A stretch of DNA of 40,533 nucleotides from Bacteroidota bacterium (GTDB lineage Bacteria > Bacteroidota > Bacteroidia > B-17B0 > Aurantibacillaceae), in the NCBI GenBank assembly GCA_021323535.1, contig JAJONO010000056.1, positions 1 through 40,533 on the forward strand, in the 5' to 3' direction. The notes under the pieces are model-generated. The model searched no databases. It worked only from the letters and a program-made list of their open reading frames with translations, and was not told the DNA's origin. Every line of letters starts with the position of its first letter. Position 1 is the stretch's first letter. Below, piece after piece: positions 1-40,533 of the stretch. The translations under genes were made by a program, and so were the position numbers.

Positions 1-49
1 TAGACGCCTTATGACGTCCTTTTCTTACTAACTGCGATATTGTAGGCAT
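1..49 (-). CDS. rpsL: 30S ribosomal protein S12, N-terminal fragment
   Basis: Reading the reverse strand from 49 gives MPTISQLVRKGRHKAS, the nearly invariant N-terminus of ribosomal protein S12, which sits at the decoding centre of the 30S subunit. Only 16 codons are inside the window; the gene continues beyond base 1. The ATG at 47-49 is preceded by a purine-rich GAGGA about 6 bases upstream. S12 normally opens the str operon (rpsL-rpsG-fusA), so the ribosomal genes should lie just outside the left edge. A promoter with good spacing lies upstream at 113-142. The family call is secure despite the short fragment because the conserved N-terminus is distinctive. Confidence 0.9.
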   Translation of the reverse strand, partial: MPTISQLVRKGRHKAS

Positions 50-112
50 CTTAAATCCTCTGTATTACTTGATTTTATTGGTATTTCAGCTATTTTCCCC
101 TTTAAGGGACGG

Positions 113-142
113 CAAAGATAAGGAAATAAATTCATCCGACAA
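113..142 (-). promoter_or_regulatory. Bacteroidota-type promoter for rpsL
   Basis: On the reverse strand TTG (140-142) is separated by 19 bp from TATCTTTG (113-120). This is a near-perfect match to the Bacteroidota primary sigma consensus (TTG, 19-21 bp, TAnnTTTG). It predicts a 5' leader of roughly 55-60 nt before the rpsL ATG. Inferred from sequence only. Confidence 0.75.
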
Positions 143-234
143 TATATTTGTTGAAATATTTTGCCGTTTTGTCCGATTTTAAGGTGGGTTTGGACGAAAA
201 GATTGAACCCGGATTTGAGGTGGGATTAGTGGTT

Positions 235-264
235 ATTGGCCCCCAACCTCAATTGGGGTCCAAT
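235..264. other. Strong imperfect inverted repeat between rpsL promoter and small ORF
   Basis: ATTGG (235-239) pairs with CCAAT (260-264), and CCCCAA (241-246) pairs with TTGGGG (253-258), with one mismatch (240/259) and a 6-nt loop. It lies about 40 nt beyond the stop of the reverse-strand small gene at 305, so it could act as a transcript end. It lacks a T-tract on either side, so a classical intrinsic terminator is not supported. Protein binding or a transcript 3' stabiliser are alternatives. Confidence 0.45.
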
Positions 265-304
265 AACGCTTTAATTAAATCGTAATTACTTGTTAGTTAG
301 TGAT

Positions 305-487
305 TTAGGATTTAATCAATTCGATATTCTCGATTAGATCCGATTTTTTAACCTCAAGGTTCCTGCTGAAGTTTAAAATGGCTTCGATGGTTTTGGCAGA
401 TGGTTCCGCGAACTGCGGGAGTTGATTTTCTGTTTCGCTTTGCTTTTTTTCAGTAAAATCAAGTACAGGAGTAGATGTTGTAATCAT
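305..487 (-). CDS. Small hypothetical protein (60 aa)
   Basis: A 60-residue ORF starts at ATG 487; an outer TTG at 493 adds only two residues. It is acidic and polar at the N-terminus, with a C-terminal stretch (AILNFSRNLEVKKS) that looks like an amphipathic helix. There is no signal peptide, membrane segment or recognised domain. It sits alone on the reverse strand between the rpsL promoter and the divergent peptidase gene. The start-to-stop composition looks protein-like and resembles small conserved Bacteroidota hypotheticals with a similar tail, but that is memory and not a search. Function unknown. Confidence 0.55.
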   Translation of the reverse strand: MITTSTPVLDFTEKKQSETENQLPQFAEPSAKTIEAILNFSRNLEVKKSDLIENIELIKS

Positions 488-573
488 AGGCAATAAAGGG
501 TGTTTTGTTAAGTTTATATCTATAACGCCAATAGCAAACGTTTATTGTACGGGAACATTTTTTTTATGATATT

Positions 574-594
574 TTTAATAGTCTGACTATTAAA
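574..594. promoter_or_regulatory. 21-bp perfect palindrome, candidate operator
   Basis: Arms TTTAATAGTC and GACTATTAAA flank a single T, giving ten paired positions with no mismatch. It lies between the divergent small ORF (starts 487) and the peptidase gene (starts 667), about 38 bp upstream of the latter's candidate -33 element. This layout suits a dimeric regulator. No regulator is identifiable from sequence alone. Confidence 0.45.
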
Positions 595-632
595 TAGTTA
601 AATCCAAATAGTGTCAGTAAATCCCGTTTTTT

Positions 633-663
633 TTGAACCCGGGGCAATTTGTCCCTATTTTTA
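633..663 (+). promoter_or_regulatory. Candidate promoter of the peptidase gene
   Basis: TTG (633-635), 20 bp, TATTTTTA (656-663). Spacing is right and the -7 element has one mismatch (A for the final G). It ends only 3 bp before the ATG at 667, so the transcript would be leaderless or nearly so. It also makes the outer TTG start at 649, which lies inside the promoter, unlikely. Confidence 0.35.
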
Positions 664-666
664 AGC

Positions 667-1266
667 ATGACCAACGAACAATTCTTTAACACTCACGCCA
701 AAAGCGCTACCGTGTGCCTGGTTGGGGGAACTGCGTTTGTAGATAAGACTATCAAAAAAGCTCAGAAAAAACTTACAGCAGATAAAAAACACAGTCTTTT
801 TAGCCACGCTTTCCTTATCTCCGAAAAAAGGGCCGACGATAAATGGTGGGTTATCGAAAGCGATCTTGAGTTTCATCGCAAACAAGTAAAACTCGGAGTT
901 CAGGAAAACCGTATCGATAAATATTTTGATGAAACCATGTTCCCCAATATTGCCATTCTTGATTTTAACCTCGACGCTAAAACACAAAAGGCAGTTTTGG
1001 CAGAAGGACTCAACATGGTAGCAGGAAGAGCCAATTATTCATTGAGAGAAATTCTCGGTGTGTTATGGTCATTTACAAAGGAAGAACGAAAAAGTGAAAA
1101 TAAATTCTCGCAGGAAAATTCATTCATCTGCAGTTCCTTGGTGCAGCACTGCTATAATCATGCTAACATTTGCTTTAATCCGGAAGTATCGTTAAAACAT
1201 ATGACACCGGAAGATATCTACAATACAAAATGTGTGCATACGATTGAAAAAATAATCAGGGAGTAA
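667..1266 (+). CDS. Permuted papain-like (YiiX/NlpC-P60-type) cysteine hydrolase
   Basis: A 199-residue protein. It has the circularly permuted NlpC/P60 pattern: histidine first (H47 in SHAFL), an acidic partner (E64 in VIESD), and the nucleophile late (C155 in NSFICSSLV). This arrangement is typical of the YiiX/YebB and LRAT-like group of thiol hydrolases or acyltransferases, which act on peptides, amides or lipids. No signal peptide is visible, so it is probably cytoplasmic, unlike cell-wall NlpC/P60 enzymes. I chose ATG 667 over TTG 649 because 649 lies within the candidate promoter. It stands alone in its transcription unit. Substrate unknown. Confidence 0.7.
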   Translation: MTNEQFFNTHAKSATVCLVGGTAFVDKTIKKAQKKLTADKKHSLFSHAFLISEKRADDKWWVIESDLEFHRKQVKLGVQENRIDKYFDETMFPNIAILDFNLDAKTQKAVLAEGLNMVAGRANYSLREILGVLWSFTKEERKSENKFSQENSFICSSLVQHCYNHANICFNPEVSLKHMTPEDIYNTKCVHTIEKIIRE

Positions 1267-1430
1267 TTTTTTATTTCTGATAAGTTTCGTTCCTGAAAAA
1301 AAATAACGATATCCCTTTCTTCTCAATATATAAGAGAGTGTCTTACGCAAACCGTTAGTTAACAACATGACTTTTTAAATCAATTTAACAACTGGAAAAA
1401 GGAGACCGAAGGTGATATTAAACGATGTGG

Positions 1431-1451
1431 GTTTCTTGTTTCTTGTTTTTA
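1431..1451. repeat. Short heptanucleotide repeat (GTTTCTT x2 + GTTTTTA)
   Basis: Three consecutive 7-mers, GTTTCTT, GTTTCTT and GTTTTTA, lie in the 242-bp gap between the peptidase gene and the T9SS gene. The same heptamer is expanded to about 12 units at 26360-26443. The rest of the gap (1267-1430) shows no gene, terminator or other structure I can support. Confidence 0.6.
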
Positions 1452-1463
1452 AACGTTTTATTA

Positions 1464-1494
1464 TTGTGATATCCTTCCATTTTCACTATATTTA
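1464..1494 (+). promoter_or_regulatory. Promoter of the large T9SS protein gene
   Basis: TTG (1464-1466), 20 bp, TATATTTA (1487-1494), one mismatch from the Bacteroidota consensus, placed 14 bp upstream of the ATG at 1509. Confidence 0.5.
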
Positions 1495-1508
1495 CTTATC
1501 AATCACCA

Positions 1509-4500
1509 ATGCCTGTATCTAAGTACATAAAATACGCGGCGCTTACTTTATTTTTTCTATTCTCGAAGCTTCTTTCTTTTGGTCAGGTTTATAACTGGGC
1601 TAAAAAAATTGGAGGCACTTCGAGTGAAGAAGGTCATAGTATCTGTACAGATAAATTAGGCAACGTATATGTTACCGGATCTTTCTCCGGAGTATGTGAT
1701 TTTGATCCCGGAGCGGGAACGTTTACATTAAATGCGGGTGGAAATACCGATGCCTTTTTTGCAAAATATGATGGGCAGGGAAATTTTCAGTGGGCAAAAA
1801 AAATAAGTAGTAGTCTTGATGATTCGGGTAATGATATCGCTGTTAACGATTCGGGATATATATTCATCACTGGCTCTTATCAAAACCTTTGTGATTTTGA
1901 TCCGGGACCGGGAACCGCCAATCTTGGGAATCTTGGTGCTAATGATGCTTTCTTAGCTAAATACGATAACAACGGGAACTACAAATTTGCATTCCGCATT
2001 GCATCGAATGGAGGCACTGGCGATATTGGCACTGGCGTTGAAACGGATATGCTCGGAGGCGTTTTTGTTTGTGGGTATTATTCGGGAACCACAGATTTTG
2101 ATCCAGGTGCTGCGAATGCATTTATTCCAACTTACGGATTTCAAGATATATTCTTTGCACGTTATGACAAATTCGGAAACTACAAATGGGCCAAACATGT
2201 TGGTACCGCTGGCTCGGAAATGGCATACAAAATGGCCATGGATGATTCCTGCAACATATATGTAATTGGTGAATTTTCTGGCACGCTTGATTTCAATCCA
2301 GCACCTGCTGTGAATAATGTTACTTCTAATGGAAGTTATGATATGTTTTTTTGCAAGTACGATTCATTAGGAAATTATATGTGGGCCAAAAATATTGGTT
2401 CCAGCATTTATGATGACGACATAGGAGACATTTCTCTTGATAAAAACAAAAATATTTATCTGACAGGATCCTTTACCGGCACCGGAGATTTTGATCCGGG
2501 AGTTGGAAGCTATTCAATGTCTACTCCAGGGGCTGGTGATAAGGATGTTTTTTTTGGCAAGTTTACAAATAATGGAGATTTGATATGGGTAAAGCAAATT
2601 GGAAATACATCATCACAGGTTTTTGGCGCATCGATAGTCGCTGACAGTAATCTTGATGTGTATTTAACAGGTTACTATCAAACCAGCGCTCTGGACATAG
2701 ACCCTGGCCCTCCTGTTGTAAGTCTGCCCTGGCTCAATGTATGGGACATGTTTCTTGCAAAATATGATGCCAGTGGTAATTTCATCAACGGAGGAAGAAT
2801 GGCCAGCGGTTTTGATGACCGCGCATTTAAACTTCATTGTGATCAGGGGGATAACATTTATCTCACTGGCTTGTATTCAGGAACATGCGATATGGATCCT
2901 TTAGTGCCCGTTGTTAACTTAACCAGTTCGGGTTTAACAGATGTTTTCATTGCTAAATATTCACAGCCTTGTACAATTGCTCCAACAATTACAACTGCCA
3001 TTGCAGGTAGTACTGCTGCATGTTCGGGTGCCACGCAAACCTATTCTGTAGCAACAGATTTTTCAGCTACGTCTTACGTATGGACATTACCTTCGGGCTG
3101 GGGCACACCAGGCAACAGTAACGTTATAAATGTAAGTACAGGCTCCAGCGGTACTATTGGCGTTCAGGCAACAAATGGTTGTGGTACAAGCTCAATGGCT
3201 GTGATAAGCGTAAGCGCTTTTACATCTCCGGTTGTTTCTGTTAACTCAGGTACTTTGTGCGCGGGAGATGCTTTTACGATTTCACCTTCAGGAGCATCAA
3301 CTTATAGTATTAACGGGGGAAATTTTATTGTATCACCATCGGCCGGTACAATCTCTTATTCAGTAACCGGAACGGATGTCATAGGCTGTTCAAACAATAC
3401 ACCAGCAATATCTACAATTACTGTTTATGCGCTGCCCAATATAAGCGTTGCAGGAGGCAGTATTTGTCCGGGTGCTACATTTACACTTAATCCGTCCGGA
3501 GCGCAAACCTATACGTATTTTGGAGGCTCACAAACTGTTACTCCTTCTTCCACCACATCGTATACAGTTATTGGTGAATCGCTTCAGGGTTGCCTCTCTC
3601 CTACTTTTGCTACTGCTGTTGTAACAGTAACCAATGTTCTTTCATTGGGAATTACTGGGCCTAGTACCATGTGTGCTTCTGAAACCAACATTCTTGTGGC
3701 ATCTGGAGGCGCTACATCTTATACATGGAGCACTGGCTCTAATGTTTTTACTACTTCTATATCACCAGCAAGCACAACTGTTTATACGCTTACCGGAGAA
3801 AATAATTTCTGTACAAAAGTGGTTACAAAAACAATCACAGTAGTTCCGCTACCAACTGTTTCCATTTTGCCGAGTAACACTGCAATATGTGTCGGGCAAA
3901 CAGCAACGCTCACAGGCGCAGGAGCAACGTGGTATAGTTGGGTAGGTATGTTTTCATCACCATCAATAACAGTAAGCCCAACAAGCTCATCGGTGTATAC
4001 TGTCCATGGAGCGGCCTCAGGCCCAATCTCATGTTCTGCAAGCGCAACTTTTTCTTTGGCTGTAAACCCCTTACCTGTTTTATCAGCATTGAATACAACA
4101 GTTTGCGCGGGACAATCTACCACTTTGATTGCAAACGGTGCTTTAACTTATACGTGGAATGGTTCGAGTACAGGATCTGTTTTTCCTCTAACGCCAACAT
4201 TACCTTCTACCAATTATACTTTGAGTGGAACTGATGTTAATAATTGTGTTGCTACAACTACGGTTATAGTTTCTGTTTATACCCTACCCACTCTTACAGC
4301 CTCAAGCAGTAATAATGCTTTTTGCGCAGGACAATCGGCTACGCTTAATGCAACAGGCGCAACATCTTATACATGGGCAGGTTTAGGTTCCGGAGCTTCG
4401 TTCACTATTGCTCCTTCGTCAACTGTAACATATACTGTTTTTGGAGAAAATAGCAATGCCTGCCAGGGTTCTGCTCTTATTACAATTACCGTAAATCCGT

Positions 4501-4982
4501 TACCAACGCTGAGCGTTTCAAGCACAAATCAACTTTTATGCCTTGGACAAACAGCTACGCTTACAGCAAACGGGGCTTTAAACTATACCTGGACTCCTGG
4601 CGGAACCGGAACGAGTATTGTTGTGTCACCAACAACTACAACTGTTTATACAATTATTGGCAGTGATGTAAATAGTTGTACCAGTACAACTCTATTTACA
4701 CAGGGAATATCAATATGTTCCGGGATAACTGAGCTCAACAAAAGCGAACAGATCGTCATCTCTCCCAACCCAACAAACGGGGAGTTTAAAGTTTACCTGA
4801 ATGATAGTAGTAATGGCTGTATAATTGAATTATACGATGCTACAGGAAAACATCTTCAGTCTTATACAGCAAATGAAAATGCTACACTTATTTCTATCAA
4901 TAATTTACCTTCAGGTTTGTATCTTCTTTGTATAAGGAATTATCAACAGGTTATCAGATTAAGCAAACTGATTAAAGAATAG
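1509..4982 (+). CDS. Large T9SS-exported protein: beta-propeller repeats plus Ig-like repeats
   Basis: A 1157-residue secreted protein. Residues 1-26 form a signal peptide ending near LLSFGQ. From about 27 to 490, about eight SBBP-type repeats of about 55 residues recur, each with WAKK.I, GN.Y.TGSF.G and DFDPG motifs, as expected for a beta-propeller. From about 495 to 1080 there are Ig/PKD-like repeats of about 80 residues, each opening with a Pro-Leu-Pro linker and a C.GQ.ATL motif and closing with a second cysteine, suggesting one disulfide per module. The last ~70 residues (ISPNPTNGEFKV, then LPSGLYLL) are a T9SS type A sorting domain, so the protein should cross the outer membrane through T9SS and be anchored or released. 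It is likely an adhesin or surface protein; ligand unknown. It has its own promoter and converges with infC. Confidence 0.85.
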   Translation: MPVSKYIKYAALTLFFLFSKLLSFGQVYNWAKKIGGTSSEEGHSICTDKLGNVYVTGSFSGVCDFDPGAGTFTLNAGGNTDAFFAKYDGQGNFQWAKKISSSLDDSGNDIAVNDSGYIFITGSYQNLCDFDPGPGTANLGNLGANDAFLAKYDNNGNYKFAFRIASNGGTGDIGTGVETDMLGGVFVCGYYSGTTDFDPGAANAFIPTYGFQDIFFARYDKFGNYKWAKHVGTAGSEMAYKMAMDDSCNIYVIGEFSGTLDFNPAPAVNNVTSNGSYDMFFCKYDSLGNYMWAKNIGSSIYDDDIGDISLDKNKNIYLTGSFTGTGDFDPGVGSYSMSTPGAGDKDVFFGKFTNNGDLIWVKQIGNTSSQVFGASIVADSNLDVYLTGYYQTSALDIDPGPPVVSLPWLNVWDMFLAKYDASGNFINGGRMASGFDDRAFKLHCDQGDNIYLTGLYSGTCDMDPLVPVVNLTSSGLTDVFIAKYSQPCTIAPTITTAIAGSTAACSGATQTYSVATDFSATSYVWTLPSGWGTPGNSNVINVSTGSSGTIGVQATNGCGTSSMAVISVSAFTSPVVSVNSGTLCAGDAFTISPSGASTYSINGGNFIVSPSAGTISYSVTGTDVIGCSNNTPAISTITVYALPNISVAGGSICPGATFTLNPSGAQTYTYFGGSQTVTPSSTTSYTVIGESLQGCLSPTFATAVVTVTNVLSLGITGPSTMCASETNILVASGGATSYTWSTGSNVFTTSISPASTTVYTLTGENNFCTKVVTKTITVVPLPTVSILPSNTAICVGQTATLTGAGATWYSWVGMFSSPSITVSPTSSSVYTVHGAASGPISCSASATFSLAVNPLPVLSALNTTVCAGQSTTLIANGALTYTWNGSSTGSVFPLTPTLPSTNYTLSGTDVNNCVATTTVIVSVYTLPTLTASSSNNAFCAGQSATLNATGATSYTWAGLGSGASFTIAPSSTVTYTVFGENSNACQGSALITITVNPLPTLSVSSTNQLLCLGQTATLTANGALNYTWTPGGTGTSIVVSPTTTTVYTIIGSDVNSCTSTTLFTQGISICSGITELNKSEQIVISPNPTNGEFKVYLNDSSNGCIIELYDATGKHLQSYTANENATLISINNLPSGLYLLCIRNYQQVIRLSKLIKE

Positions 4983-4989
4983 ATTCAAC

Positions 4990-5022
4990 AAAAAAAGGCA
5001 AACTTTTCAGTCTGCCTTGCTT
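4990..5022 (-). terminator. Intrinsic terminator after infC (probably bidirectional)
   Basis: On the reverse strand GGCAGACT and AGTTTGCC form an 8-bp stem (one G-T) around a GAAA tetraloop, followed by seven T (complement of 4990-4996). It lies just past the infC stop and also just past the convergent T9SS gene. On the forward strand a shorter T-run (5021-5025) follows the same stem. Confidence 0.8.
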
Positions 5023-5023
5023 T

Positions 5024-5665
5024 TTATTTCTTTTTTGGTGCTATTACCATTTGCATTTTCTTTCCTTCGAGAAGCGGGAGCTGTTCTGCTTTTCCGAATT
5101 CTTCGAGTTCGTTAGCGAAACGCAATAATAAAATTTCACCTTGTTCTTTAAACACGATCTCGCGTCCTCTGAAGAATACATAAGCTTTTACTTTGCATCC
5201 ATCTTTAAGGAAATTGATTGCGTGATTCTTTTTAAAGTTAAAATCATGTTCATCGGTATGCGGACCAAAACGGATATCTTTAATTACGATTTTTGAAGCT
5301 TTAGCTTTCATTTCTTTAGCTTTCTTTTTCTGTTCGTAAAGAAATTTGCCGTAATCTACAATTTTACACACCGGAGGATCTACATTAGGAGCTATCTCAA
5401 CAAGATCAAGTTCCTGGGCACGCGCCATTTCAAGCGCTTTCTGAATAGGGTAAACGCCTGCTTCAATGTCCTCTCCCACTACACGCACCTGGCGGGCAGT
5501 GATCTTTTCATTGATCTTGTGTTGTTCTTCTTTTACGCCTGGACGTTTAAATCCGGCCTTTAGACCTCTTGGTTGTTTGAAAACTGGTTTCTGTTCCCCC
5601 GGCTTTATTGGACCTGTATTGGTATTGCCGGTTGGTTTTGGCTTTGGTTTGTAAGGATTAGCGAT
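5024..5665 (-). CDS. infC: Translation initiation factor IF-3, with ATC start
   Basis: IF-3 binds the 30S subunit, prevents premature 50S joining and proofreads the initiator tRNA and start codon. The core [18 protein letters not shown] and the C-terminal [11 protein letters not shown] segment are classic IF-3. No ATG exists before the conserved core; the first GTG (5488) would cut off INEKITARQ and much of the N-domain. Extending in frame reaches ATC at 5663-5665, five bases after GGAGG, giving a 213-residue protein with a proline/lysine-rich N-terminal extension ([10 protein letters not shown]) common in Bacteroidota IF-3. Rare AUU/AUC/AUA starts are the known basis of IF-3 autoregulation in other bacteria. 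It follows thrS by 113 bp, but rpmI-rplT do not follow it; a terminator does. Confidence 0.93.
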
Positions 5666-5675
5666 GTTGACCTCC
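5663..5675 (-). promoter_or_regulatory. Strong Shine-Dalgarno plus ATC start of infC
   Basis: GGAGGT (5670-5675, reverse strand) lies 4 bases before ATC (5663-5665), so GGAGG is 5 bases from it. A consensus Shine-Dalgarno is unusual in this window, where most starts have none. Its pairing with a weak start codon is the arrangement expected for IF-3 discrimination against non-AUG starts. Confidence 0.75.
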
Positions 5676-5685
5676 GTTTTTTTAA

Positions 5686-5774
5686 GTTTATAGTTGATGG
5701 TTTATTGTTGATAGAAAGAAGTTAAAAATTTATACCATTTAGAACTACTGACTATCGACTTTAAGCTGTCGACT
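5686..5774. repeat. Degenerate 7/14-bp repeats in the thrS-infC gap
   Basis: At 5686-5713 two 14-bp units (5686-5699 and 5700-5713) differ at two positions and read as four heptamers of form GTTKATN: GTTTATA, GTTGATG, GTTTATT, GTTGATA. At 5753-5774 TATCGACT and TGTCGACT recur exactly 14 bp apart. Both share the 7-bp periodicity of the repeats at 1431 and 26360. Confidence 0.5.
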
Positions 5775-5778
5775 GTTG

Positions 5779-7725
5779 TTATTCTGTTTTTTGTTTAAAA
5801 TCGTTTTCTATGATTTCGTTCACAAATTTAATAAAATCATCGATACTTAAAACACCTATGTCACCTTTTCCGTGCTGGCGGACAGCCACTTTATTCTCGG
5901 CTTCTTCCTTTTCTCCAACTACTAACATGAATGGTATTTTCTTTACTTCGTTATCTCTGATCTTTTTACCGATCTTTTCATTACGATCATCGACAAAACC
6001 TTTAATATCAACGGCTGCAAGCGCGTTCATGACGTTATTAGCATAGTCGTTATATTTTTCGCTGATAGGTAAAATCGCAAATTGTTCAGGCGTTAACCAC
6101 ATAGGGAAATTGCCTCCACAATGTTCAATTAAAACTGCGATAAAGCGTTCAAGACTTCCAAATGGCGCCCTGTGAATCATAACAGGACGGTGTTTCTGAT
6201 TGTCGCTTCCGGTGTATTCAAGCTGGAAACGTTCTGGTAAATTATAATCTACCTGAATGGTTCCTAACTGCCATTTTCTTCCTAAAGCGTCCTTCACCAT
6301 AAAATCCAGTTTTGGTCCGTAGAAGGCAGCTTCTCCGAGTTCAACCACGGTTTTAAGATTTTTTTCCTTAGCGCTTTCGATAATGGCTTGTTCTGCTAAA
6401 ACCCAATTTTCTTCTGAACCTATATACTTGGTTTTATTTTCCGGATCACGAAGACTGATTTGTGCAGTATAATCTTTAAAATCGAGCGCGTTAAAAACAT
6501 GCAATACAAGATCGATCACTTTACAGAATTCTTCTTTTACCTGGTCGGGACGGCAGAATAAGTGTGCATCATCCTGGGTAAACCCACGAACACGTGTCAA
6601 CCCATGTAACTCGCCATGCTGCTCGTAACGGTAAACAGTTCCGAATTCAGCATAACGGATTGGAAGATCTTTATAACTGCGTGGTGAAGATTTATAAATT
6701 TCGCAATGGTGCGGACAGTTCATCGGTTTTAAGAAAAACTGTTCTCCTTCTTGCGGAGTATTAATTGGCTGAAAAGAATCCTTACCGTATTTTTCATAGT
6801 GGCCGCTGGTAACGTATAGTTCTTTTTGCGCAATGTGTGGAGTAACCACGGGAAGATATCCTGCTTTGGTTTGGGCGCGACGCATGAACTGCTCGAGTTT
6901 ATCGCGAAGCATTGCTCCTTTTGGTAACCAGAGAGGCAGTCCCATTCCCACTTTCTCAGAGAATGTAAAAAGCTCGAGTTCTTTTCCGAGTTTACGGTGA
7001 TCGCGTTTTTTTGCTTCTTCAAGAAGAACAAGATACTCTTTTAGTTCTTTATCTTTCGGAAAAGTGATTCCGTAAATACGTGTAAGTTGTTTGTTCTTCT
7101 CATCACCACGCCAGTAGGCACCGGCCACGCGAAGTAACTTCACTGCTTTAATGAAACCTGTATTTGGAATATGCGGACCACGGCAGAGATCTGTAAAATC
7201 TCCCTGGGTATAAAAAGTGATTGTACCATCGGCCAGGCCATCGATGAGTTCCAGTTTATACTGATCACCTTTTTCGGTAAAATATTTTATAGCGTCGGCT
7301 TTCGAAACTTCTTTACGGATGTATTCGCTTTTCTTCTGAGCGAGTTCCATCATTTTAGCTTCTACTTTTGCAACTTCATCAATAGAAAAAGATTTATCTC
7401 CGAAGTCAACATCGTAATAAAACCCGTTTTCCACAGCGGGGCCGATAGCGAATTTGCTTCCCGGATAAAGGGCTTCAAGAGCTTCCGCCATTAAATGCGC
7501 AGAAGAGTGCCACATGGTTTCTTTACCATCCTGGTCGTTCCACGTTAACAGCTGTAATGTTGAATCTGAGTTGATGGGTCTTGTGGCGTCCCATATTTCG
7601 CCGTTTACTTTTGCTGACAACACGTTGCGTGCCAAACCTTCGCTGATGCTTAAAGCGATTTGCAGTGATGTAGTTCCTTTTTCATATTCGCGAACTGATC
7701 CATCGGGTAGAGTTATTTTTATCAT
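5779..7725 (-). CDS. thrS: Threonyl-tRNA synthetase
   Basis: A 648-residue class II aminoacyl-tRNA synthetase that charges tRNA-Thr in the cytoplasm, of full length for the family. Residues 1-60 are a TGS domain. The editing (second additional) domain carries H73 and H77 (HSSAH) with C181 and H185 (CRGPH), the residues that clear mischarged Ser-tRNA-Thr. The catalytic core shows the zinc cysteine in [12 protein letters not shown], motif 2 around [24 protein letters not shown] and motif 3 [11 protein letters not shown]. The C-terminal ~100 residues are the anticodon-binding domain ([10 protein letters not shown]). Start ATG 7725 is preceded by a short leader with a hairpin that may control translation. 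infC follows 113 bp downstream. Confidence 0.97.
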
Positions 7726-7733
7726 ATTGAGTT

Positions 7734-7753
7734 CCCTGCTTACAAGTGCAGGA
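7734..7753 (-). promoter_or_regulatory. thrS leader hairpin with a tRNA-Thr-like anticodon loop
   Basis: On the reverse strand CCTGC pairs with GCAGG (plus an outer T-G pair), closing the loop ACTTGTAA. Seven of its eight nucleotides, CTTGTAA, equal the anticodon loop of tRNA-Thr(UGU): U33, anticodon UGU, then A37 A38. The hairpin ends 8-9 nt before the ATG, over the weak purine-rich AGGGA. By analogy with the E. coli thrS operator, where ThrRS binds a mimic of the tRNA-Thr anticodon arm, this could be an autogenous translational operator. The loop is one nucleotide longer than in tRNA. Confidence 0.5.
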
Positions 7754-7765
7754 TTAATTTGATGA

Positions 7766-7773
7766 CAAAGATA
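7766..7773 (-). promoter_or_regulatory. thrS -7 promoter element
   Basis: TATCTTTG on the reverse strand is a perfect TAnnTTTG. The -33 position has TTT and not TTG. The transcript would begin near 7760, leaving a leader of about 35 nt that is mostly the hairpin at 7734-7753. Confidence 0.6.
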
Positions 7774-7837
7774 CGAAATGTAACAGTTTGAAAATAAGGA
7801 AGGTTAAGAATTGTTGATAATTTAATTCAAACGGATA

Positions 7838-8506
7838 TCAAATTGACATAGCAAAAGAAATCTGACTTCGTGAATTGTCATATTCCTCAACAAAATTTAC
7901 AAGTTCGGGATCCATCCAATAGAGAAGATTATAAATTTTTTCTGATATGTACTCTACCTGAGTAAAGTTTATAACGGTATTCCTAAAACAGATACTTTCA
8001 TTATGATAAACTCTATTCCTGAACTCTCTGATTTCTTTTAAGTAAGTTGCTAAAACTGCTCTATTGGCAAAAGAAGGCCGAAACGGAAAACATTGGATAA
8101 TATTTCCGTGGAGCAATCTGTAATGTTTGGGTTCAAATAAACAAGTCCAGAAACCAAGGGGCTGTTCAGAAATAATTTTCCCAGGAGTTAATGATCCTAC
8201 CAAATTTCTTTCTGCATTATTTACCTGTTGTTTCAGCCAAAATACAGGACCTAAAGAGTTATCCGACATAAACTCATATTTCTGGTTGATGATCCATGAA
8301 TCATCGTTAAAATAATTAGTTAATTTATTATTAATTGAATTTCTCAGAAAAGTCTCAAATAAGTTTAATATCGGATAAAAAGATTGAGCCACAAGAATAT
8401 TTGCTTTGTAAAGCTTTAAAGCTCTTTCCTGTGAATAATTACAGCTCAACAGATATCTTTCAAATCTAGGCTCAGAAATAAAATGACGGAACTTTCTGTC
8501 ATCCAT
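7838..8506 (-). CDS. Abi-like (AbiD/F family) HEPN-type protein
   Basis: A 222-residue soluble protein of the Abi_2/AbiF-like family, whose members include phage abortive-infection proteins and probable RNases. Family features are the N-terminal FERYLLSCNYSQERALKLYKAN-like opening, the NLFETFLRNSINNKL helix, GKIISEQPLGFWTCLFE in the middle, and REFRNRVYHNE near the end. The last contains R163-N-R-V-Y-H168, the R-x4-H signature of HEPN RNases, so RNA cleavage is a reasonable inference. It is a single gene between thrS and a divergent regulator, with no obvious partner protein. A candidate small RNA with its own terminator is transcribed divergently at 8566-8648. Role in phage defence or as a toxin is inferred from family only. 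Confidence 0.8.
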   Translation of the reverse strand: MDDRKFRHFISEPRFERYLLSCNYSQERALKLYKANILVAQSFYPILNLFETFLRNSINNKLTNYFNDDSWIINQKYEFMSDNSLGPVFWLKQQVNNAERNLVGSLTPGKIISEQPLGFWTCLFEPKHYRLLHGNIIQCFPFRPSFANRAVLATYLKEIREFRNRVYHNESICFRNTVINFTQVEYISEKIYNLLYWMDPELVNFVEEYDNSRSQISFAMSI

Positions 8507-8551
8507 AAACTAATTTCATTAATTCCTTTAGGAAGGCGTTCATAAATATTC

Positions 8552-8559
8552 TATATTTG
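8552..8559 (+). promoter_or_regulatory. -7 element of the candidate small RNA
   Basis: TATATTTG is a perfect TAnnTTTG match, but no TTG is found at the right distance upstream. No ORF starts downstream before the terminator at 8622-8648. Confidence 0.45.
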
Positions 8560-8565
8560 TATCGT

Positions 8566-8648
8566 GGTGGTTAGTAAAGCCTCTTTCTTAATTGAAACGT
8601 AACTAATCGAAAGATAAATGGAGCCTCTGAGAAATCAGAGGCTTTTTT
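8566..8648 (+). ncRNA. Candidate ~80-nt structured small RNA divergent from the Abi gene
   Basis: The stretch runs from just after a -7 element (8552-8559) to a strong terminator and has no ORF. Besides the terminator hairpin it holds complementary segments: 8569-8575 with 8602-8608 (7 bp, one G-U), 8582-8587 with 8609-8614 (TCTTTC/GAAAGA), and 8576-8583 with 8638-8645 (AAAGCCTC/GAGGCTTT). The last would compete with the terminator stem. Several of these are mutually exclusive, as in attenuators or switchable RNAs. The product could be a free sRNA, an RNA partner of the adjacent HEPN protein, or a leader of the GbsR gene at 8771. I do not recognise the RNA family. Confidence 0.45.
8622..8648 (+). 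terminator. Strong intrinsic terminator
   Basis: AGCCTCTGA (8622-8630) and TCAGAGGCT (8635-8643) form a perfect 9-bp stem around a GAAA tetraloop, followed by six T. No protein-coding gene on this strand ends nearby, so it must end a noncoding transcript. Confidence 0.85.
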
Positions 8649-8732
8649 AATGAAACCTAATTTCCATTTAACAAATCTATGAGGAACATTTTCAATCAGT
8701 TAGGTTGTTCATAATTTTATTTTCAATTTATT

Positions 8733-8762
8733 TTGAAAGTTCAGAAACCTGTATTACCTTTA
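8733..8762 (+). promoter_or_regulatory. Promoter and candidate autoregulatory operator of the GbsR-type gene
   Basis: TTG (8733-8735), 19 bp, TACCTTTA (8755-8762). The 15-bp segment 8733-8747, TTGAAAGTTCAGAAA, recurs with a single T for C at 9307-9321 ahead of the next gene. Overlap with the -33 region would suit autorepression. Confidence 0.5.
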
Positions 8763-8770
8763 CACTGTAA

Positions 8771-9277
8771 ATGAAATACAACGAAGCAAAAGATAAATTC
8801 ATTCAAACCTGGGGCACACTGGGGAGCAGCTGGGGAATCAGCCGCACCATGGCACAGGTTCATGCTTTGTTATTGATCAGTCCCGACCCTTTAAGCGCCG
8901 AAGAGATCATGGAGGATCTTAAAATATCAAGGGGTAACGCCAACATGACCATCCGCGATCTTATTGACTGGGGTCTTGTTTACAAAGAGCTCAGAGCGGG
9001 CGAACGCAAGGAGTATTTTAAAGCCGAGAAGGATATCTGGAAAGTAGCCAAACAAATCATTAAAGAGCGTCGTAAACGTGAAATAGAGCCTGTTCTTGGC
9101 GTGCTTGAAGAATTAAAGCAAATGGAAGGCAATAAGACCGACAAAAAACATAAAGCGCTAGTGGATGCTGTTACCAATATTGAAGGTGTAGTTGAAAAGG
9201 CCGACTTTGCCCTGGAACGTGCCATAAAACTGGATGAGAACGCCCTTGTTGGCGCTTTATTTAAACTGTTCAAGTAA
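8771..9277 (+). CDS. GbsR/MarR-type winged-helix transcriptional regulator
   Basis: A 168-residue cytoplasmic DNA-binding protein. Residues ~20-95 form a winged helix: the helix-turn-helix lies around LSAEEIMEDLKISRGNANMTIRDLIDWGLV and the wing around ELRAGERKEYFKA. The ISRGNANMTIRDLIDWGLV segment is characteristic of the GbsR (COG1510) branch of MarR-like regulators, first known from glycine-betaine control in Bacillus. The C-terminal half is helical, probably for dimerisation. It heads a cassette of three small membrane proteins; a shared sequence element before it and before the next gene suggests it controls both. The ligand cannot be predicted. Confidence 0.85.
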   Translation: MKYNEAKDKFIQTWGTLGSSWGISRTMAQVHALLLISPDPLSAEEIMEDLKISRGNANMTIRDLIDWGLVYKELRAGERKEYFKAEKDIWKVAKQIIKERRKREIEPVLGVLEELKQMEGNKTDKKHKALVDAVTNIEGVVEKADFALERAIKLDENALVGALFKLFK

Positions 9278-9306
9278 AAAAATTTATTAATATATTTCAA
9301 TAATTA

Positions 9307-9324
9307 TTGAAAGTTTAGAAAGTT
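9307..9324 (+). promoter_or_regulatory. Candidate operator: tandem GAAAGTT half-sites
   Basis: GAAAGTT occurs at 9309-9315 and again at 9318-9324, a 9-bp period, just before the ATG at 9330. The first 15 bp match 8733-8747 at 14 positions. A weak -7 element (TATATTTC) lies just upstream, so a protein bound here would block the transcript start. Confidence 0.45.
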
Positions 9325-9329
9325 AAATT

Positions 9330-9797
9330 ATGGAAACACAAACTCTCACCACAAACATCCAGAAAGCGGGAAAGATCATTTTCATTCTTGCCACAGCAGC
9401 TTTTACCTCTACTATTCTTCTTTTCTACTCTTACCTTCTTAAAGACCTTGTTCCTTCAACCAATATGCTAAGGGAATATGTGATCTGCTTTGGCCAGATC
9501 TTTTTCCAGGTAGCTATCATTCTCTTCTTTCATCGCAAATACATTGTTCTGGATTATCTGCAGCAAATGATGACAGTATCGTCCATCGGGGCCCTGCTCC
9601 TTCTTCCCGCTATTGTTTCAAACATCATCTTTTTTCCTTTCTCTCCCGGCTCAATTTATTTTCTGATCTACTTTTTCATCATTGTTCTCTTTATGTTCTT
9701 TGACCATAAAAAAAGAGTAAAGAAAATTGAGGCTCCGCATTGGCTCACATACACCTGGGTTCTTTACAGAATAATTGTTTTATTCATCATTTTGTAA
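9330..9797 (+). CDS. Integral membrane protein of unknown function
   Basis: A 155-residue, very hydrophobic protein with four to five predicted membrane helices (about residues 15-38, 46-66, 80-100, 103-123 and 140-155). Basic residues cluster in the FDHKKRVKKIE loop near residue 125. No enzymatic or transporter motif is recognised. The gene follows the GbsR-type regulator by 52 bp, with a candidate operator in between. Its stop overlaps the next start by one base (TAATG), so translation is probably coupled. It resembles small membrane proteins found beside GbsR-like regulators, but no function can be assigned. Confidence 0.75.
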   Translation: METQTLTTNIQKAGKIIFILATAAFTSTILLFYSYLLKDLVPSTNMLREYVICFGQIFFQVAIILFFHRKYIVLDYLQQMMTVSSIGALLLLPAIVSNIIFFPFSPGSIYFLIYFFIIVLFMFFDHKKRVKKIEAPHWLTYTWVLYRIIVLFIIL

Positions 9798-10209
9798 TGT
9801 ATACCATATTCGCCTATATCATTTACCTTTCCTTCAGCGCAATTACTGTGATTGTTGTTGGAAAGAGTCTTCACCGCAATGGAACGCAATTACTGTGATT
9901 GTTGTTGGAAAGAGTCTTCACCGCAATGGAAAGCATTATTTATTTGGCGAATGCAGCAATGAAGAAATGAGCGACAGCGCCAACAATTTTCTTTACGTTG
10001 GTTATTGTCTTGTAAATACCGGGTTCGCCTTCTTCTTTTTAAACTCAGCCGGCAACTTGACCACCGTCGCACAACTGCTTGAGTTCATTACTTATTCGCA
10101 GGGAACCATTTTCTTTTCGCTTGGACTCATGCATTTTGTCAATATTATTTTCGCCCCAAGAATCATTATGTACTTTTTAAATAAAAAATTATTAACCACT
10201 AAAAAATAA
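9797..10209 (+). pseudogene. Small membrane protein gene disrupted by a 47-bp tandem duplication
   Basis: Starting at ATG 9797 the frame reads MYTIFAYIIYLSFSAITV then GKSLHRNG, then shifts and hits TGA near 9898. The cause is an exact 47-bp direct duplication (9838-9884 and 9885-9931); 47 is not a multiple of three. Removing one copy restores a 121-residue protein with three membrane helices. The downstream paralogue at 10215 confirms the frame: MNYNIIAYSIYI, AKSLHRNTKAF and the following TNN..Q.GF region align. The two copies are identical, so the event is very recent, reversible by slippage, or an assembly error. A different frame beginning upstream at 9775 reads through to the correct tail, so a chimeric product cannot be excluded. 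Confidence 0.8.
9838..9931. repeat. Perfect 2 x 47-bp tandem duplication
   Basis: Bases 9838-9884 and 9885-9931 are identical. The unit begins CGCAATTACTG and ends CGCAATGGAA. Both unit ends carry CGCAAT, a short homology that could have promoted slippage. Confidence 0.95.
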
Positions 10210-10214
10210 ACGTT

Positions 10215-10634
10215 ATGAATTACAACATCATCGCCTACAGCATTTACATTCCTGTAACCATTGCATTAAGCATCTGGATCGCAAAGAGCCTGCACAGGAA
10301 CACCAAAGCTTTTCTTATTGAGAAATTCAATCACAACGATTCTTTGGCCACTTCAACCAACAACCTTATCCAAACCGGTTTTTATCTGATAGCGCTTGGA
10401 TTTTCTTTTATGAAAATGCACATTGGCAATTTTCAACACTCTTTGGAAGGTAAAATGTGGTGGGATACAAGGGTCATGAACGGTCAGGAAACCATTGAAC
10501 AACTCGCGTCTAAACTGGGAGCCTTTACACTTGTTCTTGGAGTATTGTTATTCCTGAACTTCTTTATTATGTTGATCATTCAAAAACCTAAGAAACAACA
10601 ACAGAGTAATTTTGTGGTGAGGGAAGTTGAATAA
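10215..10634 (+). CDS. Small membrane protein, paralogue of the upstream broken gene
   Basis: A 139-residue protein with three membrane segments (about residues 5-24, 50-68 and 100-122). A conserved cytoplasmic-looking SLHRN motif follows the first helix, and the basic, Gln-rich tail is KPKKQQQ. It aligns with the repaired product of 9797-10209 through the N-terminal helix, SLHRN and the asparagine-rich segment before helix 2. It starts 5 bp after the preceding stop, so it belongs to the same transcription unit as the regulator and the other membrane proteins. Function unknown. It may substitute for the broken paralogue. Confidence 0.75.
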   Translation: MNYNIIAYSIYIPVTIALSIWIAKSLHRNTKAFLIEKFNHNDSLATSTNNLIQTGFYLIALGFSFMKMHIGNFQHSLEGKMWWDTRVMNGQETIEQLASKLGAFTLVLGVLLFLNFFIMLIIQKPKKQQQSNFVVREVE

Positions 10635-10645
10635 ACATGAATAAT

Positions 10646-10971
10646 GGAATTAAAAAGCCACAGATTTCACAGATTCACACAGATAGAAATTATTCAGCTT
10701 TGATCACCGAAAATCTGTGTAATCTGTGCCCAAAAAAAAGTTGAATAATCAATTAACTTGAAAGCGGAATTAAAAAAAGCCACAGATTTCACAGATTCAC
10801 ACAGATAGAAATTATTCAGCTTTGATCACCGAAAATCCGTGTAATCTGTGACCAAAAAAAAGTTGAATAATCAATTAACTTGAAAGCGGAATTAAAAAAA
10901 GCCACAGATTTCACAGATTCACACAGATAGAAATTTCAGCTTTGATATGTGTAATCTGTGGCTTAAAAAAA
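10646..10971. repeat. Three tandem ~120-bp palindromic repeats with CACAGATT iterons
   Basis: Copies start at 10646, 10766 and 10888 (periods 120 and 122). Each holds a left arm with repeated CACAGATT and a right arm with its complement AATCTGTG, so each transcript copy can fold into a long hairpin. Copy 3 lacks about a dozen bases in the centre and runs directly into the next gene, ending 8 bp before its ATG. This is a REP/BIME-like intergenic element; similar CACAGATT families occur widely in Bacteroidota. It separates the membrane cassette from the TIGR01777 gene and may act as a transcript terminator or stabiliser. Confidence 0.85.
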
Positions 10972-10979
10972 TCGAGAAT

Positions 10980-11900
10980 ATGAAAAAACTAATCATTGCC
11001 GGTGGAACGGGTTTTCTTGGACAAGCCCTCACCGAATATTTCAAAAATAAAATGGATGAGATTGTCATTCTTTCCCGCAACGAAAGCAGAAATGAAGGCA
11101 ACGTAACTTATCTGAAATGGGACGCTAAAACTTTTGGTTCCTGGTGCCCGAAACTGGAAGGCGCCACCGCGGTGATCAATCTCTGCGGAAAGAGTGTTGA
11201 TTGTCGTTATACAGAAGAAAATAAAAAAATCATTTTTTCATCAAGGCTCGATTCCACAAAAATAATAGGTGAAGCCATTCAAAAATGTCAGGATCCTCCA
11301 AAGATCTGGATGAACGGAGCCTCCTCTACCATTTACGGTCATAGCGAAAATACTCCAATGACCGAAGCCTCGGGAAAAATCGGGGAAGGTTTCTCCATCG
11401 AAGTCTGTAAAGCCTGGGAAAAAATGTTCAATGATTTTAAACTGTCTTCCACACGCATGATCAACCTTCGCATTTCGCTGGTAATGGGAAATGAAGGCGG
11501 AGTGTTTCCTGTCCTAAAAAAGGTTGTGGGTCGTGGACTCGGTGGTAAAATGGGCAATGGTCGCCAACAAGTAAACTGGATACACGTCCAGGATTTTTGC
11601 AGGATCATTGAATGGATGATAGATAACGAAAAAGCAAAAGGCGCATATAACATCGTTGCTCCTTCACCAGTACGAAATGAAAAAATGATGAAGCTTTTCA
11701 GAAAGAAATTACATGCCTGGATTGGTCTCCCCGCCCCTGCCTGGTTACTGGAAATCGGCGCCTTCTTTATCAGAACAGAAACCGAATTGGTTCTTAAAAG
11801 CAGGTACGCTGTTCCTGAACGCTTGTTGAATGAAGGATTTCAGTTTAAGTATAATTCGTTTGAGGAATGTATTGAAAACCTAATACAGAGTTCTCGCTGA
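10980..11900 (+). CDS. TIGR01777-family NAD(P)-binding epimerase-like protein
   Basis: A 306-residue extended short-chain dehydrogenase-like protein (SDR39U1/YfcH group). It has an N-terminal Rossmann GGTGFLG at residues 8-14, an NLCGKSVDCRY segment and the family's WMNGASSTIYG stretch. A QVNWIHVQDFCRIIEW motif and a C-terminal DUF1731-like region (LPAPAWLLEIGAFF) follow. I use ATG 10980 because an outer GTG at 10947 falls inside the palindromic repeat. The substrate of this family is not established. It is followed by an SRPBCC protein; TIGR01777 and SRPBCC domains also occur fused in other bacteria, which supports a joint function. Light- or oxidative-stress operons in some Bacteroidota carry this pair, but no such regulator is seen here. 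Confidence 0.9.
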   Translation: MKKLIIAGGTGFLGQALTEYFKNKMDEIVILSRNESRNEGNVTYLKWDAKTFGSWCPKLEGATAVINLCGKSVDCRYTEENKKIIFSSRLDSTKIIGEAIQKCQDPPKIWMNGASSTIYGHSENTPMTEASGKIGEGFSIEVCKAWEKMFNDFKLSSTRMINLRISLVMGNEGGVFPVLKKVVGRGLGGKMGNGRQQVNWIHVQDFCRIIEWMIDNEKAKGAYNIVAPSPVRNEKMMKLFRKKLHAWIGLPAPAWLLEIGAFFIRTETELVLKSRYAVPERLLNEGFQFKYNSFEECIENLIQSSR

Positions 11901-11976
11901 CGGACGCAGACGTTTTCGCAGAAGAGCGCTAAAGGTGTTAGTTTCCACTGCGAAATTCTGCGTTCATCTGCGAGAA
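11891..11976. repeat. Intergenic palindromic repeat (TTCTCGC...GCGAGAA)
   Basis: The outer arms TTCTCGC (11891-11897) and GCGAGAA (11970-11976) are perfect complements. Inner GCAGA/TCTGCG arms add a second tier. It overlaps the last codons of the TIGR01777 gene and ends 14 bp before the SRPBCC start, so both genes flank a REP-like hairpin. Sequence is unrelated to the CACAGATT family at 10646. Confidence 0.65.
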
Positions 11977-11990
11977 CCTAAATCAATGTG

Positions 11991-12461
11991 ATGCCACAAA
12001 TAATCTTACATACAAAAATAAACGCTCCTATTGAACGCTGCTTTCTCCTATCTCTTTCCATCGAACTACACAAAGCCGGAACAACAGGAACCAATGAAGA
12101 GGCCATTGACGGAATTACCACAGGCATTATGAAACTGAATGACACGGTTACGTGGAGAGCGACTCATTTCGGAATAAGGCAAACCCTTACTTCAAAAATA
12201 ACCACTTACGAAAAACCCAACATATTCATTGATGAAATGTTAAAAGGAGTATTTAAAAAAATTCATCACACACACAGCTTTAAAGAAGAAAATAGCGAAA
12301 CCGTACTTACCGATATTTTTACTTATGAAGCCCCACTCGGTATCTTAGGAAGAATTGCGGAGAATTTATTCTTAACCGGATATTTAACAGATTTCATTTC
12401 AAGGAGAAACGAAGTATTAAAAAAAGTGGCTGAGGGTGAAGATTGGAAAAGATTTCTTTAA
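11991..12461 (+). CDS. SRPBCC-family (START-like) ligand-binding protein
   Basis: A 156-residue soluble protein with the helix-grip (SRPBCC) pattern. It opens with ILHTKINAPIERCFLLSLSIELH, in which the strand and NAPIERCF helix are typical. A central TVTWRATHFGIRQTLTSKI follows, then the F.DEM..G.FK..HHTHSF strand pair and the C-terminal long helix. Relatives are often annotated as cyclase/dehydrase-like or, misleadingly, cell-division proteins. I use ATG 11991; an adjacent GTG at 11988 adds one residue. It lies 90 bp after the TIGR01777 gene across a palindromic repeat. Ligand unknown. Confidence 0.8.
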   Translation: MPQIILHTKINAPIERCFLLSLSIELHKAGTTGTNEEAIDGITTGIMKLNDTVTWRATHFGIRQTLTSKITTYEKPNIFIDEMLKGVFKKIHHTHSFKEENSETVLTDIFTYEAPLGILGRIAENLFLTGYLTDFISRRNEVLKKVAEGEDWKRFL

Positions 12462-12615
12462 CATGATTTTCGAAACAATCGTAAAGGAAGCCGAGTAGCG
12501 CAGAGTTTCTCGCATCCTTAGTTTTACTCCCGCTCACGGTGCAAGAACAAATCCACATTAGAAATTTATCAGTTGGTGTTTTAAAAACCGGATTTTTTTC
12601 GCACCTTTATTCACC

Positions 12616-14688
12616 CTGAAAACACGTTTGATATCAGCCCTTTTATTCATTTGCTGCATCTCGCAGGCGCAATCCACTTTTAATTATAAGGCAAAAAAAT
12701 TACTTGGCACTTTTAGCGTCCTCCATTACAAACCCATTGAGCAAAACGAAACAACTTCGGGCGAAATCATTGATCTTTTCATTGACAACCTCGACGGAAA
12801 AGGAATGTTTCTGACACAAGCAGATATTAACCGGCTTTCAAAAAATAAAAATGGTCTATTCAAATCAATCGAAAGCGGATCGGAGGAATATGTAACCAAT
12901 GCTTCGCAAACCTACCAGAAAGCCTTAACGAGCTTTGACTCCATTCTTAGCATTCTTTCGAAAAAGACCTTTAATTTTAACGACAACGATACCATTTATT
13001 TTCTACCCATTTCAACAAAAACATTTTACTCTCCCGATCTTAAATACCATGCCAAGCGTATTGAACGTTTTGTAAAAAGCAGAAGTTATGATCGCGTATG
13101 TAACAACGACGATTATCAGAAATTAACCGAAAAAGAATTTAATGCCAGGGCCCAGGAGTTTTCAAAAACAGTGATAGAAAACCTTAACAAAACTGTAAAG
13201 GACCAATCTCAAAACATATACGGTGCCATAGAAACCAATCTTCTTAACGCTATTGCATTAAGACACGATCCACACTCCAATTATCTGAACGAAAACCAGA
13301 GCCAGGAGTTCAGCAAACAATTATCCTCAAAAGTAGAATCTTTTGGTTTATATTTTGATAATGATGATGACGGCAACATTATTATCAGCTACATTGAACC
13401 GGGAGGAGCCGCCTGGCAAAGTAACGAAATCAATGAAGGCGATATTTTTGTGTCGGTAAAGATGGGCGTAGTACTGATTCCTGCAGAAGGAAATTCGGTG
13501 GAAGATATTCAGGATAAACTCGATAAAACAGCTGAAAACAAAATTTCACTCACTATAAAAAAACCAAACGGAAGTTTTAAAACAGTAAAACTTATTAAAC
13601 AGAAAGTAGCTTCCACCGAAAATTCGGTAAAAGGTTATGTGCTTAAAAATAACGGAGAAAAAGTGGGTTATATTTCCCTGCCAAGTTTTTATACCAGCGA
13701 TTTTGAAGAAAAAGATGCCCTTGGCTGCGCGAACGATGTGGCCAAAGAAATTGTAAAACTTCAAAGCGATTCCATTAACGGACTAATCATTGATCTTAGA
13801 AACAATGGCGGTGGTTCTATGGGAGAAGCAATGAATCTTGCAGGAATTTTTGTGGATGAGGGTCCGCTTTTTATCCTCAAGGAAAAAAACCGAAAACCTT
13901 ATTCTGCCAAAGACATGAACCGCGGTTCGCTTTTCAAAAAACCATTGGTGCTTCTTATCAATGAAACCAGTGCCTCGGCATCTGAATTACTCAGCAACAT
14001 TGTAAAAGATTATAACCTTGGTTTAGTTGTAGGGCAAGTGAGTTACGGGAAAGGCACCGCGCAAAGTGTTATACCACTTGACACAAATGTGTTAAAGAGT
14101 AAAACTGCTTCTGTGATGAATAAAGATTATATTAAAATAACCAACAGTAAATTTTACAGATTAAACTGTTCAACTCACCAGGGAAAAGGTGTTATGCCTG
14201 ATGTTATTCTTCCCAGTTCTCCAGGGTATTCAATTTATAAAGAAAGTTTTGAGAAATTCTATCTCGAAAGCGATACTGTTTCCAAAAAGGTGGTTTACAC
14301 ACCTAACCCTCCTATTAACGTTATAAAAATCAAAAGCAATTCTGCCGAACGTATAAACACTTTGCCTGAATTTAAACGTTACATACAAAGCGCCGACTCG
14401 CTTTCAAAATCGCTGAACACAACCCAAAAAGTTGCTATAAAATTTAATGATTACAAAAAATACAAATCAGCTACAACTACGATGTTTACTTCTTTTGAAA
14501 ATGCTTCAGAGTTAAAAAACACAAAACTGGAATGTCATAACAATACCTTTGACCAGAAACTGACACAGGTAAATGAACAAACAAAAGAATTTAACGACAG
14601 GATCCTTCAGTCGATCAGAGAAGATATTTTCATTAACGAAACATTCAATATTATTACCGATTTAATTAACCAACAGAAGAATAAATAA
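12616..14688 (+). CDS. S41-family (tail-specific/Prc-like) processing protease
   Basis: A 690-residue exported serine protease counted from CTG 12616. Order: signal peptide, a helical N-terminal tail-specific-protease domain (~25-225), a PDZ domain (~235-325) and the S41 core. The core shows GLIIDLRNNGGGS, then ETSASASE with the nucleophile at S454 and SYGKGTAQ with the general base at K479; the 25-residue Ser-Lys spacing equals E. coli Prc. No ATG precedes the signal peptide. TTG at 12628 would remove the basic residues, whereas CTG-AAA-ACA-CGT gives (M)KTRLISALLFICC, a normal signal sequence. The next gene begins immediately after its stop. It probably trims envelope proteins in the periplasm. 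Confidence 0.88.
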   Translation: MKTRLISALLFICCISQAQSTFNYKAKKLLGTFSVLHYKPIEQNETTSGEIIDLFIDNLDGKGMFLTQADINRLSKNKNGLFKSIESGSEEYVTNASQTYQKALTSFDSILSILSKKTFNFNDNDTIYFLPISTKTFYSPDLKYHAKRIERFVKSRSYDRVCNNDDYQKLTEKEFNARAQEFSKTVIENLNKTVKDQSQNIYGAIETNLLNAIALRHDPHSNYLNENQSQEFSKQLSSKVESFGLYFDNDDDGNIIISYIEPGGAAWQSNEINEGDIFVSVKMGVVLIPAEGNSVEDIQDKLDKTAENKISLTIKKPNGSFKTVKLIKQKVASTENSVKGYVLKNNGEKVGYISLPSFYTSDFEEKDALGCANDVAKEIVKLQSDSINGLIIDLRNNGGGSMGEAMNLAGIFVDEGPLFILKEKNRKPYSAKDMNRGSLFKKPLVLLINETSASASELLSNIVKDYNLGLVVGQVSYGKGTAQSVIPLDTNVLKSKTASVMNKDYIKITNSKFYRLNCSTHQGKGVMPDVILPSSPGYSIYKESFEKFYLESDTVSKKVVYTPNPPINVIKIKSNSAERINTLPEFKRYIQSADSLSKSLNTTQKVAIKFNDYKKYKSATTTMFTSFENASELKNTKLECHNNTFDQKLTQVNEQTKEFNDRILQSIREDIFINETFNIITDLINQQKNK

Positions 14689-15714
14689 ATGAGATCACTA
14701 GTAAAAACCGTACTTGCAACCATAGTACTATCAGGAAGCCTCTGCGCTCAAAATGCTGTTCAATACATGGACAAAATGGGAAAAGAATTCAATAAGATAC
14801 AGGAAGAAACCTGGGATTACACCCGCGCCGTTGCCCACAGTAAAAAAGCCAAACAAATTGAGAACCGCAGGCGCGATATGATCAACGCCAACCGTAACGC
14901 ACTTACAAAAATTAAAAACATGCAACCATTTAATGGCGATGCCGCTTACCGCGATTCAACCGCGCGTTACCTGGAAATGAGTTACCTGGTGCTTAACAAC
15001 GATTACTCTAAAATTGTTGATCTTGAAGAGATCGCTGAACAATCGTATGATGCCATGGAAGCATACATGCTGGCGCAGGAAAAAGCAAACGAAAAACTGC
15101 AGGTCGCTTTTGAAGTAGCTGCCAACGCACAAAAAGCGTTCGCTAAAACAAATAACATTACATTGGTTGACAAAGAAACCGAAACGGAGACAAAACTGGA
15201 TAAGGCAAGCGAAGTGTTTAAATTTTACAACAAAGTTTATCTTGCCTTTTTTAAGCCGTTTAAGCAGGAACTTTATATGATAGACGCGCAAAGCAAAGGT
15301 GATATTAACTCTATGAAACAAAATCAGGAGGCCCTTGCCAGGCTAGCAAAAGAAGCCAAGGAAAAGCTAAAAGGAATTGAGCCTTATAGAGGAAACACCT
15401 CGCTGAAATCAAGCGCAGGCGACCTTTTTGATTTTTATATTATAGAGGCCGAAAACAAAGTGCCAAAACTTGTAGATTTTTATCTGAAGAAAGAAAAATT
15501 TGAAAAGTTGAAAACCGCGATGGATAAAAAAGGAAAGAACTCCTCTCAGCAGGAGGTTGACGAATACAACAACGCTGTGAAAGATTACAATACTGCCATT
15601 AACGATTACAATAGTGTAAACGACGAGTTAAATAAAAAACGCGCCAATCTCATGGAGAGCTGGAACAATTCTGTATCCAAATTCCTCGATAGAAACGTTT
15701 CAAAAAAGAAATAA
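14689..15714 (+). CDS. Secreted helical coiled-coil protein co-transcribed with the S41 protease
   Basis: A 341-residue protein with a signal peptide (MRSLVKTVLATIVLSGSLCAQ) and an otherwise almost entirely helical, charged sequence. It is rich in Lys, Glu, Asn and Ala, with coiled-coil-like stretches near 120-170, 215-245 and 285-330. No catalytic motif is seen. It resembles the LIC11966-type surface or periplasmic proteins of Bacteroidota and Leptospira, but I hold that with low confidence. Its ATG directly follows the protease stop with no gap, so the two are translationally coupled; it could be an adaptor or a substrate of the protease. A strong terminator follows. Confidence 0.75.
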   Translation: MRSLVKTVLATIVLSGSLCAQNAVQYMDKMGKEFNKIQEETWDYTRAVAHSKKAKQIENRRRDMINANRNALTKIKNMQPFNGDAAYRDSTARYLEMSYLVLNNDYSKIVDLEEIAEQSYDAMEAYMLAQEKANEKLQVAFEVAANAQKAFAKTNNITLVDKETETETKLDKASEVFKFYNKVYLAFFKPFKQELYMIDAQSKGDINSMKQNQEALARLAKEAKEKLKGIEPYRGNTSLKSSAGDLFDFYIIEAENKVPKLVDFYLKKEKFEKLKTAMDKKGKNSSQQEVDEYNNAVKDYNTAINDYNSVNDELNKKRANLMESWNNSVSKFLDRNVSKKK

Positions 15715-15746
15715 GAATTAAAATTTGATCAGGTTAAATTATTTTG

Positions 15747-15780
15747 ATCTGCGGGGCTGATACTCCGCAGATTTTTTTTT
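15747..15780 (+). terminator. Intrinsic terminator of the S41 protease operon
   Basis: ATCTGCGG (15747-15754) pairs with CCGCAGAT (15765-15772), closing a 10-nt loop, followed by nine T. It lies 33 bp after the stop at 15714. Confidence 0.9.
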
Positions 15781-15818
15781 GAATAAACTCAATGTTTTAT
15801 TTGCAGGAAATTTCGGAG

Positions 15819-17861
15819 TTATTGCTTCTGAACATAGATCCCCATCTTTTCAAGATCTTCAAGGTATACACGTTTTCCTTTGTACAGCGCTGTAACAAAT
15901 GCGTCGGTCTGGCCTTTATTTATTACTTTCTTATTATGTTCCCAGGCCTTTCCAATTGTTGAAAAATTACCGCCAATGGTTATGCGGGTAATACCATCAT
16001 CAAGCAACAGGTTTTCAACTTTACCAAGGCCCTTAAGATGTTTATAGGTGTAATTTTTCGGGAACTTATAAGCAGCTATCTGAACCCTGAATTCGAGTCC
16101 CTCGGCAGAAACATCTCCATATTTTTCAACGTATTTCATGATCTTTTCATGAACTTTATTTCTCGGAACAAAATTATCGGTCTTAACCGGCGCAGTATTT
16201 GTAACAACGGCAACAGTTGGCGTTACAACTACGGTTGATGTGATAGTTGGAGTTATTACAGTTTTAACAGTGTCTTTATTTTCAAACACAACATCGTGGA
16301 TAGTTGACGTAAATCCTGTAATTCCGATGGTTGAAAGTGTAAATACCTGCGCCGATTTATCTTTGTAGGTATATGTAATTTTATACTCCGATCCGGCAGG
16401 AAGTGTTACCAGGTAATTTCCACTCCCTTCATTGGAGCTGAATTGTTTAAAGACCTTGTTATTCTTAGAAGTCATTTCAATTTTGATATCGGCTTCAACA
16501 GGATTTTTTTCGCTTGTTGTTTTTCCTTTTACCATGTACAACATTTTTTGTTGCGGGAAATTCGTTTCAATCAGGTAAAGATCTTTTAAACCGCTTCCGC
16601 CCTTTTTACCGCTACTGTAATATCCGTTGGTACCGTATGCAGAAAGTACAAAGTAAATATCATCATCGGTTGAGTTGATAGGATACCCCATGTGTTCGGT
16701 CATTTTCCATGAAGAATCAACCGGGTTCATAGTACACTGGAAAATGTCGTATCCGCCCATGCTGGTTCTTCCTTTCGAACTGAAATAAAGTGTAATGCCA
16801 TCGGGGTGAATAAAAGGGGCATCATCGTCGTAAATGGTATTAATGGAATCGCCCATATTTACCACATTGCCCCAGGTAGAATCTGGTAAAAGCGCTGCTC
16901 TGTAAATATCTCTTCCGCCATATCCACCAGGACGTTCGCTACTGAAAAATAAAGTTTTTCCATCTGGTGCAAGCGAACAATGTCCGTCCCACGAGTAAGA
17001 ATTCACTTGTCCTTTTAATTTTACCGGTTTTGAGAAATGTTCCCCTATCATGAAACTCTGATAAATATCACCATGGTCATCGCCATTATCACGATAGATA
17101 AATAGAATTTGTCCGTCGTGACTTAAAGAAATAGCCGCGTCATGTGCCGGCGTATTAATACTGTCGAGTGCTATTGGCGCTGCAAACTGATCATTTTCTT
17201 TTACCGAAAGATAAATATCCTCGGTGTATTGTCCGTTAGGATCGGGCTGAAGGAAGGCGTTCACTTTTCCACCTTTGCTTTTTGGACCGGCGTAAGTGTA
17301 AATCATCATGGATTCATCGGCCGTAATGGTTGGAACATACTCATCGGCCCCGGTATTGATAATGCTACCAAGATTTGTGATTTTAGCCTTTGTAGGATTT
17401 GCCGTATGAAATTTTGCATTGCTGATGTAGTGTCGGAGTAATTCGGCGTCTTTTCTTCCTTCGGGAGAAATACGCTTATTTTTAAGATACGATTCAACCA
17501 GTGTTGAGGCTTCGTCAAATTTATTAGTAAGATGAGCCGCTTTAGCAAGATCATATTCTATATCCTGAACCTTTTTGTTTTTCGTGTAAACTTCGGTCAG
17601 GGCTGAATAAGCTTCTTCGTGTTTATCGGAGCGGCAAAGAGCGCAGCGCCCGAATATATATTTTATAAACTCTTCCTTCGGGTGATTGTGGTAAATATTA
17701 TCGAATATAGGAAGCGCGATCAGATAGTTTTTTTCGTCGTAGAGAAGAAGCGCGTTGTCGAGCGAATCTTTTTCGGTCTTGCGCCATTTGCGGGTATTCG
17801 TAACCTGAGAGAACGAAAGAAAAATGCTTAATAAAAAAATACAGGTAATTACTTTTTTCAT
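15819..17861 (-). CDS. TPR-PD40 envelope protein with C-terminal SPOR-like domain
   Basis: A 680-residue exported protein. It has a signal peptide (MKKVITCIFLLSIFLSFSQ) and TPR-like helices (~25-140). A PD40/WD40-like propeller (~160-430) follows, with repeats such as LSHDGQILFIYRD, LAPDGKTLFFSSERPGGYGGRDIY and IHPDGITLYFSSKGRTSMGGYDIF. Then come a carboxypeptidase-regulatory-like beta-sandwich (~440-525), a Thr/Val-rich linker and a C-terminal ~90-residue SPOR-like fold (FRVQIAAYK to FVTALYKGKRVYLED). The TPR-PD40 part is that of PorE/OmpA-family envelope proteins, but the usual OmpA peptidoglycan-binding domain is replaced; SPOR domains also bind septal glycans. Its ATG overlaps the previous stop (ATGA). 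It is last in a four-gene operon. Confidence 0.8.
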   Translation of the reverse strand: MKKVITCIFLLSIFLSFSQVTNTRKWRKTEKDSLDNALLLYDEKNYLIALPIFDNIYHNHPKEEFIKYIFGRCALCRSDKHEEAYSALTEVYTKNKKVQDIEYDLAKAAHLTNKFDEASTLVESYLKNKRISPEGRKDAELLRHYISNAKFHTANPTKAKITNLGSIINTGADEYVPTITADESMMIYTYAGPKSKGGKVNAFLQPDPNGQYTEDIYLSVKENDQFAAPIALDSINTPAHDAAISLSHDGQILFIYRDNGDDHGDIYQSFMIGEHFSKPVKLKGQVNSYSWDGHCSLAPDGKTLFFSSERPGGYGGRDIYRAALLPDSTWGNVVNMGDSINTIYDDDAPFIHPDGITLYFSSKGRTSMGGYDIFQCTMNPVDSSWKMTEHMGYPINSTDDDIYFVLSAYGTNGYYSSGKKGGSGLKDLYLIETNFPQQKMLYMVKGKTTSEKNPVEADIKIEMTSKNNKVFKQFSSNEGSGNYLVTLPAGSEYKITYTYKDKSAQVFTLSTIGITGFTSTIHDVVFENKDTVKTVITPTITSTVVVTPTVAVVTNTAPVKTDNFVPRNKVHEKIMKYVEKYGDVSAEGLEFRVQIAAYKFPKNYTYKHLKGLGKVENLLLDDGITRITIGGNFSTIGKAWEHNKKVINKGQTDAFVTALYKGKRVYLEDLEKMGIYVQKQ

Positions 17862-19330
17862 TGTTTAATTATTTTGTAATGCTGTCTCGCCCCATTTTTC
17901 TCAACCACCAACACGTACATACCACTCTCCCACTTATGGAACGGAACAAAGTAACTAAAGTTATTATTTTCTTTTATATAATCGGAATAAATTTTGGCAC
18001 TGGTAACTGAATACACCTCAACGGTATAATCTCCACTGTTTAAGGCGCTCCCTTTAATACAAACATCCTTATTTTCTTTTACCGGATTAGGATATATAAG
18101 CAGATTCATTTCGTTCGCCGTATTGTTTTTTACTCCTACAATACTTGAACCATAGTTAAGCGTAGAATCGCGTTTTATAAAAAACACATCTCTTTCCACA
18201 GAGGCAAAGCTCGTTGTAAACCCAACCTGCACGTAACCTTTGTCTTTATAACTGCAAATATCAAGTGCTTCATCTTCACCGGTAAATCCAAAACTACCGC
18301 TCGCCTGTCCCCCAAACCAGAGCAGGCCCTGATTCATGTATATTGTTTTGATATCAGTTTTATTTCCTGGCGCTTCACGGGTTGAAAATATTGCAACATG
18401 TTCGGCTAGAATTGGCGAAGCTGATTTTATAATCTTATATGCCTCTTCGTCATGAGCAGCCTCGCCGAAATTATTCTGAAGTATATAAGTTCCAGTTGGG
18501 GAGAATTTGGCAAAGAAAGCATCCATTTTTCCATTACTGAAACTATTGCTTCCTCCCGCAAGAACAATATCATTATTGCTATCAACAATCACATCATTGG
18601 CGCCATCATAAGAAGCTCCGCCATGAATAATTCTTACAAGCGAGTCGCCATTGTTGTCTACCTTAAAGCAAAACATATCGCCGTTAATTTCGCCATAGCT
18701 TTGTGTGTTACCGGCAGCAAAAAAATCAGTACCGTTATTTGTATAGATCCCTTTGAAGTCATCATGTTCAACACCTCCGAAAAACTTCTGCCAAACAAGT
18801 GTTCCGGCCTGATCGTGTTTAACAAGAAAGGCATCTTTATTGCCTTTTCCGAAGCTACTTGTGGAACCGCACATAACAATGCCTCCATCGCTTGCTTTTT
18901 CAAGATCATAAGCAAAATCCCAATCTGTACCTCCAAATGTTTTCTGCCAAATCAGATTACCGTTTTTATCTGTTCTTACCAGGTAAGCATCATATCCTCC
19001 TGAACCATACGAATTAGTATATCCCGAAAAAACATAGCCTGAATCATTTAACTGAACCACTGCGGTTCCAACATCATTTCCAAAACCACCAAATGTTTTT
19101 GACCAGATTGGAATGCCCATACTATCCACTTTTACAAGATAAGCATCTGAAAACCCGGCGCCGTAACTGGTAGTACTTCCAATAACAATATATTGTTTAT
19201 CGAGTGTTGTTTTTACTCCATACCCCACATCAATACCACTACCACCAAATTTGGTATAAAATTTTTCAGGTGCCTGCCCTTCGACAAACAATGAAATAAA
19301 TAATGCTATCAATAACCCTGCTTTTCTCAT
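17858..19330 (-). CDS. T9SS-exported beta-propeller repeat protein
   Basis: A 490-residue secreted protein with a signal peptide (MRKAGLLIALFISLFVEGQ). About six repeats of ~52 residues follow, of the form KTFGG...D.GY....TSSYG.G..DAYLVK.D..GN..W, the bacterial SBBP-like propeller found in many Bacteroidota surface proteins. The C-terminal ~75 residues (LLIYPNPVKENKDVCIKG, GMYVLVVEKNG) form a T9SS type A sorting domain. It is the third gene of the reverse operon; its ATG overlaps the previous stop (TAATG) and its own stop overlaps the next start (ATGA). It may be a surface-exposed partner of the barrel protein encoded upstream. Confidence 0.85.
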   Translation of the reverse strand: MRKAGLLIALFISLFVEGQAPEKFYTKFGGSGIDVGYGVKTTLDKQYIVIGSTTSYGAGFSDAYLVKVDSMGIPIWSKTFGGFGNDVGTAVVQLNDSGYVFSGYTNSYGSGGYDAYLVRTDKNGNLIWQKTFGGTDWDFAYDLEKASDGGIVMCGSTSSFGKGNKDAFLVKHDQAGTLVWQKFFGGVEHDDFKGIYTNNGTDFFAAGNTQSYGEINGDMFCFKVDNNGDSLVRIIHGGASYDGANDVIVDSNNDIVLAGGSNSFSNGKMDAFFAKFSPTGTYILQNNFGEAAHDEEAYKIIKSASPILAEHVAIFSTREAPGNKTDIKTIYMNQGLLWFGGQASGSFGFTGEDEALDICSYKDKGYVQVGFTTSFASVERDVFFIKRDSTLNYGSSIVGVKNNTANEMNLLIYPNPVKENKDVCIKGSALNSGDYTVEVYSVTSAKIYSDYIKENNNFSYFVPFHKWESGMYVLVVEKNGARQHYKIIKQ

Positions 19331-20580
19331 TACTTTAATCTTTTTGCTATGCTGAAAAACAATCCTTGTCCACTCGCGCTTTTAGGTATCACATAACCCT
19401 GCAGGCTATTGCTTCCCACACGCATGAACCATCCTTTAGAGCTCCAGGAGACAGAGGCGCCTATGTTAAGTCTTGCATATCCGCCGTATCCGGTGTGAAA
19501 TCCAAACGTAACGTTTTTATGCCTGTACTCCGGTTCAATGAAAACGTAAGGAATATAATTGGCGTTGAAAATATGCCTGAAGCCGGTTGACAAACTGAAC
19601 TTTTGTTTGCCGAAATAAATTTTGTTGATGATAACGAGGTTGGTTGGAATGTTTACATTGAACTCTTCTCTTCGCGCGTTGGTAAGACTCCTTAAGAGAC
19701 TGTCGCTGTTAATTCTGTTGAGAGTTGAATCTTTTAGATCGAGAATGTTATTGATCTGATATCCTTTAAAACTTAAAGATGAATCGCTGCTATACTGCAC
19801 GCTGTTATTTCTCCAGTGAATAAAACCGATGTTATTTGCATTCACAATAAGTACGCTGCGCTTACCAACTTTACTTTTGTAAGGTGTTTCAAAATAAATA
19901 TCAGCGCTTGCCCCTATCCCGTTAAAGCTTGTGAGTTTCTTATTGTTTGTATCACTCAAGGCCATGCTGAAGTTGGAGTTGAAGACAATTTCGCTCCCGT
20001 CGCCGGAAGTAAACAAGGTCGAATTTTTATTGGCTTTCACGAAAAACAATTGTTCTCCTTTAATTAACGAAACCGACATTCCGATCTTTGCAACCGAATC
20101 GAATTTGTGCAGTATGATACCGAATTTAGCTTCCTGAAACCTTAGCGCGTTTACATTACTTCCTTCCAGATTAGCGGTTAAGCCTTTATAGGATTGGTTG
20201 CCATAAAACATCAGATTAAAAAAATCGTAAGTGTAGGTAGCGTTAAGAACTTCCTGGTTTTTGAAACCAATCAGGTAATCATATTTTTTACCTCCTTTTA
20301 AATACGCGAATAAACCGTAGTTGACATTGATACCGAAATTGTTTTTACCGTGAAGATGTTTTGATGATTCCTTTTTAAGATCATCATCAATGTATCCGCC
20401 CCAAACCAGTTTGTTAATGAGGCTACTGCTCATGCCATTGCTGGAGGCTTCAAAATCCACATTGGTAAAAACACTGCGGCCCATATTACCGTAATTACTA
20501 AACTCGGTATTATACTGTGAATATAACGAAACACTAAGTAGCGCGCTTACGGCGATGAGATATGCTTTAATTATTTTCAG
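19330..20580 (-). CDS. Outer-membrane beta-barrel-like protein (DUF5723-like)
   Basis: A 416-residue exported protein from CTG 20580, or 428 from TTG 20616. The signal peptide is (M)KIIKAYLIAVSALLS ending near LYSQ. The mature part is rich in alternating hydrophobic/aromatic strands, for example FGINVNYGLFAYLKG, YDFFNLMFYG and the terminal ARLNIGASVSWSSKGWFMRVGSN, and ends in a short strand before RLK, as in Bacteroidota outer-membrane barrels. It resembles the DUF5723 group; the exact family is uncertain. CTG 20580 sits one base after the upstream stop (TAA T CTG), matching the tight coupling throughout this operon. The TTG alternative would add twelve polar residues before the signal peptide. 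Confidence 0.7.
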   Translation of the reverse strand: MKIIKAYLIAVSALLSVSLYSQYNTEFSNYGNMGRSVFTNVDFEASSNGMSSSLINKLVWGGYIDDDLKKESSKHLHGKNNFGINVNYGLFAYLKGGKKYDYLIGFKNQEVLNATYTYDFFNLMFYGNQSYKGLTANLEGSNVNALRFQEAKFGIILHKFDSVAKIGMSVSLIKGEQLFFVKANKNSTLFTSGDGSEIVFNSNFSMALSDTNNKKLTSFNGIGASADIYFETPYKSKVGKRSVLIVNANNIGFIHWRNNSVQYSSDSSLSFKGYQINNILDLKDSTLNRINSDSLLRSLTNARREEFNVNIPTNLVIINKIYFGKQKFSLSTGFRHIFNANYIPYVFIEPEYRHKNVTFGFHTGYGGYARLNIGASVSWSSKGWFMRVGSNSLQGYVIPKSASGQGLFFSIAKRLK

Positions 20581-20581
20581 A

Positions 20582-22177
20582 TTATTTTCTTTGAACGTTA
20601 TAATTAAGTTCTGCAACGATGTTTACATCCAGTGAGTAATGCTCGTAGATCTTAATATCGGGAGGATTTGGCGGAAGTAACAAATACGTTACTAGTTTTA
20701 CCTTCTTGCTTTTCTTCAGTTTCTCGATTCGTGTTTTATGAATGGCCACCCTTAACTCGGACCGTGTTGGAAGGTACACCACATTCTGTGCATCAATCTG
20801 CCCGCGTTCAAGATAATTTAACCCGGGTGTAAAAAGAGAATCCACCACCTGCATCTGATCATCGAGAAGATAAGCCTGTATCTGCGCTTTGAAAGGGTAA
20901 CCGTTAGAAGCAGAAATAATAAACTCGCCGTAATTCATATTATCAAGTTGCGCCACATTCGAAAAATCGATATTTGCCAGCGATTGTAGTTTAAAATAAT
21001 CGGCGTTGAATTTAAGTGGAATATTAATGTCGGCCAGAACTTTAATTCCTGTTCCGTAAAATGCAAAATCACCATAACCAGCAAGATTTCCCAATGGATT
21101 GAGCTTTACATTTCCCTGATAGGTGAGTTTATCCGGCAAATTGGAAAGAAAGCCTGTAATGTTACTGTTGGAGGTATTTAACGAAACTGTTTTCACGGTA
21201 GGGAACACTGTAGTTCCCGTTTTTGTGGCCCGGTTAATGTTGATATTTGAAAGCTGATTGGTTGTTAGAGCTACAATTGATCCGTTTTTGGAATTAACTG
21301 CTTTTATATTGGAAAGATTGCTTGTGAACTCAGCACCGAATTCATTTAGTATCCTGAAATTAAAGCTGGCGCTGCTAAGCATAAAATTAGAAGCTTCGAA
21401 ATTTTTAAGAAAATCGAGGCGGGTTGTATCCAATGGAATGTCGATGGTTTGTTTTCCAAAATAACCCTCTACATAATCCGGAGTAATTTTTGAATAACTT
21501 AAAATGGCTTTAACGCCCATACCATAGCCAACCGTGGTAGTATTGGCCGCCGGGTTCACAATTACTGTTGAAGTTTGAACAATGGTGTTATAAGTTACCC
21601 CTGCCGTGCCTGTCATACTAAGACTGTAGCCTGCAAGATCATAACTTTTGTAGAGTGTATCTTTATTAGGTGGCACAGTTTCAAGAATGATGAGTGTTTG
21701 TCCGTTCTTACTGGCGCTATTTATTTTATATATCAGATCCAGTGGTTCGCTCAGGTCGTTTACGAATTTTACTTTAAGAATACCGCTCCGAATATCAATT
21801 TTCTTAAGTGCGGCGCCATTTCCAACATCAAATATAAGTTCGCCCACAGGAAAACCGGTAAGTACCTGACCAGGGGTTAGAGTTGCCGGGATAACAGCAG
21901 GTACTGTAAAACTGTTTACAATAGTTGTATCCGGAAGTTCGATCAGTGAATCTAGTTTAACAGCTGTAATGGTGCGAGTTACGCTAAGATTCAAAAGACC
22001 ATTATTATCAGGTTTGAAGATGGAATCGCCAAGGAAATTTTTAATATTAAGCTGGCTGTTTACAATAGGAAGAACGAGATCCACATCCCATGAAGCAACG
22101 GTAGGCTTGCGGCAAAACCAAAGTAACACAAGGAGGGGCAGGACTACTGCTAATTTTTTCAGGATACGCACTTTCAC
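20582..22177 (-). CDS. Exported beta-rich protein of unknown function, first gene of envelope operon
   Basis: A protein of 531 residues from GTG 22177. The N-terminus has a basic stretch and hydrophobic core (KKLAVVLPLLVLLWFC); the cysteine could be a lipid-attachment site, though the lipobox is poor. The mature protein is beta-rich with repeated Asp/Asn-Thr-Ser strands; no catalytic motif is recognised. Start choice is uncertain: GTG 22177 overlaps a perfect -7 element (22177-22184), so GTG 22171 or CTG-AAA-AAA at 22162 are more likely in vivo. It leads a four-gene operon with the barrel, T9SS-propeller and SPOR-like genes, and may be their lipoprotein or surface partner. Function unknown. 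Confidence 0.7.
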   Translation of the reverse strand: MKVRILKKLAVVLPLLVLLWFCRKPTVASWDVDLVLPIVNSQLNIKNFLGDSIFKPDNNGLLNLSVTRTITAVKLDSLIELPDTTIVNSFTVPAVIPATLTPGQVLTGFPVGELIFDVGNGAALKKIDIRSGILKVKFVNDLSEPLDLIYKINSASKNGQTLIILETVPPNKDTLYKSYDLAGYSLSMTGTAGVTYNTIVQTSTVIVNPAANTTTVGYGMGVKAILSYSKITPDYVEGYFGKQTIDIPLDTTRLDFLKNFEASNFMLSSASFNFRILNEFGAEFTSNLSNIKAVNSKNGSIVALTTNQLSNININRATKTGTTVFPTVKTVSLNTSNSNITGFLSNLPDKLTYQGNVKLNPLGNLAGYGDFAFYGTGIKVLADINIPLKFNADYFKLQSLANIDFSNVAQLDNMNYGEFIISASNGYPFKAQIQAYLLDDQMQVVDSLFTPGLNYLERGQIDAQNVVYLPTRSELRVAIHKTRIEKLKKSKKVKLVTYLLLPPNPPDIKIYEHYSLDVNIVAELNYNVQRK

Positions 22178-22184
22178 AAATATA
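22177..22184 (-). promoter_or_regulatory. -7 element of the four-gene envelope operon
   Basis: TATATTTG on the reverse strand, a perfect match; 19 bp upstream is TTA in place of TTG. It overlaps the outermost GTG start of the first gene, arguing for a start further in. Confidence 0.45.
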
Positions 22185-22241
22185 AATTATTTAAGCGAGC
22201 CTATAAAATGTTAAAACGGTCAAAATCATTGAGAATTTTTC

Positions 22242-22249
22242 TATATTTG
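22242..22249 (+). promoter_or_regulatory. -7 element of the PASTA/RluD operon
   Basis: TATATTTG, perfect, 11 bp before ATG 22261; no TTG at the right spacing. Together with the divergent element at 22177 it makes an 83-bp divergent promoter region. Confidence 0.45.
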
Positions 22250-22260
22250 TATGCCCAACT

Positions 22261-22686
22261 ATGAAGCTCGGATCAAGATTTTTTATATCCTGGATTTTGT
22301 CAGCTATCACCATGTTCACCCTTTTTTACATCTGGCATGGGATATTTTTAAATGACTTTAAACGAATTCAGTTTCCTTTAACCTGGTTCGTCACTTTTGC
22401 CGCGTTTACCTACCTTATTTTCGGTGCCGGCATTTTCTTTTTGTACGAATCGCAGGTCATGAAATGGTTCGATAACCTTTGGTTAAGAGGCATCGTATGC
22501 GGCCTAATTGCTGGTTTTTCGTTTTTTATGATTGCTACCATTGTCAATATTTCAATTACCAGTAACCTCAGTAAGCAACATTTATTGGTTGACTGTGCAT
22601 GGCAAATGGCCGAGCAAACTGTGGGGGCTTTAACCATCGTTTTCTTAAAATTTGTAATAAGAGAACGTATTCCGGAAGAAATATAA
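22261..22686 (+). CDS. Four-helix integral membrane protein
   Basis: A 141-residue protein with four predicted membrane helices (about 5-27, 40-62, 77-98 and 112-131), short loops and an acidic/basic tail (RERIPEEI). No known transport motif; some similarity in layout to DUF1761-type proteins, but not enough to assign. It is first in an operon: the PASTA protein starts 9 bp after its stop. Function unknown. Confidence 0.7.
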   Translation: MKLGSRFFISWILSAITMFTLFYIWHGIFLNDFKRIQFPLTWFVTFAAFTYLIFGAGIFFLYESQVMKWFDNLWLRGIVCGLIAGFSFFMIATIVNISITSNLSKQHLLVDCAWQMAEQTVGALTIVFLKFVIRERIPEEI

Positions 22687-22695
22687 GCCCTTTTT

Positions 22696-23307
22696 ATGCG
22701 AGCCTTATTAACCTTTATCAAATCCAAGCAGTTTTTTGTCCATTTTGGTATCATACTAGTTGTCCTGGTTGCCATTTTCTTCCTCACAATCAAGTGGTTA
22801 TCGTCTTATACCGATCATGGGGAATATGTTGAAGTACCTGATTTTACAGGCAAACAGATCAATGAACTGGATGGTTTTGTGAATGGGAAAGAAGTTACTT
22901 TCGAGATTGTTGACAGTATTTACGACCCAAAACAAAAACCCGGGCTGGTTTTAAGACAAGATCCTGAACCAAAAGTGAAAGTGAAACACAATAGAACGGT
23001 TTATCTTTACGTTACGGGGATGGTAGCACCTAAGATTATGATGCCTCGTCTTGTACACAGAAGCGAAAGACAGGCAAAACTGATCCTGTTGAGTTACGGA
23101 CTAAGAATTGGAAAAATAACCGAAAAACCCTGGGACTGCAATGGATGTGTTGTGGCCCAGATGATAGACGGAAAAGAAGTGAAAGACAGTACTCTCGTAA
23201 AAAAAGGAAGTGTGGTTTCACTCGTAGTCGGTGTAAAAGACAGTTATTATAACACTTCAGGGGATACCACTTTTAACGATTTAAACGATATACCTGAGGA
23301 ACACTAA
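22696..23307 (+). CDS. Membrane-anchored PASTA-domain protein
   Basis: A 203-residue protein with one N-terminal membrane segment (~15-36) and a periplasmic part holding PASTA repeats. Repeat 1 begins VEVPDFTGKQINEL and repeat 2 begins MPRLVHRSERQAKLILLSYGL with the ending LVKKGSVVSLVVG. PASTA modules bind uncrosslinked peptidoglycan or beta-lactams and usually occur on kinases or penicillin-binding proteins; here there is no enzymatic domain. Its stop overlaps the next start (TAATG). A stand-alone PASTA protein beside an RluD-type synthase is a recurrent Bacteroidota arrangement as I recall it. Role is probably cell-wall sensing or tethering. Confidence 0.85.
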   Translation: MRALLTFIKSKQFFVHFGIILVVLVAIFFLTIKWLSSYTDHGEYVEVPDFTGKQINELDGFVNGKEVTFEIVDSIYDPKQKPGLVLRQDPEPKVKVKHNRTVYLYVTGMVAPKIMMPRLVHRSERQAKLILLSYGLRIGKITEKPWDCNGCVVAQMIDGKEVKDSTLVKKGSVVSLVVGVKDSYYNTSGDTTFNDLNDIPEEH

Positions 23308-25250
23308 TGAAAAAGAATTTACTTGTAATAGCATTTTTAATTTCTGTAATTGGCATTCAAGCGCAGGAAGGGTTACGTCCGCTTTCAGGTAATATTAATT
23401 ATTTTTATAAGGATCTGATTCCACAAGGACCGAAAGCGCTTGTTCAACATTCATCAAAAACAAGTTTACCAAGTTTACAACTTCCTTTCATTGAAGACTT
23501 TTCATACTCACCTTCTTCCAGTTATCCACTTAACTTATTCTGGAGCGATTCATCGGTATTCGTCAACTCTGGGTTTGGAATTGCACCGCCAAGTATAGGA
23601 GTGGCTACTTTCGACGGACTAAACAAATATGGCTATCCGTATACGCCTAACCTTACGAACATGAGCATGTCCTTACCAGCCGACTATCTCACATCGCAAG
23701 CAATCAATCTTTATACTTCCGGATCAAACACATTACAACCTACGGATAGCGTTGGCCTTTCATTTTTTTACCAGGCGAGGGGCCGTGGCGATACTCCTGA
23801 ATCAACCGATTCTTTGATCCTGGATTTATATAAACCCGCGCAGGGTGTCTGGGCTTCACGTGTTTGGCACGCAAAAGGGAATACTAGTCCTAACACCAAC
23901 GATACGATTTTTAAGGAAGCAATTGTATGGCTCACGGATACGGCCTTTCTTCACGATAATTTCAAGTTTCGTTTCAGAAATAAAGCCACAACTGCAGGAG
24001 ATTTTGATCACTGGCACCTTGATTACATTTACATAGAGAAATTCAGAAGTTTATTAACGTATAACTTGTACGATGATGTTGCTTTAGGCTACATTCCTAC
24101 ACCATTCCTCACAAATTATTCGGCAATGCCATTAAAGCAATATCTTGCTTCCGATAAAGCGCTGTCAAATTCCGTCTTTATACGTAATAACCGCTTTAAT
24201 GATACAACGGTCGGTCAAAACGTTTCCTACGAAAGCCAGATGTTTGAAGAACCTTTAACTACGCCGACTTATACTTATAGTGGCGGCGCTAATCCTACTT
24301 TAAAGGCCTTTAAATACAAAGGATGGAACGATCTTCTGCCACACAGAAAACCGGCTTTTACACACACATTTACTTTTCCTGCAATAGACAGTGTTGATTA
24401 CAGAATCAAGCACTACATCTTCCGTTCTGGTTTTCCAAATGATTTTATCCAGGCAAACGATACCGTTACACAGTACCAGTGTTTCCGGAATTATTACGCG
24501 TTCGATGACGGAAGTGCAGAAGGTGGCTATTACATTCTTGGCTCAGGTGGAAGAATTCTGCAACAGATCAAAGTAAATGTTGGCGATACCTTAAGAGCAT
24601 TAAGAATTTATTTCGACCCGGTTGGAAATTATAACTCAACTTACAAATTCAGAATGAATGTGTGGAGCGACCTCGGCAATGGAAGTCCGGGACTACTGAT
24701 TCATGTCGATAGTGCTGCAACAAACATCGTAAAACATTATACAGTAGCACCTCGCCCCTCCACTCCTGAATATGTGTTTCAGAAACCTATCTATCTTTCT
24801 CCGGGGACTTATTTTATAGGTTTCCAGCAGTTGGTAGCTACTGGCATTACTGTTGGTTTTGATAAGAATATCAATCATTCCGACAGACTCTGGTTTGATT
24901 CGGGAAATGGTTGGACACAATCTTCCATCTATGGATCGGCTATGATACGCGCCGTGTTTGGTCCTAAAATACCTCCCCCAGTTGGGATCAGGGAATTCAA
25001 TTCTTCAAAAAACAATTATTTTATCGCATATCCGAATCCGGCCAATAACGATCTAAACATTGAACTGAAAGAAAATGTAAACGGCACTTACAACATTATT
25101 AATTCAATTGGGCAAACCATTAAAGCAGGTTTACTCGAAGGCGGAACCACTTCGGTTCAGACAAGTGAGTTCAGCAACGGTGTTTATTTTTTAACCGTAA
25201 CAATAAAGGGTCAGGCGCCTCAGTGCAGCAAGATCATTATCCAGCACTAA
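23307..25250 (+). CDS. T9SS-exported protein with type A sorting domain
   Basis: A 647-residue secreted protein: signal peptide MKKNLLVIAFLISVIGIQAQ, then a long beta-rich region. It contains a lectin/jelly-roll-like section (LPFIEDFSYSPSSSYPLNLFW, later FDHWHLDYIYIE) and a fibronectin-like part near 430-550. The C-terminal ~75 residues (YFIAYPNPANNDLNIEL, SNGVYFLTVTIKG) are a T9SS type A sorting domain. It overlaps the PASTA gene by one base and is followed 3 bp later by the RluD-type gene, so the operon couples envelope and RNA-modification functions. Ligand or substrate unknown. Confidence 0.85.
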   Translation: MKKNLLVIAFLISVIGIQAQEGLRPLSGNINYFYKDLIPQGPKALVQHSSKTSLPSLQLPFIEDFSYSPSSSYPLNLFWSDSSVFVNSGFGIAPPSIGVATFDGLNKYGYPYTPNLTNMSMSLPADYLTSQAINLYTSGSNTLQPTDSVGLSFFYQARGRGDTPESTDSLILDLYKPAQGVWASRVWHAKGNTSPNTNDTIFKEAIVWLTDTAFLHDNFKFRFRNKATTAGDFDHWHLDYIYIEKFRSLLTYNLYDDVALGYIPTPFLTNYSAMPLKQYLASDKALSNSVFIRNNRFNDTTVGQNVSYESQMFEEPLTTPTYTYSGGANPTLKAFKYKGWNDLLPHRKPAFTHTFTFPAIDSVDYRIKHYIFRSGFPNDFIQANDTVTQYQCFRNYYAFDDGSAEGGYYILGSGGRILQQIKVNVGDTLRALRIYFDPVGNYNSTYKFRMNVWSDLGNGSPGLLIHVDSAATNIVKHYTVAPRPSTPEYVFQKPIYLSPGTYFIGFQQLVATGITVGFDKNINHSDRLWFDSGNGWTQSSIYGSAMIRAVFGPKIPPPVGIREFNSSKNNYFIAYPNPANNDLNIELKENVNGTYNIINSIGQTIKAGLLEGGTTSVQTSEFSNGVYFLTVTIKGQAPQCSKIIIQH

Positions 25251-25253
25251 TTC

Positions 25254-26324
25254 ATGGAAGATTTTGAAGAAGTTGACGATCTTGGTTCAGACGAAGGACA
25301 AGGCCTTTACGAACATCATAATATTATAGTAGATAAAGGTCAGTACATGGAACGCATCGATAAGTTCATCATGATGCGCTTATCCAATACCACTCGTACA
25401 AAAATTCAGAATGCCTGCGATGCGGGATTTGTACTCGTAAATAAAAAACCTGTTAAGTCGAGTTACAAAATAAAACCCCTCGACGAAATTTCTATTGTTC
25501 TTACTGTGCCGCCACGCGATGTTGAAGTCGTTCCAGAAAATATTCCTGTAAACATTACTTACGAAGATGACTATCTTATAATTGTAAATAAAGAACCAGG
25601 AATGGTGGTGCACCCCGGCTACGGCAATTACCGCGGCACTTTGGTGAATGCCCTCGCTTATCATTTCCAGAATCTTCCTACTACAAGAACAAAACTTAAT
25701 AACGACCAATATATGGATCGCCCTGGGCTGGTTCACCGGATCGATAAAAACACCTCAGGTATTATCATCATTGCTAAAACAGAAGTAGCCATGACGCGCC
25801 TTGCCAAAGATTTTTACGATCGCACCATGGACCGCAAGTATGTTGCTATAGTTTGGGGCGATTTAAAAAACGATACCGGTACTATTGTTGGCAATGTTGG
25901 AAGAAATTTAAAGAACCGTAAAGTGATGGATGTTTTTCCTGAAGGAAGTGAAATAGGGAAACACGCCGTGACGCATTATAAGGTTCTTGAACGCTTCGGG
26001 TACATTACCTTTGTGGAATGTAAACTCGAAACCGGAAGGACGCATCAGATACGCGTTCATTTTAAACATATAGGACATCCACTGTTCAACGATTGGGAAT
26101 ATGGTGGTGATATTGTATTGAAAGGGATCAACTCCGCAAAATACAGGCAATTCATACAAAACTGTTTTGAACTTTTACCGCGTCATGCTTTGCACGCAAA
26201 AACACTCGGCATAACACATCCCATCACCGGAAAAAAATTATTCTTCGACAGCGAAATTCCTCACGACATGCAGGCCGTATTGGAAAAATGGAGGAAATAC
26301 ATGAAGGATAAGGAACTCGAATAG
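25254..26324 (+). CDS. rluD: RluA-family (RluD-like) 23S rRNA pseudouridine synthase
   Basis: A 356-residue enzyme that isomerises uridine to pseudouridine in 23S rRNA. An acidic N-terminal tail precedes an S4 RNA-binding domain (~30-95, with RIDKFIMMRLSNTTRTKIQ). The catalytic domain carries the signature GLVHRIDKNTSGIIIIAK with the nucleophile D164, and later YKVLERFGYITFVECKLETGRTHQIRVHFKHIGHPL. The RluD assignment (helix 69) rests on the S4 domain and length; another RluA-class target is possible. It starts 3 bp after the T9SS gene and ends the operon. Confidence 0.92.
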   Translation: MEDFEEVDDLGSDEGQGLYEHHNIIVDKGQYMERIDKFIMMRLSNTTRTKIQNACDAGFVLVNKKPVKSSYKIKPLDEISIVLTVPPRDVEVVPENIPVNITYEDDYLIIVNKEPGMVVHPGYGNYRGTLVNALAYHFQNLPTTRTKLNNDQYMDRPGLVHRIDKNTSGIIIIAKTEVAMTRLAKDFYDRTMDRKYVAIVWGDLKNDTGTIVGNVGRNLKNRKVMDVFPEGSEIGKHAVTHYKVLERFGYITFVECKLETGRTHQIRVHFKHIGHPLFNDWEYGGDIVLKGINSAKYRQFIQNCFELLPRHALHAKTLGITHPITGKKLFFDSEIPHDMQAVLEKWRKYMKDKELE

Positions 26325-26333
26325 TTCCGAATT

Positions 26334-26359
26334 GTCACCCTGAGCGAAGTTGAAGGGTT
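26334..26359. repeat. REP-like hairpin (CACCCTGAGCG...GAAGGGT)
   Basis: ACCCT (26337-26341) pairs with AGGGT (26354-26358) across TGAGCGAAGTTGA-like spacer sequence. CACCCTGAGCG...GAAGGGT is a widespread intergenic palindrome in Bacteroidota and other phyla. Sits just after the RluD-type stop and abuts the heptamer array. Confidence 0.6.
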
Positions 26360-26443
26360 GTTTCTTGTTTCTTGTTTCTTGTTTCTTGTTTCTTGTTTCT
26401 TGTTTCTTGTTTCTTGTTTCTTGTTTCTTGTTTCTTGTTTCTA
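26360..26443. repeat. Heptanucleotide tandem array, 12 units of GTTTCTT
   Basis: Eleven exact GTTTCTT units (26360-26436) and a twelfth ending GTTTCTA, finishing one base before the stop codon of the reverse-strand gene at 26444. No protein is encoded: the apparent NKKQETR repeat ORF on the reverse strand is the array read in frame. Copy number should vary by slippage. Same heptamer as at 1431. Confidence 0.95.
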
Positions 26444-26950
26444 TTATTTACCTCCGCTCCACGCCCTCGCCATAAAACGCATTTCTTTTCCTGATAAAAC
26501 GTGGATAGCTTTTTGAATGTTACGCTCAAGGGCTTCTTCTGATTTTAATGAGGCAAAATAACGTAGAATTTCTTTTTTGCGACTTGGCGGCAAATTATCC
26601 CATGCTTTTTTTGCTTTTGAATTTTTAGCGAGATGTTTTTTGAATAAAGAAGGCAACGGATGAACCGGGCCACTCTTATATTTTGAATCAAACTGAAGCT
26701 CTACCTCTACCCTGTCGCCCACTTTTGTGTTGGACGCTTTACGAACTATTTCGTGCAGATACAGATAAAAACTTCCATTGCCAACTGGCATCATGTTTAT
26801 GCGCCATGGTTTTTCGGGCTCACCATTGATTTTTACAAGAACAGGTAAAGGTTTTTTCCAGCCGGATTTAATCTGATTGACTCTTGTTGGATTAACAAGA
26901 ACATAAGGGTTAATACCATTGATTTTGATAAGAGCTTTGAAGCGGATCAT
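26444..26950 (-). CDS. DUF1905 / YdeI-OmpD-associated family protein
   Basis: A 168-residue soluble protein. The N-terminal ~95 residues form a DUF1905 beta-barrel-like domain (RFKALIKINGINPYVLV to TKVGDRVEVELQFD). The C-terminal ~60 residues (AWDNLPPSRKKEILRYFASLKSEEALERNIQKAI) are the YdeI/OmdA helical motif, which has been linked to bacteriocin or envelope-stress tolerance in other bacteria. No signal peptide. Its ATG overlaps the stop of the secreted protein gene (ATGA), so it is the last gene of the pepA operon. Molecular function is not established for the family. Confidence 0.85.
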   Translation of the reverse strand: MIRFKALIKINGINPYVLVNPTRVNQIKSGWKKPLPVLVKINGEPEKPWRINMMPVGNGSFYLYLHEIVRKASNTKVGDRVEVELQFDSKYKSGPVHPLPSLFKKHLAKNSKAKKAWDNLPPSRKKEILRYFASLKSEEALERNIQKAIHVLSGKEMRFMARAWSGGK

Positions 26951-28068
26951 TCTTTAATGAATCCAATAAGTACAAGAACATCTTCGGCGTCTACTTTTTC
27001 CCAGCCGGGTTTATTATTGTTCCACACGCCCAATCCCTGCTGGTAACTTTCTTCGCCCATAACAATTTCTTTTACAAGCGCGGCAATGTTATTTTCGGTT
27101 TTAAAATTTTTTGTACGGAAATGATATTTACCCACTTCTTTATCATTTAGCTTTACAGCGTGGCCATAACCCTGCGTTTTACACTCGTAACTGAAACCAT
27201 TGGCTGGAACTGTAAACACAAGATCGCTTACTGTATTTGCACCAAGATCGATCAGGATCTGTTTGGCGCCTAAAGTCATTACGGTTTGTTTATTGTTCAG
27301 TTTTTCAATTGTAGCTGCCTGTGTTTCGGGTTTAATAGCTACTTTACCAATAGCGGTGCTTGATTTTGAATCCACATTTACTTTGTAAAACGTGACCTCG
27401 GTATTTTCTTTATTGAAATTAGCGTAAACAAAATTGCTGTTATCTATCCACCACATGGCCGGGTCTGGAGTTGTACTACCTGTTCCGCTTTGTCCGTAAC
27501 CCGCATCTTTTACCAATTCAATTTTTGGTTTGTTAGGTGGATATAAATTCAGTTTGAAAGGAGAAGCAGTTTTATCAAACTCTACATCCTGTCCCGCTTT
27601 GGCTTTAAATACAAGATTCTTTACTTCGCCATAGGTATTGGTTTTAAAGTTGTATACCGAATAGAATTTTCCCTTAAACGCGTCGTTGGTATAATAAATG
27701 GCACTGTCGTTGCTGCAACGTACCAGGTTGGCTCTGCCATCAAAGAGTATCTTTTTTTCTTTAAGATCAATGATGTTTCCTATCCCGGTTATCAGGTAAC
27801 GATCTTTATACAAAGTAGAGTTTCCGATATCTGTTCTGATATAATCTTTTCCGTCTTTCTTTCCGCTAACAATAATCACTTCATCTCTCCCGGTATAATG
27901 GCCGTTTAAAAAATGATAATTATAGATTTTTTGTTTGAATTCACCCTTACTCATAGGATCTACATGCACGACGATCAGTCCTTGTTTTACATCCTGCCCT
28001 ATTGAACAGAATGGGAGCAGAGAGAGCAGTGCGAAGAAAAGCCTTGAAATATGTACCGGGTAACACAT
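26947..28068 (-). CDS. Exported protein of unknown function
   Basis: A 373-residue protein with an N-terminal signal sequence (RLFFALLSLLPFCSIGQ). The remainder is beta-rich with periodic short strands, reminiscent of a degenerate propeller (IIDLKEKKILFDG, MWWIDNSNFVYANF), but lacks clear repeat signatures. No catalytic motif or sorting domain is seen, so it is likely periplasmic. It begins 1 bp after the pepA stop and overlaps the next gene by four bases, so all three are co-translated. Function unknown. Confidence 0.7.
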   Translation of the reverse strand: MCYPVHISRLFFALLSLLPFCSIGQDVKQGLIVVHVDPMSKGEFKQKIYNYHFLNGHYTGRDEVIIVSGKKDGKDYIRTDIGNSTLYKDRYLITGIGNIIDLKEKKILFDGRANLVRCSNDSAIYYTNDAFKGKFYSVYNFKTNTYGEVKNLVFKAKAGQDVEFDKTASPFKLNLYPPNKPKIELVKDAGYGQSGTGSTTPDPAMWWIDNSNFVYANFNKENTEVTFYKVNVDSKSSTAIGKVAIKPETQAATIEKLNNKQTVMTLGAKQILIDLGANTVSDLVFTVPANGFSYECKTQGYGHAVKLNDKEVGKYHFRTKNFKTENNIAALVKEIVMGEESYQQGLGVWNNNKPGWEKVDAEDVLVLIGFIKE

Positions 28069-28069
28069 T

Positions 28070-29494
28070 TTACTTGTTCTTAAAGAAGTCGAATAGCAGC
28101 CTTACGCCTACTCCTGTTCCACCTTTCGGACGATAGCCATCTCTGGCGGTAATAAATGCGGGGCCTGCAATATCTAAATGATAGTAAGGATAGTTGGTGA
28201 ATTTTTCAAGAAATTTACCTGCAGTAATTGCGCCTGCATATGGACCTCCGATATTTTTCTGATCGGCGATATCGCTTTTAAGAAGATCGTTGTAATCGTC
28301 CCAGAAAGGAAGTTCTGCAATACGCTCGTAAACGTTGAAACTACTAGCGTGCAGTTTTTCTTTCTGACGTGCGTTGGCTGTTCCCATTCCCGCAATACCA
28401 GATGTGCCAATAGCAGCCATAGCAGCGCCTGTAAGTGTGGCAAGGTCGATGGTTAATTCCGGATTGTAACGTTTCGCATAATGAAGCGCGTCGCCAAGTA
28501 TCATGCGTCCTTCGGCGTCGGAATTAAGCATTTCAACAGTGCTTCCATCCATCATAGTAATAATATCTCCCGGAGCAAAAGCGTTAAAGCCTGGACGGTT
28601 ATCTGTTGCAGGAACCAATCCTATTACGTGAATATTTAGTTTTGCTTTAGCAATCGCGTACATCGTACAACCCACAGCAGCGGCCCCTGCCATATCGCAT
28701 TTCATCATATCCATGCTGTTTGGTGTGGGTTTAAGGCTCAATCCGCCTGTATCGTAAACAACGCCTTTCCCAACGAGAACATAAGGTTTTTTATTCTTAG
28801 CCGTTTTAGGTTTGTATTCCATAATGGTGAAAGTGGGTTCGTCCACGCTTCCGGCATTTACAGCAAGAAGTCCGCCCATTTTCAGTTCAGCAATTTTTGC
28901 TTTGTTAAACACTTCTACCTTAAACCCGGCTTCCTTGCCCATTTGTTTAAATGAATTAGAAAGGTCAGTGGCGTTAAGAATGTTTACAGGCTCATTAACC
29001 AGGTTGCGTGCTCTGCTAACCGCTTTGCAAACAATGTTGAGCTCGTTTACTTTCGTAGGATTAACGTTGGTATTGGCAATGATAACCGACTTTAGAGTAT
29101 TAGAATTCTTTTGTGAAGGTTTATGATGAATAAACTGGTAATTAGCAAGAGAAACCCCTTCTGCTGCGGCCAGAGATAACTCAGATAAACGCGTTTGATT
29201 GTAAATATAAACTTCTGCTCCTTTGTGTGCGTTAACACCATCCGCAACAGTAGCAGCATGACGGCGAACCTGTTCGAGAAGAGCGGCGCGGTCCTTTTTA
29301 GGATCTATTATCAGAATGGACACATATTTACCAATGTAGTTATAGGTAAGTGATTTTTTATCTTCCTGCTTCAATTGAGCAACGATATAGTCGTTAACTT
29401 TATCTGGTAATCCGAATTCGTTTACGAATTTTGTAGTTATGAGGAGTACGTTTGTTGAATTTGTTATTTTGTTTTTTAGCAGTATCTCGGCCAT
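28070..29494 (-). CDS. pepA: Leucyl aminopeptidase (M17 family)
   Basis: A 474-residue cytoplasmic M17 metallo-aminopeptidase that removes N-terminal residues from peptides; active as a hexamer with two metal ions. The N-terminal macro-like domain covers ~1-150 and the catalytic domain ~155-474. Metal and catalytic residues are in VGKGVVYDTGGLSLKP (K243, D248, K255), MKCDMAGAAA and NSDAEGR (D326, E328, R330); the usual NTDAEGR has Ser for Thr here. ATG 29494 leads a three-gene reverse operon (pepA, exported protein, YdeI-like) and diverges from the OmpA-family gene at 29619. Confidence 0.95.
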   Translation of the reverse strand: MAEILLKNKITNSTNVLLITTKFVNEFGLPDKVNDYIVAQLKQEDKKSLTYNYIGKYVSILIIDPKKDRAALLEQVRRHAATVADGVNAHKGAEVYIYNQTRLSELSLAAAEGVSLANYQFIHHKPSQKNSNTLKSVIIANTNVNPTKVNELNIVCKAVSRARNLVNEPVNILNATDLSNSFKQMGKEAGFKVEVFNKAKIAELKMGGLLAVNAGSVDEPTFTIMEYKPKTAKNKKPYVLVGKGVVYDTGGLSLKPTPNSMDMMKCDMAGAAAVGCTMYAIAKAKLNIHVIGLVPATDNRPGFNAFAPGDIITMMDGSTVEMLNSDAEGRMILGDALHYAKRYNPELTIDLATLTGAAMAAIGTSGIAGMGTANARQKEKLHASSFNVYERIAELPFWDDYNDLLKSDIADQKNIGGPYAGAITAGKFLEKFTNYPYYHLDIAGPAFITARDGYRPKGGTGVGVRLLFDFFKNK

Positions 29495-29581
29495 AATATG
29501 TTTGATGAACTACGAATATACACATTCACTCCAAAAATAAAAATGCCCGAAAAGTGCATCTTGTTAAATAATTCGCAAAAT

Positions 29582-29612
29582 TTGATTTCCGGATTGTAAT
29601 TTTATATCTTTA
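29582..29612 (+). promoter_or_regulatory. Promoter of the OmpA-family/FluC/YhhQ operon
   Basis: TTG (29582-29584), 20 bp, TATCTTTA (29605-29612), one mismatch from consensus; the ATG follows at 29619. Confidence 0.5.
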
Positions 29613-29618
29613 ATAGCA

Positions 29619-31646
29619 ATGTTTAAAACCAGGTTTCTACCTTTTCCCATACTTATAATACTTATTTTCTGCGCGTTCAAGCCTCAGGATAAATACCTGA
29701 GGAAGGCAGCCAGGTATACCGAAAAGGGCAATATTGCGGGAGCAAAGGTCTGGTATCAGAAGGCTCTCGAAAAAAATCCTGAAAGCTATAAGGCCAATCT
29801 GGGAATGGGCCTGCTGATGTGCGAGCTGCTCGATAATTACGACGGCGCTCTTCCGTATCTCGAAAAAGCATTAAAATTATCAGGTAAAGATACCCTTGGC
29901 GATTTGTTGTACGCTATCGCTAAATGTTATCATCATAACGGCGAATATGAAAAAGCCATTTCCTATTTTGACCGCATGACACAATTTGAGGATTATGATG
30001 AAGAGATCGAGTTTCAGAAAGATATTGCCAAAAGACGCGAAGATTGTAACTACGCCCTGACGCACAAAAACTACACTCCACCGGCCAATTGGTACATTGT
30101 AAACGCTGGAAAAAACATAAACAGCGATATGCCTGAGTATGTTCCGGTTCTTACCCCGCAGAACGAACTTATTTTTACTTCGAGAAGAAAAGACGATATA
30201 CGCGAACAGGTGAGTTATCTTGATGGAAAGTATTTCGAAAGCATGTACATTTCGCAAATGGATAACGGCAGGTTTAAAGAACCAAGACGTTATACCTTGC
30301 CCGATCAGATCAAATCTCATTTCCTCAAAAATCACGAATCGGTTGTGAGCATGAGCCCCGATGGGAAAAAATTATTTACTTATAAGGACAATAAGATCTT
30401 TGAGATCAACATGGACCAGCGCGTTAATGAGAAACCAAAAAAATTGCTGAAGACCATTAATTTCGATTATTACCAGAACCATGCGTTTCTTACAAAAGAC
30501 GGAAACACCCTGTATTTTACAAGCGAAGCAAAAGGTGGTTTAGGCGGAATAGATATTTATAAATCAATCAAAATAAAAGAAGGCGAATGGAGCAAACCGG
30601 AAAACATTGGCGCTCCTGTAAACACCTCATTTGATGAAGACGCTCCTTTTGTAACTGAAGATGGTAAAACACTTTATTTCGCGAGTACAGGACATGAAGG
30701 CTATGGCAACTTTGATATTTACAGAAGCGAACTGGTAGACGGCAAATGGGGCCCTCCGGTAAATCTTGGCCAACCTATTAACTCACCGGCCAATGATATT
30801 TTTATGGTCCAGGATAGTAAAGCATCTGTTGGCTTCTTTTCTTCGGCACGTGTTGGAGGTTTTGGCGACATGGACATTTACAAGATAGTGTATCTCGATA
30901 ATTTCAATAAAGATTGTCCGGGCACTAATCTCGCCTCAAGCGGAATTAATCTTTCTGTAAGCGATGTAGACACTACCGATTTTAAAAACAAGATAGAAGT
31001 AAAAATGCCTTCCAGTTATAAAATCTTAAGTTATGAATGGAAAGTAAACGACTCTTTGATAGAAAATAAAAGTCTTACCCTTGAATACGATTATAAACAA
31101 ACCGGAACATACAGTGTTTTCTCAAAAGTGATTGCTTATTGCGATACTTGCCTGGCACCGGTGATTGCGTGCAACATGCTCGACAATAAATTTGTAACAC
31201 CTAAAGTGGACACTGCCTCTACAATCACTACACCAGTTACAGCAGTTGATCTGAACAAAGTAAAAGGAGAACTCACCAACGATCAGTTAAGATCATTAGG
31301 GTTCAATGTAAATCCAATTCTTTTCGACTTTAACAAAAGTAATATCAGAGAAGATGCAGATGCCATCATTAAAACCAATAATGAAGTCCTTAAAAAATAT
31401 CCTGGTCTTACTTTAGAGATCATTGGTTACACCGATTCGCGTGGTTCGGCTGCTTACAACAAAGCTTTATCTGAACGAAGAGCCTCCAGTGTAAAGAAAC
31501 AGATAGCTGAAGGGCTGAAACGCACCCAAATCAAATTTTCTACAGGTAAAGGCATTAACGAACCTGCGGTATCCTGCGGAAAAGATTGTGATGAGGCTTC
31601 TCACCAACAGAACCGTCGTGTAATTTTTAAAGTTTACAGTAAATAA
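29619..31646 (+). CDS. TPR-PD40-OmpA envelope protein (PorE-like architecture)
   Basis: A 675-residue exported protein. The N-terminal signal sequence ends near ILIFCAFKP; the cysteine may be lipidated. TPR repeats (~25-140) include ARYTEKGNIAGAKVWYQKALEKNPES. A PD40 propeller (~165-430) shows FTSEAKGGLGGIDIYKS and FASTGHEGYGNFDIYRS. A PKD-like domain (~440-515) precedes the C-terminal OmpA domain (~550-675), with ILFDFNKSNI, GYTDSRGSAAYNKALSERRA and QQNRRVIF, which binds diaminopimelate in peptidoglycan. This is the architecture of PorE, an OmpA-type component of the type IX secretion system, though several paralogues usually exist. The other TPR-PD40 protein here (15819-17861) carries a SPOR-like end. 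The FluC gene follows 17 bp later. Confidence 0.85.
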   Translation: MFKTRFLPFPILIILIFCAFKPQDKYLRKAARYTEKGNIAGAKVWYQKALEKNPESYKANLGMGLLMCELLDNYDGALPYLEKALKLSGKDTLGDLLYAIAKCYHHNGEYEKAISYFDRMTQFEDYDEEIEFQKDIAKRREDCNYALTHKNYTPPANWYIVNAGKNINSDMPEYVPVLTPQNELIFTSRRKDDIREQVSYLDGKYFESMYISQMDNGRFKEPRRYTLPDQIKSHFLKNHESVVSMSPDGKKLFTYKDNKIFEINMDQRVNEKPKKLLKTINFDYYQNHAFLTKDGNTLYFTSEAKGGLGGIDIYKSIKIKEGEWSKPENIGAPVNTSFDEDAPFVTEDGKTLYFASTGHEGYGNFDIYRSELVDGKWGPPVNLGQPINSPANDIFMVQDSKASVGFFSSARVGGFGDMDIYKIVYLDNFNKDCPGTNLASSGINLSVSDVDTTDFKNKIEVKMPSSYKILSYEWKVNDSLIENKSLTLEYDYKQTGTYSVFSKVIAYCDTCLAPVIACNMLDNKFVTPKVDTASTITTPVTAVDLNKVKGELTNDQLRSLGFNVNPILFDFNKSNIREDADAIIKTNNEVLKKYPGLTLEIIGYTDSRGSAAYNKALSERRASSVKKQIAEGLKRTQIKFSTGKGINEPAVSCGKDCDEASHQQNRRVIFKVYSK

Positions 31647-31663
31647 CTATTTTAGGAGCCAAT

Positions 31664-32017
31664 ATGATATATCTCGTATTGGTTTTTATTGGCGGAGGCA
31701 TCGGAAGTGTTATCCGTTACCTTATCGGCATCGGATTTCAGAGAACTTATTTACAGTTACCAATAGCGACCTTGTGTTCAAATGTTGTAGCTTGTATTAT
31801 TTTTGCTATCACAGTCAATCTTATTTCAAACAAAGAACATCCGGGTAACTGGAAAGCTTTAATTCTAACCGGTGTTTGCGGCGGCTTAAGCACCTTCTCT
31901 ACCTTCAGCTACGAAACATTTATACTTCTTAAACAGCAAAATTACATGTGGGTAATTATTAATATTGCACTTAGCTTAACACTTTGCATCGGAAGTTTTA
32001 TTTTAGTAAAAAAATAA
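31664..32017 (+). CDS. crcB: Fluoride ion channel FluC/CrcB
   Basis: A 117-residue protein of four membrane helices that exports fluoride as a dual-topology dimer. Signatures are GGGIGSVIRY at residues 10-19, the polar-asparagine segment LCSNVVACII in helix 2, and GLSTFSTFSYE in helix 3, the phenylalanine-box/Na+ site region. A rare AGGAG Shine-Dalgarno lies 5 bases before the ATG. It is only 17 bp after the OmpA-family gene, leaving no room for a fluoride riboswitch, so expression probably follows the upstream promoter. The next gene starts directly at its stop. Confidence 0.93.
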   Translation: MIYLVLVFIGGGIGSVIRYLIGIGFQRTYLQLPIATLCSNVVACIIFAITVNLISNKEHPGNWKALILTGVCGGLSTFSTFSYETFILLKQQNYMWVIINIALSLTLCIGSFILVKK

Positions 32018-32710
32018 ATGGACTTTAATAAACGTAAAGACCTCGTCTTCATAATTCTCGCAGGCTTCTTTGTTACTAATGCCATTGTTGCCGAGCTAAT
32101 CGGAGGAAAAGTGGTTCAGTTCTTCGGATTGTTTTACCAGAGTATTGGTATCATTTTGTGGCCGGTTGTTTTTATTCTTACTGATCTGATCAATGAACAT
32201 TACGGAAAAAATGGTGTAAGAAAGCTCACCTACGTTACGGTGGGTTTGATTGTTTACACATTCCTGATTATTACTGTTGCGCGACAAATTCCCGCTATCA
32301 TCTCCAATGAAACTGTTCAGGACAAAGAATTCAACATTGTATTTGGTCCCAGTCAATGGATCATTGTCGGAAGCATTATCGCATTCCTGGTTTCGCAGTT
32401 GGTGGACGTTTATGTTTTCTGGGTTTTCAGGAACAGAACGGGAGGAAAACTTATCTGGTTACGCGCCACGGGAAGTACCATCGTTAGCCAGTTAATAGAC
32501 ACCTTCATAGTACAATATGTAGCTTTTGTTTTACCAGGAAAATGGAAAATGAACGAATATATGGTAAATGCTTCATGGGGTTATTTGTTTAAACTTTTGG
32601 TCGCACTCGCTTTAATTCCCATGATTTATCTGGGGCATTGGGCGATTAATAAATATCTTGAGAAGGATAAAGGGATTCCCGGAGATTCTCTGAACAGTGA
32701 CGGAGGATGA
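32018..32710 (+). CDS. yhhQ: Queuosine precursor transporter (YhhQ/VUT family)
   Basis: A 230-residue inner-membrane protein with six or so helices, of the ECF-like YhhQ (TIGR00697) family that imports queuosine precursors such as preQ0/preQ1. Family features include the LAGFFVTNAIVAELIGGKVV opening, WPVVFILTDLINEHYGKNGVRK, and the SQLVDVYVFWVFRNRTGGKLIWLRATGSTIVSQLIDT segment. ATG 32018 directly follows the crcB stop. It converges with the receptor gene ending at 32752; the 41-bp gap has no clear terminator. No queuosine biosynthesis genes are nearby. Confidence 0.93.
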   Translation: MDFNKRKDLVFIILAGFFVTNAIVAELIGGKVVQFFGLFYQSIGIILWPVVFILTDLINEHYGKNGVRKLTYVTVGLIVYTFLIITVARQIPAIISNETVQDKEFNIVFGPSQWIIVGSIIAFLVSQLVDVYVFWVFRNRTGGKLIWLRATGSTIVSQLIDTFIVQYVAFVLPGKWKMNEYMVNASWGYLFKLLVALALIPMIYLGHWAINKYLEKDKGIPGDSLNSDGG

Positions 32711-32751
32711 ATAACAAAGGATTATTGTCATTTATCGTGTGATCATTGTCA

Positions 32752-35175
32752 TCACTGTCTCTGATTGCTAACCCTATTCTTTTCTTCCTCGTTGGTTTTT
32801 GTTTTGTGTTGCTGAACTTTTACCTTTCCAAAGTTGTAGTTAACACTGATGTTAAATCGTCTTGAGTCCCAGGAATGAACCGAGTTCGAATTCTGGTACT
32901 GAAGCGTGACTTCACTAATAACCGGCAGCGTATAAAAAATATCGTGCATGCCAAGTGAAATGGTGAGTTTATCCCTGAGCAGGTTTTGCTTTATACCTGA
33001 ATTAATTGCACCTCTTGGTTTAAAGGATGTAGTACCATCCACCCAGGGACCTACCCCCCAGACACTGATCTCAAGTTTCGTGCTTTTTGAAAGCGAGAAT
33101 TGATGCATCATCCAGACATTGTTATTGTTATTTCCAATCGAATAGTTAACGCCTTCGATTGTTCCTTTACAACGAAAATAATGTATGCCAAGACTTGTCG
33201 AGATCGTCCACCATTTAAAAATATCGCCCTGGTAAAACAGGCTATAGCTGAATATTTCTCCCTGATCCAGATTACCATTATAAAATATCAACTCTTTTGT
33301 CTTGCTATTTTCAATATTGTATGTCAGGAAATAATTTTTATGGAAAGAGTATGAAAACGAATTGGATATTCTTCCTTTGTAAGTATGTCTCAAATCAATT
33401 CTGTCGGTGTATTGCGGATTGAGATAAGGATTTCCCTGCATGTAAGTGAGAATACTTCTGAACGATTTATAAGGATTGAAGTTTAAATAATTCGCTCTAC
33501 TGATTCGTTTATTATACGAAAGAGAGTAATTATGCTTATCGGAATAATTGTAATCAATGCTCGCAACCGGAAACAAATTAAAATAAGTCCTGTCGTATTT
33601 TACACTATTTGTCTTACTTTCTGCGAGGATAATCGTATTTTCTCCTCTTACTCCAACTCTGAAATTAAATTTTTTGAGCTCTTTGCTCATCTCCACATAT
33701 CCAGCCTGGATTTGCTCTTTATAAGAAAAAGCATTTGTAAGACTTGTATCAAGCGTAAAAATTCCGGTCGAAGTATTCCGATCCGCGAACACAAAATCAC
33801 TGAACAGATCCTGGAAAGCTATTTTCACTCCGGCTTCAAGTCTGAATTTTTTAGCAAAATTCTTTTCAAGATCAATTCTTCCGGTAAGCACACTAAGATC
33901 TACTTTGTTTTCGCCTCTGAACACTTTTACAGGAGCAACATCATTATATTGTTCATCGAGATAATGATTCTGATACATGGCCGACCATCTCTCAGGATAA
34001 GTACTGTAAGAAGTATTGAACGTAAGCTTTCCCCCGGTTGTATCAATCAGCAGATCATAATTAAGACTGTAATCCTGCCAGAACCAATCGTTCGGTTTTT
34101 CAAAATCAAAGCTCAGGTTATGATAGCCGAGAGCATTATCGCTAATCGTTGTGGTAGCGTGACGGATCACCTTTTCCTTACCCGGCCTGAAATCGATTCT
34201 TGCACTTAAGGTATTTCTTTTATTAATAAACCAGTCGGCGCCGCCGAAGAATGAAACATACCTGTTGTGCGCAGTCTCCACATAGTTCTGATCAAGTTTA
34301 GTAACTGTTGAATCATACTTCACTTCCCTGTGCCAGTTATTCACAGAGCGGGTATCGGTATAACTCGCATTGTAATTCGTGAATACGCTGAACTTCTTTC
34401 CTTTGTAATTGAGCGACAACTGACTGAAGGTATTATTATAAAATCCCTGAGATGAATGGAGCATGAAATTTCCGCTGAATCCGGTTAGCCTGATTTTTTT
34501 CGTAATGATATTGATGAGCCCACCGCTTCCCGCTGCATCATATTTAGCGGAAGGATTATTGATAAGTTCAATTTTTTCAACGTTCGAGGCATTCATGCTT
34601 TTAAGCAGACTGATCATCTGTCCGCCGGCAAGTTGTTGAATTCTATTGTCGATGAGGAAGCTAACACTCTTTCCCTGCAGGGTGATATTATCTCCGTCTG
34701 TCATTACGCCAGGCATTCTCATGATCACGTCGTAAACACTGTTACCAATGGCCAGCGGACTCCCTTCAACGTTCACAATAATATTTCCGTTTTTAAACTC
34801 AATTGGTTTTTTCAGAGCTGTAACAGAAACTTCGTTAAGATTAACACCACTGTTCTTTAAAATAAAAGGTTCCAGCTTTAGTTGCGACAAAGAATCAACG
34901 TTTATGGAGTTGGAATAAAAATCAAGAAATCCTGCCGAACTGATTTTAAAAATATAATTTCCCTTTTTGATATCCAGAAAAAAATAATAGCCTTTATCAT
35001 CTGAAATACTTCCTTTTACAAGCGAACTATCTGAGACGTTCATTAGACCCACAGCACAGAAAGATACAGGTTCATTTTTATCATCGAGAATTGTTCCTTC
35101 AATTCTATTCTGGGCAGATGAATAAACTACAACAAACAAAAAAATAAAAACAGAAAATTGTTTGTTTAGTTTCAT
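32752..35175 (-). CDS. TonB-dependent-receptor-like outer-membrane barrel (OMP_b-brl_3), paralogue 1
   Basis: An 807-residue outer-membrane protein from ATG 35175; an outer start at 35217 adds 14 residues ahead of the signal peptide MKLNKQFSVFIFLFVVVYSSAQ. Order: carboxypeptidase-regulatory-like domain (~25-110, NRIEGTILDDKNEPVSFCAV), plug domain (~120-225, ending KYDAAGSGGLINIITKK) and a ~550-residue barrel of the PF14905 family. The tail FGKVKVQQHKTKTNEEEK is polar, usual for this family and unlike the aromatic ends of other barrels. No SusD partner follows, so it is not a classical SusC. It lies downstream of two paralogues on the same strand. Substrate unknown. Confidence 0.88.
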   Translation of the reverse strand: MKLNKQFSVFIFLFVVVYSSAQNRIEGTILDDKNEPVSFCAVGLMNVSDSSLVKGSISDDKGYYFFLDIKKGNYIFKISSAGFLDFYSNSINVDSLSQLKLEPFILKNSGVNLNEVSVTALKKPIEFKNGNIIVNVEGSPLAIGNSVYDVIMRMPGVMTDGDNITLQGKSVSFLIDNRIQQLAGGQMISLLKSMNASNVEKIELINNPSAKYDAAGSGGLINIITKKIRLTGFSGNFMLHSSQGFYNNTFSQLSLNYKGKKFSVFTNYNASYTDTRSVNNWHREVKYDSTVTKLDQNYVETAHNRYVSFFGGADWFINKRNTLSARIDFRPGKEKVIRHATTTISDNALGYHNLSFDFEKPNDWFWQDYSLNYDLLIDTTGGKLTFNTSYSTYPERWSAMYQNHYLDEQYNDVAPVKVFRGENKVDLSVLTGRIDLEKNFAKKFRLEAGVKIAFQDLFSDFVFADRNTSTGIFTLDTSLTNAFSYKEQIQAGYVEMSKELKKFNFRVGVRGENTIILAESKTNSVKYDRTYFNLFPVASIDYNYSDKHNYSLSYNKRISRANYLNFNPYKSFRSILTYMQGNPYLNPQYTDRIDLRHTYKGRISNSFSYSFHKNYFLTYNIENSKTKELIFYNGNLDQGEIFSYSLFYQGDIFKWWTISTSLGIHYFRCKGTIEGVNYSIGNNNNNVWMMHQFSLSKSTKLEISVWGVGPWVDGTTSFKPRGAINSGIKQNLLRDKLTISLGMHDIFYTLPVISEVTLQYQNSNSVHSWDSRRFNISVNYNFGKVKVQQHKTKTNEEEKNRVSNQRQ

Positions 35176-35219
35176 GAGTTTTTCAAAAATAGAGATTTTT
35201 ACGAATGAGATTGTCATCT

Positions 35220-35234
35220 TTAACAGGTCGTTAA
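35220..35234. promoter_or_regulatory. Inverted repeat shared upstream of receptor paralogue 1
   Basis: TTAAC-AGGTC-GTTAA, 5-bp arms, 44 bp before ATG 35175. It matches 37705-37719 ahead of paralogue 2 at 14 of 15 positions and at nearly the same distance. Downstream, CTCTATTTTT occurs before both starts. Candidate shared operator or duplication relic. Confidence 0.45.
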
Positions 35235-35247
35235 CAAGCTTTAAGAA

Positions 35248-37662
35248 TTAATGACTCAGTCTTCTCTTTTCTTCTTCATTACTTTTTGTTTTGCGCTGCT
35301 GCACTTTTATCTTTCCGAAATTATAACTCAGGTTTACTTTAAATCGTCGTGTGTCACTTGTATTGAATAACTCGGAGCTGATGTTTCTATAACGCACGGT
35401 GTTCCTGTTTACCATTGTAAAGAATATATCATTCATCCCAACAACAAGATTCATTTTTTCCTTTAGAAAACTTTTCTTTAAGGCGAAATCTACCTGCCAT
35501 TTGGGTTGGTTCACATAAATCACAACCTGGTTCTCTGCCATGATATTGGCGTTGATTTCAAATTTTATTTTCTGTGGCAAAGTGAATACCGAATTCAAAA
35601 AAGCATAATACTGGTAAGATGCATCGCCATATGTGTTTCCTTCTACATTACCATTGAATTCGAGAAGACTTATATTTCCGCTAAAAGCAGCAAACCACCA
35701 TTTTGTAATGTCCTTTTGATAATAAACGTTATAACCAATAATGTGAAGATTATCAAGATTTGAAGTACGGTTAAGTGATTCCTTTGTTGAGTCATTCTGG
35801 ACCGGATAACCGTAAAAACTATGATGTACTTTAGAAAGATAAACAGTATTGAATAACGAACCCTTATAATTATGTGAAAATTCCAGGCTATTATTATACT
35901 GAGGCATCAGGTATGGATTACCTTCAAAGGAAACGAAAAGGTTCATAAAAAATTTATACGGATTGAATTGAGTAAACCCTGGCCTGTCGATACGACGATT
36001 ATACGCTATGGTAAAACTGTTTTTTTGAGAGGCGTTGTAATCTATACTTGCCACTGGAAAGAGATTAAAATACTGTCTCGTAAATGTAAATCCACTCGTT
36101 TTACTTTCGGCTTCCACAAGCGTATTTTCTCCTCTTAGTCCCGCATAGAAATTAAATTTTTTGTACTCTTTCTGAAAGTTGATATAGGCAGCGGAAATCT
36201 GTTCACGATACTGAAATACATTCGTATAAACAGAATCGGTTTTATAAGTTGATGAAGAATGATCGAAGGTTTGGAACAAAATATCACTCAACATAGATTG
36301 TTGGTTCGCTTTAACGCCTGTCTCAAATTTCGAAGTTTTAGAAAGAGGTTTCTCAAAATCAATGCGTGCCGAATAAAACACGTAATCCAGTTTATTATTG
36401 GTTTTAAATATAGTTGGATACAAAGCGTTATTTCCTAAACTATCCAGAAAGTAATTCTGAAAATCACCCTTATGAACATCTCCGTTTGGACTATAGTCCG
36501 CAGAAATTTTAAGCAGGGTTCCGGATGAGTCGAGTTTATGTTCAGAATTGATATTTATATTAAGGAACCTCCAGTTGTTTGGTCGCGTAGAACCGAATTC
36601 GAGTTCTTTATAACCGAGTGTATTATCGCTCAAATAATTATTTCCCGAACGGTACGAGGTGAAGGTTCCTTCTCCTCCATCAATCTTAAAACCAACCGTG
36701 TTTCTTTTATTGATATACCAGTCTGCCCCACCATTATATGTGTAAAAGAGGTTTGCATTTCTTTCGCCGGTTAACTGGTGAAATTCTGTTGTGGTATTGT
36801 TGAAAGTGACACGCTTTGTAAAATCACTGTAATACCTGTATTCGTTATAGCCTGATGTGAAATTTGAAAACACTGCAAAGTTCCTTCCTTTGTAATTAAG
36901 CGAAAGTCCTCCGTCTTTAATAGAATAAAATCCCTGCATGTAATTCACATATGTGCTACCGCTAAAGCCTGTCAGTTTTACTTTTTTAAGTTTAATATTG
37001 ATCATCGCCGATCCTGCAGCATCATATTTAGCAGGAGGATTTTTGAGAATTTCGATCTTGTCAACATTAGAAGAATTCATACTTCGTAACATGTTTATTA
37101 ACGCAGCTGCCGGAAGTTGTTGTATCCGGTCATCGATCATAATTCTTACACCGCCTTTTCCCTGTATGGAAATAACATCATCTACAATTGAAACACCTGG
37201 TAACTTCGTCAACAGATCGTATACTGTATTTCCTATGGCAATCGGACTATCCTGAACGTTCATAACAATGTTTCCATTTTTAAACTCAACAGGTTTTCTA
37301 ATAACTGTTACCGCAACTTCATTCAGGTTAACGGCCTTTGTTTTAAGTACGATTGGTTCGAGATTGATCTTAGATAAAGAATCTATAATAATTACTCCTG
37401 AATAACCATCGTCGAAACCAGAAGCGCTTGCCTTAATAATAAATGTTCCTGAAGGAATTGCTTCGAAAGAAAACTTTCCGTCCGCATCCGTTATATTTCC
37501 TTTTACCTGTGAACTATCACCAGATTTAAGAAGAGCAAGAGCACAAAACGAAGATGGTTGATCTTTATCGTCAACAATTGCACCTTCTATCTTATTTTGG
37601 GCAATAGAAGATCCTGTAAGAACAAGAAAAAAAGAAAAAAGGACTTTTGTAAATAGTTTCAT
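35248..37662 (-). CDS. TonB-dependent-receptor-like outer-membrane barrel, paralogue 2
   Basis: An 804-residue protein with signal peptide MKLFTKVLFSFFLVLTGSSIAQ. The regulatory-like domain opens NKIEGAIVDDKDQPSSFCAL; plug and PF14905-type barrel follow. It is closest to paralogue 1: the C-termini FGKVKVQQHKTK and FGKIKVQQRKTK nearly match. The normally conserved plug end AAGxGGxINIxTKK is altered to AAGSAMINIKLKK, one glycine shorter, which could affect plug folding or movement. Only 66 bp separate it from paralogue 3 upstream and 72 bp from the paralogue 1 start. Substrate unknown. Confidence 0.88.
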   Translation of the reverse strand: MKLFTKVLFSFFLVLTGSSIAQNKIEGAIVDDKDQPSSFCALALLKSGDSSQVKGNITDADGKFSFEAIPSGTFIIKASASGFDDGYSGVIIIDSLSKINLEPIVLKTKAVNLNEVAVTVIRKPVEFKNGNIVMNVQDSPIAIGNTVYDLLTKLPGVSIVDDVISIQGKGGVRIMIDDRIQQLPAAALINMLRSMNSSNVDKIEILKNPPAKYDAAGSAMINIKLKKVKLTGFSGSTYVNYMQGFYSIKDGGLSLNYKGRNFAVFSNFTSGYNEYRYYSDFTKRVTFNNTTTEFHQLTGERNANLFYTYNGGADWYINKRNTVGFKIDGGEGTFTSYRSGNNYLSDNTLGYKELEFGSTRPNNWRFLNININSEHKLDSSGTLLKISADYSPNGDVHKGDFQNYFLDSLGNNALYPTIFKTNNKLDYVFYSARIDFEKPLSKTSKFETGVKANQQSMLSDILFQTFDHSSSTYKTDSVYTNVFQYREQISAAYINFQKEYKKFNFYAGLRGENTLVEAESKTSGFTFTRQYFNLFPVASIDYNASQKNSFTIAYNRRIDRPGFTQFNPYKFFMNLFVSFEGNPYLMPQYNNSLEFSHNYKGSLFNTVYLSKVHHSFYGYPVQNDSTKESLNRTSNLDNLHIIGYNVYYQKDITKWWFAAFSGNISLLEFNGNVEGNTYGDASYQYYAFLNSVFTLPQKIKFEINANIMAENQVVIYVNQPKWQVDFALKKSFLKEKMNLVVGMNDIFFTMVNRNTVRYRNISSELFNTSDTRRFKVNLSYNFGKIKVQQRKTKSNEEEKRRLSH

Positions 37663-37704
37663 GTGCGTTTAAAAATAGAGCTTTTATTTATAGGATTTTC
37701 AACA

Positions 37705-37719
37705 TTAACAAGTCGTTAA
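37705..37719. promoter_or_regulatory. Inverted repeat shared upstream of receptor paralogue 2
   Basis: TTAAC-AAGTC-GTTAA, 42 bp before ATG 37662, the counterpart of 35220-35234. A TTG occurs downstream at a near-promoter spacing from TATTTTTA, 22 bp, slightly long. Confidence 0.45.
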
Positions 37720-37728
37720 CAGGACTCA

Positions 37729-40161
37729 TCATTTCTGCACTTTATCTCCAAGTCTTCCCTTCTCTTCTTCATTACTCACAGCCTGTCGTTTACTCACTTT
37801 TACTTTTCCAAATTTATAATTTACGCTCAACCAAAGCCTTCTCGTATCGTTAGGTTTAATAAATACAACGTCCAGGTTTTCGAATTGCATATACATTCTT
37901 TCAACGTTTGTGTAAAACACGTCGAAGAATGTGAGATTGACGCTAAGCGCGTCTTTCATAAATGACTTTTTTATTCCAATATCGAGGCTGCCACGTTCTT
38001 TAAATTCCATAACACCATAAAGCGAACTGCTATGAAAAAACCCTGTCACCTGCATTTTCCAGGTTTTTGTCAATACAAAATCATTATTGACCCAGAAGTT
38101 GTAATCAAAAAACGGCCGATCCAGTTTTCCGCTGCTAAGATCTCCCCTGTAATTCATATAACCCGCATACGTTGAAGCTGAAAATGCCCACCATTGTGTA
38201 AACTGTTTTGTGAAATATACATTTCCCCAGGCGTGATAATTTTTTCCTTTCAGATTAGTAACATTCGTTACGGTTTCCTTTGTGCTGTCGTTTTGTGTAT
38301 TATAGTACAAAATAAAATTCTGCGCCCTTATATAATTGATATTAGTAAACACGGTATTTTTATACGAATGTCCTAATGAAAAATTATAGTTTACCTGCGA
38401 GATAAGATCAGGATTACCGTATGTGACAGAATAATTATCCTGGTAAGATTTGTAAGGATTCAGATCCTTATAACTCGGACGATTAATTCTACTGTTAATC
38501 CCTAACTGAAAACTATTATTTTTTATTCCATTATACTCGAAGGAACAATTCGGGAAAAAGTTGGTGTAGTTTTTCTGAACCTTAAAATCAGACAATTTAT
38601 CTCTTGCATCAACAACTGTATTCTCTATACGGCTAGCTAATGTGAGCGTTGATTTTTTAAATGGAACAACAAAACTGAAATATCCTGCGTACACATTCTC
38701 GTTGTAAGCGTAGTTATTTGAGAAAAGCGAATCTTTAACATACAAGCCGCTATTCCAGTCTTTCCGTTCGAGTGAATAATCATTTGTATTGTTTACGAAA
38801 GTTGCTTTAAGTCCTGCTTCAAATCTTACCTTTTTAAAAACTGTTTTTCTGAAATCGAGTTTTTGAGTGAGGATATTAACTCCGGTAACATGGCGACTCA
38901 CAATCACATTCGAAGGAAGTACCGGATTTCCACTCGCATCCAGAAATGAATTATCGCTAAATGCTTTTCGTTTACCCGAGAAGTCAGAATAATCAGCAGA
39001 GAAATTTAAAGTGGTTCCCAATGTATCAAACGTATGTTCCAAATTGATGTTATAATTCGGATTGATCCAGTCGTCGGTTATTTGCACATCAAACAGACTA
39101 TGATCAAAACCCAAATCATTGTAACCACTCATGCGATTAATACCAACATCTGAGGCAGGATTAGAACCCGGACCGCCACTCACAACGAAACCCAGAATGG
39201 TTTTATCGCTAATGAACCAATCTGCCCCCACACGTGCAAAAATTGTTTTGGTGTAATCGGTTTGTACACCATCTTCGTCCATAACAATTGTATTTCCATT
39301 GAAAGTAACTTTTTTATCAAAAATATACCTACTGTTAAAAGCGCGGTTACCATAACTGTAATTACTAAAGACGGTAAATTTCTTTCCTTTATAATTCAAC
39401 GATCCATCGGCGCCTCCCCGCCACATTTCTCCTTTGCTCACACCACCGTTTACGCTTCCGCTAAAGCCAACCACTTTTACTTTTTTGGTAACAATATTTA
39501 TCATTCCTCCTGCACCCGCTGCATCATACCTGGCAGGAGGATTATTCATTACTTCAATTTTAGAAACAGATTCAGAACTAATGCTGTTTAATACAGCAAC
39601 GAGTTGCTGACCCGCAAGGCGTTGCAGTCTACCATCCAGCATAATAAGAACCCCGCTTTTTCCATTGAGGGAAATGTTATTCTGATTATCTACGAACACA
39701 CCTGGAATACGTTTTAAAAGATCGAACAATGTGTTCCCCGAAGAAAGCGGATTGTTTTCCACGTTCATTACGATCATTCCTTCTTTAAATTCGATGGCTT
39801 GTTTTATGGATGTAACAGAAACTTCGTTCAGGTTAACCGACTTGCTTTTCATAACAAGAGGTTCGAGTTTTATTTGTGAGGATGAGTCGACAATGAAGTT
39901 AGATGAAAAACCATTTTCGTAACCCGCGGCGCTTGATTTAATAATGTATGTTCCGGAAGAAACAGATTCAAAAATGAATTCACCATTCTCACCGGTAACA
40001 TTTCCTTTTTTTACGATGCTATCGCCCGCATTAAGAAGTGCAAGCGCACAAAATGGCACAGGCTGACCTTTTTCGTCATTTATCTTCCCCTCTAGCTTGT
40101 TTTGTGAAATGAGATCAAGTGAACAGCCCAAAGCAATGAAGGTGACAAGTAATCTGTTCAT
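37729..40161 (-). CDS. TonB-dependent-receptor-like outer-membrane barrel, paralogue 3
   Basis: An 810-residue protein with a short signal peptide (MNRLLVTFIALGCSLDLISQ). The regulatory-like domain opens NKLEGKINDEKGQPVPFCAL; the plug ends RYDAAGAGGMINIVTKK; a PF14905-type barrel and a polar tail FGKVKVSKRQAVSNEEEK follow. It is the most divergent of the three tandem copies but has an identical domain order. It is the most upstream of the array on the reverse strand, so it could head a polycistronic transcript, although no consensus promoter is visible in front of it. Substrate unknown. Confidence 0.88.
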   Translation of the reverse strand: MNRLLVTFIALGCSLDLISQNKLEGKINDEKGQPVPFCALALLNAGDSIVKKGNVTGENGEFIFESVSSGTYIIKSSAAGYENGFSSNFIVDSSSQIKLEPLVMKSKSVNLNEVSVTSIKQAIEFKEGMIVMNVENNPLSSGNTLFDLLKRIPGVFVDNQNNISLNGKSGVLIMLDGRLQRLAGQQLVAVLNSISSESVSKIEVMNNPPARYDAAGAGGMINIVTKKVKVVGFSGSVNGGVSKGEMWRGGADGSLNYKGKKFTVFSNYSYGNRAFNSRYIFDKKVTFNGNTIVMDEDGVQTDYTKTIFARVGADWFISDKTILGFVVSGGPGSNPASDVGINRMSGYNDLGFDHSLFDVQITDDWINPNYNINLEHTFDTLGTTLNFSADYSDFSGKRKAFSDNSFLDASGNPVLPSNVIVSRHVTGVNILTQKLDFRKTVFKKVRFEAGLKATFVNNTNDYSLERKDWNSGLYVKDSLFSNNYAYNENVYAGYFSFVVPFKKSTLTLASRIENTVVDARDKLSDFKVQKNYTNFFPNCSFEYNGIKNNSFQLGINSRINRPSYKDLNPYKSYQDNYSVTYGNPDLISQVNYNFSLGHSYKNTVFTNINYIRAQNFILYYNTQNDSTKETVTNVTNLKGKNYHAWGNVYFTKQFTQWWAFSASTYAGYMNYRGDLSSGKLDRPFFDYNFWVNNDFVLTKTWKMQVTGFFHSSSLYGVMEFKERGSLDIGIKKSFMKDALSVNLTFFDVFYTNVERMYMQFENLDVVFIKPNDTRRLWLSVNYKFGKVKVSKRQAVSNEEEKGRLGDKVQK

Positions 40162-40452
40162 TTCGTTAGGGTATTGGCGAAAGTATAAAAAGTCATATTT
40201 GAAAAAAGGGTTTTAACGTTTTTTGGTATAATGCCGAAACAGGGATCCGTTACACTTTACTCTGTATGCCCGCCCGGCTGAACACCGTTCGGAGAGTGTG
40301 TGTTTGTGAGACAGACATTAAGGGGCTGTCGTATTCCAGAATAAAGTTCACGGATCCTGAATCGGCTTATACATTGAATCAATATACATTGAATTCCGAT
40401 GTATGTTTGCAGGACATGGTTCTATATTGGTTTGTGTGTGTTTCATAAAAAT
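40162..40452. other. Intergenic region without supported gene
   Basis: A 291-bp gap between receptor paralogue 3 and the partial gene at the right edge. It contains no convincing promoter for 40161, no terminator and no repeat. A 60-codon forward ORF (40266-40448) has atypical composition for this genome and no initiation signals, so I do not call it. Confidence 0.6.
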
Positions 40453-40533
40453 TTAAAATGTCATTTTAATAGGAGAAAATCCCTCTTTAAAAGGAATGAT
40501 GTCGAAGCGGCGATAATCGATGCGCGTGAAAAT
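40453..40533 (-). CDS. C-terminal fragment of an unidentified protein
   Basis: Reading the reverse strand from the right edge gives 26 codons then TAA at 40453-40455. The sequence includes RRFDIIPFKEGFSP and ends IKMTF, with protein-like composition and a hydrophobic/aromatic end reminiscent of outer-membrane barrels. The start lies outside the window. Too short to identify; real coding is likely because the frame is open to the edge and its composition is sensible. Confidence 0.55.
   Translation of the reverse strand: MFTRIDYRRFDIIPFKEGFSPIKMTF

Follow-up and report, generated by a model that had tools for sequence, protein, structure and literature searches.

A Candidate Threonyl-tRNA Synthetase Operator Imitating the tRNA-Thr Anticodon Arm in thrS Leaders of Bacteroidota

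Results

The thrS Locus and Its Leader Hairpin

The window, by which we mean the whole 40,533-nucleotide stretch of DNA analysed here, carries on its minus strand thrS (positions 5779–7725), encoding a full-length threonyl-tRNA synthetase (ThrRS) of 648 aa with TGS, SAD, class II core, and anticodon-binding domains, and 3′ of it, in the same direction, infC (IF-3; 5024–5488, minus strand). This thrS is the sole place in the source genome above the thrS family cut-off. Its product has all four Pfam domains expected of a complete bacterial ThrRS, N-terminal domains included, and residues N582, E607, and R616 align with N575, E600, and R609 of the Escherichia coli enzyme, which we take to be anticodon contacts. 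Directly 5′ of thrS lies a codirectional 222-aa ORF (7838–8506, minus strand), for which no Pfam match is found at E 0.001.

A sequence-only reading of this DNA had placed a hairpin upstream of thrS, at 7734–7753, and that span is exact. In the DNA letters of the minus strand the element reads T-CCTGC-ACTTGTAA-GCAGG-G, and as RNA U-CCUGC-ACUUGUAA-GCAGG-G; five Watson-Crick pairs (plus-strand positions 7735–7739 with 7748–7752) are extended by a terminal G·U pair (7734/7753). The 8-nt loop occupies 7740–7747 (minus strand), with U33, in tRNA numbering, at 7745 and the anticodon-like U34, G35, and U36 at 7744–7742. The thrS ATG is at 7725–7723, so that the hairpin ends 8 nt before it, within the 8–9 nt proposed. 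Bacteroidota promoters have a −7 element of consensus TAnnTTTG; since a putative element of this kind, TATCTTTG at 7773–7766 on the minus strand, fits it, the locus is consistent with the leader of about 35 nt that had been suggested, with the hairpin near its extreme 5′ end. By itself the hairpin folds at −8.7 kcal/mol (z −2.8), and a 75-nt piece of the leader gives a z of −0.6, so folding energy on its own is unremarkable here. A single hairpin is weak evidence in any case; the strong evidence comes from comparison of leaders.

The loop had also been described as the exact anticodon loop, CTTGTAA, of tRNA-Thr(UGU). This is true of an irregular tRNA-Thr(UGU) whose variable arm is long and whose gene sits in an array of tRNA genes on contig C66 of the source genome; its anticodon arm (CCTGC-CTTGTAA-GCAGG) has the stem of the window's thrS leader. 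It is not true of the regular tRNA-Thr(UGU), whose anticodon loop among the 30 of 55 tRNA places examined is TTTGTAA and thus differs at position 32. The tRNA gene arrays of this genome (G000:C66:63302-66544, L243, and G000:C138:19653-21463, L248) are dense, with 14 genes in 3.7 kb and nine in 4.6 kb, several of them irregular, and are perhaps phage-derived.

Conservation and Covariation within the Genus

The window's genus was represented by 37 genomes, 32 of them with a readable thrS start, and the leaders were scanned for an arm with a stem of at least 5 bp, a loop of 7 or 8 nt, and GU at anticodon positions 35–36. All 32 readable leaders have such an arm, ending 8–14 nt 5′ of the ATG, so close relatives of the window do not lack the hairpin. 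Nor is the triplet free to vary: it is UGU in 31 of the 32 and, in the leader from G014, CGU, which is another Thr anticodon. Thirty loops are 7 nt long (e.g., GTTGTAA, GTTGTTT, TTTGTTT), and 8-nt loops occur only in the window (ACTTGTAA) and in G014 (ACTCGTAA). The eighth loop base had been regarded as the main weakness of the anticodon-loop comparison, an objection that loses its force given the 30 genus loops of 7 nt and the E. coli operator arm, whose base pairing likewise leaves a loop of 8 nt in that register. By the scan, the window and all 32 genus leaders have one arm each, not the two of the E. coli operator.

Stem covariation among related leaders, proposed as a check, is present. 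Across the 18 different arms found in the genus, 100% of cells are paired, against 91.1% in shuffles, none of 500 of which is as high, and these pairing figures are not biased by the dropping of unpaired leaders, because all 32 passed the scan; slid structures reach at most 52.8%. The covariation score is 0.361, against a shuffle mean of 0.160, and again no shuffle among 500 reaches it. Changes on both sides of a pair convert A-U to G-C at pair 4, and C-G to both A-U and U-A at pair 5. Two of the five covariation measures do not exceed all shuffles, namely how many pairs change on both sides (two, reached by 178 of 500) and how many further pair types occur (five, reached by 13 of 500), and three of the five stem pairs are invariant. 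With an arm in each of the 32 readable leaders, a covarying stem, and a loop that keeps its register, the proposal of an anticodon-arm mimic in this leader gains in substance, and from these comparisons we regard it as well supported that the element imitates the anticodon arm of tRNA-Thr at the RNA level.

In the genus, one genome carries a further thrS that is only distantly related to the window's (G002:C87:57285-59201; 53% identity), and the scan finds no arm in the leader of this copy (L060).

A Loop Rule Shared by Unrelated Stems

For a wider view we assembled 56 leaders of relatives, 79 named loci, and 70 phylum-wide leaders, 205 in all, of which 201 are distinct after removal of four duplicates. 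The relatives came from 60 genomes, three without a match and two without a usable start, one genome (G002) giving two leaders; of the 80 named loci, 79 were kept and L126 was dropped (its match begins at residue 7, at a contig edge); and the phylum-wide leaders were taken from among the matches listed, 235 genomes having a match. An arm with GU is found in 84 of the 201 distinct leaders, against a mean of 5.0 and a maximum of 12 in 100 shuffles, a fraction that does not describe the phylum, because proximity to the query guided the choice of the named set, and kinship that of the first, and a count that does not represent independent events, because the leaders are related sequences. With U33 also demanded, 80 of 201 leaders have the arm. 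The antisense strand gives it in 2 of 201 cases, random pieces drawn from these loci in 22 of 2120, and starts of other ORFs in 7 of 310. Even when the U33 condition is lifted, 117 of the 201 leaders have no arm.

When hairpins are tabulated irrespective of loop sequence, GU stands at positions 35–36 in 57 of the 7-nt loops and in 49 of the 8-nt loops, and any other dinucleotide in at most ten of either. U33 is present in all 57 of the 7-nt GU loops, with T51, A3, C2, and G1 at base 34, and in 44 of the 49 8-nt loops, with T39, C7, and A3; G35 and U36 are imposed by the search in these tallies, yet they dominate without any condition. The proposed UGU mimicry must therefore be restated: the anticodon register is indeed kept, but the conserved unit is UNGU and not UGU. 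The shared rule, U33-N34-G35-U36, is what Thr anticodons have in common.

The stems follow clade. They are CCTRC-like in the window's genus, ATCAC in Sphingobacteriaceae, and TGCCT/GGGCA in Algoriphagus, with CCGATG, CCAAATG, GATTTTC, AAGGT, and ATCAAGGT elsewhere; the stem sequences are unrelated between clades, and the loop rule is common to all. Lowering the stem threshold to 4 bp adds two Algoriphagus leaders (L113, L114) and one from Hymenobacter (L131), along with two AT-rich stems of family f27 that are probably chance.

Outside the main clades the sampled leaders are mostly without an arm. Twelve of the 70 phylum-wide leaders pass the scan, L192, L220, and L231 among them without U33; the scan finds no arm in 10 of 12 leaders of f27 (L200 and L202 pass) or in 31 of 33 from other classes, where the two that pass, L220 and L231, both lack U33. 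The four of 84 arms without U33 (those three and L044) are probably chance matches, and the arm of L200 sits 5′ of a −7-like motif. Several f27 leaders of different genera, L195 and L198 among them, share a recurrent TATATATTGTATGT-like stretch some 40–60 nt 5′ of thrS; by eye it is placed 5′ of the −7-like element and, judged from that position, is probably outside the mRNA.

Specificity for thrS

A 5′ hairpin could simply protect the mRNA or tune ribosome access, ThrRS being uninvolved, and hairpins of this size are common in the leaders of other synthetase genes of the genus (metG 15/30, hisS 5/30, serS 16/29). The loop rule that holds at thrS hardly appears there, however: an arm with NGU is found in 0 of 30 metG, 1 of 30 hisS, and 1 of 29 serS leaders, these being 30 loci per gene out of more matches, one serS locus without a start, with the in-frame ATG lying furthest upstream within 25 codons taken as the start, which may be wrong for some loci. 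Since a generic hairpin also gives no reason for U33, G35, and U36 to be kept in the anticodon register, we judge this explanation improbable and favor an element addressed to ThrRS.

A fixed pattern with a 7-nt loop gives 44 matches in 35 of 40 genomes of the genus, against ten for the reversed control pattern. The matches comprise 31 thrS leaders (28 at positions already known, three confirmed), 11 places inside ORFs, the anticodon arm of one tRNA gene, and one place (G011:C599) with no thrS behind it, so within the genus no further regulated gene emerges from this pattern, whose reach is limited to CCTRY stems.

Arms That Contain the Start Codon

Leaders of Sphingobacteriaceae usually have two arms. 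In 26 leaders, all from this family or from family f25, the AUG is inside the second arm, typically AATCAT-AGTTGTAG-ATGATT, where it forms part of the 3′ strand; 22 of the 26 also have an upstream arm, which ends 37–72 nt before the AUG. The second arm of L116 carries CGU in its loop (ATTCGTAG). A fixed second-arm pattern is matched in 135 of 201 genomes in the family of G178 and its control in eight; part of these matches were placed, and the nine places examined include one before thrS (L277), one apparent insertion site (L278), one in no ORF of at least 80 aa (L282), and six inside ORFs. Minimum-energy folds were computed for five example leaders: those of L178, L202, and L087 form the first arm, or the only one present, and that of L116 forms the second; in L178 the second arm is absent, and in L085 neither arm forms and the two pair with each other. 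Because these folds do not always give the arms, it is possible that the two-arm leaders act as a switch, or that ThrRS would complete the fold.

These arms also bear on whether the inverted repeat might act as DNA, an operator for a transcription factor just 3′ of the promoter. In the window the repeat does lie near the putative −7 element, and across the survey 63 of the 84 leaders with an arm have a −7-like motif within 40 nt 5′ of their first arm, compared with 13 of 410 pieces of background sequence. For a DNA operator, one would expect half-sites to be kept and the centre to vary, whereas here the arms covary and differ by clade and the asymmetric UNGU centre is kept. Moreover, the centre is kept in one orientation, with 2 of 201 in antisense, and the second arm of Sphingobacteriaceae extends into the AUG. 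Such an operator is, in our estimation, very improbable, and we return to an element read as RNA.

Distribution on the ThrRS Tree

On a FastTree phylogeny of 85 Bacteroidota ThrRS sequences, 42 of them from leaders with an arm, the presence of the arm needs ten changes, at least seven forced by well-supported branches. The arm accompanies 22 of 22 Sphingobacteriaceae and 8 of 8 members of the window's clade, and is absent from 25 of 32 rows on the Cytophagales-like side. An old origin with many losses is possible, as is repeated origin of the arm, the sampling outside Bacteroidota consisting of E. coli K-12.

Discussion

The thrS operator of E. coli is the textbook example of tRNA imitation by an mRNA. 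As described in the literature, ThrRS binds anticodon-like arms of the thrS leader, thereby blocking the 30S subunit, and changing the operator triplet to that of methionine passes control to MetRS (PMC7373986, PMC9976931, PMC3858243); the operator has two anticodon-like parts, domain 2 and a second anticodon-like domain (PMC9976931), and repression requires the N-terminal domains of ThrRS (PMC7373986). When the K-12 thrS leader was scanned from 4 bp over 170 nt, it yielded an arm, ATTTAGC-ATTTGTTG-GCTAGAT, with an 8-nt loop by base pairing and UGU in the register used here, the only one of six hairpins listed to have GU in that register. Closer to the AUG, a further hairpin can be seen by eye to carry UUCGU; it escaped the scan because its stem is interrupted.

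The Bacteroidota element resembles this operator in several respects: it lies in the leader of the same gene, as a hairpin mimicking the tRNA-Thr anticodon arm with a Thr triplet after U33; the window's loop of 8 nt has its counterpart, in the same register; the neighboring gene 3′ of thrS is infC and the ThrRS is full length; and the genus arm, 8–14 nt from the ATG, is on geometry alone close enough for competition with the 30S subunit. The two differ in that the window's genus has one arm in a leader of about 35 nt, whereas E. coli has two arms in a long leader; in that the second arm of Sphingobacteriaceae contains the AUG; and in stem sequence, that of E. coli being unrelated to those of Bacteroidota. 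Weighing this sequence evidence, we think it very probable that the hairpin in the window is an autoregulatory operator for ThrRS and works as the E. coli operator does.

If so, the 5′ end of the thrS mRNA would fold into a hairpin imitating the anticodon arm of tRNA-Thr, and ThrRS present in excess over its tRNA would grip this arm with its anticodon-binding domain through U33, G35, and U36. Bound over the start region, the enzyme would prevent 30S binding, and less ThrRS would be made. From the E. coli precedent and from the kept identity bases we infer that the leader is bound by ThrRS, which then represses translation of its own mRNA. Free tRNA-Thr would displace the enzyme from the arm by competition, and the two arms of Sphingobacteriaceae may serve one subunit each of a ThrRS dimer. 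In that family, ThrRS on the second arm would clamp the start codon shut, because the AUG is part of that arm's 3′ strand. On balance, we lean toward the view that these leaders represent a widespread and unrecognised class of ThrRS operator in Bacteroidota, gained or lost many times and including a Sphingobacteriaceae form in which direct clamping of the AUG would replace the covering of a neighboring site. In the open-licence literature searched, no thrS or ThrRS operator is reported for Bacteroidota.

T-boxes bind tRNA itself by means of a specifier codon. They offer another form of tRNA-related control of thrS, which is a frequent T-box target in Firmicutes, and the same source counts none across seven Bacteroidetes/Chlorobi genomes (PMC2494555). 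The Bacteroidota leader differs in bearing an anticodon-like loop, and its length of about 35 nt leaves little room for a T-box. Scanning the window with Rfam gives no family at gathering score, and ten related loci give only a tRNA gene at the gathering thresholds; that the element is a T-box or some other known leader RNA seems to us so improbable that it can be set aside in favor of a ThrRS operator.

Yeast HisRS and other synthetases are reportedly also associated with anticodon mimics in mRNA. Such a mimic is described for the mRNA of yeast AspRS (PMC9976931), and yeast ThrRS is said to bind RPC10 mRNA at an anticodon mimic (PMC9956033). These systems are alike in placing a synthetase on an anticodon-like stem-loop of an mRNA, with an effect on translation, and differ in being eukaryotic and in involving other genes, or a target that is not the synthetase's own mRNA.

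The occurrence of one loop rule on unrelated stems suggests that this mode of control may be far older, or more easily evolved, than E. coli alone would lead one to suppose. The leaders also provide natural variants for the study of synthetase-mRNA recognition, with four bases at position 34, loops of 7 and 8 nt, one arm or two, and the AUG inside or outside an arm, and they offer material on translational repression in a phylum whose members mostly do without Shine-Dalgarno sequences.

A further use of these arms is hinted at in an f25 genome, G390. A two-arm thrS leader in L278 (around 1000–2001; G390:C21:820400-822400) is followed by an integrase-like gene (Pfam Phage_int_SAM_5), not by thrS, and on a different contig of the same genome thrS is preceded by another copy of the arm that holds the AUG (L277; G390:C11). 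The copy in L278 was considered as a new regulated target and rejected, since it resembles an insertion site; apparently an integrative element in G390 attaches at the tRNA-mimicking arm, much as other such elements do at tRNA genes.
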